From Cryomorphaceae bacterium BACL29 MAG-121220-bin8 (GTDB lineage Bacteria; Bacteroidota; Bacteroidia; Flavobacteriales; Flavobacteriaceae): 50,099 nt of DNA. Positions 1 to 50,099 of this stretch are shown in pieces. Below the pieces are notes generated by a model. That model was not told the DNA's origin, ran no database searches, and saw only the letters and a program-made list of their open reading frames with translations. Both the position numbers and the translations under genes were made by a program. The stretch covers positions 1-50,099 of the forward strand of contig CAJJCV010000007.1 of assembly GCA_905182765.1 (NCBI GenBank). The letters are read 5' to 3'. How positions within the stretch are numbered: position 1 is the stretch's first letter; every line of letters starts with the position of its first letter.

Positions 1-59
1 GCTGTTACTTCAATTCCAAAAGTGTTGTATTCTTTTAGTGAAGTGATATGAGTTTTCAA
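1..59 (-). CDS. murB: Partial UDP-N-acetylmuramate dehydrogenase (MurB), N-terminal end only
   Basis: Only the first ~19 codons are in the window; the gene runs off the left edge. Read on the minus strand from a TTG at 59-57 it gives KTHITSLKEYNTFGIEV, which resembles the N-terminus of flavobacterial MurB, where SLKxYNTFGI is typical. MurB reduces UDP-GlcNAc-enolpyruvate to UDP-MurNAc in peptidoglycan precursor synthesis. No in-frame ATG exists between the upstream stop codon and this motif, so a TTG start is inferred. It lies 29 bp downstream of the DUF1573 gene on the same strand. The identification rests on a short match recalled from the family, so it is moderate. Confidence 0.55.
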   Translation of the reverse strand, partial: MKTHITSLKEYNTFGIEVT

Positions 60-71
60 GTTTACTATATT

Positions 72-89
72 AATTAATAGTTATTAATT
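72..89. terminator. AT-only inverted repeat just past the DUF1573 gene
   Basis: AATTAATA, a 2-nt centre, then TATTAATT: a perfect 8-bp inverted repeat touching the DUF1573 stop codon. The real loop would have to open some pairs. It could be a weak terminator or 3'-end stabilising hairpin between DUF1573 and murB, but AT-only palindromes are common by chance at this base composition. Confidence 0.25.
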
Positions 90-496
90 TATTTATCCTC
101 TGTACTTTCATCTTCATCTGGTTCAGGTAAAACTTCTCCCTTTATTCTAAGTATAACATTGGCTGTTTTAGCATTAGATCTAACTGTTATAGCTTTTTGA
201 AAAATCCCAGTTCTTTTTGTATCATAACTAACTTGAATTTCTCCAGATTCACCAGGCATAACAGGCTTCTCTGGTTTTTTTGGAATAGTACATCCACAGG
301 ACGAAAAAATTCTTGTAAATACAAGAGGACTGCTACCTGTGTTTTTAAATACAAATGTTCTGTTTCCGTCCTCGCCATTTTCAATTATTCCATAATCAAT
401 TATTGTTTCTGTAAATTTTATTTCAGCTAATTTTTCTTGGCTAAAAAGGTTTGTTACTAAAAATAATAAGCCTGTAAATAGTAATATTTTCTTCAT
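89..496 (-). CDS. DUF1573 domain protein, exported
   Basis: A 135-residue protein with an N-terminal signal peptide (charged MKK, hydrophobic core to about residue 18, likely cleavage near FSQ-EK). The mature part matches DUF1573, a small Ig-like beta-sandwich: a 'fxfkNtGsspLvi' strand around residues 46-60, then the SSCGCT cysteine motif near 65-70 and a GExGxixVxYDTkxxGxFxK stretch. The C-terminus is short and acidic. Function is unknown; the family is abundant in Bacteroidetes and presumed periplasmic or surface-exposed. It diverges from valS, and this pairing recurs in flavobacteria. A minus-strand TATTTTTG element at 542-535 would give a 5' UTR of about 35 nt. Confidence 0.85.
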   Translation of the reverse strand: MKKILLFTGLLFLVTNLFSQEKLAEIKFTETIIDYGIIENGEDGNRTFVFKNTGSSPLVFTRIFSSCGCTIPKKPEKPVMPGESGEIQVSYDTKRTGIFQKAITVRSNAKTANVILRIKGEVLPEPDEDESTEDK

Positions 497-534
497 AATA
501 ATTAAAATTATAATTTCTTTCTTTAAATATATTA

Positions 535-542
535 CAAAAATA
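535..542 (-). promoter_or_regulatory. Putative -7 element for the DUF1573 gene
   Basis: On the minus strand this reads TATTTTTG, an exact match to the Bacteroidetes -7 consensus TAnnTTTG. A start site about 4 nt downstream would leave a UTR of about 35 nt before the ATG at 496. No clear -33 TTG was seen. Confidence 0.4.
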
Positions 543-574
543 CAACTTACCTTTTAAATTACTTTTTAGTTAAC

Positions 575-582
575 TACTTTTG
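575..582 (+). promoter_or_regulatory. Putative -7 element for valS
   Basis: TACTTTTG matches TAnnTTTG exactly. A start near 586 gives a leader of about 22 nt before the valS ATG at 608. An 8-codon out-of-frame ORF (595-621) begins in this leader and overlaps the valS start. No convincing -33 TTG lies at the usual distance. Confidence 0.45.
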
Positions 583-607
583 TTTTCTCGAATTATGAAA
601 TATAAAT

Positions 608-3220
608 ATGGAAATATCTAAAAATTTTGATTCCAAAACTTTAGAATCTAAATGGTATTCATTTTGGATGGAAAACAATTACTTCAGCTCTGTTCCAAAT
701 AATAAGACCCCATATACTATTGTAATTCCCCCTCCAAATGTTACAGGTATTTTGCATATGGGTCATATGTTAAACAATACCATCCAAGATATTTTGATTA
801 GAAAAGCAAGATTACAAGGTTTTAACGCATGTTGGATTCCTGGTACTGATCATGCTTCAATCGCTACAGAAGCAAAGGTTGTAAATAAGCTAAAATCTCA
901 AGGAATTAATAAATCTGATTTATCAAGAAATGAATTTTTGGAACATGCTTGGAGTTGGACAGATGAGCACGGTGGGTTAATTTTAGAACAGTTAAAGATA
1001 TTAGGATGTTCATGTGATTGGGACAGGACTAAATTCACGCTTGATAGCGACATGTCTGAGTCTGTTATTAAAGTTTTTGTTGAGTTGTATAATAGAAACT
1101 TAATATACAAAGGACACAGGATGGTTAATTGGGACCCTGAAGCTTTAACTACTCTTTCAAATGAGGAGGTAATTCACGAAGAAGTAAATAGTAAATTATA
1201 TTATATAAGTTATAAAATAAAAGACTCTAATGAATCAATTAGTATAGCAACAACAAGACCAGAAACAATTTTTGGAGATACAGCTATAGCGATAAATCCA
1301 AATGATAAAAGATATTCTCATTTAAAAGGTAAAAAAGTAATCATACCAATACTAAATAAAGAAATTCCAATAATTTTTGATGATTATGTTGAAATGGATT
1401 TCGGGACAGGTTGTTTAAAAGTTACACCTGCACACAGTGAAAATGATAAAATTATAGGTGACAAACATAAATTAGAAGTAATAGATATTTTCAATGATAA
1501 TGCTACATTGAATAATTATGGATTACATTATAAAGGACTTGATAGATTCTATGTAAGATCTAGAATTTCTAAAGAATTAGAAGAACTAGGAGCTCTTATT
1601 AAAACAAAAAATCATTTAAATAAAGTTGGTAAATCTGAAAGAACAAGATGTATAATAGAACCAAAACTTTCTGAACAATGGTTTTTAAAAATGGAAAAAA
1701 TATCAAAACCCGCTTTAAAAGCTGTAATGGATGACGATGTACAACTTTTTCCTAAAAAATTTAAAAATACTTATAAGAATTGGATGGAAAATATTCGAGA
1801 TTGGAATATATCTAGACAATTGTGGTGGGGACATCAAATACCAGTTTATTACTATGGAGAAAATAAGTCAGATTTTGTTGTTGCTGAAAGTAAAGATCTT
1901 GCGTTAATTGAGTTAATAAAAAAAACAGGAAACTCTAACTTAACTTTAGATAGTTTAGTACAAGAGGAAGATGTTCTTGACACATGGTTTTCATCTTGGA
2001 TTTGGCCAATTTCTGTTTTGGATGGAATTAGAAATCCGGAAAACCCTGATTTTAAATATTATTATCCTACTAATGATTTAGTAACAGGACCAGATATTTT
2101 ATTTTTTTGGGTTGCTAGAATGATTGTTTCAGGTTTAGAATTTAAGAATTCAAAACCTTTTAGTTCAGTTTATTTTACTGGCTTGGTAAGAGATAAACAA
2201 GGTAGGAAAATGTCCAAACAATTAGGAAACTCACCTGATGCTGTAAAATTGATTAAAGATTTTGGTGCGGATAGTGTGAGAGTGGGTTTATTATTAAGTG
2301 CTCCTGCAGGGAATGATTTGTTATTTGACGAATCTTTGTGTCAACAGGGTAAGAATTTTTCTAATAAAGTTTGGAATTCATTTAGACTAATTAGTTCATG
2401 GACTGTTTCAGATGATCTTAGTCAAACTGAATATTCTAAAGCAGGTATTGAGTGGTTTGATCAGAAATTTAATTTAAAACTAATAGAAATTGAAGATCAT
2501 TTTGATAAATATAGGATTTCAGATGCATTAATGACAATTTATAAATTAGTTTGGGATGATTTATGTTCATGGTACTTAGAACTAGTAAAACCAGGATTTG
2601 AAAAATCAATTGATAGAAAAACTTACAGTGAAACAATTAACTTTTTTAAAAAGTGCTTGTCAATAATGCATCCTTTTATGCCTTTTATAACTGAAGAAAT
2701 TTGGTCAAAAATTAAATCCGATATTGAACCTCCTCTTATAATTTCAGATTGGCCAAAATCTAAAAAAGTTAATAAATCAATAATTAATGACTTTGAAAAA
2801 TTAACAAACTTAATTAGTAGTATTAGAAAATATAGAAAGGAAAAAAGTTTTTCTTTTAAAGAAAATTTGATTCTTTTTTCTACAGTATCAATAGATAAAA
2901 AATCAAGTGCAGTATTATTAAAATTAGCTAATACCGATGTTACAAATGATTTTTCTAAAAAGCTTGATAATTCAAGTTCTTTTATTGCAGGAAGTAATGA
3001 ATTTCATTTCAATAATAAAACAGATGAAAAAGAAGATTTCTTAAAAATCCAACAAGACTTAGATTACAATTTAGGATTTTTGAAATCAATACAAGCTAAA
3101 CTTAGTAATAAAAGATTTGTTGACAATGCTCCAAAAAACGTTTTAGACAACGAAATAAAAAAAGAAAAAGATGCTCTAAGTAAAATAGAGATTTTAAAAA
3201 ATAAATTAAAAAATAATTAA
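608..3220 (+). CDS. valS: Valine--tRNA ligase
   Basis: An 870-residue class I aminoacyl-tRNA synthetase that charges tRNA-Val in the cytoplasm. The nucleotide-binding motif PPPNVTGILHMGH is at residues 41-53 (HMGH as the HIGH box) and KMSKQ at 534-538. In between are the editing (CP1) domain, with TTRPETIFGDTA and the WDPEALTTLS region, and the WWGHQIPVY core segment. The C-terminus (about 790-870) is lysine-rich and coiled-coil-like, as in ValS. The length is normal for bacterial ValS. The gene has its own promoter, diverges from DUF1573, and converges with psd, with one base between the two stop codons. Confidence 0.98.
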   Translation: MEISKNFDSKTLESKWYSFWMENNYFSSVPNNKTPYTIVIPPPNVTGILHMGHMLNNTIQDILIRKARLQGFNACWIPGTDHASIATEAKVVNKLKSQGINKSDLSRNEFLEHAWSWTDEHGGLILEQLKILGCSCDWDRTKFTLDSDMSESVIKVFVELYNRNLIYKGHRMVNWDPEALTTLSNEEVIHEEVNSKLYYISYKIKDSNESISIATTRPETIFGDTAIAINPNDKRYSHLKGKKVIIPILNKEIPIIFDDYVEMDFGTGCLKVTPAHSENDKIIGDKHKLEVIDIFNDNATLNNYGLHYKGLDRFYVRSRISKELEELGALIKTKNHLNKVGKSERTRCIIEPKLSEQWFLKMEKISKPALKAVMDDDVQLFPKKFKNTYKNWMENIRDWNISRQLWWGHQIPVYYYGENKSDFVVAESKDLALIELIKKTGNSNLTLDSLVQEEDVLDTWFSSWIWPISVLDGIRNPENPDFKYYYPTNDLVTGPDILFFWVARMIVSGLEFKNSKPFSSVYFTGLVRDKQGRKMSKQLGNSPDAVKLIKDFGADSVRVGLLLSAPAGNDLLFDESLCQQGKNFSNKVWNSFRLISSWTVSDDLSQTEYSKAGIEWFDQKFNLKLIEIEDHFDKYRISDALMTIYKLVWDDLCSWYLELVKPGFEKSIDRKTYSETINFFKKCLSIMHPFMPFITEEIWSKIKSDIEPPLIISDWPKSKKVNKSIINDFEKLTNLISSIRKYRKEKSFSFKENLILFSTVSIDKKSSAVLLKLANTDVTNDFSKKLDNSSSFIAGSNEFHFNNKTDEKEDFLKIQQDLDYNLGFLKSIQAKLSNKRFVDNAPKNVLDNEIKKEKDALSKIEILKNKLKNN

Positions 3221-3230
3221 ATTATTTTTT
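3208..3230. terminator. AT-only bidirectional terminator shared by valS and psd
   Basis: A perfect 10-bp inverted repeat (AAAAAATAAT, 3-nt centre TAA, ATTATTTTTT). The valS stop codon is the loop and the psd stop codon lies in the right arm. Either transcript would end in an A/U hairpin followed by a U-run. Position between convergent genes supports a terminator role; the lack of G/C pairs makes its efficiency uncertain. Confidence 0.45.
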
Positions 3231-3872
3231 TGCAATAGTATTTTCACCTCCTTTAACTATTTGATTTAATTCGACTTTGATTTTGGAATCTAAAGGCAAA
3301 AATAGATCAACTCTTGATCCGAATTTAATAAATCCAGCATCCTTGCCTTGAACTACTTTGTCACCCACTTTTGCATAGTTTACAATTCTTCTTGCAACTG
3401 CACCTGCAATTTGTCGATATAAAATTTCTCCAAAATGTTCGTTGTTAATTACAACAGTTGTCCTTTCATTTTTTTCGGATGATTTTGGATGCCATGCTAC
3501 TAAATATTTTCCAGGATGGTATTTGCTGAACTTGATTGTACCACTTGCTGCGTATCTTGTAACATGAACATTTATTGGGGACATGAATATAGAAATTTGT
3601 ATTCTTTCATCTTTAAAGTATTCTTTTTCATATACTTTTTCTATGGCAACAACTTTACCGTCTACAGGAGAAATTATTAATTCATCATTTGGCTGAGTTT
3701 TTCTTTTAGGATTTCTAAAAAACTGAAGTATTAAAAATAACACAACTATTGTGGTAATACCTATAAATCTTGTTACGAGTTCATTATCAATTAAACTCAT
3801 AGTTAACAGATTTATTACAGCAATAATAATAAATGAAACTGAAATGATTGTATAACCTTCTTTATGAAACAT
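3222..3872 (-). CDS. psd: Phosphatidylserine decarboxylase, short (type II-like) form
   Basis: A 216-residue membrane-associated proenzyme that converts phosphatidylserine to phosphatidylethanolamine. Two N-terminal hydrophobic segments (about 7-27 and 32-50) anchor it. The core carries SPVDGKV, FMSPINVHVTR (the HVxR signature) and YHPGKYLVAWHPKSSEKNER. Near the C-terminus is F-G-S, with Gly185-Ser186 the expected self-cleavage site that generates the pyruvoyl group. The length fits the compact Psd of Bacteroidetes. It overlaps the end of cdsA by 11 bp, so the two phospholipid genes are probably co-translated, CdsA making the CDP-diacylglycerol used upstream of Psd. Confidence 0.95.
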   Translation of the reverse strand: MFHKEGYTIISVSFIIIAVINLLTMSLIDNELVTRFIGITTIVVLFLILQFFRNPKRKTQPNDELIISPVDGKVVAIEKVYEKEYFKDERIQISIFMSPINVHVTRYAASGTIKFSKYHPGKYLVAWHPKSSEKNERTTVVINNEHFGEILYRQIAGAVARRIVNYAKVGDKVVQGKDAGFIKFGSRVDLFLPLDSKIKVELNQIVKGGENTIAKK

Positions 3873-4701
3873 TTTTAAAAATAATTAGTGATAAATAAAT
3901 AAATGGTGCAGCAAATATAATACTATCCATTCTATCATAGAGTCCTCCATGACCTGGTAGCCATTTTCCGCTATCCTTTACACCAGCCTCTCTTTTAAAC
4001 TGTGATTGTACGAGATCTCCTAATGTTCCTAAACAACTAGTCAAAACCCCTAAAATCATCCATTCTAACAGGTTAAGATTAAGGTTTAAATATCTGAAAA
4101 AGAATAAAGATAAAATTATTGAGAATATTAGTCCTCCTAAAAAGCCTTCAATACTTTTCTTTGGAGAAACTGATTTGAATAAAGGTCTTTTTCCAAAAGT
4201 TACTCCAAATACATATGCAGCTGAATCAGAAATCCATATTAAAGATAAAAAGCTAAATACAATGTAAGGATCATAAATACCTGAAATATTTGGAAGAGAG
4301 AAAAATAGAACTAGAGATCCTAAAAGATATATATGACCAATAAATCTGTTTTTTAAAATAGAAAATGAGAATAATTTATTCTTTATTAATGAAAACCCTA
4401 AAATAATATTTGTTAAAACTATTAAAATCAAAAATATAATTTCAAAAATTTGATTTTTTGATAAAATAAATAATGAAATATATAAAGGAAAAGTCATGTA
4501 TAATATAAAATTTGATTTCCCAGAATCTCTGGAAAAGAATTTATGATTATAATTTGAAATTAATTTAATGAATTCGAACACCAAAATTAAACTACAAATA
4601 AAACCTACTGTGTAGAACATGTATTCATTATAGAACAACGGGAACAGCAATACTATAGCATATGCAGTTGCGGTTATTGATCTAGTGTAGAACTCTTTCA
4701 T
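3862..4701 (-). CDS. cdsA: Phosphatidate cytidylyltransferase
   Basis: A 279-residue multi-pass inner-membrane protein that makes CDP-diacylglycerol from phosphatidic acid and CTP. The C-terminus carries the CdsA signature from about residue 233: SQFKRExGVKDSG, then LPGHGGLYDRMDS. Seven to eight hydrophobic segments are visible, and the SPKKSIEGFLGG motif precedes the signature as in other CdsA proteins. It sits between the LUD gene (3-bp gap upstream) and psd (11-bp overlap downstream) in the minus-strand run led by rsfS and ftsH. Confidence 0.96.
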   Translation of the reverse strand: MKEFYTRSITATAYAIVLLFPLFYNEYMFYTVGFICSLILVFEFIKLISNYNHKFFSRDSGKSNFILYMTFPLYISLFILSKNQIFEIIFLILIVLTNIILGFSLIKNKLFSFSILKNRFIGHIYLLGSLVLFFSLPNISGIYDPYIVFSFLSLIWISDSAAYVFGVTFGKRPLFKSVSPKKSIEGFLGGLIFSIILSLFFFRYLNLNLNLLEWMILGVLTSCLGTLGDLVQSQFKREAGVKDSGKWLPGHGGLYDRMDSIIFAAPFIYLSLIIFKNVS

Positions 4702-4704
4702 TAT

Positions 4705-5316
4705 TTATAAGTCTTCTAAAAGAAGCAAATACAAATTTTTTGCAGAGCTTCCGTATGTAAGAAAATTGGTATTTTCTTTTTCTTCACTATTAAAATTCTT
4801 AATAGTAGTTATATTAGTTGGGAGGTTTTTAGGATATTTACTCTTGATTCCATTTAATCCCAAACTTAATGTGTCTGTGAATTGACTGATCTTTGCAAAT
4901 ACAATAAAATTTTGAGGAAGATCATTAACTTTGTGGGACTTGATTTGTTCGGCACATATCAATAAACTCCCATCAGTTGCAACAAGAAATTCACATGTGG
5001 TTAAGAAAAATTTGGAATTTAAGTTGGTCTTAGAGATTATTAATTCAGATTTGTTTGGAATTAATTCTAAAAGAGAGTTGTCATAACATAATATTTCTAC
5101 ATTTTCCCATCCGTTCTCTTCTAATATTTTATTAAAAAAATCATCACATTCACTCCTATTTTCACAATATAAAAACTTACCTCCATTCTTAGTGAAATTA
5201 TATGTGAAACGTTCTTCAATAGGATCTTCTTCTTCAGGCATATACTTGCCAATTTCAGACTCTGAGGATGAAGATTCTGAAGATTTATTAAAAAATGATT
5301 TTAAGAATTTTTTCAA
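4705..5316 (-). CDS. LUD (LutC/YkgG-like) domain protein
   Basis: A 203-residue soluble protein. After an acidic, serine-rich linker (about 9-35) come the elements of a LUD domain: FTKNGGKFLYC, a central LLELIPNKSELIISKTNL region, LVATDGSLLICA at about 130-141, and a C-terminal LPTNITTIKNFNS segment. LUD domains occur in lactate-utilisation proteins LutB/LutC, but this flavobacterial ftsH-linked form lacks the lut neighbours and its substrate is unknown. The start codon is TTG (5316-5314): an in-frame stop lies four codons upstream and there is no ATG before the conserved region. It follows ftsH by about 70 bp and precedes cdsA by 3 bp. Confidence 0.82.
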   Translation of the reverse strand: MKKFLKSFFNKSSESSSSESEIGKYMPEEEDPIEERFTYNFTKNGGKFLYCENRSECDDFFNKILEENGWENVEILCYDNSLLELIPNKSELIISKTNLNSKFFLTTCEFLVATDGSLLICAEQIKSHKVNDLPQNFIVFAKISQFTDTLSLGLNGIKSKYPKNLPTNITTIKNFNSEEKENTNFLTYGSSAKNLYLLLLEDL

Positions 5317-5375
5317 AAAGTTTTTTTAAAGAAATGTAAATATAAAAAAACTTGTTGTTAGAACAGTTAATATTA

Positions 5376-5393
5376 ATAATTATAGATAATTAT
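5376..5393. terminator. AT-only inverted repeat spanning the ftsH stop codon
   Basis: ATAATTAT, a 2-nt centre, ATAATTAT: a perfect 8-bp inverted repeat overlapping the ftsH stop at 5390-5392. On the minus strand an A-run precedes it. It may partly separate ftsH from the downstream LUD-cdsA-psd genes. Chance is a real alternative at this AT content. Confidence 0.25.
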
Positions 5394-7318
5394 TTTTTTG
5401 GTAAATCTTTTAAATCAAAAGGTCTTTCTCCATAAATCCTAACCAAATCTTCTTTAAAAATAACTTCTTTATCAAGTAAGAAATCTGCAAGCTCAATTAA
5501 TTTTTTCTTATGTTTTTCAAGTAACTTAATTGCTCTTTTGTATTGAGTTTCTATAATATTAGATATTTCTTTATCAATTATTTGGGCGGTCACATCACTG
5601 TAAGGTTTGGTAAAACCGTAATCATTTTGTCCGCTTGAATCATAATATGTTAAATTACCTATTTTATCATTTAGTCCATAAACAGTAACCATGGACCTAG
5701 CTTGTTTTGTTACTTTTTCAAGATCACTTAACGCACCAGTGGATATGTTATTAAACATTACTTTTTCTGCAGCACGTCCACCCAAGGCAGCACACATTTC
5801 ATCCAAAATTTGCTCTGGTTTAACAATTTGTCTTTCTTCAGGTAAATACCATGCAGCTCCTAGCGATTGTCCTCTTGGAACTATAGTTACTTTTACAAGT
5901 GGAGCAGCATGTTCTAAAAACCAACTAACTGTAGCGTGTCCAGCTTCGTGAAAAGCAATAGTTTTCTTTTCTGATTCTGTAATGATTTTATTCTTTTTCT
6001 CAAGTCCGCCGACAATTCTATCTACGGCATCTAAAAAATCTTGTTTATTTACAGCTTTTTTAGATTTTCTTGCAGCAATTAACGCGGCTTCATTACACAC
6101 ATTTGCAATATCTGCACCTGAAAATCCAGGGGTTTGCTTAGCTAAGAAATCAGTATCTAATGTTTTTATTGTTTTGATTGGTTTAAGGTGAACAGCAAAG
6201 ATTTCTTTTCTTTCTCTTACGTCTGGAAGATCAACATATATTTGTCTATCAAATCTACCTGCTCTCATTAAAGCTTTATCTAAAACATCTGCACGGTTTG
6301 TAGCTGCTATTACTATTACATTAGTATTAGTTCCAAAACCATCCATTTCTGTCAAGAGTTGATTTAAAGTGTTTTCCCTTTCGTCATTACCACCATTCAT
6401 ATTACTTTTTCCTCTTGCTCTTCCAATAGCATCAATTTCATCAATGAAAATAATAGCGGGAGATTTTTCTTTTGCTTGTTTGAAGAGATCTCTGACTCTT
6501 GATGCTCCAACTCCAACAAACATCTCAACAAAATCTGAACCTGAAAGAGAATAAAAAGGAACTTTAGCCTCTCCAGCAACTGCTTTAGCAAGTAAAGTCT
6601 TTCCAGTCCCAGGGAGACCAACTAACAGTGCTCCTTTAGGAATTTTACCACCTAGTTTGGTGTACTTATTTGGATGTTTTAAAAAATCTACGATTTCTTG
6701 AACTTCCTCTTTGGCACCTTCTAAGCCGGCTACATCTTTAAAAGTAATTTTAATATCAATTTTTTCGTCAAATAATTTTGCCTTAGATTTTCCAATATTA
6801 AAAATTTGCGATCCAGCGCCGCCACCACCACCTGACATTCTTTTCATGAAAAATATCCATAATCCAACTAGAATTAATAATGGTAAAAAACCAATAAGAA
6901 CATCAAACCATTTGTTTTCTATAGTCTTAAAGTTATAATTGAATTGAATACCTTTTTGTTCAGCTTCTTCAAGTTTATTTTGAAATAATTCTAAATTTCC
7001 AATTTCAAAAATATAATGAGGGCCATTTATATTTTTTTGACCTAAAAAATTTACTGAATTTGCATTTTTGTGATCAGGACTATTTAAAGCATCTCGTTGT
7101 AAGGTTACTTGAGCCATGCTTTTATTAACAACAGTTACTTCTTTAATTTCACCTTTATTTAGAAATCTTTCAAAACTTGAAATATTTATATTTTTCGATG
7201 CGGAAGAAGTAGTGTCTCCGCCAATAAAATAGGTGCTTGCAAAAAATAAGATTATTAAGCCATAAATCCAATATGAACTTAATTTAGGTTTTTTGTTTGG
7301 TAGTTTTGTATTCTTCAT
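5390..7318 (-). CDS. ftsH: ATP-dependent zinc metalloprotease FtsH
   Basis: A membrane-anchored AAA+ protease of 642 residues that degrades membrane and regulatory proteins. Two transmembrane helices (about 16-32 and 138-157) flank a periplasmic domain. Walker A GLPGTGKT is at 234-241, Walker B IIFIDEID near 289-296, the second region of homology [20 protein letters not shown] follows, and the zinc motif HEAGH is at 457-461, with a distal Asp in GALSDLEK. A longer frame from a TTG at 7336 would overlap rsfS by 17 bp. The ATG at 7318, one base after the rsfS stop, gives the usual short N-terminus and is preferred. It is probably co-transcribed with rsfS. Confidence 0.97.
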
Positions 7319-7319
7319 T

Positions 7320-7676
7320 TTAATATTTTGTTTCAACTAAGGTCGATTTTGCTTCTTCCCATAATTCTTCAATGTTATAATATTCCCTAGTTTCTTTGTT
7401 AAATACGTGTACAACAACATCTACGTAATCAATTAACACCCACTTACAATTATCTAACCCTTCAATATGCCAAGGTTTTTCTGACAACTCTTTGCTAACA
7501 CATTTTTTTATTGAACCTGTTATAGCATTAACTTGAGTTGATGAATTTCCAGTACAAACAATAAAATATTTACAAGCAACATTTTCAATAGTTCTTAAGT
7601 CTAAAATATTAATTTTCTCACCTTTAACATTTTCGATTCCTTCAATTATATTTGATATTAAATTATCTGTATTCAA
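7320..7676 (-). CDS. rsfS: Ribosome silencing factor RsfS
   Basis: A 118-residue RsfS/Iojap protein, which binds ribosomal protein uL14 and blocks joining of 30S and 50S subunits under nutrient stress. Typical features are ILDLRTIENVACKYFIVCTGNSSTQVNAI, then PWHIEGLDNCKWVLIDYVDVVVHVF and REYYNIEELW. The start codon is TTG (7676-7674): no ATG exists between the upstream in-frame stop and the conserved LISNIIEGIE segment, and the TTG gives the usual short N-terminus. It heads the minus-strand run rsfS-ftsH-LUD-cdsA-psd and diverges from birA. Confidence 0.95.
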   Translation of the reverse strand: MNTDNLISNIIEGIENVKGEKINILDLRTIENVACKYFIVCTGNSSTQVNAITGSIKKCVSKELSEKPWHIEGLDNCKWVLIDYVDVVVHVFNKETREYYNIEELWEEAKSTLVETKY

Positions 7677-7751
7677 AGTTGTATTTATTAGGTGTAAATT
7701 TAGGATATTTAATTCTACTATTTTAGATTTAATGTATTATATAAACTATAA

Positions 7752-8501
7752 ATGAATATAATCAAACTTAGTGCCATTGACTCTACAAATGATTATTTAA
7801 AAATAAATTTTTTAGATAAAACTAAAAATGACATTCATGTTGTATATACTTTTAATCAAACTAAGGGTAAAGGTCAGAGGGGAAACATCTGGAACAGTGA
7901 ACCAGAAAAGAACTTAGCTTTTTCTGTAGCATTTTTTCCTAATAAATTTAAAGTTGAGAATCAATTTACAATAAATATAATTTTTTCTTTATTCATTCTA
8001 AATACTCTGAAATCTTTACAAATTCCTGACATAAAAATCAAATGGCCTAACGACATTATGTCAGGAAATAAAAAAATATGTGGAATTTTAAATGAATTAA
8101 AAATAAAAGGAAACAATATTGAAAAAATCGTAATTGGTTTTGGACTAAATATTAACCAAGAAAATTTTGAGAATTTGCCTAGTGCCTCATCATTAAAAAT
8201 AATAAAACAAATTGATTATGATTTAAATGGAATTGCTATGTTATTTATTCAAAATTTAAAAAAATATAACTATTTAGATTTTTTAATTAATCCAAAATCC
8301 AATAATAACATTGAAGTTTTCTTTTCAAAGTATCAAAAAAATCTTTTTGGTATTAATAAATTATATAGATTTAAAGATTGTAATAATAATATTTTTATAG
8401 GTAAAATTATTTCTGTAAATACGAGTGGAATTATAAAAATTAAAAAAGATGACGGTGAATTGGGATTTTATAATTTTCATGAAATTAAAATGATATATTA
8501 A
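7752..8501 (+). CDS. birA: Biotin--[acetyl-CoA-carboxylase] ligase
   Basis: A 249-residue monofunctional biotin protein ligase that activates biotin to biotinyl-AMP and transfers it to a lysine of carboxyl-carrier proteins. The adenylate-binding loop GKGQRGNIW is at 39-47, KWPNDIM near 97-103 and the KKICGILNEL segment with the biotin-contacting lysine at about 107-116. There is no N-terminal helix-turn-helix, so unlike E. coli BirA it should not act as a repressor. The C-terminal domain is degenerate and low in complexity. It diverges from rsfS and is followed after 3 bp by the DedA-like gene. Confidence 0.93.
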   Translation: MNIIKLSAIDSTNDYLKINFLDKTKNDIHVVYTFNQTKGKGQRGNIWNSEPEKNLAFSVAFFPNKFKVENQFTINIIFSLFILNTLKSLQIPDIKIKWPNDIMSGNKKICGILNELKIKGNNIEKIVIGFGLNINQENFENLPSASSLKIIKQIDYDLNGIAMLFIQNLKKYNYLDFLINPKSNNNIEVFFSKYQKNLFGINKLYRFKDCNNNIFIGKIISVNTSGIIKIKKDDGELGFYNFHEIKMIY

Positions 8502-8504
8502 TTA

Positions 8505-8954
8505 ATGGAGTCATTTGTTGAATGGGGTTATTTAGGGTTGTTTTTATCTAGTTTTTTAGGAGCTACAATTATTCCGTTAAGTTCTGAAATTGTTTTAAGC
8601 CTATTGTTAACCCAAGGTTTTGATATTAATTTAAGTATTATAATTGCAACTATAGGGAACTGGCTTGGAGGCTTAAGTAGTTACTATTTAGGTAGCTTAG
8701 GAAAGTGGGATTTTGTTGAAAAATATTTTAGAATTAAAAAAGATAAAATCACTGGTTTTAAAATAAAGATTGATAAATGGGGGAGTACCTATGCATTTTT
8801 ATGCTGCTTACCATTTATTGGCGATCCTATAGCAGTTAGTTTAGGGTTTTTTAAAATAAATCTTTTGAAAGTTTCTTTTTGGATGTTTATTGGTAAATTA
8901 ATCAAGTATATACTTTGGACTCTAATTACAGTGTGGGGAATTTCAATTTTTTAA
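8505..8954 (+). CDS. YqaA/DedA-like (VTT domain) membrane protein
   Basis: A 149-residue integral membrane protein with four to five hydrophobic segments. The region ATIGNWLGGLSSYYLGSLGKW followed by a cytoplasmic loop and CCLPFIGDPIAVSLGFFKI fits the short YqaA branch of the SNARE-associated/VTT superfamily, implicated in lipid flipping or membrane homeostasis. The exact substrate is not known. It starts 3 bp after birA and its 3' end overlaps the convergent SDR gene by 12 bp. Confidence 0.82.
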   Translation: MESFVEWGYLGLFLSSFLGATIIPLSSEIVLSLLLTQGFDINLSIIIATIGNWLGGLSSYYLGSLGKWDFVEKYFRIKKDKITGFKIKIDKWGSTYAFLCCLPFIGDPIAVSLGFFKINLLKVSFWMFIGKLIKYILWTLITVWGISIF

Positions 8955-9746
8955 TTCTTCGTATCTTCCAGGAGCCAAAATACCTGATAGAAAATCAAAA
9001 ATAAATTGTGGAACAATTTTAATTAAAAAAACAATAATTTTCCAAGTTTTTGTAGGTACAACAATTTTTTTTCCTTTTAACATTCCCTCAACACCTTCCT
9101 CTGCAATTCTAAATGCAGATTTTTTTAAAAGTTTTGGAACGCTATCCATTTCATCTTGAACACCACTTGCAGTATGAAAGTTAGTAACTGTATATCCAGG
9201 GCATAGTGCAGTGGATGTTATTCCTTTCGAATTGTAATTTATATTCAAAGCCTCACTGAATCGATTCATGAAAGTTTTAAGTGGACCATACATAACTTGA
9301 ATAGCTGCTGGAGGAGCAAATGCAGCAACTGATGAAACAATCATTATTTTCCCATGATTATTTTTGATCATATCACGCACAAAAAGTTTAGTCAAAGAAA
9401 TCACAGAAGTACCTAAGACTCTTATGCAATTTTCTTCGTCTTCAACTGAATTTTTCTCGAAAGTATCAGGAAGTGCGTACCCAGCATTGTTAACTAAAAC
9501 ATCAACTTGATAATTTTTAGATTCACAAAAATTATAAATACTTTGTGGACCTTGTTTATCAGCTAAATCACAAGGAAAATAAGTTGTTTCAACTCCGTGT
9601 TTAGAATTAATTTCTTCAGAAATCGTTTTTAATTTATTTTCAGATCTCGAGGTTAAAATTATATTATAACCTCTTTTTGCTAAAGAGTGGCATATTTGTA
9701 AACCAATTCCTGAACTTGCTCCTGTAACTAATGCAAATTTTTTCAT
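8943..9746 (-). CDS. Short-chain dehydrogenase/reductase
   Basis: A 267-residue classical SDR. The cofactor motif TGASSGIG is at 8-15, NNAG at 86-89, Ser139 in IVSSVAA and the catalytic pair Tyr153/Lys157 in YGPLK. The Arg near position 34 suggests NADP(H) preference. A hydrophobic C-terminal stretch (about 232-258) may hold it at the membrane, as in 17-beta-HSD12/DltE-like SDRs. Substrate unknown. Its ATG shares one base with the upstream stop (TAATG), implying translational coupling with the SRPBCC-like gene. Confidence 0.9.
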   Translation of the reverse strand: MKKFALVTGASSGIGLQICHSLAKRGYNIILTSRSENKLKTISEEINSKHGVETTYFPCDLADKQGPQSIYNFCESKNYQVDVLVNNAGYALPDTFEKNSVEDEENCIRVLGTSVISLTKLFVRDMIKNNHGKIMIVSSVAAFAPPAAIQVMYGPLKTFMNRFSEALNINYNSKGITSTALCPGYTVTNFHTASGVQDEMDSVPKLLKKSAFRIAEEGVEGMLKGKKIVVPTKTWKIIVFLIKIVPQFIFDFLSGILAPGRYEELKN

Positions 9747-10141
9747 TAAACTAGTTTCGAAGTATTTATAGATAAATCATTTATAAATGACTGTAAAGGG
9801 CTTTTGACCATCATTTGAATCATAGGATTTAAATCGCCATTAAATTCAAGTTCAAAACTACAGCTATTATCCCCAGTTTTTTTTATTTGTGCAGTCAACG
9901 AAAATATTATTTTAGATTCACTAGAGTTTAATATAATACAAGATGGCGCTTTTTTCTCTCCAATTTTCAACTTAATTGCTGGCATTCCTTTTAAAGAAAA
10001 AATTAAAGTTTCGGAATCAATAATCTCAAATTTTGAAATATTTTCTGGCATTATCTTTTTAAAATTTTCGACTATAATTAATTTTTCAAACAACTTGTTG
10101 TTAGAAATATTAATATTGTTTACAGTGCTATTTAATTTCAT
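9746..10141 (-). CDS. SRPBCC-like small protein downstream of pyrE
   Basis: A 131-residue protein of uncertain function. Its predicted beta-rich pattern (FEKLIIVENFKKIMP, then KFEIIDSETLIFSLKGMPAIKLKI, a CxFELEFNGDLNPMIQMM stretch and a C-terminal helix) fits the START/SRPBCC fold found directly after pyrE in flavobacteria. No catalytic residues can be named. It sits 2 bp after pyrE and overlaps the SDR start by one base, so the three genes look like one operon. The family call rests on fold pattern and position rather than a clear signature. Confidence 0.6.
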   Translation of the reverse strand: MKLNSTVNNINISNNKLFEKLIIVENFKKIMPENISKFEIIDSETLIFSLKGMPAIKLKIGEKKAPSCIILNSSESKIIFSLTAQIKKTGDNSCSFELEFNGDLNPMIQMMVKSPLQSFINDLSINTSKLV

Positions 10142-10143
10142 AA

Positions 10144-10794
10144 TTAATTTTTATTTGGATTCCATTTACTTGGATTTTTTTTCCATTCCTTGAGAGTTTT
10201 AAACTCATTGTCAGTTATGTATTTGATATCTAATGCTTGTTCTAAAAGAAAATCATATGAACTTAAAGTATATAGCTCAACGTTTTTATTTTTAAAATTG
10301 CTGTATGAAATATCAAACCCATAAGTGAATATACTAATCATACCTTTAACTATTAATTCTTCTTCTCTTAAAGCATCAACAGCCATAAGACTACTATTGC
10401 CTGTGCTAATTAAGTCTTCGATTACGACAACTTTTTGTGATTTCGAATATTGACCTTCAATTTGATTTTTTCTCCCATGTTTTTTGGAATTTGGTCTTAC
10501 ATAAATAAAAGGTAAATTCATCAAGTCAGCAACAAGCATTCCTATACCTATCGCTCCAGTGGCTACTCCAGCGATAACATCAGGTTTACCATAAAGCTCT
10601 TCAATTTGTTTAACTATTTGTTCTCTAACAAAAATTCTTATATGAGGATGAGAGAGAATTATTCTGTTGTCACAATATATTGGAGATTTCCATCCGCTAG
10701 CCCATGTAAATGGATTTTTTGAATTTAATTTTATTGCGTTAATTTGTAGAAGTAATTCAGCAGTTTTTTTTGCTGTATATTTATTTAAAACCAT
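10144..10794 (-). CDS. pyrE: Orotate phosphoribosyltransferase
   Basis: A 216-residue enzyme of de novo pyrimidine synthesis that joins orotate and PRPP to give orotidine 5'-phosphate. Seen in the sequence: FTWASGWKSPIYCDNR near the N-terminus, GVATGAIGIG, the FIYVRPNSKKHGRKNQIEG catalytic loop, and the PRPP motif VVVIEDLISTGNSS. A longer frame extends to 10872 through the Nudix gene, but the ATG at 10794 (MVLNKYTAKKTAELLL) matches the family start. The divergent Nudix ATG is only 7 bp away. A TACATTTG element at 10806-10799 would put the start site at or next to this ATG, a leaderless mRNA. Confidence 0.96.
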   Translation of the reverse strand: MVLNKYTAKKTAELLLQINAIKLNSKNPFTWASGWKSPIYCDNRIILSHPHIRIFVREQIVKQIEELYGKPDVIAGVATGAIGIGMLVADLMNLPFIYVRPNSKKHGRKNQIEGQYSKSQKVVVIEDLISTGNSSLMAVDALREEELIVKGMISIFTYGFDISYSNFKNKNVELYTLSSYDFLLEQALDIKYITDNEFKTLKEWKKNPSKWNPNKN

Positions 10795-10798
10795 AAAA

Positions 10799-10806
10799 CA
10801 AATGTA
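10799..10806 (-). promoter_or_regulatory. Putative pyrE -7 element inside the Nudix start
   Basis: On the minus strand this reads TACATTTG, an exact TAnnTTTG match overlapping the Nudix initiation codon. The predicted start is 0-1 nt from the pyrE ATG at 10794. A -33 TTG was not recognised at the usual spacing, so this is a candidate only. Confidence 0.4.
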
Positions 10807-11380
10807 TAAAGTTTTTGTTAATGAAAATGTAATAATATTAACTGATGAAATTCCTTTTGGTTCTAAAATCAATTTATTTGATTTAAAAAAAATTTCTTTA
10901 ATTGATGTTATTTCTAATGTTAAAAAACATAAAAAAATATTTTTATATCATAAAAATTCGGAAAAATTAATTTCATACTTTAAAAAAAAAATTAAAGTAA
11001 TTGGTGCAGGAGGAGGCATAGTTAAAAATAATTTAAATGAAACTCTTTTTATTTATAGAAGAAACAAATGGGATTTACCTAAAGGTAAAATTGATAAAGG
11101 TGAAACTATTGATCAAACCGCATTAAGAGAAGTTAAAGAAGAAACTGGCATAGTTGATCTAAGAATTATTGATTTTAAAATGAAAACATATCACATTTTT
11201 AAAAAAAATAATGATTATTGTTTAAAAGAAACAACTTGGTATAATATGACATCAAACTTTGACGGGCAATTTGTTCCTGAAATTAAAGAAGATATAACTA
11301 AGGTGGTTTGGAAAAATGAAAAGAAAATAAAGAAAATAAAGAATACTTTTCCTAATATAAAGTTGTTGTTAAATATTTAA
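10802..11380 (+). CDS. Nudix hydrolase
   Basis: A 192-residue protein with a perfect Nudix box: G, five residues, E, seven residues, REVKEETGI (GKIDKGE...REVKEETGI). The preceding VIGAGGGIVKNN and RNKWDLPKGK elements are typical. The first ~70 residues form a flavobacterial extension of unknown role. The family hydrolyses nucleoside diphosphates linked to other groups; the substrate here is unknown. An upstream frame exists but the ATG at 10802 (MYKVFVNENV) is preferred because the rest overlaps pyrE. The stop overlaps that of convergent coaD by 4 bp. Confidence 0.9.
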   Translation: MYKVFVNENVIILTDEIPFGSKINLFDLKKISLIDVISNVKKHKKIFLYHKNSEKLISYFKKKIKVIGAGGGIVKNNLNETLFIYRRNKWDLPKGKIDKGETIDQTALREVKEETGIVDLRIIDFKMKTYHIFKKNNDYCLKETTWYNMTSNFDGQFVPEIKEDITKVVWKNEKKIKKIKNTFPNIKLLLNI

Positions 11381-11832
11381 TCAATTTTTACTGATTCAGG
11401 AACTAAGAGTTTATAATTTCCTTTATTTAAAATCAACTCTCTAACTATAGTGCTGCTAATAAACGAAGTTTGGGCAGACGTTAATAAAAAAACTGTTTCA
11501 ATTTTAGACAGTTTTCTATTGGTTCTTGCTATTGCTTTTTCAAATTCAAAATCTCTATTATTTCGTATTCCTCTAACAATAAAATTAGCACCTAATTTTT
11601 TACAAAAATCTATTGTTAAACCATTATAGCTTTCTACTTTAATTTTAGCTTCATTTTTAAAATACTTTTCAATAAATGAAATTCTTTGCTTTTCAGAAAA
11701 CATTGTTTTTTTGTCAATATTTTTACCAACCCCAACAGTTATTTCATCGAATAGCAACAAACTTCTTTTCAAAACATCAAGGTGACCTAGAGTAAATGGG
11801 TCAAAGGATCCAGGAAATACAGCTTTTCTCAT
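11377..11832 (-). CDS. coaD: Phosphopantetheine adenylyltransferase
   Basis: A 151-residue enzyme for the penultimate step of coenzyme A synthesis, transferring AMP from ATP to 4'-phosphopantetheine. The nucleotidyltransferase motif TLGH is at 14-17 within GSFDPFTLGH, followed by RGIRNNRDFEFE near 90-101 and the C-terminal ISSTIVREL motif. Length and motifs are standard. It follows ddl by 18 bp and is probably in the same transcript; its 3' end overlaps the convergent Nudix gene by 4 bp. Confidence 0.97.
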   Translation of the reverse strand: MRKAVFPGSFDPFTLGHLDVLKRSLLLFDEITVGVGKNIDKKTMFSEKQRISFIEKYFKNEAKIKVESYNGLTIDFCKKLGANFIVRGIRNNRDFEFEKAIARTNRKLSKIETVFLLTSAQTSFISSTIVRELILNKGNYKLLVPESVKID

Positions 11833-11850
11833 ATTAGTAAATATATAAAT

Positions 11851-12825
11851 TTATATAGTTGCTTGATATATTATTTCATCGCATAATTGAGTAATAGAAA
11901 CTCCACTAATTAGTGCTTGTTTAGGGAATATACTTTCATTAGTCATTCCAGGAATTGAATTAATTTCTAAAAAATATGCGGTATCATTAATTAAAATAAA
12001 TTCACTTCTACTAAAACCTTTCATACCAAGTTTTTCGTAAATTTTAATAGAAAGATCAGAAACTATTTTTTTTTGTTTTTCTGAAATATTTGCAGGTGTT
12101 ATCTCTTTGGAATTACCATTGTATTTAGCGTCGTAATCAAAAAAATCATTTTCTGTAATTAGTTCAGTAATTCCAAAAACTTTAATTTTATTTTTATAAT
12201 TCATAACTCCAACAGAAACTTCTACTCCGTCTAAAAAAGATTCAACTAATACTTCATTATCATACTCCAAAGCTTTATTGATTGATTCTTTTAGTTCATT
12301 CTCGTTATAAACTTTAAATACTCCAAAACTACTTCCAGATCTATTGGCTTTTACAAAACAGGGTAAACCAACTTTTTGAATAATGTGATCAATTTCAAAT
12401 TTTTCGTTTTTATTTATGTGAAATGAATTTGCAGTTGGGATGTCGTGTTTTTCAAGTATTGATAAGCAATCTCTTTTGTTAAAGGTTAATGCAGATGTAT
12501 AGGAATTACATCCTGTATATGGAACATTTTTAAGTTCAAAATAGGATTGAATTAATCCGTTTTCACCAGGTGATCCATGTATAATTATAAAAGCTACTTC
12601 AAATTTAATTTTAGTATTATTTGAAATTATTGAAAAATCCTCAAGATTAACATCGAATTCTTGATTATCATCGTTTACATAAATCCAGTTATCTTTTTTT
12701 ACAATGATTTTATATGGATTGTATTTTGTTCTATTAATATTTTGGTAAATAACTTCACCACTTTTCAATGATATTTCTTTTTCGGATGAAAAACCGCCCA
12801 TTAATATTGCAACATTTTTTTTCAT
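11851..12825 (-). CDS. ddl: D-alanine--D-alanine ligase
   Basis: A 324-residue ATP-grasp ligase that forms the D-Ala-D-Ala dipeptide for peptidoglycan. Seen: MGGFSSEKEISLKSG at the N-terminus, HGSPGENG near 83-90, VGLPCFVKANRSGSSFGV in the ATP-grasp fold, and the C-terminal FLEINSIPGMTNES metal-binding segment. It diverges from the PASTA-domain gene; together with that gene and the nearby murB fragment this points to cell-wall functions. Confidence 0.96.
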   Translation of the reverse strand: MKKNVAILMGGFSSEKEISLKSGEVIYQNINRTKYNPYKIIVKKDNWIYVNDDNQEFDVNLEDFSIISNNTKIKFEVAFIIIHGSPGENGLIQSYFELKNVPYTGCNSYTSALTFNKRDCLSILEKHDIPTANSFHINKNEKFEIDHIIQKVGLPCFVKANRSGSSFGVFKVYNENELKESINKALEYDNEVLVESFLDGVEVSVGVMNYKNKIKVFGITELITENDFFDYDAKYNGNSKEITPANISEKQKKIVSDLSIKIYEKLGMKGFSRSEFILINDTAYFLEINSIPGMTNESIFPKQALISGVSITQLCDEIIYQATI

Positions 12826-12879
12826 ATTAGCTAAAATATCATTTATTTTTTTTCAAATCGTATTAGTAAGCTTATTTTA

Positions 12880-12887
12880 TATATTTG
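12880..12887 (+). promoter_or_regulatory. Putative -7 element for the PASTA-rluD transcript
   Basis: TATATTTG matches TAnnTTTG exactly. A start near 12891 leaves about 13 nt before the ATG at 12904. The intergenic space to divergent ddl is only 78 bp. Confidence 0.5.
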
Positions 12888-12903
12888 CTTTATCAATTTT
12901 CCC

Positions 12904-13464
12904 ATGAATTTTATAAAATATATATTCTCTAAATATTTTTTCAAACAGTTGTTCAAGTCAATTGTTTTAACTCTTTTTTTTGTATTGGTTCTTTATTTTT
13001 ATTTAAATATTACTACTAATCATAATAAATACATTAATGTTCCTGATTTAAAAGGGATTACATTTATTGAGGCTATTAAAATTTTAGAAGAAAACAACCT
13101 TTCATATGTTGTTTTAGACTCAGCTTTATATAATCCTGAATATCCTAAATTTTCTATTTTAGAACAATTGCCTTTATCTAATTCTCAAGTTAAAAAAAAC
13201 AGAAAAATATATATTACTTTAAATCCTAGTAATTATGGTAAAGTATTAGTCCCTAATATTATACAAACTACCCAGAGAAGTGCAAATTCTTCTCTTTTAG
13301 CATCGGGATTGGAAATTGGAGAGATTTCCTATGAAAATAATATTGGAAAAGATATGGTTTTAGAAATCTTATTCAATGGAAATAATATTAATTTTGGAGA
13401 TATGGTTCCTAAAAAATCTAAAATTGATTTAGTTCTAGGTAATGGGTTAATTGAAGAAAAATAA
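12904..13464 (+). CDS. Membrane-anchored PASTA domain protein
   Basis: A 186-residue protein: short N-terminus, one transmembrane helix (about 16-38), then two PASTA repeats, the first starting INVPDLKGITFIEAIKILEENNL and the second VLVPNIIQTTQRSANSSLLASGL, with a trailing third segment. PASTA domains bind muropeptides or peptidoglycan strands. Unlike the Firmicutes/Actinobacteria proteins it has no kinase or transpeptidase domain. Location between ddl and rluD is typical of flavobacteria and suggests a wall-related sensor or scaffold. The rluD ATG follows 2 bp after its stop. Confidence 0.88.
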   Translation: MNFIKYIFSKYFFKQLFKSIVLTLFFVLVLYFYLNITTNHNKYINVPDLKGITFIEAIKILEENNLSYVVLDSALYNPEYPKFSILEQLPLSNSQVKKNRKIYITLNPSNYGKVLVPNIIQTTQRSANSSLLASGLEIGEISYENNIGKDMVLEILFNGNNINFGDMVPKKSKIDLVLGNGLIEEK

Positions 13465-13466
13465 TA

Positions 13467-14480
13467 ATGATAGAAAACAATAATTTAGATAGTGAGTTAT
13501 TTGAGCATTTTCAGTTTAGGGCTGATAAAGGTCAAGAACCTTTAAGAGTTGATAAATATTTAATGAATAGAATTGAGAACTCCTCTAGAAATAAAATCCA
13601 GGTTGCTGCAAAAAACGGTTCAATCTTTATAAATGAACAAGTTGTAAAATCTAATCATAAGGTGAAACCTGGAGATTTAATTAAGGTAATGTTTACACAC
13701 CCGCCGTATGAAAATCTTTTAGTAGGAGAAAAAATGCCACTCGATATTGTTTATGAGGACAAACACCTTTTAGTTGTTAATAAACCATCAGGTCTTGTAG
13801 TTCACCCTGGTCACGGAAATTATAGTGGCACGTTACTTAATGGGTTAATTAATCATTTTGAAAACCTTCCCCAAAATAAAGACGGAAGACCAGGTCTTGT
13901 CCATAGAATTGATAAAGATACTAGTGGACTTTTAGTAGTAGCTAAAGATGAGAAATCTATGACTAATCTGGCGAAGCAATTTTTTTTAAAAACATCTAAA
14001 AGAAAATATTATGCACTTGTTTGGGGGATTTTAGAAAATGAAGAAGGAACAATCAATGAAAGATTAGGAAGAGATCCTAAGAATCGTTTGATAATGAGTG
14101 TTCCTGATGACGAACAATCTGGGAAAAGTGCAATTACACATTATAAGGTGATAGAAAGATTTAATTATCTTACTCTAATAGAATGTCAATTAGAAACAGG
14201 TAGAACACATCAGATTAGGGCTCATATGAAACATATCGGACATCCTATTTTTAACGATAGTAGATATGGTGGTGATAAAATATTAAAAGGTACTATTTTC
14301 AATAAATATAAACAGTTCGTTTTTAATAGTTTTAAATTAATTCCTAGACAAGCTTTGCATGCCAAATCTTTAGGATTTATTCATCCTGTTTCTAAAAAAG
14401 AATTAAATTTTGAGTGTAATCTTCCTGATGATTTTGAACAGTGTTTGGAAAAATGGAGAAATTATTCAAGTATGTCTTAA
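13467..14480 (+). CDS. rluD: RluD-family 23S rRNA pseudouridine synthase
   Basis: A 337-residue pseudouridine synthase. The N-terminal S4 RNA-binding domain (RVDKYLMNRI through VKPGDLIKV, about 28-75) is followed by the RluA-type catalytic domain with VVNKPSGLVVHPGHGNYSGTL and the active-site motif HRIDKDTSGLLVVAK containing the catalytic Asp. C-terminal ETGRTHQIRAHMKHIGHPI is also diagnostic. It most likely modifies helix 69 uridines of 23S rRNA, although paralogues cannot be excluded by sequence alone. Confidence 0.93.
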   Translation: MIENNNLDSELFEHFQFRADKGQEPLRVDKYLMNRIENSSRNKIQVAAKNGSIFINEQVVKSNHKVKPGDLIKVMFTHPPYENLLVGEKMPLDIVYEDKHLLVVNKPSGLVVHPGHGNYSGTLLNGLINHFENLPQNKDGRPGLVHRIDKDTSGLLVVAKDEKSMTNLAKQFFLKTSKRKYYALVWGILENEEGTINERLGRDPKNRLIMSVPDDEQSGKSAITHYKVIERFNYLTLIECQLETGRTHQIRAHMKHIGHPIFNDSRYGGDKILKGTIFNKYKQFVFNSFKLIPRQALHAKSLGFIHPVSKKELNFECNLPDDFEQCLEKWRNYSSMS

Positions 14481-14509
14481 TTTTTATTAATTTAATTTAA
14501 ATTTTATTT

Positions 14510-15271
14510 ATGAAAATTATTATTTCACCTGCAAAGTCACTGAATTTTCAAAAAAGTTTACCAACCTTAGATTTTTCATTACCAAGTTTTTTGAACGAAT
14601 CAAAATCGATAAACGATGTTTTAAAAACAAAAACCCCAAAACATTTAAAAGAGTTAATGAAAATTTCAGATAAAATAGCTGAATTGAATTGGAATCGTAA
14701 TATAAATTTTAATACTCCTTTTAATTCGAATAATGCTAGGCCTGCAATATTTACGTTTGATGGAGATGTTTATTCTGGAATTGATGCTTTTACACTAAGT
14801 GATAATAAAATCAAAAAAGCTCAATCATCTTTAAGAATATTATCTGGTTTATATGGCTTACTTAAGCCTTTGGACTTAATGCAAGCATACAGATTAGAAA
14901 TGGGTACTAAATTACCAATAGGCAATTCTAAAAATCTTTATGAGTTTTGGAAAGAAAAAATAACCTACAGTTTAAATAGTGAATTGGACAGTAATGAATT
15001 GTTTGTGAATTTAGCTAGCAATGAATATTCTTCTGCTATAGATATAGGTTTACTGAAAGTTGATATGATTTCTCCAGTCTTTAAAGATTTTAAAAATGGA
15101 AAATTTAAAATAATTTCATTTTATGCAAAAAAAGCTAGAGGAATGATGACAAGATTCCTTTTGGATAATGATATAGAATCAATTAATGATTTAAAACAAT
15201 TTGATTATGGTGGTTATTCATATAGCTCTATGGAAAGTGAAGTTTCTAACGAGTTAGTTTTTACTAGATGA
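14510..15271 (+). CDS. yaaA: Peroxide stress protein YaaA (DUF328)
   Basis: A 253-residue protein matching YaaA/UPF0246: N-terminal MKIIISPAKSLNF, central FDGDVYSGIDA and LRILSGLYGLLKPLDLMQAYRLEMGTKL, and a C-terminal AKKARGMMTRFLLDN segment. The E. coli protein lowers intracellular iron-driven damage during peroxide stress and binds DNA. Full length. The 3' end overlaps the convergent trpA by 18 bp. Confidence 0.95.
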   Translation: MKIIISPAKSLNFQKSLPTLDFSLPSFLNESKSINDVLKTKTPKHLKELMKISDKIAELNWNRNINFNTPFNSNNARPAIFTFDGDVYSGIDAFTLSDNKIKKAQSSLRILSGLYGLLKPLDLMQAYRLEMGTKLPIGNSKNLYEFWKEKITYSLNSELDSNELFVNLASNEYSSAIDIGLLKVDMISPVFKDFKNGKFKIISFYAKKARGMMTRFLLDNDIESINDLKQFDYGGYSYSSMESEVSNELVFTR

Positions 15272-16036
15272 TTTTCCTCTTATTGAATTTATAAACTCAA
15301 CTATATTTTCTTTATTATTATTTTTTAAAAACTTTATAAATGCTGAGCCTATTATAGCTCCTCTACTATTTCTTGTTGCATCTAAAAAAGTTTTATTATT
15401 ACTAATCCCAAAACCAATTAATAATTTAGATTTCAAATCCATTGAATTAATTCTTTTAAAATATTTTTTTTGGTTTTCATTAAAAGAATTTACAGCTCCA
15501 GTAATACTAAAGCTACTAACCATGTAAATGAATCCTTTTGAGACCTTATCAATAAATTGTATTCTTTCATTACTAGTTTGAGGAGTAATTAAAAACATAT
15601 TTAATAAACCGTGTTTATCAAAAACATGTTTATATTCCTTTTCATAAACTTCAACAGGTAAATCAGGTATTATTAACCCATCTATACCAACAGTTTGACA
15701 ATTTTTACAAAATTCTTCGACACCAAATTGTAGTATAGGGTTGAAATACCCCATTATTATAAGAGGAATATTTGTCTTTTTTCTTATATCTTTTAATTGC
15801 TCAAAAAGTTTAATCGAATTCATTCCGTTATTTAACGCTATTGTAGAACTTTCTTGAATAGTGGGTCCATCAGCTAGTGGATCACTAAAAGGAAGACCAA
15901 TTTCAACCATATCAACATCACAGTTGCTTAATTGAATAATTATTTCTTCTGTATTATCTATTTTAGGAAAACCAGCAGTAAAATATATTGATAAAATATC
16001 TTTTTTTTCTTCTAAAACTTTATTTATTCTGTTCAT
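15254..16036 (-). CDS. trpA: Tryptophan synthase alpha subunit
   Basis: A 260-residue TIM-barrel enzyme that cleaves indole-3-glycerol phosphate to indole and glyceraldehyde 3-phosphate. The signature VEIGLPFSDPLADGPTIQ with the catalytic Glu is near residues 46-63, and the second catalytic Asp lies in GLIIPDLPVE. Last gene of the operon, 2 bp after trpB. Convergent overlap of 18 bp with yaaA means no free intergenic terminator. Confidence 0.97.
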   Translation of the reverse strand: MNRINKVLEEKKDILSIYFTAGFPKIDNTEEIIIQLSNCDVDMVEIGLPFSDPLADGPTIQESSTIALNNGMNSIKLFEQLKDIRKKTNIPLIIMGYFNPILQFGVEEFCKNCQTVGIDGLIIPDLPVEVYEKEYKHVFDKHGLLNMFLITPQTSNERIQFIDKVSKGFIYMVSSFSITGAVNSFNENQKKYFKRINSMDLKSKLLIGFGISNNKTFLDATRNSRGAIIGSAFIKFLKNNNKENIVEFINSIRGKSSSKN

Positions 16037-16038
16037 TT

Positions 16039-17226
16039 TTATAATTTGAAATAATCAATATAAGTATCTAAATCTTTATCTCCTCTACCAGAGCAATTAA
16101 AAACCAAAATATCACTTTTTTGAAATTCTTTTTTGTCTAGAATAGCAAATGCATGTGATGTTTCTATTGCAGGAATAATCCCTTCAAGTCTAGATAAGTT
16201 TAATCCCCAATCCATAGCTTCACTATCTTCTATGGAATGAAATTCTCCTCTTTTTGATCTAAATAAGTTGGCATGCATTGGACCAACCCCTGGATAATCT
16301 AATCCAGCAGAAATGGAATACGGTTCTGTGATTTGACCATCTTTAGATTGCATTAATAATGTTTTAGCTCCATGAATTATTCCTTCTTTTCCTAAAATTG
16401 AGGTAGCTGCACTTTTTCCAGATTTAATTCCTTTTCCTGCTGCTTCAACGCATATTATTTTAACTTTTTTATTATCTAAATACGGATAAAACAAGCCTGC
16501 AGCGTTACTTCCTCCTCCAACACAAGCTATTACGTAATTAGGGTTTTTTGTTCCCTCTAACGTTTCTAATTGACTCATTACTTCATTTCCAATTACTGAT
16601 TGAAATCTAGCGACCATGTCAGGATAAGGATGTGGTCCAACAACTGAGCCTATTATATAATGTGTATCAATTGGATTATTTATCCAATCTCTAATTGCTT
16701 CATTAGTTGCATCTTTAAGTGTTTTACTTCCTGATGTTGCAGGCCTAACTTCAGCCCCTAGCATTTTCATTCTAGCAACGTTTGGAGCTTGCCTACCTAT
16801 ATCAATTTCACCCATATAAATTATACACTCTATCCCCATTAATGCACACACAGTAGCTGTAGCTACACCATGTTGACCAGCTCCTGTCTCTGCAATAATT
16901 CTTGTTTTACCAAGTCTCTTAGCTAATAGTATTTGACCTATTGTATTGTTAATTTTATGTGCTCCAGTGTGACACAAATCCTCTCTTTTAAGGTATATTT
17001 TAGTATTATATTTTTCTGAAAGTCTGCTTGCGAAATACAGAGGGGTAGGTCTTCCAACATAATCTTTTAATAGTTCATTAAACTCTTTTTTAAAGCTATT
17101 TTCAGAACATATTTTTATGTATTTTGATTTTAATTCTTCAATGTTAGAATGCATCATTTCAGGAATATAAGCTCCGCCAAATTCCCCGTAATATCCATTT
17201 TGATCAACGTTATATGTATTATTCAT
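16039..17226 (-). CDS. trpB: Tryptophan synthase beta subunit
   Basis: A 395-residue PLP enzyme that joins indole and serine to give tryptophan. HTGAHKINN (about 87-95) holds the Schiff-base lysine, GGGSNAAG binds the PLP phosphate, and [14 protein letters not shown] is present near the C-terminus. It has the N-terminal [12 protein letters not shown] of TrpB1, the form that partners with TrpA. It follows trpF by 4 bp and precedes trpA by 2 bp. Confidence 0.98.
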
Positions 17227-17230
17227 TTAT

Positions 17231-17833
17231 TTATATTTTGTCAATTAATGATTTTATTTTTGTTTTGTCTTTTTTTAAATTAGGTAATTCAAATTTGCTA
17301 TTTATATCAATTCCGATGATTGGATATTTTTTTTTTATTTTATTGATTTCTGCAATATCATCTTCACTTATTCCACCACTTAAAAAAAAGTATTTTTTTG
17401 AATTATATTTTTTTAATATTTCCCAATTAAATTTTTTACCACTTCCGCCATGAAGATTTGTTTTAGTATCAAATAAATAATAATCTGAAACATTTTCGAA
17501 TTTTTTTATTTCATCAAAATTAAAATTGTCATCAATTTTAAAAACCTTAATAACTTTGCAGATTGATTTTATAGATAAACAATATCTAACATCTTCATTT
17601 CCATGAAGCTGAACATAATCTAGTTTATGTTTTTTTACATTATCGATTACTTCATTTATTTCCTGATTAACAAAAACACCAACTCTACTTATGTTGTCAT
17701 TTAATACTATTATCGATTCATTAAAAAATCTTTTAGATTTTTTATAAAAGATAAATCCCATAAAATCTGGGTTTAAGCTTTCGATTTCACTAATGTTTTC
17801 TGGGAATTTCATCCCACAAACTTTTAATTTCAT
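17231..17833 (-). CDS. trpF: Phosphoribosylanthranilate isomerase
   Basis: A 200-residue TIM-barrel enzyme. The N-terminal KVCGM motif carries the catalytic Cys, GFIFYKKSKR and GVFVNQEINEVI follow, and the C-terminal LSGGISEDDI contains the phosphate-binding loop; the catalytic Asp is in YLFDTKT. It overlaps trpC by 4 bp (ATGA), so the two are translationally coupled. It is not fused to trpC, unlike in E. coli. Confidence 0.95.
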   Translation of the reverse strand: MKLKVCGMKFPENISEIESLNPDFMGFIFYKKSKRFFNESIIVLNDNISRVGVFVNQEINEVIDNVKKHKLDYVQLHGNEDVRYCLSIKSICKVIKVFKIDDNFNFDEIKKFENVSDYYLFDTKTNLHGGSGKKFNWEILKKYNSKKYFFLSGGISEDDIAEINKIKKKYPIIGIDINSKFELPNLKKDKTKIKSLIDKI

Positions 17834-18612
17834 ATTATTTTTTTAATTAAATCTGAAACTTCTTTTCCTGGATCATTATTTTTCATAAAAAGTTCACCTA
17901 TTAAAAAACCTTTAAATCCATACTTTCTAAGTTTTCTAATTTCACTGTAATTTGAAATTCCACTTTCTGATATTTTTAAAAACTTTTCAGGAATCATATT
18001 TGATAATTTAATACTAGTATTAATGTTGACTTCGAAAGTTTTTAAATTTCGATTATTAACTCCGATAATATCTATTGTGTCTATTAAACATTTTTTTAAT
18101 TCATTTTCATCATGTATTTCTATTAACACTTCAAGCCCAATTTTTTTTGCTAATGAACTAAGATTTGTTATTTGTTTTTTTTCAAGACACGCAGCAATTA
18201 AAAGTATAGCATCAGCGCCATTTGCCTTTGCTTCAATTATTTGATATTCATCAATAATAAATTCTTTTCTTAGAATAGGAATTTTTGTTAATTTTCTAGT
18301 AATTCTTAAATCATTTAAACTTCCACCAAAATAATCTTTGTCAGTTAATACCGATATTCCACAAACATCAGCTTGATCATAGCTGTTAATTATTTGATTA
18401 ATTAAAATTGAATCATTTATGACTGACTTTGAAGGTGATTTTCTTTTATGTTCAGCAATAATTCCATGAGAACTATTTTTCAATTTATCTACTAGAGAAA
18501 CTGATTTTCTTTGATAGTTCGGAAGTTTCCTTAAATCTTCAATTGAAATTGTTTTTTTAACAATTTCTAACTCAGTTTTTTTTGTTTTTATTATTTTTTC
18601 TAGAATAGTCAT
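17830..18612 (-). CDS. trpC: Indole-3-glycerol phosphate synthase
   Basis: A 260-residue TIM-barrel enzyme that closes the indole ring. IIAEHKRKSPSKSVI near residues 50-64 holds the catalytic lysine, with ILRKEFIIDEYQI, GVNNRNLKTFEV and SESGIS following in the expected order. It sits between trpD (2-bp gap) and trpF (4-bp overlap). Confidence 0.97.
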   Translation of the reverse strand: MTILEKIIKTKKTELEIVKKTISIEDLRKLPNYQRKSVSLVDKLKNSSHGIIAEHKRKSPSKSVINDSILINQIINSYDQADVCGISVLTDKDYFGGSLNDLRITRKLTKIPILRKEFIIDEYQIIEAKANGADAILLIAACLEKKQITNLSSLAKKIGLEVLIEIHDENELKKCLIDTIDIIGVNNRNLKTFEVNINTSIKLSNMIPEKFLKISESGISNYSEIRKLRKYGFKGFLIGELFMKNNDPGKEVSDLIKKII

Positions 18613-18614
18613 TG

Positions 18615-19604
18615 TTAACTTAAGTTTTTAAGTTTTTCAAATGCCTCAAGGGCTTTATTTGTTTTCAAGGATTCTATAGCTTTTTCAATCCCATCCTCAA
18701 TTGAAATATTTAAAGCTGTAGAAATTGCCAATCCTGAGTTTGCAAAAATTACTTGATTTTGAGATTTAGTACCTTTGTTTTGTAAAATATTCACGAATAT
18801 TTTCGCAGATTCTTTTACCGTTTTTCCTCCGTTAATTGATTTCGGATTTAATTTTTGTAAACTTAAATCCTGTGGAGAATATATATTCTCTTCATTTCTA
18901 GTTATTACTTTAACATTTCCAGTAAGCGATATTTCGTCATATCCATCCAAAGAATGAATTATTGCATAATTTTTATTTGTTTTTTGAAATAAGTAAGAGT
19001 AAAGTCTTGCTAGTTCTAAATTAAATACTCCTACTATTTGATTTGCTGGAAAAGAAGGGTTTACTAATGGTCCTAAAATATTAAAAAAAGTTTTTAATCC
19101 TAGTTCTTTTCTAATCGGAGCAACATGTTTCATTGCTGGATGAAATAGAGGTGCATGTAAAATACATATTCCACTTTCTTCAATTGATTTTTTTAAAAAA
19201 TCTTTGTCATTTGAAAACTTGATTCCTAAAAACTCTAAAACATTACTTGATCCGCAAGAAGAAGAAACTCCGTAATTACCATGTTTTGAAACATTTACAT
19301 TAGCACCTGCAGTCACAAAAGCTGATAATGTAGAAATATTGAACGTGTCTTTATTATCTCCGCCGGTTCCACATAAATCAATTGCATTATACTCTGTCAA
19401 ATCAACTTTAATACATAGCTCTAATAATGCCTCTTTAAAACCTTGTAGTTCTTCTAGAGTTATATTTCTCATCATAAAAATTGTTAAAAATGAACTAATG
19501 TGACTATTGTTATATTTTCCTTTAGAAATATTTAATAATACATCTTTAGCTTCATCCTTAGTCAAGGTATTGTGTAAACTAAGTTTGTTAATTATATCTT
19601 TCAT
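18615..19604 (-). CDS. trpD: Anthranilate phosphoribosyltransferase
   Basis: A 329-residue enzyme that joins anthranilate and PRPP. The CGTGGDNKDTFNIST motif (about 77-91) binds PRPP/pyrophosphate; VSKHGNYGVSSSCGSSNVLE and HPAMKHVAPIRKELG follow. Separate from trpG, unlike the fused enterobacterial TrpGD. Its ATG overlaps the trpG stop by one base (TAATG). Confidence 0.97.
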   Translation of the reverse strand: MKDIINKLSLHNTLTKDEAKDVLLNISKGKYNNSHISSFLTIFMMRNITLEELQGFKEALLELCIKVDLTEYNAIDLCGTGGDNKDTFNISTLSAFVTAGANVNVSKHGNYGVSSSCGSSNVLEFLGIKFSNDKDFLKKSIEESGICILHAPLFHPAMKHVAPIRKELGLKTFFNILGPLVNPSFPANQIVGVFNLELARLYSYLFQKTNKNYAIIHSLDGYDEISLTGNVKVITRNEENIYSPQDLSLQKLNPKSINGGKTVKESAKIFVNILQNKGTKSQNQVIFANSGLAISTALNISIEDGIEKAIESLKTNKALEAFEKLKNLS

Positions 19605-20167
19605 TAATTAATTTTTAACCAATTATTTAAAAGTGCTTTTCCTTCCTCAGTTAGTATTGATTCAGGATGAAATTGAACTCCTCTAATATTGTATTTCTTA
19701 TGTCTTATAGCCATTATTTGGTTATTTTCATCATAAGCTAAGATTTCAAGGCACTCTGGAATTGGTTCTTCAACAACCCAAGAATGATATCTCCCTACGT
19801 TAAGAGGATTTGATAGTTTGTTAAAAATGTAATCTTCTTTTATAATGTTAATTTCACTAGCGACTCCATGATACACTTCATCTAGATTTTTAAGTTTAGC
19901 ACCATAAACTTCTGCTATTGCTTGATGTCCAAGGCAAACTCCTAGAATTTTTTTTGATTGTCCAAAATGAGCAATGATATTTTTTAATTCTCCAGCTTCA
20001 TCAGGAATTCCTGGACCAGGTGACAAAACTATGTAATCAAATTTTTCAATTTCAATTAAAGAAACTTCGTCGTTTCTTTTAACAGTTACTTCACAATTTA
20101 GTTCTTCGAAATAATGAACCAGATTGTATGTAAAAGAATCGTAATTATCTATAACAATTAATTTCAT
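19604..20167 (-). CDS. trpG: Anthranilate synthase component II (glutamine amidotransferase)
   Basis: A 187-residue class I glutamine amidotransferase that feeds ammonia to TrpE. LSPGPGIPDEAG at about 48-59, the nucleophile Cys78 in GVCLGHQAIAE, and the His/Glu of VQFHPES complete the triad. Similar proteins (PabA) serve p-aminobenzoate synthesis, and in some bacteria one subunit serves both; position between trpE and trpD supports TrpG. Confidence 0.96.
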   Translation of the reverse strand: MKLIVIDNYDSFTYNLVHYFEELNCEVTVKRNDEVSLIEIEKFDYIVLSPGPGIPDEAGELKNIIAHFGQSKKILGVCLGHQAIAEVYGAKLKNLDEVYHGVASEINIIKEDYIFNKLSNPLNVGRYHSWVVEEPIPECLEILAYDENNQIMAIRHKKYNIRGVQFHPESILTEEGKALLNNWLKIN

Positions 20168-20169
20168 AT

Positions 20170-21564
20170 TTATATTTTTTCAGCTAGTTCAAGAGCTTTA
20201 TTTAACGCTCTAAGTTTATTATTAATTTCTTGTAACTCACTTTTTGGATTAGACTTTGAAACAATACCTGCTCCCGCTTGAAAAATTAGTTCATGATTTT
20301 TACTTAAAAATGATCTTATTATTATAGCATGATTAAAATTTCCATCAAAATCCATAAATCCAATTGCTCCACCATAAAATGATCTATTACAATTTTCGTA
20401 ATCTGATATTAATTGCATTGCTCTATGCTTTGGTGCTCCAGATAATGTTCCTGCTGGAAATGTATCTGCTGCAATTTGTAAAGTAGAAGATTTATTTTTT
20501 TTAATTGCAGTAACCTTGGAAACTAAATGAATAACATGAGAATAAAATTGTATTTCCCTGTCTTTTTCAACAGTAACATTATTTCCATTTCTACTTAAAT
20601 CATTTCTTGCTAAATCTACAAGCATCATATGCTCACTATTTTCTTTTTTATCAATAGCTAACTTTTTAGCTTCTATTGAATCTTTCTGATCATTTCCAGT
20701 TCTAATGAAAGTTCCAGCTATTGGATGAATTTCTGCTTTATTATTTTCAACAACAAGTTGAGCTTCTGGTGAACTTCCAAATATCTTATAACTACCATAA
20801 TCAAAGTAGAAAAGATATGGAGAAGGATTTACTGATCTTAAAGCTCTGTATAAATTAAATTCATCTCCTTCAAATTTTTGTTTGAATCTTCTAGATAAAA
20901 CGATTTGAAAGACATCTCCTCTTTCGCAATGTTTAATTCCTTTTTTTACTAAATCTAAGTATTCATTATCATTTAAATTTGAAGTTATGTTTCCGGATTT
21001 TGAAAAAGGGAATTTTGATAGTTTATTTGATTTTATATGCTTTTCAATTTGGTCTAAATTATTTTTTTGATCATAACTATGGTGAAGTAAAGTAGCTTCA
21101 TTATTAAAAACGTTAATTATGATAATATTCGAATAAAATGCGTAATAAATATCAGGAATTTCAATGTCATTCTTTTTTGATTTTAAAGATATTTTTTCAA
21201 AATGTTTTACAGCATCGTAATTCATGTATCCTATAATACCATTTTCAAAAAATTTAGAATCAGACTTTGATGTTTTGAATTTCTGAGAAAATAAGTTTAG
21301 TTCAGAAATAACATTATTGTTTTTATTGATTTCTTTTATTTCATTTTTATTGTCTGGAAATGTTTGTATTATTTGATTTCTTTTTACTTTAAAAGAAGAT
21401 ATTGGGTTAAAACACACATATGCATAACTGTTGTCATTGGCTCCATAATCACTACTCTCTAAAAGTATTGAATTAGAAAACGTGTCTCTAATTTTTTGAT
21501 AAATACTAACTGGTGTCATTGTGTCAGCTAATATTTTTTTTCTATAAGTTTTAATTTTATACAC
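20170..21564 (-). CDS. trpE: Anthranilate synthase component I
   Basis: A 464-residue chorismate-utilising enzyme, the committed step of tryptophan synthesis. The regulatory LLES motif (residues 34-37) that binds feedback-inhibiting tryptophan is intact. Catalytic motifs are present: GDVFQIVLSRRF, IAGTFIRTGN, ELMLVDLARNDL-like HMMLVDLARNDL, FPAGTLSGAPKHRAM and QAGAGIV near the C-terminus. The start is GTG (21564-21562); it lies about 20 nt after a strong intrinsic terminator and leader peptide ORF, so the operon appears controlled by attenuation as well as by allostery. Confidence 0.97.
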   Translation of the reverse strand: MYKIKTYRKKILADTMTPVSIYQKIRDTFSNSILLESSDYGANDNSYAYVCFNPISSFKVKRNQIIQTFPDNKNEIKEINKNNNVISELNLFSQKFKTSKSDSKFFENGIIGYMNYDAVKHFEKISLKSKKNDIEIPDIYYAFYSNIIIINVFNNEATLLHHSYDQKNNLDQIEKHIKSNKLSKFPFSKSGNITSNLNDNEYLDLVKKGIKHCERGDVFQIVLSRRFKQKFEGDEFNLYRALRSVNPSPYLFYFDYGSYKIFGSSPEAQLVVENNKAEIHPIAGTFIRTGNDQKDSIEAKKLAIDKKENSEHMMLVDLARNDLSRNGNNVTVEKDREIQFYSHVIHLVSKVTAIKKNKSSTLQIAADTFPAGTLSGAPKHRAMQLISDYENCNRSFYGGAIGFMDFDGNFNHAIIIRSFLSKNHELIFQAGAGIVSKSNPKSELQEINNKLRALNKALELAEKI

Positions 21565-21583
21565 TATATATGTTTTTTAATTA

Positions 21584-21613
21584 AAAAAGGCTTGTCGAAA
21601 AACAAGCCTTTTT
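21584..21613 (-). terminator. trp attenuator terminator hairpin
   Basis: A 12-bp perfect stem (AAAAAGGCTTGT with ACAAGCCTTTTT) around a 6-nt loop (TTTTCG on the minus strand), followed by a U-run, ending 19 bp before the trpE GTG. It is read in the trp direction and lies after the leader peptide, so it is placed as the attenuator's terminator. An overlapping alternative pairing (21607-21634) would use up part of its 5' arm. Confidence 0.85.
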
Positions 21614-21634
21614 ATATTTGAACAAACTAAAAGA
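21607..21634 (-). promoter_or_regulatory. Candidate trp antiterminator
   Basis: Minus-strand TCTTTTAGTTT (21634-21624) can pair, with two bulged A residues and G-U pairs, with AAATATAAAAAGG (21619-21607) across a 4-nt loop. The 3' arm includes seven bases of the terminator's 5' arm, so the two structures exclude each other. The 5' arm begins 11 nt after the leader stop codon, where a terminating ribosome would mask it, while a ribosome stalled at the Trp codons would not. Another possible contact is GTCGAAA (21644-21638) with TTTCGAC in the terminator loop. Hand-folded, not computed. Confidence 0.45.
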
Positions 21635-21644
21635 TTATTTCGAC

Positions 21645-21698
21645 TTAATTAAAAATAAGCGAGCGCCACCAATTAGTATGTGTTGATTTTTTAAACAT
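21645..21698 (-). CDS. trpL: trp operon leader peptide with tandem Trp codons
   Basis: A 17-codon ORF encoding MFKKSTHTNWWRSLIFN and ending in TAA. Codons 10 and 11 (21671-21666) are adjacent tryptophan codons, a residue otherwise rare in such a short peptide. It sits in the 210-bp gap between a promoter and a terminator upstream of trpE, the arrangement of a ribosome-mediated attenuator. Stalling at the Trp codons when charged tRNA-Trp is low should favour antitermination. The ATG is only 6 nt after the -7 element, so the mRNA probably has a 5' UTR of 0-3 nt. Confidence 0.85.
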   Translation of the reverse strand: MFKKSTHTNWWRSLIFN

Positions 21699-21704
21699 TT
21701 TTAT

Positions 21705-21735
21705 CAAATATATAAACGAAAATTATAGATAACAA
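21705..21735 (-). promoter_or_regulatory. trp operon promoter
   Basis: On the minus strand: TTG (21735-21733; a TTTGTTG run), 20-nt spacer, then TATATTTG (21712-21705), an exact Bacteroidetes -33/-7 pair. Its predicted start lies within about 3 nt of the trpL ATG. The same TTG-N20-TAnnTTTG geometry recurs at the tRNA cluster promoter. Confidence 0.75.
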
Positions 21736-21774
21736 CAAATATTTAATAATTTTAATTTTTTAAATAAATAACAC

Positions 21775-22080
21775 ATGGATTTGAATCAAAGTAAATGGGC
21801 AAGTGATATTGAAAATACAAGTAATACAATTCTTGATGTCAGAACTCCTGAGGAATTTAACGAAGGTTATATTCCTAAGTCTATTAATTTAAATATATAT
21901 GATGCAAGCTCCTTTATGTCTAAGATTCAATCATTCAATAAAGAAAACAATTTTTATATATATTGTAAATCTGGGGCTAGAAGCTCACAAGCCTGTAAAA
22001 TCATGAGTCAGTTGGGCTTTAGTAATGTATATAATCTTCTTGGAGGAATTACAGATTGGGAAGGCCAAATTTCCAAATAA
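21775..22080 (+). CDS. Rhodanese-like domain protein
   Basis: A 101-residue single rhodanese domain. DVRTPEEFNEGYIPKSINLN is the typical N-terminal half, and the active-site loop CKSGAR (64-69) has Cys64 as the persulfide carrier. LLGGITDWEG closes the domain. Cytoplasmic, no signal peptide. Probably a sulfur carrier or thiosulfate sulfurtransferase of undefined partner. Its TAA shares a base with the next ATG (TAATG), coupling it to the PspC-like gene. Confidence 0.93.
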   Translation: MDLNQSKWASDIENTSNTILDVRTPEEFNEGYIPKSINLNIYDASSFMSKIQSFNKENNFYIYCKSGARSSQACKIMSQLGFSNVYNLLGGITDWEGQISK

Positions 22081-22298
22081 TGTTGCATTTAAGATATTTT
22101 TTTGAAAGACATGGTTATTCGGTTTGTTCAAGATTAGCTGATTGGTTAGGTATGAATAAAAAAAATGTTAGAATATTTTTTATTTATAGCAGCTTTTTTT
22201 CTTTAGGAGCTGGTTTTTTTATTTACTTAACTCTAGCTTTCTGGTTAAGGATTAAAGATTTAATTTCAGCAAAAAGATCTTCTGTTTTTGATTTGTAA
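22080..22298 (+). CDS. PspC-domain small membrane protein
   Basis: A 72-residue protein starting MLHLRYFFERHGYSVCSRLADWLGM, followed by VRIFFIYSSF and a hydrophobic segment (about 35-58), ending KDLISAKRSSVFDL. This is the pattern of the flavobacterial PspC family: an amphipathic or helix-turn region followed by one membrane helix. A start 8 codons upstream exists, but ATG at 22080 gives the TAATG overlap with the rhodanese gene and the usual family N-terminus. Role is likely envelope-stress related by analogy to phage-shock PspC; no pspA is nearby. Confidence 0.8.
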   Translation: MLHLRYFFERHGYSVCSRLADWLGMNKKNVRIFFIYSSFFSLGAGFFIYLTLAFWLRIKDLISAKRSSVFDL

Positions 22299-22365
22299 AA
22301 AAAACATTTGAATTAATACTTTTTATTTGCATCTTGTTAATCATTCTCACATTTAATACAAACAA

Positions 22366-23898
22366 ATGAAAAAAATATTTTTATCTCTTTTACTAGTCTT
22401 GTCCTCATCACTTTCTTTTTCACAAGAAAAGGGTCTTGATCAAAAAATCGATGAAGCATTCGCTCCAATTTCTGATTTTTTTAGTAAAGTTGTTTTTTTT
22501 CCAGTAGGAGATTATCCATTTGTAATATTATTATTGGTAGGTAGTGCGATGTTTTTTACCATATATTTTGGCTTTCCAAATATTAAATATTTTTTTACAG
22601 CTATTAATGTTGTTAGAGGTAAATACGATGACCATGATAAGAGTGAATCATCAGAATCTGGTGACGGAGAGGTTTCTCACTTTCAGGCATTAGCTACAGC
22701 TGTTTCAGGAACTGTTGGAAATGGAAATATAGCTGGAGTCGCTTTAGCTATTGCGTTAGGAGGACCTGGAGCAACTTTTTGGATGATAGTTTGTGGTTTA
22801 TTAGGTATGTCTACAAAATTTGTTGAGTGTACTTTAGGAGTTCAATATAGAGATGTTGGTGAAGATGGTACTATTTATGGTGGTCCGATGTATTATTTAT
22901 CAAAAGGACTAAAAGAAAAAGGTTTTGAAAACTTAGGTAAAGTTGCAGCCGTTATTTTTGCAATTTGTTGTATCGGAGGTTCTTTTGGAGGAGGAAATGC
23001 TGCACAGTCTAATCAAGCAACTATTGTTGTTAAACAGTTGTTAGGTTTTGAAAGCACAAGTGCGGGTGCAGTTATAGGATTAATTTTAGCAATTTTAGTA
23101 GGAATTATAATTATTGGAGGAATTAAAAGAATTGCTTCTGTTACAGAAAAAGTAGTTCCTTTTATGGCACTTCTTTACTTATTTGCTTGTTCATATATTC
23201 TGTTATCGAATTTCACACTTATTGATGACGCAATTAGTTTAATTGTTACTGAAGCTTTCAATCCAACTGCAATCGGAGTTGGTGGGGTAATTGGTGTGTT
23301 AATGGTTGGCTTTAAAAGAGCTGCATTTTCTAATGAAGCTGGAGCCGGATCTGCTTCAATTGCTCACTCGGCGGTTAAAACAAAATATTCTGCTAGTGAA
23401 GGTTTGGTTGCATTATTAGAGCCTTTTATTGATACTGTAGTTATATGTACAATGACAGCTTTAGTTATTATAATATTTAACTTCGGAGGCTACTTTGAGT
23501 ACGGAGGAGATGGTCTGGGAAGCGTTATGATTGATGGTGTTCCTTTTGAAGGTGCTGGAATAACATCTCAAGCATTTGCTGAATATATTCCTTATTCTGA
23601 TGTATTCTTAACAATCGCAGTTGTATTGTTTGCTATATCAACTATGATTTCTTGGTCGTATTACGGTTTGCAATCTTGGAAATTTTTATTTGGTAGAGGT
23701 AAAGCAGCTGATTTAACTTATAAACTATTATTCTGTTTGTTCATAGTTATTGGTGCAGCAGCCAGTATGAACTCTATATGGGCATTTTCTGATGCTATGA
23801 TTTTTGCCATGGTGTTTCCAAATATGATAGGATTATTCTTTTTATTCCCAGTTGTTAAAGAACAACTTAATAAATACTTGAAAGTTATTAAACAATAG
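22366..23898 (+). CDS. Alanine/Na+ symporter (AGCS family)
   Basis: A 510-residue inner-membrane transporter of the alanine or glycine:cation symporter family, importing small neutral amino acids with Na+. The diagnostic stretch GTVGNGNIAGVALAIALGGPGATFWM is near residues 119-144, and FSNEAGAGSASIAHSAVKT near 330. About ten to eleven membrane segments are visible. Unusually, an N-terminal signal-peptide-like sequence (MKKIFLSLLLVLSSSLSFSQ) precedes the first core helix. The stop codon lies within a 7-bp AT-rich hairpin at 23894-23910. Confidence 0.93.
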   Translation: MKKIFLSLLLVLSSSLSFSQEKGLDQKIDEAFAPISDFFSKVVFFPVGDYPFVILLLVGSAMFFTIYFGFPNIKYFFTAINVVRGKYDDHDKSESSESGDGEVSHFQALATAVSGTVGNGNIAGVALAIALGGPGATFWMIVCGLLGMSTKFVECTLGVQYRDVGEDGTIYGGPMYYLSKGLKEKGFENLGKVAAVIFAICCIGGSFGGGNAAQSNQATIVVKQLLGFESTSAGAVIGLILAILVGIIIIGGIKRIASVTEKVVPFMALLYLFACSYILLSNFTLIDDAISLIVTEAFNPTAIGVGGVIGVLMVGFKRAAFSNEAGAGSASIAHSAVKTKYSASEGLVALLEPFIDTVVICTMTALVIIIFNFGGYFEYGGDGLGSVMIDGVPFEGAGITSQAFAEYIPYSDVFLTIAVVLFAISTMISWSYYGLQSWKFLFGRGKAADLTYKLLFCLFIVIGAAASMNSIWAFSDAMIFAMVFPNMIGLFFLFPVVKEQLNKYLKVIKQ

Positions 23899-23910
23899 AT
23901 TTTATCTATT
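23894..23910 (+). terminator. Possible weak terminator of the symporter gene
   Basis: AATAGAT, 3-nt loop TTT, ATCTATT: a perfect 7-bp hairpin overlapping the TAG stop codon. No clean U-run follows, so it may be a 3'-end structure rather than an efficient terminator. Confidence 0.3.
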
Positions 23911-23928
23911 TATAAATATAATTTAACT

Positions 23929-23936
23929 TAATTTTG
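23929..23936 (+). promoter_or_regulatory. Putative -7 element for the acyl-CoA dehydrogenase gene
   Basis: TAATTTTG fits TAnnTTTG exactly, in the 82-bp gap after the symporter gene. A start near 23940 gives a leader of about 40 nt. No -33 TTG was identified. Confidence 0.35.
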
Positions 23937-23980
23937 GCATTAATATTGTTGATGTATAATTAAAATATTTGAATTAATTT

Positions 23981-25120
23981 ATGGATTTTAATTTAGAACC
24001 TAATGTTGAGTTAGTAGCTGAATCAGCTAAATCTTTTGCAGAGAAATTTATCAGACCTAATGTAATGGACTGGGATGAGTCACAATACTTTCCAAAAGAA
24101 TTGTTAAAACAGGCTGGAGAGTTTGGCTTTATGGGTGTATTAGTTCCTGAGTCGCTTGGAGGTTCTGGACTAGGTTATCATGAGTATGTTTCTATTATTG
24201 AAGAAATATCAAAAGTTGATCCATCAATTGGATTGTCTGTTGCTGCTCATAATTCACTATGTACAAATCACATTCTTCTTTTTGGAACCGATAGTCAAAA
24301 AAATAAATGGATCCCTAAGTTAGCTTCTGGAGAATATCTTGGTGCTTGGGGTTTAACTGAGAATAATTCAGGTTCTGACGCTAGCGGAATGTCTTCTACG
24401 GCTATTAAAGACGGAGAGAGTTGGATTTTAAATGGTACAAAAAATTTTATTACCCATGGTATTTCTGGTGATATTGCTGTTGCTATTTTTAGAACTGGAG
24501 AAAAAGGAGAAAAAAGAAATGCTACTGCTTTTGTTATAGAAAGAGGAACAAATGGATTTAAATCAGGTAAAAAAGAAAATAAGCTTGGAATGAGAGCTTC
24601 TGAAACGGCAGAGATGATATTTGACAATTGTATTGTCAGTGATGATAATAGACTCGGTGAAGTAGGGGAAGGCTTTATTCAGTCAATGAAAATTTTAGAT
24701 GGTGGTAGAATCTCAATTGCTGCACTTTCTCTTGGAATAGCTAAAGGAGCTTTTAATGCTGCTTTAAAATATTCTAAAGAACGTGTTCAGTTTGGAAAAC
24801 CTATAAGTTCTTTTCAAGGAATTTCGTTCAAATTAGCTGAAATGGCTACAGAAATTGAAGCATCTGAATTGTTAATTCACAAAGCTTCGTTTGAAAAAAA
24901 CAGTAATAGACCGATGACAAAATTAAGTGCTATGTGTAAAATGTATGCATCTGAAGTTTGTGTTAGGGTTGCAAATGAATCAGTACAGATTCATGGTGGA
25001 TATGGTTACATTAAAGATTTTCCAGCTGAAAAATTCTACAGAGATTCAAAGCTTTGTACTATTGGAGAAGGAACTACAGAAATTCAAAAATTAGTTATCT
25101 CAAGAAATATTTTGAAATAA
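23981..25120 (+). CDS. Acyl-CoA dehydrogenase
   Basis: A 379-residue FAD-dependent dehydrogenase of fatty-acid or branched-chain amino-acid breakdown. Expected features in order: GVLVPESLGGSGLGYHEYV, WGLTENNSGSDASGMS (FAD/acyl contacts), GTKNFITHG, RVQFGKPISSFQG, and IHGGYGYIKDFPAEKFYRDSK. The catalytic base is Glu363 in IGEGTTEIQ. Sequence resembles short-chain or butyryl-CoA type enzymes; chain-length preference cannot be settled by eye. It precedes rpsU as in other flavobacteria. Confidence 0.94.
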   Translation: MDFNLEPNVELVAESAKSFAEKFIRPNVMDWDESQYFPKELLKQAGEFGFMGVLVPESLGGSGLGYHEYVSIIEEISKVDPSIGLSVAAHNSLCTNHILLFGTDSQKNKWIPKLASGEYLGAWGLTENNSGSDASGMSSTAIKDGESWILNGTKNFITHGISGDIAVAIFRTGEKGEKRNATAFVIERGTNGFKSGKKENKLGMRASETAEMIFDNCIVSDDNRLGEVGEGFIQSMKILDGGRISIAALSLGIAKGAFNAALKYSKERVQFGKPISSFQGISFKLAEMATEIEASELLIHKASFEKNSNRPMTKLSAMCKMYASEVCVRVANESVQIHGGYGYIKDFPAEKFYRDSKLCTIGEGTTEIQKLVISRNILK

Positions 25121-25145
25121 TTTCCCAGTAAATAAAAAATGTTTT

Positions 25146-25153
25146 TATATTTG
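25146..25153 (+). promoter_or_regulatory. Putative -7 element for rpsU
   Basis: TATATTTG matches TAnnTTTG exactly; a start near 25157 gives a leader of about 16 nt before the rpsU ATG at 25173. Confidence 0.5.
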
Positions 25154-25172
25154 CTGCCTATTAAAAATACAT

Positions 25173-25367
25173 ATGTTAATTATTCCAGTAAAAGAAGGTG
25201 AGAATATCGACAGAGCTTTAAAGAGATTTAAACGTAAGTTCGATAGAACAGGAGCTATGAAAAGTTTAAGATCTAGACAAGCTTTTATTAAGCCTTCAGT
25301 TAGAAATAGAGACAAGATCAAAAAAGCTTCTTACGTTCAGGGCTTAAGAGATCTTGAGAATATTTAA
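25173..25367 (+). CDS. rpsU: 30S ribosomal protein bS21
   Basis: A 64-residue, strongly basic protein. The N-terminal IIPVKEGENIDRALKRFKRKFDRTGAMKSLRSRQAFIKPS pattern is that of Bacteroidetes bS21, which sits near the 3' end of 16S rRNA. In this phylum bS21 is linked to the sequestration of the anti-Shine-Dalgarno region, consistent with the absence of Shine-Dalgarno sequences throughout this window. Confidence 0.97.
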   Translation: MLIIPVKEGENIDRALKRFKRKFDRTGAMKSLRSRQAFIKPSVRNRDKIKKASYVQGLRDLENI

Positions 25368-25417
25368 ACATCTCAACCTTTTCTATTAATTGCCTAACTT
25401 TACGTTAAGCAGTATAG

Positions 25418-26299
25418 ATGTATTTATCAAATTTTTTTGACTATTTATCCAAAGAGAAAAACTTCTCTTCCAACACTGTCGTTGCTTACAAAAAAGACCT
25501 TGAAACATTCAAATTATTTTGTTTAGATCAATACGAAATAAATAATATTTCAGTTATGACCTATCCAATTATAAGAGATTGGATTATAAATCTATCTGAA
25601 AAAGAACTTTCTCCATTAACAATTAATCGTAAAATATCATCATTGAGTAAATACTATGATTTTTTGCTTAAAACTCAAGTGAATAAAGTTTCGCCTTTAA
25701 AAAACCACAAGAGATTAAAAGTTCAAAAAAAGTTAATAATTCCATTTTCTGAAGATGAAGTTTTTAAAGTTGTGGATGTGTTTAGTAAGGACTTTGAGGG
25801 AAAAAGAAATTTACTGATTGTCGATACTCTTTATTCAACAGGAATTAGAAGAGACGAATTAATAAATATTAAACTAAACGATGTCTTTTTAAGCGAGAAT
25901 TTAATAAAAGTTTTAGGAAAGAGAAATAAAGAGCGATTAGTTCCAGTACTCACTAGTTTAAATAAAAGAATAAAAGATTATTTAGGTCTTAGAAATGAAA
26001 TTCGTTCCAATAGTCCAAGTCTTTTTATAACAAATAAAGGAAAGACTATTGGACCTTCTCTAGTATACAGGGTAGTTAAAAAATATTTTTCAAAAGTTTC
26101 TACAAAAGTAAAAACTAGTCCACATGTTTTGAGACATTCCTTTGCGACTCATATGTTAAATAATGGAGCAGATATAAATAGTATTAAAGAAATAATGGGG
26201 CATTCTAGCCTTGCTTCAACCCAAATTTATACCAAAATTAAGCTTCCAAAAATTATTAATGACTATAAGAAAAATCATCCTAGAGAAAGAAAAAAGTAA
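25418..26299 (+). CDS. xerC: Tyrosine recombinase XerC/XerD
   Basis: A 293-residue site-specific recombinase that resolves chromosome dimers at dif. The N-terminal SAM-like core-binding domain (about 1-85) precedes the catalytic domain with Arg144 (TGIRRDEL), Lys168 (LGKRNKER), His236 and Arg239 (HVLRHSFATHML), His262 (GHSSLASTQ) and nucleophile Tyr271. Length and full set of catalytic residues argue for the housekeeping protein rather than a phage integrase. Whether it is XerC or XerD cannot be told by eye. It lies 50 bp after rpsU. Confidence 0.9.
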   Translation: MYLSNFFDYLSKEKNFSSNTVVAYKKDLETFKLFCLDQYEINNISVMTYPIIRDWIINLSEKELSPLTINRKISSLSKYYDFLLKTQVNKVSPLKNHKRLKVQKKLIIPFSEDEVFKVVDVFSKDFEGKRNLLIVDTLYSTGIRRDELINIKLNDVFLSENLIKVLGKRNKERLVPVLTSLNKRIKDYLGLRNEIRSNSPSLFITNKGKTIGPSLVYRVVKKYFSKVSTKVKTSPHVLRHSFATHMLNNGADINSIKEIMGHSSLASTQIYTKIKLPKIINDYKKNHPRERKK

Positions 26300-26335
26300 T
26301 CATTTTGTTTTTTTTTAAAAATTAGTATTTTTCTT

Positions 26336-26366
26336 TTGATTCAAAAAAAATAAATCAATACATTTG
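26336..26366 (+). promoter_or_regulatory. Promoter of the tRNA cluster
   Basis: TTG at 26336-26338 (in TTTTG), 20-nt spacer, TACATTTG at 26359-26366: an exact -33/-7 pair with the same spacing as the trp promoter. The predicted start near 26370 leaves about 16 nt of 5' leader before the first mature tRNA. Confidence 0.75.
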
Positions 26367-26385
26367 CCATCGATTAAGTGGAAAA

Positions 26386-26459
26386 GCCGATGTAGCTCAG
26401 CTGGCTAGAGCAGCTGATTTGTAATCAGCAGGTCGTGGGTTCGAGTCCCTCCATCGGCT
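26386..26459 (+). tRNA. tRNA-Thr (anticodon TGT)
   Basis: 74 nt. Acceptor stem GCCGATG pairs with CATCGGC; D-arm TAGCTCAGCTGG; anticodon stem GCTGA/TCAGC with loop TTTGTAA, anticodon TGT; T-arm GGGTTCGAGTCCC. Discriminator is T. No CCA is encoded. First of four tRNAs probably cut from one transcript. Confidence 0.97.
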
Positions 26460-26478
26460 CTTAGTTCTTTAAAATAAT

Positions 26479-26560
26479 GGGGAGATACTCAAGCGGCCAA
26501 CGAGGGCAGACTGTAAATCTGCTGTTTTTAACTTCGCAGGTTCGAATCCTGCTCTCCCCA
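26479..26560 (+). tRNA. tRNA-Tyr (anticodon GTA)
   Basis: 82 nt, class II with a long variable arm. Acceptor GGGGAGA pairs with TCTCCCC; anticodon stem GCAGA/TCTGC with loop CTGTAAA, anticodon GTA; T-loop GGTTCGAATCC. Discriminator A. CCA not encoded. Confidence 0.97.
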
Positions 26561-26573
26561 CTAAAGTATTTAA

Positions 26574-26646
26574 GCGAGAGTAGCTCAGTTGGTAGAGCGT
26601 CAGCCTTCCAAGCTGAATGTCGCCGGTTCGAACCCGGTCTCTCGCT
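26574..26646 (+). tRNA. tRNA-Gly (anticodon TCC)
   Basis: 73 nt. Acceptor GCGAGAG pairs with CTCTCGC; anticodon stem TCAGC/GCTGA with loop CTTCCAA, anticodon TCC; T-arm CCGGTTCGAACCCGG. CCA not encoded. Confidence 0.97.
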
Positions 26647-26657
26647 CAAATTTTTCT

Positions 26658-26729
26658 GCCGATGTAGCTCAGGGGTAGAGCGTTTCCTTGGTAAGGAAGA
26701 GGTCTTGAGTTCAAATCTCAACATTGGCT
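26658..26729 (+). tRNA. tRNA-Thr (anticodon GGT)
   Basis: 72 nt. Acceptor GCCGATG pairs with CATTGGC (one G-T pair); anticodon loop TTGGTAA with anticodon GGT; T-arm GAGTTCAAATCTC. CCA not encoded. It shares its 5' acceptor sequence with the first tRNA of the cluster. The next 231 bp up to the M16 gene are AT-rich and hold nothing else recognisable. Confidence 0.95.
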
Positions 26730-26960
26730 CTCAGTTAAACTAAGTTTTAACAACACTCCTAATCAATTTTACTTAACTTTTATAAAACTTTTTAGTATTG
26801 GGATTGTGTTTAGCACTTTTTTAATTCTTCTAAATAGCTTCCTTTTAGCTTATCTTGATTTCTAGTTATTTTATCATGTGTTATCGTATGTAAAACATAA
26901 CTTCCAATTATTTTAATTATTATATATTTAAACTATTAATTAAATCATCAAAATTTTATC

Positions 26961-29684
26961 ATGAAATTATTTTTTAAACCAACACTATTAGTCCTTTTAA
27001 TTTTAGGAGCAACTCAATTAAATTCAGCTCAAATCAAAAAAACAGCCTCTGTAGAGGGTATAACGGAATATGCATTAGATAATGGTATGAAAGTACTTTT
27101 GTTTCCTGATAATTCTTCACAGACTATCACTGTAAATGTTACTTATTTAGTTGGCTCTCGTCATGAAGGGTATGGTGAAAAAGGAATGGCTCACTTGCTG
27201 GAGCATCTTGTTTTTAAAGGAACACCGTCGCATGAAGATATTCCTAATGAATTGACAGAGCGTGGTGCACGTGCTAACGGGACTACTTGGTATGATCGTA
27301 CTAATTATTACGAAACATTTAATGCAACTGATGATAATTTGGAATGGGCGTTAGACTTGGAGTCTGATCGTATGATGAACTCTTATATATCGAAGGAAGA
27401 TCTCGATTCAGAATTTAGCGTGGTACGTAACGAGTTTGAAAGCGGAGAAAATTCACCATCGAGAACACTTTCTCAAAAAGTAATTCGTGCGGCTTATATG
27501 TGGCATAATTATGGGAATTCAACTATTGGAAATCGTTCTGATATCGAGCGTGTGCCAATTGCAAATTTGAAAGCATTTTACAAGAAATATTACCGACCTG
27601 ATAATGCGGTATTAATGATCACAGGTAAATTTGATAACAAACGAACCTTGGAATTGGTTGACAAATATTTTGGTCCTCTTAATAACCCGTCTACTATACT
27701 CAATGAAGTGCCAACTGTAGAGCCGGCTCAAGATGGTGAAAAACGTGTTGAACTAAATAGAGTAGGTGACTTACAGCTGTTGATGGCGTTATACCATTCT
27801 CCTGCAGGATCTGATGCTGATTATTCAGCTTTAACATTGGTTCAAAACGTTTTAAACGATGCGCCCTCTGGAAGACTTTATAAGGCTTTGGTGGAAACTC
27901 AAATGGCTTCTAATGTATATGCATCAAATCCTTTTACAAAAGATCCAGGGTTTATTAATTTTAACGTGAGTGTTCCGTCTGAAAAATCACTTGCTGATGC
28001 CGAAAAAACTTTATTAAGTGTGTTAGATGGTTTAAAAGATAACCCAATAACTTCCGAAGAATTGAAGCGAGCTCGAGCAAATGTAATGAAGCAATTAGAT
28101 CAGCTTAGTAGAAACTCTGGATATATGGCAACTTATATGAGTGAATTTATTGGAGCAGGGGATTGGCGTTTGGCATTCATTCACCGTGATCGCGTTGAAA
28201 GTACAACCGTAGAGGAAGTGAATGCAGCAGTTCAGAAATATTTTATTCCTACTAATCGTACCATTGGAAACTTTATTCCAACCGATAAGCCTGAACGTGT
28301 TGAGATTTTGCACCCAGAAGGGGTGGCTGAAATGGTGGCTAGCTATAAAGGCAAAGTGGCTATGGACGTTGGTGAAGATTTCGACGTTGACTATGATAAT
28401 ATTCAAAATCGATTGGATAGCGGAATTTTACCAAAATCTGGTATTGAATATGGATTTATAAATAAAGCGAATCGTGGTGAAACAGTTACCCTCTCTTTTG
28501 CTATTAGATCAGGAAATGTTGATGACTATATGAATAAAGGTGTGACGGCAGGATTTGTAGCAAGCTTACTTAATAAAGGAACACAATCACGATCACGTCA
28601 AGACATTGAAGATGCGTTGAGTGCTATTAGTTCGTCAGTTGGTTTTAGCGGGGGGAATGGTCTGGTTTATGCCAACATTTCTTCAACTAAAGAAAACTTG
28701 CCTTCGGCTCTTGAAATTATGACAGACATGCTCAAAAATCCAAAATTCGAAATTAGTGAATTGGATAAAATTAAAACGCAACGTTTGGCTGGCTTGGAAA
28801 GCAGTGCCTCTGATCCTCAGTTTTTAGCGGTTCAACGTATGCGTCAAATCAATCAGGTTCACTCAAAAGGTCACCCTAATTACTTTCCTAATATTGATGA
28901 ACAAATTGCAATGATTAAAGACGTGAGTATAGAACGTATCCAATCTTTTTACGATAATTATTATGGTATTTCGGATAACGCTTCGTTAGTGGTTATTGGA
29001 AGTATGGATGTTGATATGGTTAAAACTTATTTTGAGGATAATTTTTATGATTTTAAATCTGACAAACCATTTTCAGAAATAAAAAACCCACATAAACAAA
29101 ATGTTGCGGCCAATGAAAACATTATTACTCCTGACAAGAAGAATGCTTTTACAATAGGAATGTTATCTGCAAAAACAACAGAAGTTGACAAGGATAATGC
29201 GGCACTTCAAATAGCTGGGACTATTTTTGGCGGTGGATTTTTGAATTCAAGAGTTGCTACGCGTTTAAGACAGCAAGATGGTATAAGTTATGGTGCTGGT
29301 GCTCAAGTGAGCATTGACAGTGATCCAGATGATAAAAATTCAAACTTGATTATCTATGCGATTTATGCGCCTATGAATGCTGATAAAGTTCAAATTGGCT
29401 TCAAAGAAGAGTTAGAACGTTTTATTGTAGATGGTATCACTCAAGAAGAATTGGACAGTGCCTTAAACGGCTGGATTCAAGGACAAACAGTATCCAGAGC
29501 GAAAGACAATGAATTATCGTCATTAATAAATAACAACCTTTATTTTGATCGCGATATGTCTTTTCAAGCTTCGCTCGAATCTCAGGTCAGTGCGTTAACC
29601 GTCGAAAAAGTAAACGCTGTTATCAAGAAATATTTCAAATCACTTGATCAATGGACCGTGGTAAACGGAGGTGATTTTCAATAG
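26961..29684 (+). CDS. M16 family zinc metallopeptidase, exported, two tandem domains
   Basis: A 907-residue insulinase/processing-peptidase-like protein. A signal peptide (about 1-23, QLNSAQ) precedes the active N-terminal half with the inverted zinc motif HLLEH at 78-82 and the distal ligand Glu158, 76 residues on, as in M16. The C-terminal half (from about 490) is a second M16 fold without the HxxEH motif, expected to form the other half of the clamp. Likely periplasmic or surface peptide degradation. Codon use is unlike its neighbours: by hand count 30 of 38 Arg codons are CGN, where nearby genes use AGA. No exact TAnnTTTG was found upstream, only a near match at 26793. Confidence 0.93.
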
Positions 29685-29715
29685 AAAACGAAAGCTGCAA
29701 TTAATTGTATTAATA

Positions 29716-29937
29716 ATGAGTGAAAAACAACCAAATAACCCTTTGCACGGAATAAAATTAGCAACTATTTTGGAAGAGTTATTTTTAGAATATGGATGGG
29801 AAGAATTAGGAGAAACTTTAAATATCAATGCTTTTAAAAATAATCCAACTTATAAATCGAGTTTAAGATTTTTAAGAACCACAGCCTGGGCAAGAGAAAA
29901 AGTTGAAAAATTTTATCTAAAAAATATGATTGATTAA
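29716..29937 (+). CDS. VF530 family DNA-binding protein (DUF2132)
   Basis: A 73-residue protein with the VF530/DUF2132 pattern: [26 protein letters not shown], then [28 protein letters not shown]. The family is named from the Vibrio fischeri structure and is thought to bind DNA through a double helix-turn-helix-like fold; its cellular role is unknown. A frame extends upstream to 29671, overlapping the M16 stop, but the ATG at 29716 gives the family N-terminus ([12 protein letters not shown]). AGA-type codons return here. Confidence 0.88.
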
Positions 29938-29995
29938 ATCTCTAATTTCATTCACGCTTGTTCAAGAATTTTAAATTTAATATGAAAAAATTATT

Positions 29996-30127
29996 ATGAT
30001 AGATTGGCATAAAAAACAAGTAGAAAAAACTTTAGAAAGCTGGGGGTTATCTAATTACCAGGCTTACTGGATTTCTTTCTTAAAAGGTTTAGTAATTGGC
30101 GGAGTTATTGTACTCTATTTTATTTAA
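29996..30127 (+). CDS. 43-residue predicted membrane microprotein
   Basis: ORF starting MIDWHKKQVEKTLESW and ending GLVIGGVIVLYFI. The first half is a charged, amphipathic helix-like segment; residues about 26-43 form one hydrophobic helix ending at the C-terminus. Its ATG overlaps the stop of a 5-codon ORF (29982-29999, MKKLL) in an ATGA arrangement. Not recognised as any named family. Support comes from its sensible tail-anchored design, position after the VF530 gene and before two terminator-like hairpins, and AGA/TTA-type codons. It could still be a chance ORF. Confidence 0.55.
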   Translation: MIDWHKKQVEKTLESWGLSNYQAYWISFLKGLVIGGVIVLYFI

Positions 30128-30173
30128 TTTATAAAAAAGTTAGTATTCCAATTATTAATTATACATTCGCATC

Positions 30174-30191
30174 GTTGATTTCCCAATCAAC
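30174..30191. repeat. Short perfect hairpin GTTGATT/AATCAAC
   Basis: 7-bp perfect stem with a TCCC loop, in the 112-bp space between the microprotein and rhlE, just before the larger terminator hairpin. No U-run follows directly. It may be a 3'-end stabiliser. Confidence 0.35.
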
Positions 30192-30198
30192 ATGTATT

Positions 30199-30238
30199 AA
30201 AAGTTCAAGAGTTTTATGGTCATTATTCTTGAGCTTTT
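30199..30238. terminator. Bidirectional terminator between the microprotein gene and rhlE
   Basis: AAAAGTTCAAGA (30199-30210) pairs with TCTTGAGCTTTT (30227-30238), 12 bp with one G-U pair and a 16-nt loop. Flanking A and T runs make it usable from both directions; it ends 1 bp before the rhlE stop codon. Confidence 0.7.
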
Positions 30239-30239
30239 T

Positions 30240-31475
30240 CTATTTCCTATAGTTGTTTCTTTTTTTATTTTGATTCGATCTTCCTTTGTTTCCTCTAAAG
30301 TTATTTCTGTTTTGTTGTTTAGGAGGTTCTGGAACCGCATTTGGATCAGGTTCATATCCATGTTTAATTTTTGAAGGTATTTTAAGGTTTACTAGTTTTT
30401 CAATATCTTTTAAAAATTGTTTTTCATCAATGCATACTAATGATATTGCCTCTCCTTTTGCTCCAGCCCGTCCTGTTCTTCCAATTCTATGTACATAGTC
30501 TTCAGGAATATTAGGCAGTTCGAAATTTACTACGTGTGGCAATAAAGGAATATCTAATCCTCTAGCTGCAATATCAGTTGCTACTAGAATTTCAACTGAA
30601 CCATCTTTAAATCCAGCTAATGCTTTTGTCCTTGCGCTTTGGCTTTTGTTTCCGTGAATTGCAGCTGCAGAAATATTTGCATTAATCATTTTTTTACAAA
30701 GATTATTCGCACCGTGTTTTGTTCTTGTAAAAACAAGAACTTGTCTCCAGTTTCCCTCTTTGATTAATTGAATTATAAGATTTGATTTTTTATTCTTATC
30801 TACTTTGTAAACATATTGAACAATAGCTTCAACTGTTGTGTTTTGAGGAGAAGTTTCTACTAGTGCAGGATCATTTAAAATTCCTTTTGCCAATCTTTTA
30901 ATTTCTTTAGAAAAAGTTGCAGAAAAAAGCAGGTTCTGTCTTTTGCTTGGCAATAAGTTCATTATTTTATTAATGTCTCTTTGAAAGCCCATATCTAACA
31001 TTCTGTCAGCTTCGTCTAAAACTAAAATTTCTACATTTCGCAGGGATAATAATCGTTGATTTTCAAGATCTAATAATCGACCTGGAGTAGCAATTAATAT
31101 ATCAATTCCATTTCTGATTTTAGAAACTTGAGGTTTTTGGTTTACTCCACCAAAAACAACAGAAGCTCTTAATTCGATGTATTTACTGTATTCAACTACA
31201 TTATCATAAATTTGTGCTGCAAGTTCTCTGGTAGGAGTCAATATTAATGCCCTAATCTTTCTATGATTCGAATTTGGTTGTTTCGAAAGAATTTGTAGTA
31301 ATGGGAGTGTGAAGCCAGCTGTTTTTCCAGTTCCTGTTTGAGCAGAAGCTAAAACATCTTTTCTTTTAAGAATTAATGGAATAGCTTTCTCTTGAATTGG
31401 GGAAGGGTCAGTATATCCTTTCTCGTTGACGGCTTTTAAAAGTGAAGGCATTAAGCCAAGTTCGTTAAATTTCAT
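30240..31475 (-). CDS. rhlE: DEAD-box RNA helicase, RhlE-like
   Basis: A 411-residue ATP-dependent RNA helicase. Motifs in order: Q motif (FNELGL...[13 protein letters not shown]), [10 protein letters not shown] (I), PTRELAAQI (Ia), TPGRL (Ib), [12 protein letters not shown] (II), FSATF (III), [13 protein letters not shown] (V) and [12 protein letters not shown] (VI). The last ~35 residues are basic and rich in Asn, Arg and Lys, a likely RNA-binding tail. Roles may include ribosome assembly or cold adaptation. A TTG two codons upstream is possible; ATG at 31475 is preferred. A TATGTTTG -7 candidate lies at 31564-31557 on the minus strand. Confidence 0.94.
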
Positions 31476-31556
31476 AGGCAATAAAGCATGTATTTTGCTT
31501 TTAATTTTGTTATTATCCTCAAAAATAAATTAAGATTTTTAGATATATATATTTTG

Positions 31557-31564
31557 CAAACATA
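31557..31564 (-). promoter_or_regulatory. Putative -7 element for rhlE
   Basis: TATGTTTG on the minus strand matches TAnnTTTG exactly and would give a long leader of about 75 nt, which is usual for cold-inducible helicase mRNAs but unproven here. No -33 was identified. Confidence 0.3.
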
Positions 31565-31624
31565 AAGTTTTCTGGTATAAATTTTGCTACATTAACCTTG
31601 AATTAAATTTATTAAATTTATAAA

Positions 31625-32956
31625 ATGAAAAATTACATATTAATTTTATGTTTAGTATTAGTTAGCTCTTGCCAGTATGAAGATTATGACGATAGTAAGG
31701 TTATTGATTCTCCTTTAGCAACTTGTATTGATGGTTTTGCTAAAATTCCAGGTACTGACTATGAATATTCTTGTCTTAATTATGATTTAATGGGACGTAT
31801 AACTCTTGAGGAAATGGATGCAGAGGCTGGTAATGATTGCTGGGGTTGGATCGATTCAACAACAGGAAGAGAATATGCAATCATGGGTGTAAATAATGGT
31901 ACGTCTTTTATAGATATTACTGATTCAACATCTCCAATATATCTTGGCAAACTTCCAACCGCTACAGTCGATAGTTCATGGAGAGACATGAAGGTTTACA
32001 ATGATCATGTTTACATTGTTAGTGAGGCTAGTGGTCATGGTCTTCAGGTCTTTAATTTAGCGAAGTTAAGAGGATTAGAATCGAAGCAAGTGTTCTCGGC
32101 TGATTTTATTGATAATTCATTTGGAAATGCTCATAATATTGCAATTAATGAAGATAGTGGCTATGCTTACGTACTTGGATCTTGTGAGGATGATAGTTGT
32201 AAAAATGATAGATCAGGAAGTCGAGGTTTATATGTTTTTGATTTAACAAATCCATCAGAACCAAAACTAAGTTTAGAAGATTCAAATTTTAGTTATAGTC
32301 ATGATGCTCAAATAGTAATATACAAAGGCCCTGACCAAGATCATTTTGGTAAAGAAATATTCATTGGAAGCAATGAAGATAGATTAGATGTTATTGATGT
32401 TACAGATAAAACAGAACCAAAACTTATAAGTACTTTTTTGTATGATCACCAATATACTCATCAAGCCTGGCTTACGGATGATCATAAATATGCTTTGCTT
32501 GGTGATGAGCTTGATGAATTAGATTCAAACTATGAATTAAAAGCTGATGCTAAAACTCGAACTGTAATTATAGATTTAAGTGATTTAGACAAACCTGAAT
32601 TGCATCATAATTATGAGGCAGTAACTAAGGCAATTGATCATAATGGATATGTTAAAGGAACTGAATTTTTTCTTGCAAGTTATACTGCAGGTCTTAGAGT
32701 TTTAGATATTTTAAATATTGATCAAAAAAGTATTTCTGAAACTGGTTTTTTCAATACTTTTATTGATCAAAATGGTTCTGGATTACCAAATTCAACAACT
32801 GTCAAAAGTCAAGATCCAGATGGAGACCATAGTGGAAAAAAAGGAAACAGTTCGGCTTTCAATGGTGCTTGGAGTGTATATCCTTTTTTTAAAAGCGAGA
32901 ACATAATTATTAGCGATATCAACTCAGGATTATATATAGTAAAAAAACAGAATTAA
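31625..32956 (+). CDS. LVIVD-repeat lipoprotein (choice-of-anchor B type)
   Basis: A 443-residue exported protein. The signal peptide ends in the lipobox VSSC with Cys16 as the lipid anchor, followed by acidic residues (QYEDYDD). The body has repeated beta-propeller-like LVIVD units: YAIMGVNNGTSFIDITDSTSPIYLGKLP, HVYIVSEASGHGLQVFNL, EIFIGSNEDRLDVIDVTDKTEPKLIS and YALLGDELDEL. The arrangement, including SHDAQIVIYKGPD, matches the 'choice-of-anchor B' family of marine bacteria. Function unknown; probably surface or outer-membrane bound. Codon use is native-like, in contrast with the M16 gene. Confidence 0.85.
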   Translation: MKNYILILCLVLVSSCQYEDYDDSKVIDSPLATCIDGFAKIPGTDYEYSCLNYDLMGRITLEEMDAEAGNDCWGWIDSTTGREYAIMGVNNGTSFIDITDSTSPIYLGKLPTATVDSSWRDMKVYNDHVYIVSEASGHGLQVFNLAKLRGLESKQVFSADFIDNSFGNAHNIAINEDSGYAYVLGSCEDDSCKNDRSGSRGLYVFDLTNPSEPKLSLEDSNFSYSHDAQIVIYKGPDQDHFGKEIFIGSNEDRLDVIDVTDKTEPKLISTFLYDHQYTHQAWLTDDHKYALLGDELDELDSNYELKADAKTRTVIIDLSDLDKPELHHNYEAVTKAIDHNGYVKGTEFFLASYTAGLRVLDILNIDQKSISETGFFNTFIDQNGSGLPNSTTVKSQDPDGDHSGKKGNSSAFNGAWSVYPFFKSENIIISDINSGLYIVKKQN

Positions 32957-32999
32957 TTTAATTTTTGACAAATTTTCACTTTCTCTGTTTTAATGCTCC

Positions 33000-33018
33000 T
33001 TTTTTCTTTACGAAAAAA
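33000..33018 (+). terminator. Possible terminator after the LVIVD gene
   Basis: TTTTTTC, 5-nt loop, GAAAAAA: a 7-bp hairpin 44 bp after the stop codon and before the tuf promoter. The orientation of U- and A-runs fits the minus strand better, so its activity is uncertain. Confidence 0.3.
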
Positions 33019-33045
33019 ATCTTAAAACATTTAATTTTTTAAGAT
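33019..33045. promoter_or_regulatory. Inverted repeat over the tuf promoter
   Basis: ATCTTAAAA (33019-33027) and TTTTAAGAT (33037-33045) form a perfect 9-bp inverted repeat around a 9-nt centre. The centre covers the expected -33 position and the right arm ends 8 bp before the tuf -7 element. It could be an operator, an UP-like element or an upstream transcript hairpin. Confidence 0.35.
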
Positions 33046-33053
33046 AAAATTTA

Positions 33054-33061
33054 TATATTTG
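33054..33061 (+). promoter_or_regulatory. tuf -7 element
   Basis: TATATTTG matches TAnnTTTG exactly; a start near 33065 leaves about 31 nt before the tuf ATG. At the expected -33 position there is TTA rather than TTG. Confidence 0.55.
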
Positions 33062-33095
33062 CACGCATTTTAAAAGTAATAAAACATTATATCAT

Positions 33096-34280
33096 ATGGC
33101 TAAGGAAACATTTGATCGTTCAAAACCCCATTTAAATATAGGGACAATTGGACACGTAGATCACGGAAAAACTACCCTAACTGCTGCTATTACAAAAGTA
33201 TTAGCTGACGCAGGATTATCAGAAGCAAAAAGTTTTGACCAAATTGACAACGCTCCTGAAGAAAAAGAAAGAGGGATAACAATTAACACATCTCACGTTG
33301 AGTACCAAACAGCAAATCGTCACTATGCGCACGTTGACTGTCCTGGTCACGCGGATTATGTGAAGAACATGGTAACTGGTGCCGCTCAAATGGATGGTGC
33401 AATTCTTGTAGTTGCAGCTTCAGACGGACCGATGCCACAAACAAGAGAACACATACTTTTAGGAAGACAAGTTGGTATTCCTAGAATGGTTGTTTTCTTA
33501 AACAAAGCTGACCAAGTTGATGATGAAGAATTATTAGAACTTGTTGAAATGGAAGTTAGAGATTTATTAAACTTCTATGAATATGACGGTGATAATGGAC
33601 CAGTAATTTTAGGTTCTGCGCTTGGAGCTCTTAATGGAGAACAAAAATGGGTTGATACTGTTATGCAATTAATGGATGCAGTTGATACTTGGATAGAAAT
33701 GCCTAAAAGAGAGGTTGATAAAGATTTCTTAATGCCAGTTGAAGATGTATTTTCTATTACAGGTAGAGGTACTGTTGCAACAGGTAGAATTGAAACTGGT
33801 GTAGCTAATACAGGTGATTCAGTTGATATCATTGGTATGGGTGCAGAGAAGTTAACATCTACTGTTACAGGTGTTGAAATGTTTAGAAAAATTTTAGACA
33901 GAGGTGAAGCTGGTGATAACGTTGGAATCTTATTAAGAGGTGTTGAGAAAACTGATATCTCTAGAGGAATGGTTATTTGTAAGCCAGGTTCTGTTAAACC
34001 ACATGCTAAATTTGAAGCCGAAGTATATATATTAAAGAAAGAAGAGGGTGGAAGACACACTCCATTTCATAATAACTATAGACCACAATTTTATGTAAGA
34101 ACAACTGACGTAACTGGAAATATTGCTCTTCCTAAAGGTGTAGAAATGGTGATGCCAGGAGATAACTTAACTATTATTGTTGATCTTATTTCTCCTATTG
34201 CTTGTAGCGTTGGATTAAGATTCGCTATTAGAGAAGGTGGTAGAACTGTAGGTGCTGGTCAGGTTACTAAAATTTTATAA
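33096..34280 (+). CDS. tuf: Elongation factor Tu
   Basis: A 394-residue GTPase that delivers aminoacyl-tRNA to the ribosome. G1 GHVDHGKT at 19-26, G2 RGITI, G3 DCPGH at 81-85, G4 NKAD at 136-139, and domain 2/3 signatures ([29 protein letters not shown]). Canonical length. It is followed by an intrinsic terminator and then tRNA-Trp and secE, the conserved Bacteroidetes order, but separated from the upstream tRNA cluster by about 6.3 kb. Confidence 0.99.
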
Positions 34281-34300
34281 TACAATATTAATTAATCCGT

Positions 34301-34331
34301 AAAAGGTATCTACATAAAGTGGATGCCTTTT
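34301..34331 (+). terminator. Intrinsic terminator after tuf
   Basis: AAAAGGTATC (34301-34310) pairs with GATGCCTTTT (34322-34331), 10 bp with one G-U pair and an 11-nt loop, ending in a T-run, 20 bp after the tuf stop. It probably limits read-through from abundant tuf mRNA into tRNA-Trp and secE. Confidence 0.75.
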
Positions 34332-34375
34332 GTGGCTAAAAATCTTTGGTGTTTAATAGCACCTATAATGGAGAG

Positions 34376-34448
34376 ACGGGTTTAGCTCAGTTGGTAGAGC
34401 ACTGGTCTCCAAAACCAGGTGTCGGGAGTTCGAGTCTCTCAACCCGTG
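34376..34448 (+). tRNA. tRNA-Trp (anticodon CCA)
   Basis: 73 nt. Acceptor ACGGGTT pairs with AACCCGT; D-arm TAGCTCAGTTGG; anticodon stem CTGGT/ACCAG with loop CTCCAAA, anticodon CCA; T-arm GGGAGTTCGAGTCTC. Discriminator G; 3' CCA not encoded. Charged tRNA-Trp is the likely signal sensed by the trp leader in this window. Confidence 0.97.
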
Positions 34449-34461
34449 CAAATTAAGAGTT

Positions 34462-34653
34462 ATGAATATAGTTTCATATATAAAGGAGTCTTTTTCAGAG
34501 TTAAAGGAACATGTTTCATGGACTGCTCTACCTGAATTATCCAACCTTACAGTTGTAGTGCTTTTGTTTTCAATAATTTTTGCTGCACTAATATGGGTTG
34601 CTGATAGTTTTTTATCTAGAATTATTAAATTTTATTTTGATTTTATAAATTAA
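34462..34653 (+). CDS. secE: Preprotein translocase subunit SecE
   Basis: A 63-residue single-helix form of SecE, clamp of the SecYEG channel. The conserved amphipathic segment (YIKESFSELKEHVSWTALPELSNLTVVVL) precedes one transmembrane helix. It follows tRNA-Trp by 13 bp and precedes nusG by 3 bp, the standard arrangement. Confidence 0.96.
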   Translation: MNIVSYIKESFSELKEHVSWTALPELSNLTVVVLLFSIIFAALIWVADSFLSRIIKFYFDFIN

Positions 34654-34656
34654 ATT

Positions 34657-35214
34657 ATGTCTGAAGAAACCGTCGATTTAAAAAAGTGGTATGTTGTAAG
34701 GGCTGTTAGTGGTCAAGAAAACAAGATTCGTGACTACATGGATTCTGAAATCAATCGCTTAGGTTTTAATGATTTTGTTGAGGATATTTTAGTACCAACT
34801 CAAAAGGTTGTACAGATAAGAAAAGGTAAAAAAATTAATAAAGAAAAAGTTTACTTCCCTGGTTACATAATGATTAAAGCTAATTTAACTGGTGAAATCC
34901 CTCACATTATTAAGGGTCTTCCCAATGTTATTGGTTTTTTAGGAGAAACCAAAGGTGGAGATCCAATACCTTTAAGAAAAGCCGAAGTTAATAGAATGTT
35001 AGGTAAAGTAGATGAATTGTCTACTGAAAGCGAAAGCGTATCGATTCCATTTGAATTCGGTGAAAATATTAAAGTAATTGATGGTCCTTTTAATGGTTTT
35101 AATGGAACTATTGAAAAAGTAAATCAAGAGAAAAGAAAGTTAGAAGTAATGGTGAAGATTTTCGGCAGAAAAACTCCACTGGAACTTTCTTATATGCAAG
35201 TTGAGAAAATATAA
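34657..35214 (+). CDS. nusG: Transcription termination/antitermination factor NusG
   Basis: A 185-residue NusG. The N-terminal NGN domain has KKWYVVRAVSGQENKIRDYM and VYFPGYIMIKANL; the C-terminal KOW domain has IKVIDGPFNGFNGTIEKVNQEKRKLEVMVKIFGRKTPLEL. It binds RNA polymerase and links it to the ribosome or Rho. Full length and in the canonical position. Confidence 0.98.
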   Translation: MSEETVDLKKWYVVRAVSGQENKIRDYMDSEINRLGFNDFVEDILVPTQKVVQIRKGKKINKEKVYFPGYIMIKANLTGEIPHIIKGLPNVIGFLGETKGGDPIPLRKAEVNRMLGKVDELSTESESVSIPFEFGENIKVIDGPFNGFNGTIEKVNQEKRKLEVMVKIFGRKTPLELSYMQVEKI

Positions 35215-35230
35215 ATGTTACATATAAATC

Positions 35231-35263
35231 ATTTCTTAGATAGCTTCCAATTGTTTAAGAGAT
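35231..35263 (+). promoter_or_regulatory. Leader hairpin upstream of rplK
   Basis: ATTTCTTAGA (35231-35240) can pair with TTTAAGAGAT (35254-35263), 10 bp with two G-U pairs around a 13-nt loop (TAGCTTCCAATTG), in the 63-nt nusG-rplK gap and 14 nt before the ATG. In E. coli, L1 represses rplKA by binding a leader hairpin; this could be an analogous site, but no specific resemblance to the L1 site was shown. Confidence 0.35.
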
Positions 35264-35277
35264 AATAAATATTAATA

Positions 35278-35715
35278 ATGGCTAAAGAAATACACAAAGT
35301 ACTAAAATTACAAATTAAGGGAGGTGCTGCTAATCCATCACCACCTGTTGGTCCTGCTTTAGGGGCGGCTGGTGTTAATATCATGGAATTTTGCAAGCAA
35401 TTTAACACGAGAACTCAAGATAAACCTGGAAAAATTTTACCTGTAGCGATTACAGTTTTTAAAGATAAATCTTTTGAATTTGTTGTTAAAACTCCACCAG
35501 CAGCCGTTCAGCTTTTGGAAGCAGCTAAAATTAAAAAGGGATCTGGGGAACCAAATCGTAGTAAAGTTGCTACTGTCTCTTGGGATCAAGTTAAAGCAAT
35601 TTCTGAAGATAAAATGGTTGACTTAAATGCTTTTACTGTTGAATCTGCTATGAAAATGATAGCTGGTACAGCAAGATCAATGGGTATTAAAGTCAAAGGT
35701 CAAGCTCCTTTTTAA
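35278..35715 (+). CDS. rplK: 50S ribosomal protein uL11
   Basis: A 145-residue protein of the GTPase-associated centre. N-terminal [35 protein letters not shown] and C-terminal TARSMGIKV are diagnostic. It follows nusG after a 63-nt gap that contains a candidate leader hairpin and precedes rplA by 20 nt. Confidence 0.99.
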
Positions 35716-35735
35716 TTTTTTAACAAAATAAGATT

Positions 35736-36425
35736 ATGACAAAAATTACAAAAAAACGTAAAGATGCGCTTTCTAAATATGATACTTCAAAAACATATTC
35801 CTTAGAAGAAGCCTCTTCTGTAATAAAAGAAATTTCTAATGTTAATTTTGATTCTTCAATCGATTTGGCAGTTAGACTAGGTGTAGATCCTAGAAAAGCT
35901 GATCAAAACGTTAGAGGAATTGTTACTCTTCCAAACGGTACAGGAAAAGATGTTAAGGTTTTAGCCTTAGTTACACCTGATAAGGAGAAAGAAGCTTTAG
36001 ACGCTGGTGCTGATTTTGTTGGTTTAGATGAATACCTTCAAAAAATTAAAGACGGTTGGACTAACGTAGACGTGATTATTACAATGCCTAGTGTTATGGG
36101 TAAATTAGGTCCTTTAGGAAGAATATTAGGTCCTAGAGGTTTAATGCCGAATCCAAAAACAGGTACTGTAACTATGGATGTTGCCAAAGCAGTTAACGAT
36201 GTTAAATCAGGTAAAATTGATTTTAAAGTTGACAAAACTGGTATAATTCATGCATCAATTGGTAAAACTTCATTTGATGCTGACAAAATCCACGGAAATT
36301 CACTTGAGTTGCTCCAAAATATAGTTAAACTTAAGCCAAGTTCTTCTAAAGGAACTTACGTTAAAAGTATTTCTATGTCTAGTACTATGAGTCCAGGAAT
36401 TAATATTGATACTAATATTGAGTAA
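35736..36425 (+). CDS. rplA: 50S ribosomal protein uL1
   Basis: A 229-residue L1-stalk protein. [29 protein letters not shown] near residues 44-70, and the L1 signature [24 protein letters not shown] at about 125-148, are clear. In E. coli L1 also represses the rplKA mRNA. It is 13 bp upstream of rplJ. Confidence 0.99.
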
Positions 36426-36438
36426 TAAATAAAATAAA

Positions 36439-36963
36439 ATGACAAGAGAAGAAAAATCTAAGGTAATAAAAAGGTTGACTGCTGAATTAGCAGAAAATAC
36501 CAACGTTTACATGACAGATGTTTCCGGTCTAAATGCTAATGAGACAAGCAAATTAAGAAGAGCATGTTTCAAAGCAGGTATAAAACTTTCAGTTGTTAAG
36601 AACACTTTGCTTTCTAAAGCGATGGAATCTTCTGAAAGAGACTTCGGGGATCTTAATGAAGTATTGGTTGGTAATACAGCTTTAATGTATTCAGAAGTTG
36701 GGAATACGCCTGCTAAATTGATAAAACAATTTAGAAAAAAATCTGAAAAACCTCTTCTTAAAGGAGCTTCAATTGAAGATTCTATTTATTTAGGTGATGA
36801 TCAGGTTGAATTTTTAGCTAATATTAAGTCTAAAGAAGAATTAATTGGAGAAGTAATTACAATATTACAATCACCGGCTAAAAATGTTATATCCGCTTTA
36901 CAATCTAGTGGATCTATATTATCGGGAGTGTTAAAAACACTTTCAGAAAAAAACGAAAATTAA
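36439..36963 (+). CDS. rplJ: 50S ribosomal protein uL10
   Basis: A 174-residue protein that anchors L7/L12 dimers to the ribosome. N-terminal globular domain with YMTDVSGLNANETSKLRRACFKAGIKLSVVKNTLL, C-terminal helix for L7/L12 binding (IISALQSSGSILSGVLKTL-like). The short 13-nt gap from rplA leaves no space for an E. coli-type L10 leader. Confidence 0.98.
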   Translation: MTREEKSKVIKRLTAELAENTNVYMTDVSGLNANETSKLRRACFKAGIKLSVVKNTLLSKAMESSERDFGDLNEVLVGNTALMYSEVGNTPAKLIKQFRKKSEKPLLKGASIEDSIYLGDDQVEFLANIKSKEELIGEVITILQSPAKNVISALQSSGSILSGVLKTLSEKNEN

Positions 36964-36989
36964 TAATAACAATAATAAATATTTAAAAA

Positions 36990-37367
36990 ATGGCAGATTT
37001 AAAAGATTTTGCAGAACAATTAGTTAACCTAACAGTAAAAGAAGTTAATGAGTTAGCTGATATCCTAAAAGACGAATACGGAATTGAACCAGCAGCAGCA
37101 GCAGTAGCTGTAGCAGGTCCAGCAGCAGGTGGAGACGCTGAAGCGGCTGAAGAAAAAACAGAATTTAATGTTGTTTTAAACGCAGCAGGTGGTTCAAAAC
37201 TAGCTGTTGTTAAGCTTGTTAAAGAATTAACTGGTTTAGGTTTAAAAGAAGCTAAAGAATTAGTTGACAATGCTCCAAGTAATATTAAAGAAGCAGTTTC
37301 AAAAGACGAAGCTGAAGGCTTTAAAAAATCACTTGAAGAAGCTGGTGCTGAAGTTGAATTAAAATAA
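36990..37367 (+). CDS. rplL: 50S ribosomal protein bL12 (L7/L12)
   Basis: A 125-residue stalk protein: N-terminal dimerisation domain, Ala/Gly-rich hinge ([19 protein letters not shown]) and C-terminal factor-binding domain ([37 protein letters not shown]). It recruits translational GTPases. The 85-nt gap to rpoB has no exact TAnnTTTG, so rpoB is probably read from the same transcript. Confidence 0.99.
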
Positions 37368-37452
37368 TTAATTCAACTTTAGTTTAAGTTTTGAGCTTTG
37401 GGCTTAGTCCATTGCACTATTTTTTTATGTTCTTTAACCTAAATTGTTTTAA

Positions 37453-40400
37453 ATGTATAGTACTATTAATAGATTAAATTTTGCATCAGCTACAGATATT
37501 CCTGATTATCCTGATTTTCTTGAAATTCAAATAAAATCTTTTGGTGATTTTTTTCAACTTGAGACAAAATCTGATGAAAGAACCGATGAAGGTCTTTTTA
37601 ATACTTTTAAAGAAAACTTTCCTATTTCAGATTCTAGAAATCAATTTGTATTAGAGTTTTTAGATTATTTTGTTGATCCTCCCAGATATTCAATGCAAGA
37701 GTGTATTGAAAGAGGATTAACTCATTGTGTTCCTTTAAAAGCAAGGTTGAAACTCTATTGTACTGATGAAGAACATGAAGATTTCGAAACTATAGTACAG
37801 GATGTATATTTAGGTGTAATACCGTACATGACCCCTAGTGGTACTTTTATAATAAATGGTGCCGAGAGAGTAGTTGTATCTCAATTACATAGGTCTCCCG
37901 GTGTCTTTTTCGGTCAGTCTTTTCATGCTAATGGAACTAAGTTATACTCTGCAAGAGTTATTCCGTTCAAAGGATCGTGGATTGAATTTGCTACAGACAT
38001 TAATAGTGTGATGTACGCTTATATCGACAGAAAGAAAAAATTACCTGTAACTACTCTTTTAAGAGCAATTGGTTTTGAAAGAGATAAAGACATTTTAGAA
38101 ATTTTTGATTTAGCTGAAGAAATTAAAGTATCTAAATCAGGACTAAAAAAGTGTTTGGGAAGAAAGTTAGCTGCTAGAGTTTTAAACTCATGGTTTGAAG
38201 ATTTTGTTGATGAAGATACTGGAGAAGTTGTTTCTATTGAAAGAAATGAAATTATTTTAGATAGAGAGACAATAATAGATAAAGAAAATATTGAAGAGAT
38301 TTTATCTACAAATACTCAAACAATATTATTACACAAAATTGATGGTCAACTTTCTGACTATGCAATAATTCATAATACTCTTCAAAAAGATCCTACTAAT
38401 TCTGAAAAGGAAGCCGTTGAGCATATCTATAGACAGCTAAGAAATGCTGAGCCGCCTGATGAGGAAACAGCAAGAGGGATAATTGATAAATTATTTTTCT
38501 CTGACCAAAGATATAATTTGGGTGAAGTTGGTAGATATAGAATGAATAAAAAATTAGGTCTTGATATTGATATGGAGATGCTAGTTTTAACAAAAGAGGA
38601 TATCATAACTATTATCAAATACCTTATTGAATTAATTAATTCTAAAGCTGAAATTGATGATATTGATCACCTTTCTAACAGAAGAGTTAGAACAGTTGGT
38701 GAACAGTTATCTTCTCAATTTGGTGTTGGTCTTTCAAGAATGGCAAGAACTATTAGAGAAAGAATGAACGTTAGAGATAATGAAGTTTTTACGCCTATTG
38801 ATTTAATTAATGCTAAAACTTTATCATCTGTAATTAACTCGTTTTTTGGAACTAATCAGTTGTCTCAATTCATGGATCAAACTAATCCATTAGCTGAAAT
38901 AACACATAAAAGAAGATTATCTGCATTAGGTCCTGGAGGTCTTTCTAGAGAGAGAGCAGGGTTTGAAGTAAGAGATGTTCATTATACACATTATGGAAGG
39001 TTATGCCCAATTGAAACACCTGAAGGTCCGAATATTGGTTTAATTTCTTCGTTAGGTGTTTTTGCTAAAGTTAACGATCTAGGTTTCATTGAAACTCCTT
39101 ACAGAAAAGTAGAAAATGGAGTAGTAGATTTGAAAAATTATAGATATTTAAGCGCTGAAGAAGAGGAAGGTATGTTAATTGCTCAAGCAAATATTCCAAA
39201 AGATAAGGACGGTAAAATTCTTTCTGAAAAGGTTATCGCTAGACAAGAAGCAGATTATCCTGTTATTGATCCTTCAGAAGTTAATTATACAGATGTTGCA
39301 CCCAACCAAATCGCATCTATTTCAGCTTCACTTATTCCTTTCTTGGAACATGATGATGCTAACAGAGCACTTATGGGATCAAACATGATGAGACAATCTG
39401 TTCCTTTACTAATACCAGAATCTCCTATTGTTGGTACTGGATTAGAAAGACAAGTTGCTTCTGATTCACGAGTATTAATAAATGCTGATTTTGATGGGGA
39501 AGTTACTTATGTAGATTCTCAAAAAATAACTATTAAGTATAGCCTTACTGAAGAACAAAAGATCACAAGCTTTGACTTAGATGAAAAAACATATTCATTA
39601 GTTAAATTTAGAAAGACTAATCAAGGGACTTGTATTAATCTAAAACCTATTGTTGTTAAAGGTGATAAAGTTAAAAAAGGTCAAGTTTTATGTGAAGGTT
39701 ATGCAACTCAAAATGGAGAATTAGCACTTGGTAGAAATTTAAAAGTTGCTTTCATGCCATGGAAGGGATATAATTTTGAAGACGCTATTGTGATTTCAGA
39801 AAAAGTTGTTAGAGATGATGTTTTTACATCATTACATATTGACGAGTATTCTATCGATGTAAGAGATACTAAATTAGGAATGGAAGAACTTACTAATGAT
39901 ATTCCAAATGTAAGTGAAGAAGCTACATCTGATTTAGATGAAAATGGAATGATTAGAGTTGGTGCTGAAGTTAAGCCTGGCGATATTTTGATTGGTAAAA
40001 TTACTCCAAAAGGTGAATCAGATCCAACTCCTGAAGAAAAATTATTAAGAGCTATTTTTGGTGATAAAGCTGGTGATGTAAAAGATGCTTCGTTAAAAGC
40101 ACCTCCATCATTAAATGGTGTTGTTGTAAATAAAAAGTTATTTACAAGACCTGTAAAGGATAAAAAAACAAGATCTGAAGATAAAGATCATTTGATTGAA
40201 TTAGGAAAAGCATATGATATTAAATTTGAAGACCTTAAAAAATCATTAATAGAGAAGCTTTATAATATTTTAAGCGGTAAAACTTGCCAAGGTATATTTA
40301 ATGATTTACAAGAAGAAGTTTTGCCAAAGGGTAAAAAATATTCTTTAAAAATGCTAAATCAGGTTGAAGAATATACTCACCTAGTATCAGGTTCATGGAC

Positions 40401-41259
40401 AGTAGACAAAAAAGTTAATTCTTTAGTATTAACTCTTTTACATAACTACAAAATTAAAGAAAATGATCTTCAAGGAATGCTTAGAAGAGAAAAATTTACT
40501 ATTTCTGTTGGTGACGAACTTCCTCCAGGAATTTTAAAATTAGCAAAAGTATATATAGCTAAAAAGAGAAAACTTAAAGTCGGAGATAAAATGGCTGGAA
40601 GACACGGTAATAAAGGTATCGTTGCCAGAATTGTTAGACAAGAAGATATGCCATTCTTAGAAGACGGAACACCAGTTGATATTGTACTTAATCCACTTGG
40701 TGTACCCTCAAGAATGAATATTGGTCAAATTTATGAAACTGTTTTAGGTTGGGCTGGTCAAAAATTAGGTAGAAAATTTTCTACTCCAATTTTTGATGGT
40801 GCTACTTTAGATCAAATAAATGAACTGACTGAAGAAGCTGGCGTTCCAAAATTTGGACACACTTACTTATATGATGGTGGAACTGGTAAAAGGTTTGATC
40901 AACCAGCAACTGTTGGTGTTATTTATATGCTTAAGCTAGGTCATATGGTGGATGATAAAATGCACTCAAGATCTATTGGACCTTATTCTTTAATTACTCA
41001 ACAACCACTTGGTGGTAAGGCTCAATTTGGAGGTCAAAGGTTTGGAGAAATGGAAGTTTGGGCATTAGAAGCATATGGAGCTTCAAGCACTTTACAAGAA
41101 ATTTTAACAATCAAATCTGATGATGTTCAAGGTAGAGCAAAAGCTTATGAAGCAATTGTAAAAGGAGATACTATGCCTGATCCTGGACTTCCAGAATCAT
41201 TTAACGTATTGATGCATGAACTTAAAGGTCTAGGATTAGATATTAGATTAGAAGAATAA
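37453..41259 (+). CDS. rpoB: DNA-directed RNA polymerase beta subunit
   Basis: A 1268-residue catalytic subunit, highly flavobacterial in sequence. The rifampicin region reads [20 protein letters not shown], the susceptible-type residues, followed by [20 protein letters not shown]. The C-terminal [15 protein letters not shown] and [25 protein letters not shown] segments are intact. Followed by rpoC after 17 nt. Confidence 0.99.
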
Positions 41260-41276
41260 TAAAATAAAAACTCATT

Positions 41277-44200
41277 ATGTCTAGAAAAATTGAAATTAAT
41301 AAATCTCAAAAATTCTCTAAAATATCAATTGGATTAGCATCTCCTGAAGTTATATTAGGTAATTCAAGAGGTGAAATTCTTAAACCAGAAACTATTAATT
41401 ACAGAACTCATAAACCTGAAAGAGACGGGCTGTTCTGCGAAAGAATTTTTGGTCCTGTAAAAGATTTTGAATGTGCATGTGGAAAATATAAAAGAATAAG
41501 ATACAAAGGTATTATTTGTGATAGATGTGGTGTTGAAGTAACTGAGAAAAAGGTGCGAAGAGATAGAGTAGGTCATATTGATTTAGTTGTTCCAGTTGCA
41601 CATATATGGTACTTTAGATCTTTACCCAATAAAATTGGTTACTTATTAGGTCTTCCTTCTAAGAAACTAGATATGATTATTTATTATGAAAGATATGTGG
41701 TTATTCAACCTGGTCTTGCAGTAAATGCAGAAGGTGAGTCTGTAAATAAAATGGATTATTTAACTGAAGAAGAATATATTACTATTACTGATAATCTTCC
41801 ACCTGAAAATCAATTTCTGGATGACGAGGACCCTAATAAATTTATTGCTAAAATGGGTGCCGAATGTTTAATTGATCTACTTTCTAGAATAGATCTTGAC
41901 GAATTATCTTATGAGTTAAGACATAAAGCTAATACAGAGACTTCTAAACAAAGAAAAATGGAAGCTCTTAAAAGGCTTCAAGTTGTCGAATCTTTTAAAG
42001 AATCGAATTTAAACAGAGAGAATAAACCAGAGTGGATGATTTTAAAGGCAATCCCTGTTATTCCCCCTGAGCTAAGACCTTTAGTTCCTTTAGACGGAGG
42101 AAGGTTTGCAACTTCTGATTTAAATGATTTATATAGAAGAGTAATCATAAGAAATAATAGATTAAAAAGATTAGTTGAAATAAAGGCTCCTGAAGTTATT
42201 TTAAGAAATGAAAAAAGAATGCTACAAGAATCTGTAGATTCACTTTTTGATAACACCAGAAAATCTTCAGCTGTAAAAACAGACGCAAATAGACCTTTAA
42301 AATCACTTTCAGACTCTCTTAAAGGAAAACAAGGTAGATTTCGTCAAAATCTTTTAGGGAAAAGAGTAGATTATTCTGCTAGATCAGTTATTGTTGGTGG
42401 ACCAGAATTAAAACTATTTCAATGTGGTTTGCCTAAAAATATGGCAGCTGAACTTTACAAACCTTTTATTATTAGAAAATTAATTGAAAGAGGAATTGTT
42501 AAAACAGTTAAGTCTGCTAAAAAAATTATAGATAGAAGAGAACCTTTAGTTTGGGATATTTTGGAAAATGTTCTTAAGGGACATCCTGTTCTGTTAAACA
42601 GAGCTCCAACTTTACACAGGCTAGGAATTCAAGCTTTTCAGCCTATATTGATTGAAGGTAAAGCTATTCAAGTTCATCCGTTAGTGTGTACAGCTTTTAA
42701 TGCTGATTTTGATGGTGACCAAATGGCAGTTCATCTTCCTTTAGGTCCAGAGGCTATTTTAGAATCTCAATTATTGATGTTGGCTTCTCATAATATTTTG
42801 AATCCTGCTAATGGATCTCCAATAACTGTACCTTCTCAAGATATGGTATTGGGATTATATTATATGACAAAATTATTAAAGTCAACAAAAGATCATAAAG
42901 TTAAAGGTGAAGGATTAACATTTTACTCTGCAGAGGAAGTAAACATTGCTTACAATGAAGAAAGAGTAGAATTAAATGCAATGATAAAAATTAGAGCTAA
43001 AGATTTTGATAAATCTGGAGAATTAGTTTTTAGAATTATTGAAACAACTGTTGGGAGAGTTTTGTTTAATCAAGTTGTTCCGGAAAAATCAGGATTTATT
43101 AACGAAGTTTTAACTAAAAAATCTTTAAGAGATATTATTGGTAATATTTTAAAATTAACAAGTGTTCCTGAAACTGCTGATTTCTTAGATAAGATTAAGT
43201 CTATGGGATTCTCATTTGCTTTTGAAGGAGGTTTGTCTTTTAGTTTAGGAGATATTATGATTCCACCTGAAAAACATGAAATGATAGCTAAGGCTAATGT
43301 TGAAGTTGATGGTATAATTTCTAATTATAACATGGGATTAATCACTAATAATGAACGTTATAACCAGGTTATTGATGTTTGGACTTCTGCAAATGCTACA
43401 TTGACCGAGCTTGCCATGAAAAGGATTAGTGAAGATAAGCAAGGGTTTAACTCAGTATTTATGATGTTAGATTCAGGAGCGAGAGGTTCAAAAGAACAAA
43501 TACGTCAGCTTACAGGAATGCGTGGATTAATGGCCAAGCCTAAAAAAGCTAGTGCAAGTGGAGGAGAAATTATTGAAAACCCGATTTTATCAAACTTTAA
43601 AGAAGGTTTATCTATTTTAGAATATTTTATATCTACTCACGGAGCTAGAAAAGGTTTAGCAGATACAGCTTTAAAAACTGCAGATGCCGGTTATTTAACT
43701 AGAAGATTAGTTGATGTAGCTCAAGATGTTATTGTTAATTATGTTGACTGTAATACTTTGAGAGGTGTTTCTGTTGAAGCACTTAAGAAAAATGAAGAAA
43801 TTGTTGAGACTCTTGGAGAAAGAATCTTAGGAAGAGTTTCGTTACACGATGTATATAATCCATTAACTAATGAAGTTATTGTTAGTGCGGGTGAAGAAAT
43901 TTCTGAGGATAAAGTGAAACTAATAGAATCTTCTCCAATCGATAAAGTTGAAGTTAGATCTCCTTTATCATGTGAATCTCCTAAAGGCGTTTGTTCAAAA
44001 TGTTATGGAAGAAATTTAGCTACAGGAAAAATGGTTCAAAATGGCGAAGCTGTTGGGGTTGTTGCTGCTCAATCAGTTGGTGAGCCTGGGACTCAGTTAA
44101 CTCTTAGAACTTTCCACGTTGGTGGTATTGCTGGAAATGTTTCTGAAGAGAATAATTTATCAGTAAGATTTGATGGAGTTGCCGAAATTGAAGATTTAAA

Positions 44201-45584
44201 AGTTGTTAAGTCTAAAGATGCGAATGGTAAAAATATTAGTACAGTAATTTCTAGAACTTGTGAAATAAAAGTTTTAAACAAAAAGTCCGGTATAGTATTA
44301 AGCACGAACATTATTCCTTATGGTTCATCTCTTCTTGTAAAAGATGGTCAAACATTGAAAAAAGGAGATATAATATGTCAATGGGATCCTTATAATGGGG
44401 TTATCGTTTCTGAATTTGGTGGTAAAATTGAATATGAAAATATTGATCAAGGAATTACTTATCAAGTTGAGATTGATGAGCAAACTGGTTTTAAAGAAAA
44501 AGTTATTTCTGAATCTAGAAATAAAAAATTAGTTCCTACATTGCTAATTAACGACAGTAAAGGAAATAATGTTAGAACTTACAATTTACCAGTTGGAGCT
44601 CACTTGATGGTTGATGATGGTGATAAAGTTGAAGCAGGTAAAATTTTGGTTAAAATTCCTAGAAAATCCGCTAAGTCTGGTGATATTACAGGAGGTCTTC
44701 CACGAGTTACTGAGCTTTTTGAAGCTAGAAATCCTTCTAATCCTGCTGTAGTAAGTGAGATAGATGGGGTTGTTAGTTTTGGTAAGATTAAAAGAGGAAA
44801 TAGAGAGATTATTATTGAATCTAAAACGGGCGATGTTAAGAAATATCTAGTTAAACTATCTAACCAAATTTTAGTTCAAGAAAACGATTTCGTTAAAGCT
44901 GGAATGCCACTTTCTGACGGCGCAATTACTCCAAATGATATTCTAAATATTAAAGGACCTTCAGCTGTGCAGCAATATTTAGTTAATGAAGTTCAGGAAG
45001 TATATAGGTTACAAGGTGTTAAGATCAATGATAAACATTTTGAAGTCTTGGTAAGACAAATGATGCAAAAAGTCAAAATTCAAGATTCTGGTGATACTAC
45101 TTTCCTAGAGGGTCAACTTATCCATAAAAATGACTTTATTGCTGAAAATGATAATTTATTTAACAAAAAAATTATTGAATCTGTTGGTTCATCTGAGAAC
45201 TTTAAAGAAGGTCAAGTTATTAGTGCAAGAGATTTAAGAGACGAGAACTCTTTATTAAAAAGAGAAGATAAAGATTTAGTAATGGCTAGAGATGCTGTTA
45301 ATGCTACAGCTACTCCAATTCTTCAAGGAATAACAAGAGCTTCTCTTCAGACTAAGTCATTCATTTCAGCTGCATCATTCCAGGAAACTACTAAGGTTCT
45401 AAATGAAGCTGCCATTAACGGTAAAGTCGATCATTTAAGAGGACTTAAAGAAAACGTTATAGTTGGTCATAAGATACCTGCAGGTACTGGAAATAGAAAG
45501 TTTAATGACGTGATTGTTGGTTATGTAGATGAGTATGAAGAATTACTAGCTAAAAAGAATCTAACTTTTAATGAAGAAATCTAA
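41277..45584 (+). CDS. rpoC: DNA-directed RNA polymerase beta' subunit
   Basis: A 1435-residue subunit. The N-terminal zinc ribbon ([20 protein letters not shown]) is near residues 62-81, the catalytic Mg-binding loop NADFDGD at 475-481, and the trigger-loop region [18 protein letters not shown] near 931. Second zinc site cysteines [14 protein letters not shown] are present. Its end overlaps the DUF3467 gene by 14 bp. Confidence 0.99.
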
Positions 45585-45885
45585 TACTAAAGAAAATGGA
45601 TTAAACCTTGAGCTTGATGAAAATCTTGCTCAGGGTACCTATTCTAATTTAGCATTGATTAATCATTCTGTTTCTGAATTCGTAGTAGATTTTGTGAATG
45701 TTATGCCTGGTGTTCCTAAGGCTAAAGTTAAATCTAGAATTATTTTAACACCACAACATGCAAAAAGATTTTCTAAAGCTTTAAATGATAATATTTCAAA
45801 ATTTGAGAGTTCAAATGGTGAGATTAAAGAATACGAAAATCAAAAGCCAATTCAATTAAACTTTGGTCCTACGGGTGAAGCCTAA
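45571..45885 (+). CDS. DUF3467 protein
   Basis: A 104-residue small acidic protein following rpoC, as in many Bacteroidetes. The conserved core is [50 protein letters not shown] (about 21-70), a beta-rich unit of unknown function. A 14-bp overlap with rpoC suggests coupled synthesis with RNA polymerase. Its stop codon abuts the convergent prfC stop with no gap. Confidence 0.9.
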
Positions 45886-47472
45886 TTAGAATTCTGATTT
45901 ATAGTGAAATTTTAATGTAGGGTATTTTTGTTTTGTCATTTCTAATGAAAATGATGAGTCTGATAAGAATACTAATTGTTGATTTTTATCTTTGGCTATA
46001 AACTTACTTTTTAATTTTTTAAAATCAATAAATTCTTTATTTTTTTTAGAATCAGTTTCTACCCAGCAAGCTTTATAAATATTTAAGTTTTCATATGAGC
46101 ATTTAGCTCCGTATTCATGTTCAAGTCTGTATTGAATAACCTCGAATTGCAATGCTCCAACAGTTCCAATTATTTTCCTTCCATTCATCTCTAAAATAAA
46201 TAATTGAGCTACTCCTTCATCCATTAATTGATCAATACCTTTCGCTAATTGCTTAGATTTCATAGGATCTAAATTATTTATGTATCTAAAATGCTCAGGA
46301 GAAAAACTAGGAATTCCTTTAAAAATCACCTTTTCACCTTCTGAAAAAGAATCTCCTATCTTAAAATTTCCTGAATCATGAACTCCTACTATATCGCCTG
46401 GATACGATTCATCAACAATTTCTTTTTTTTCAGCAAAAAACGCATTAGGACTACTAAATTTGAATTTCTTGTCTAACCTTACATGAAAATATGGTGTGTT
46501 TCTTTTAAATATTCCAGAAACAATTTTTATAAAAGCCAATCTGTCTCTGTGCTTTGGGTCCATGTTTGCATGAATTTTAAATACAAATCCAGAAAACTTA
46601 TCTTCAGAAGGTTTGATAATCCTTTCATCACTAATTTTATCCATTGGTGCTGGAGCAATTGAAATGAAACAATTTAACAACTCCTTAACACCAAAATTAT
46701 TTAATGCTGATCCAAAAAACACAGGTTGTTGCTTACACTTTAAATAATCTTCTTTTGAAAAATCAGGATATACTTCGTTTATTATTTCAACTTCTTCAAT
46801 CAGTTTTTTAGCTGCAGTTTTTCCAATTAAGTCGTTTAATACAGGGTCGTTTATCTCGTTAATTTTTATTGAATTTGCAATCTTTTGTTTATTTTCTTCC
46901 TCAAATAACATAAGATTTTTTTCCCAAAGATTATATATTCCTTGAAAATCATAGCCCATTCCAATTGGAAAACTTAATGGACATACCTTGAAGTTTAATT
47001 TTTTTTCTAATTCATCTAATAAATCGAATCCATCTTTACCTTCTCTATCTAATTTATTTATAAAAACTATGATAGGAATTTCTCTCATTCTACATACTTC
47101 AACTAATTTTTCTGTTTGTTCCTCAACTCCTTTCGCTACATCAATTACAACAATTACACTATCTACTGCTGTTAAAGTTCTAAATGTATCTTCAGCGAAA
47201 TCTTTATGTCCAGGTGTATCTAGAATATTAATCTTTATTCCTTCATAGTTAAATGCCAAAACAGAGGTTGATACAGATATCCCTCTCTGCTTTTCAATCT
47301 CCATGAAATCACTAGTGGCTGATTTTTTTATTTTATGAGATTTGACTGCTCCAGCTTCTTGTATAGCACCACCAAATAACAAAAGTTTTTCTGTTAATGT
47401 TGTTTTTCCTGCATCTGGATGAGATATAATACCAAAAGTTCTTCTTCTTGCTATTTCCTCTATAAAATTCAT
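45886..47472 (-). CDS. prfC: Peptide chain release factor 3
   Basis: A 528-residue translational GTPase that recycles RF1/RF2 after termination. P-loop HPDAGKTT at 19-26, RGISVSTSVL (G2), DTPGHKDFAEDT (G3) and NKLDREGKD (G4), then the RF3-specific C-terminal domain (GALQFEVIQYRLEHEYGA). The frame stays open to 47649 but the added residues antisense idi; ATG at 47472 (MNFIEEIARRRTFGIISHPD) is the family start. Divergent from idi with a 77-bp gap. Confidence 0.96.
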   Translation of the reverse strand: MNFIEEIARRRTFGIISHPDAGKTTLTEKLLLFGGAIQEAGAVKSHKIKKSATSDFMEIEKQRGISVSTSVLAFNYEGIKINILDTPGHKDFAEDTFRTLTAVDSVIVVIDVAKGVEEQTEKLVEVCRMREIPIIVFINKLDREGKDGFDLLDELEKKLNFKVCPLSFPIGMGYDFQGIYNLWEKNLMLFEEENKQKIANSIKINEINDPVLNDLIGKTAAKKLIEEVEIINEVYPDFSKEDYLKCKQQPVFFGSALNNFGVKELLNCFISIAPAPMDKISDERIIKPSEDKFSGFVFKIHANMDPKHRDRLAFIKIVSGIFKRNTPYFHVRLDKKFKFSSPNAFFAEKKEIVDESYPGDIVGVHDSGNFKIGDSFSEGEKVIFKGIPSFSPEHFRYINNLDPMKSKQLAKGIDQLMDEGVAQLFILEMNGRKIIGTVGALQFEVIQYRLEHEYGAKCSYENLNIYKACWVETDSKKNKEFIDFKKLKSKFIAKDKNQQLVFLSDSSFSLEMTKQKYPTLKFHYKSEF

Positions 47473-47549
47473 AAAATAATTTGATTCAAAAATACTATAG
47501 TTTTTTAAATAAAGTATTGGTAATTTTTTAAAATTTGTAACTTTAAGAA

Positions 47550-48068
47550 ATGAATGAAGAATTGGTAATTCTTGTAGATGAGAACGACAACGAATTAGGT
47601 TTGATGGAAAAAATGGAAGCCCATCAAAAAGGTTTATTGCATAGAGCATTTTCTGTTTTTTTAATAAATGATTCTAATCAATTATTATTGCAAAAAAGAG
47701 CTTTAGATAAGTATCATTCACCTGGTTTGTGGACTAATACTTGTTGTAGCCATCCAAGAAAAAACGAAAAAGTTATTGATGCGGGACACAGAAGACTATT
47801 TGAAGAAATGGGTATAAAAAGTGAATTAAAACCTTTCACTTCTTTCGTTTATAAAGCAGAATTTGATAATGGTTTAATTGAGCATGAATTCGATCATGTA
47901 ATTGTTGGAAGTTTCGTAGGACATCCAATTATAAATCAGCTTGAAGTTTGTGATTGGAAATGGGAAGATTTAGATTTACTTAAAATAGATTTAAACACTA
48001 ATCCTAATGATTATACAGAATGGTTCAAAATCATTTTTTTGAAATTTTATAAAAAATATAATAAATGA
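47550..48068 (+). CDS. idi: Isopentenyl-diphosphate delta-isomerase, type I
   Basis: A 172-residue Nudix-fold isomerase that interconverts IPP and DMAPP for isoprenoids such as carotenoids and quinones. The catalytic Cys is in TNTCCSHPR (Cys66), the Nudix-like RRLFEEMGI follows, and the second catalytic residue lies in GLIEHEFDHV. Type I (metal-dependent) rather than the flavin-dependent type II. Its stop overlaps the next ATG by 4 bp (ATGA). Confidence 0.96.
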   Translation: MNEELVILVDENDNELGLMEKMEAHQKGLLHRAFSVFLINDSNQLLLQKRALDKYHSPGLWTNTCCSHPRKNEKVIDAGHRRLFEEMGIKSELKPFTSFVYKAEFDNGLIEHEFDHVIVGSFVGHPIINQLEVCDWKWEDLDLLKIDLNTNPNDYTEWFKIIFLKFYKKYNK

Positions 48069-48475
48069 AAGTAACAGTAAGTAGAAAAGCACACTTTAAT
48101 GCAGCTCATAGATTATTTGTAGAAAATTGGTCTGATGAAAAAAATAAAAATCTATTTGGAAAGTGTAGTAATCCAAATTTTCACGGTCATAATTATGATT
48201 TAATTGTTGATGTTACAGGAGACGTCGATCAAGTAACAGGCGTGGTTATAGATCTTAAAGAATTAAAGGACATTATTAAAAATGAGGTTGAAGAATTACT
48301 AGATCACAAAAATTTAAATTTGGATGTTTTATATTTTAAAAAAGTAATACCAACAGCAGAAAATATTTGTATTTTTATATGGAATATTTTAAGAGATAAA
48401 ATATCAAAGGATAATGAATTATCAGTTACCCTTTATGAAACACCTAGAAATTTTGTAAAATATTCTGGGAATTAA
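48065..48475 (+). CDS. queD: 6-carboxy-tetrahydropterin synthase / PTPS family
   Basis: A 136-residue member of the PTPS/QueD family. Zinc ligands His15 (FNAAHRL), His40 and His42 (FHGHNY), catalytic Cys34 in GKCSNPN, and the late EN-ICIFIW and LYETPRN elements are present. The GKCxNPNxHGHNY spacing resembles the eukaryote-like 6-pyruvoyl-tetrahydropterin synthases as well as QueD, so biopterin synthesis is an alternative to queuosine synthesis. No other que genes are in the window. Coupled to idi. Confidence 0.85.
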   Translation: MKVTVSRKAHFNAAHRLFVENWSDEKNKNLFGKCSNPNFHGHNYDLIVDVTGDVDQVTGVVIDLKELKDIIKNEVEELLDHKNLNLDVLYFKKVIPTAENICIFIWNILRDKISKDNELSVTLYETPRNFVKYSGN

Positions 48476-48484
48476 ACTATAATT

Positions 48485-48751
48485 ATGGCAAGTGTAAAAA
48501 ATTTAAAAAAAGATTTAAATAATATTATTGGAGAAATAATACAAAATATTAATCTTTGGCAATTAGAAAATTCAGATGCAGATTTGAAAAAAAGTGAAAA
48601 ATTAATTGATGAATGTTTTGATGCTTTTGATAGTGTAATTAAAAAAATTCATCAGAAAAACATCACTGATAATAACAAACATTTTAAAAATATAAGTTTT
48701 GAACTTACTGATATTGCATCAGAACTAGTAAAGAAATTTAATAAGCTTTAA
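48485..48751 (+). CDS. Hypothetical helical protein downstream of queD
   Basis: An 88-residue, lysine- and acid-rich protein predicted to be largely helical: KKDLNNIIGEIIQNINLWQLENSDADLKKSEKLIDECFDAFDSVIKKI. No signal peptide, membrane segment or catalytic motif. It starts 9 bp after queD and a protein of this size follows queD in other flavobacteria from memory of the gene order. Function not known. Confidence 0.7.
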   Translation: MASVKNLKKDLNNIIGEIIQNINLWQLENSDADLKKSEKLIDECFDAFDSVIKKIHQKNITDNNKHFKNISFELTDIASELVKKFNKL

Positions 48752-48752
48752 C

Positions 48753-49433
48753 TTATTTATTTCTCACTATATCACTAAATATTTTACCATACTTAGATTC
48801 TAGGACTTGTTTACTCATCGAGTTTTTAATAGTATCTAAAACTATTTTACCTGATTCAGAGAATTCATTTATTGCTATTAATGGAGAAATAAAGCTATTT
48901 CCATTACTTACAGTGTAATTTAAGTTATACAAATATTGTCTTTTATTTAGTGATTTTATTTGGTTTTGTACTTTAATTAAACTGTCGTCCAATTCAGTTT
49001 TAGTTAGATTAAAAGATAATTGAATTAAATCAAGTTTTTGATTATTGAATTTTTTAATAACGCTAAGATAATCTCTGTATATAGAATCAATTGATGACCC
49101 ACTTATTTTAAAATCTGAATTAAATTTTTCTAATGATGTATCAATATTAATTTCTCCTTTTTCACCAAAAAATTCAATTCTATTCTCAATATTTGACACA
49201 TCTAGATTCAAATAAAATAGTTCAGGAGAAGCAATATTATATTTTAATATTATTGATTCATTTTTTTTTACAAAAATTGAATCAACATTTATTAAAGCTG
49301 AATCAGAAATCTTTTGTAAATAAACATTTCCCTTTTTAAAATTTTCGACTTTCACATTAACGGTCATGTTGTTTTCATTGTTTTCACAATTAGTTAAAAT
49401 GAATAGAAATGATACTATAAGTAATTTTTTCAA
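48753..49433 (-). CDS. DUF4369-type lipoprotein
   Basis: A 226-residue exported protein with a lipobox (LTNC, Cys16) after a short hydrophobic signal. The start codon is TTG (49433-49431); it gives MKKLLIVSFLFILTNC, a textbook lipoprotein signal, and no ATG is suitably placed. The mature region (KGNVYLQKISDSALINVDSIFVKKNESIILKY...) fits the DUF4369 N-terminal domain often found before thioredoxin-like TlpA/redoxin domains, but no redoxin domain follows. Role unknown. It converges with the hypothetical gene with one base between stop codons. Confidence 0.75.
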   Translation of the reverse strand: MKKLLIVSFLFILTNCENNENNMTVNVKVENFKKGNVYLQKISDSALINVDSIFVKKNESIILKYNIASPELFYLNLDVSNIENRIEFFGEKGEINIDTSLEKFNSDFKISGSSIDSIYRDYLSVIKKFNNQKLDLIQLSFNLTKTELDDSLIKVQNQIKSLNKRQYLYNLNYTVSNGNSFISPLIAINEFSESGKIVLDTIKNSMSKQVLESKYGKIFSDIVRNK

Positions 49434-49472
49434 AATGAAATAGTTTTATTTTTCAAGAATACAAAAAAATAA

Positions 49473-49838
49473 CTAAACAGCAGGTTTTAATTTTCTATTC
49501 ATCCAAGCCCAATAAATAAGAACAAATTGGAATAATGATCTAATAACAAGTAGTGGGGTATTGTATCCAAAGCTATTTTCAGGAACCAACATGTTTATAT
49601 GAACTGACATAAATAATATCAATATTAATATAATTCCTGCTAATGAAATATTTCTAAACCTGTCAAATAAAACACCAACTCCAAATCCAATTTCAAGAAC
49701 CCCAGAAAATAATATTAATTCCCAGTGAAAGGGAAGGAAATCTGGCATTATTGGTAAATAAGATTCAGTAAAAGAAAAATGAAAAACTCCATTAATTATA
49801 TAAAAAAAACTTAATAGATATAAATTTATTTTTTTCAT
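49473..49838 (-). CDS. DoxX-family membrane protein
   Basis: A 121-residue protein with four transmembrane segments: LYLLSFFYIINGVFHF, a central ELILFSGVLEIGFGVGVLF, LAGIILILILFMSVHINML and LFQFVLIYWAWM. The fold, the GVFHF and LEIGFGVG motifs, fit the DoxX/MauE family of small membrane proteins linked to quinone or redox functions. Specific partner unknown. It follows the 61-residue membrane protein by 10 bp. Confidence 0.8.
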   Translation of the reverse strand: MKKINLYLLSFFYIINGVFHFSFTESYLPIMPDFLPFHWELILFSGVLEIGFGVGVLFDRFRNISLAGIILILILFMSVHINMLVPENSFGYNTPLLVIRSLFQFVLIYWAWMNRKLKPAV

Positions 49839-49848
49839 TATTTGTGAG

Positions 49849-50034
49849 TTAATATTTGTTTAAAATTAACTCAATTACAACACCAAAACATATTCCTAGT
49901 GGAAGACATATTCCTATATTTTCAGTCACAGCTCCTGTAATAATTCCAATCATAAGAAAAATCCCTAACCATAATCCTTTTTGAAGTTTTATCTTTTTCA
50001 AGATAACCATCTCTTTTTCGCTTATTTTTCTCAT
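49849..50034 (-). CDS. Small two-helix membrane protein
   Basis: A 61-residue protein with a basic N-terminus and a hydrophobic hairpin: GLWLGIFLMIGIITGAVTENIGICLPLGICFGVVIELIL. The glycine-spaced pattern resembles small unnamed membrane proteins found widely in bacteria with no known role. Two starts are possible: MRKISEKEM at 50034, chosen, or MVILKK eight codons later. A TAGATTTG -7 candidate lies at 50079-50072. Confidence 0.65.
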   Translation of the reverse strand: MRKISEKEMVILKKIKLQKGLWLGIFLMIGIITGAVTENIGICLPLGICFGVVIELILNKY

Positions 50035-50071
50035 GATTTTAACTCAAATTTTTGGTATTATGTTATTTTAT

Positions 50072-50079
50072 CAAATCTA
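50072..50079 (-). promoter_or_regulatory. Putative -7 element for the small membrane protein gene
   Basis: On the minus strand TAGATTTG matches TAnnTTTG exactly, about 35 nt before the ATG. The -33 region would lie past the window's right edge. Confidence 0.45.
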
Positions 50080-50099
50080 GACTTCTTTTTATAAATGAT

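Follow-up and report, generated by a model that had tools for sequence, protein, structure and literature searches.

A two-lobed M16 zinc peptidase gene of a flavobacterial genus, very probably the legacy of one old transfer

Peptidases of family M16 for which structures have been solved (PF00675/PF05193; 4nnz, 3ami, 3amj) have in common two domain pairs and an HxxEH motif in the first half only, and the protein described here shares this arrangement. It departs from the solved active and inactive subunits of 3amj in having both halves in one chain. Its gene can also be compared with the model of Lawrence and Ochman, in which a xenologous gene is acquired and its codon usage is reportedly ameliorated: here too, a donor-like composition decays toward that of the host along an inherited lineage. 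Unlike in that model, the fourfold sites and the Arg boxes of this gene decay at visibly different rates. With regard to the genomic site, Oliveira et al. 2017 (PMC5635113) found no sign of mobile elements in half of the transfer hotspots and proposed that flanking core genes recombine there. The present site resembles those hotspots and has the make-up of a transfer hotspot, since variable accessory genes lie between conserved neighbours and no element integrase was seen; it differs in being known to any depth from ten genomes only.

The window, i.e. the whole stretch of DNA that was analysed, is an entire contig of 50,099 nucleotides from a draft assembly (1.40 Mb in 54 contigs, 80% complete) of genus g1 in family f1 (Flavobacteriaceae). 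The features of the gene are as follows.

26961..29684, + strand: gene for an acquired two-lobed M16 zinc peptidase, as read from Pfam, solved-structure matches, codon usage and phylogeny
27192..27206, + strand: HLLEH, codons 78-82, the sole HxxEH motif in the 907-aa protein
27432..27434, + strand: Glu codon (residue 158), 76 residues past HxxEH and invariant in 31 rows; probably the third zinc ligand

The product of 907 aa (gene GC 0.370, GC3 0.269) contained two stretches each of the Pfam families M16 and M16_C, with 104.7 and 199.8 bits against curated cut-offs of 22.3 and 23. Among solved structures, the active subunit 3amj_C matched residues 36-444 and the inactive subunit 3amj_B residues 527-905, and H78, E81, H82 and E158 were invariant across 31 aligned M16 rows. 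From its role in the family we take HxxEH to be the (inverted) zinc-binding motif, and E158 is presumably the distal zinc ligand, given the spacing in M16 enzymes. Because each half has its own subunit match, HxxEH is single and these residues are invariant, the most likely reading of the protein is a zinc peptidase with two fused lobes. By analogy with the family, the N-terminal half is most likely catalytic and the C-terminal half inactive, and the product would most likely be an exported zinc peptidase degrading peptides; a putative N-terminal signal peptide is apparent by eye. Four NCBIfam matches were all far under their cut-offs and left the subtype unnamed.

The initial annotation had singled out this gene for its Arg codons, 30 of 38 being CGN and mostly CGT next to genes using AGA, and for a higher frequency of TTG and of GC-ending codons. 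Recounting gave the same figure (CGT 22, CGA 6, CGC 2, with AGA 8), and CGN was indeed rare among the Arg codons of flanking genes (rpoB 1/64, rpoC 6/76, EF-Tu 2/20, xerC 3/15, RhlE 4/25). TTG accounted for 31% of Leu codons, a share exceeded by one of 42 other tabulated ORFs (101 aa, 33%). The host was sampled through 344 kb of the same genome including the window (269 ORFs, each 150 aa or longer), and CGN made up 280 of 3095 Arg codons in the 268 other ORFs (Fisher p = 5e-24 against the M16 gene). By CGN fraction the gene came first among the 162 sampled ORFs that have 8 or more Arg, and by GC3 first among the 231 of at least 200 aa; its codon score was 5.2 SD under the mean of this sample. 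The next-highest CGN values belonged to TypA/BipA (17/33; L254 1240-3009) and to a GFO/IDH/MocA oxidoreductase (8/17; L251 5832-7028).

High expression is an unlikely cause of the CGN bias, since EF-Tu and RpoB of the host use AGA. An inability of the host to decode CGT was also considered and discarded, tRNA-Arg species with anticodons ACG, TCG and TCT all being present. A TadA-like match of 127 bits was found in the host genome, under the 150-bit cut-off of a model that was reached by none of the 22 g1 genomes and by only 5 of 14 control genomes.

Orthologues of the M16 gene were found in 4 of 22 g1 genomes (89-100% identity, one copy cut by a contig end), other matches having at most 34% identity. 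Most g1 genomes are incomplete drafts (51-93% complete), and some of these absences may therefore be gaps. The gene is patchy in g1, two near relatives (G015, G005) having the site without M16. The nearest named copies came mostly from MAGs labelled Flavobacteriaceae, and we infer a marine origin for the window lineage. Relatives with at least 59% identity occurred in 46 of 397 family genomes (one partial), the best outside g1 (79-80%) being in genus g92. This genus carried the gene in all four genomes searched, one copy being cut by a contig end, with a best identity of 87%, apparently in O_MB241. Between the window and O_MB241, identity was 87% for M16, 85% for RpoB and 68% for ParA; between the window and seven other named genera it was 61-66% for M16 and 85-86% for RpoB.

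In the M16 tree, six rows of g1 type and four g92 rows formed one group with a support of 100; this tree and that of RpoB were quick searches, and the conflict between gene trees was judged against RpoB as the one core gene. The AU test rejected the placement of M16 according to the species tree, i.e. RpoB (p 9.7e-8; 28 of 33 rows, Mangrovimonas, Robiginitalea and three distant outgroups being dropped). Conversely, on RpoB, it rejected a grouping of the carriers with g92 (p 8.6e-29) and of the whole of g1 with g92 (p 0.015); 19 of 20 rows were used, ERR599059 being dropped as its bin is possibly mixed. In the full RpoB tree, the ERR599059 row joined g1 with a support of 97.

These results bear on the possibility that the gene was inherited vertically and kept an ancestral codon usage through translation selection, g1 itself being the outlier. 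Codon counts are in keeping with the latter part of this idea: CGN represented 34-58 of 65-71 RpoB Arg codons in 12 genomes of Flavobacteriaceae type outside g1, including the equally AT-rich Gaetbulibacter, against 1-8 of 64-66 in eight g1 genomes. A vertical origin is nevertheless rejected by the AU test and opposed by the M16 phylogeny, the 87% identity to g92, the different locus, the absence in near relatives and the use of AGA by EF-Tu and RpoB, and we consider it very improbable. Selection could still have slowed the loss of CGN after a transfer. As a separate observation, g1 has largely given up CGN for AGA in RpoB (window rpoB, 37453-41259).

The direction of transfer was read from locus and composition. 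In the M16 tree g1 stood beside O_MB241 with a support of 84, and a g92 clade without g1 passed the AU test (p 0.144); the topology alone is thus compatible with a donor sister to g92 and with a reverse transfer, from g1 carriers to g92. The loci speak differently. Seventeen M16 loci were compared, three of the window type (L105-L107) and 14 others, which count as 12 distinct because L076/L109 and L077/L110 seem to come from the same genomes. At 10 of the 12 distinct non-carrier loci, M16 adjoined parA or was one gene away from it, the exceptions being Zeaxanthinibacter and Arenibacter (parA was identified by sequence search in L108, L109, L110 and L113, and elsewhere by eye from ORF starts). 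After M16 at this locus, g92 has two methylmalonyl-CoA mutase genes. Neither an M16 nor a mutase match was present at the parA locus of the seven g1 genomes examined, carriers G000, G019 and G001 included, and in all seven a small septum-protein-like gene adjoins parA. Composition agrees: ORFs near M16 in the g92 locus L108 had 165 CGN among 229 Arg codons and a GC3 of 0.338, and the M16 gene matches this donor rather than its g1 host. The g92 copy therefore sits at a site common to other genera with a codon usage matching its neighbours, and the g1 copy is patchy, at another locus and compositionally odd, which makes a reverse transfer very improbable, despite the p value of 0.144.

Phylogeny, absence in near relatives, the other locus and donor codon usage hence all concur with the earlier proposal of an origin in a bacteroidete of higher GC. 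The gene is supported as a xenologue, and the case for transfer stands without recourse to composition. Very probably, the ancestor of one g1 sub-branch took up a single M16 gene long ago from a lineage of g92, perhaps from near O_MB241, and passed it on vertically through several species. Before this uptake, g1 would have lost the M16 gene of the parA site or would never have had one. The newcomer probably settled in a spot of gene turnover bordered by the tRNA-Thr array and by RhlE.

The initial annotation had suggested a recent acquisition, which the divergence of the carriers contradicts. Fourfold-site differences in M16 between the window and three other carriers were 0.35-0.42; in the same comparison, host genes gave 0.37-0.50 (AlaSymp, ACAD, XerC, trpE), 0.31-0.41 (RhlE) and 0.38 (RpoB), EF-Tu being lower (0.16-0.18). 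Since M16 diverged as much as most host genes, a single acquisition preceding the split of the carrier species is indicated. An uptake by a single strain in recent times could appeal to the window copy, which has the highest fourfold GC of all carriers (0.259) and the highest CGN share after L106. Against it, besides the host-like divergence of the four carriers compared, G012 and G019 have orthologues at the position found in the window, and downstream genes are shared with G001 and L105 (the same genes) and with L106 (RhlE and the choice-of-anchor gene); we regard such a recent event as highly improbable and discarded it. The bin of L105 bears the label Rhodobacteraceae; that of L106 is of Flavobacteriaceae, but its RpoB shares only 85% identity with that of the window, against 95% for its RhlE. 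Both contigs are probably misbinned. In sum, the codon observation and the foreign origin put forward earlier are correct, the latter being well supported; the recency is wrong, and of the idea of integration at a tRNA only the locality stands. As an example of transfer it is ordinary yet unusually clear, with the donor genus, the other locus, the target site and the relative age of the event all legible.

If the single old uptake is accepted, its compositional trace has faded unevenly. Within g92, the fourfold GC of M16 was 0.299 for O_MB241 and 0.390 and 0.448 for two further members; among the carriers, the window had 0.259 and L106 0.237, with 0.138-0.157 for G012, G019, G001 and L105. Sampled host genes had values of 0.088 (G000), 0.133 (G012), 0.138 (G019) and 0.117 (G001), and the neighbours of the O_MB241 copy 0.332. 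In one carrier branch (G012, G019, G001, L105), the fourfold sites of M16 are thus nearly at host composition. Arg codons behaved otherwise. The three g92 sequences all have Arg at 35 columns, of which 19 were CGN throughout, 5 AGR throughout and 11 mixed; the five full-length carriers kept 16-18 of the 19 donor CGN columns, G001 kept 13 of 16 readable ones, and all five shared donor AGR columns remained AGR in the carriers. Fourfold third positions accordingly drift to the AT-rich host composition faster than Arg codons change. The latter hold the donor signature longest, perhaps because the path from CGT to AGA needs two steps, via CGA. Foreign codons need not mean a recent arrival, as one codon family can outlast the adaptation of other sites.

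A search with M16_C found the acquired gene to be the sole M16 gene in the four g1 carriers; 14 of the 18 non-carriers had another M16, of types differing from the acquired one, and four had none. This contrast gave a Fisher p of 0.0096 with the four carriers counted separately, though they form one clade and so represent one event, not four. Were a further M16 gene present in each carrier, incompleteness alone would hide all four with a probability of 0.007. The near non-carrier G015 (88% complete) was likewise devoid of any M16. The lack of another M16 in the carriers suggests replacement: the acquired peptidase may have taken over from another M16 system, and we tentatively entertain, as a possibility falling somewhat short of an even chance, that the fused form displaced a native system in this sub-branch and that M16 is an exchangeable function mostly held by a single system. 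If so, a reduced genome would renew a housekeeping-type protease by transfer, small-genome flavobacteria would keep up their M16 function in this way, and Arg boxes would serve as a slow clock for old transfers. No literature on transfer of M16 peptidases in Flavobacteriaceae was found.

The surroundings of the gene comprise the following features.

25418..26299, + strand: tyrosine recombinase of XerC kind (best NCBIfam match XerC, 273 bits, under the 335-bit cut-off)
26386..26730, + strand: tRNA array Thr(TGT)-Tyr(GTA)-Gly(TCC)-Thr(GGT), which bounds the variable spot on the left (ARAGORN; present in relatives)
26731..26960, + strand: spacer between tRNA-Thr and the M16 gene (by-eye alignment of carriers and donor genus)
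29716..29937, + strand: gene for a VF530 DNA-binding protein (Pfam PF09905, 5e-31)
29996..30127, + strand: 43-aa ORF, 79-81% identical in G012, G019 and G001, with no Pfam family
30240..31481, - strand: RhlE-type DEAD-box helicase, an accessory gene that in carriers bounds the spot on the right

The last tRNA, Thr(GGT), ends at 26730, leaving a gap of 230 bp, in accordance with the start 231 bp past it reported earlier. The spacer differs in length and sequence among carriers, the bases just before the start codon being partly common, and by-eye alignment revealed no clear similarity to upstream DNA of the donor genus. A loose promoter pattern, counted without a chance control, matched five times upstream of the gene. 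Among the carriers compared, the VF530 gene was seen in the window only: it had no match in G012, G019 and G001 and appeared as a gap in the six-carrier alignment. RhlE copies of at least 80% identity occurred in 10 of 22 g1 genomes. RhlE identity was 88% between G000 and G018 and 82% between G018 and G017, the G018 copy being nearer to that of the window than to that of G017; such distances hint at possible recombination of the flanks at this spot.

Ten genomes show the region past tRNA-Thr(GGT) to some depth. M16 follows in G000, G012 and G019; in G015 and G005 the choice-of-anchor gene comes directly, after about 70 bp. Other ORFs occupy about 6 kb in G018, 4.4 kb in G017 and 3 kb in G014, a 166-aa ORF follows in G021, and in G006 further ORFs fill the 3.3 kb up to the contig end. 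Contigs end 0.75 kb (G004) and 0.35 kb (G007) past this tRNA, and stop within or at the end of the array in G010, G016 and G002. Of the three nearest non-carriers, G015 and G005 thus present an empty site and the contig of G016 breaks there. The contig of G001 starts inside the M16 gene; L105 has a 136-aa ORF upstream of M16, so that the immediate left neighbour varies among carriers, with no tRNA within the 560 bases available, and L106 has none within 205 available bases. Direct adjacency of M16 and tRNA is consequently seen in three carriers only, and these three assemblies with the tRNA join argue against joins by assembly error.

The position beside tRNA genes had suggested an integration site, with neither an integrase nor a duplicated tRNA 3' end noticed. 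A tyrosine recombinase had in fact been overlooked (the XerC-like gene listed above). This gene stands directly before the array in all 14 relatives examined that contain it, and owing to this conserved place it is taken as a core gene and was discarded as the integrase of an element; nothing was seen to connect it with the insertion. As far as 33000 downstream, the 3' end of the tRNA was not exactly repeated, the search covering the terminal 10 bases and any 12-mer of the last 32 over 26731-33000, by which diverged repeats escape. The window contains no mobile gene in the interval from the tRNA to RhlE, no donor-genus flank was recognisable by eye around M16 in the carriers, and no att-like repeat was found. 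The variable gene content beside the array and a 306-aa ORF between tRNA-Gly and tRNA-Thr in G014 would suit entry on an integrative element directed at the tRNA and since erased. This concerns the route only and is compatible with the transfer itself; the missing repeat, mobile gene and donor flank oppose it, although the event is old enough for such traces to have vanished, and we hold it to be unlikely. Entry was perhaps more probably by DNA uptake and recombination, by the flanking-gene route proposed by Oliveira et al., than by an integrative element.

Several minor observations were made at the spot. The 306-aa ORF of G014 (L073 9704-10930) resembles a homocysteine methyltransferase by eye. 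Similar ORFs of 163-166 aa, also recognised by eye, occur in G018 (L069 14762-15262), G021 (L072 8415-8915) and G014 (L073 13479-13970). Finally, tRNA-Thr(GGT) of the window (26658-26730) carries paired changes in the T-stem relative to G012, G019, G015 and G005, with complementarity kept as judged by eye.
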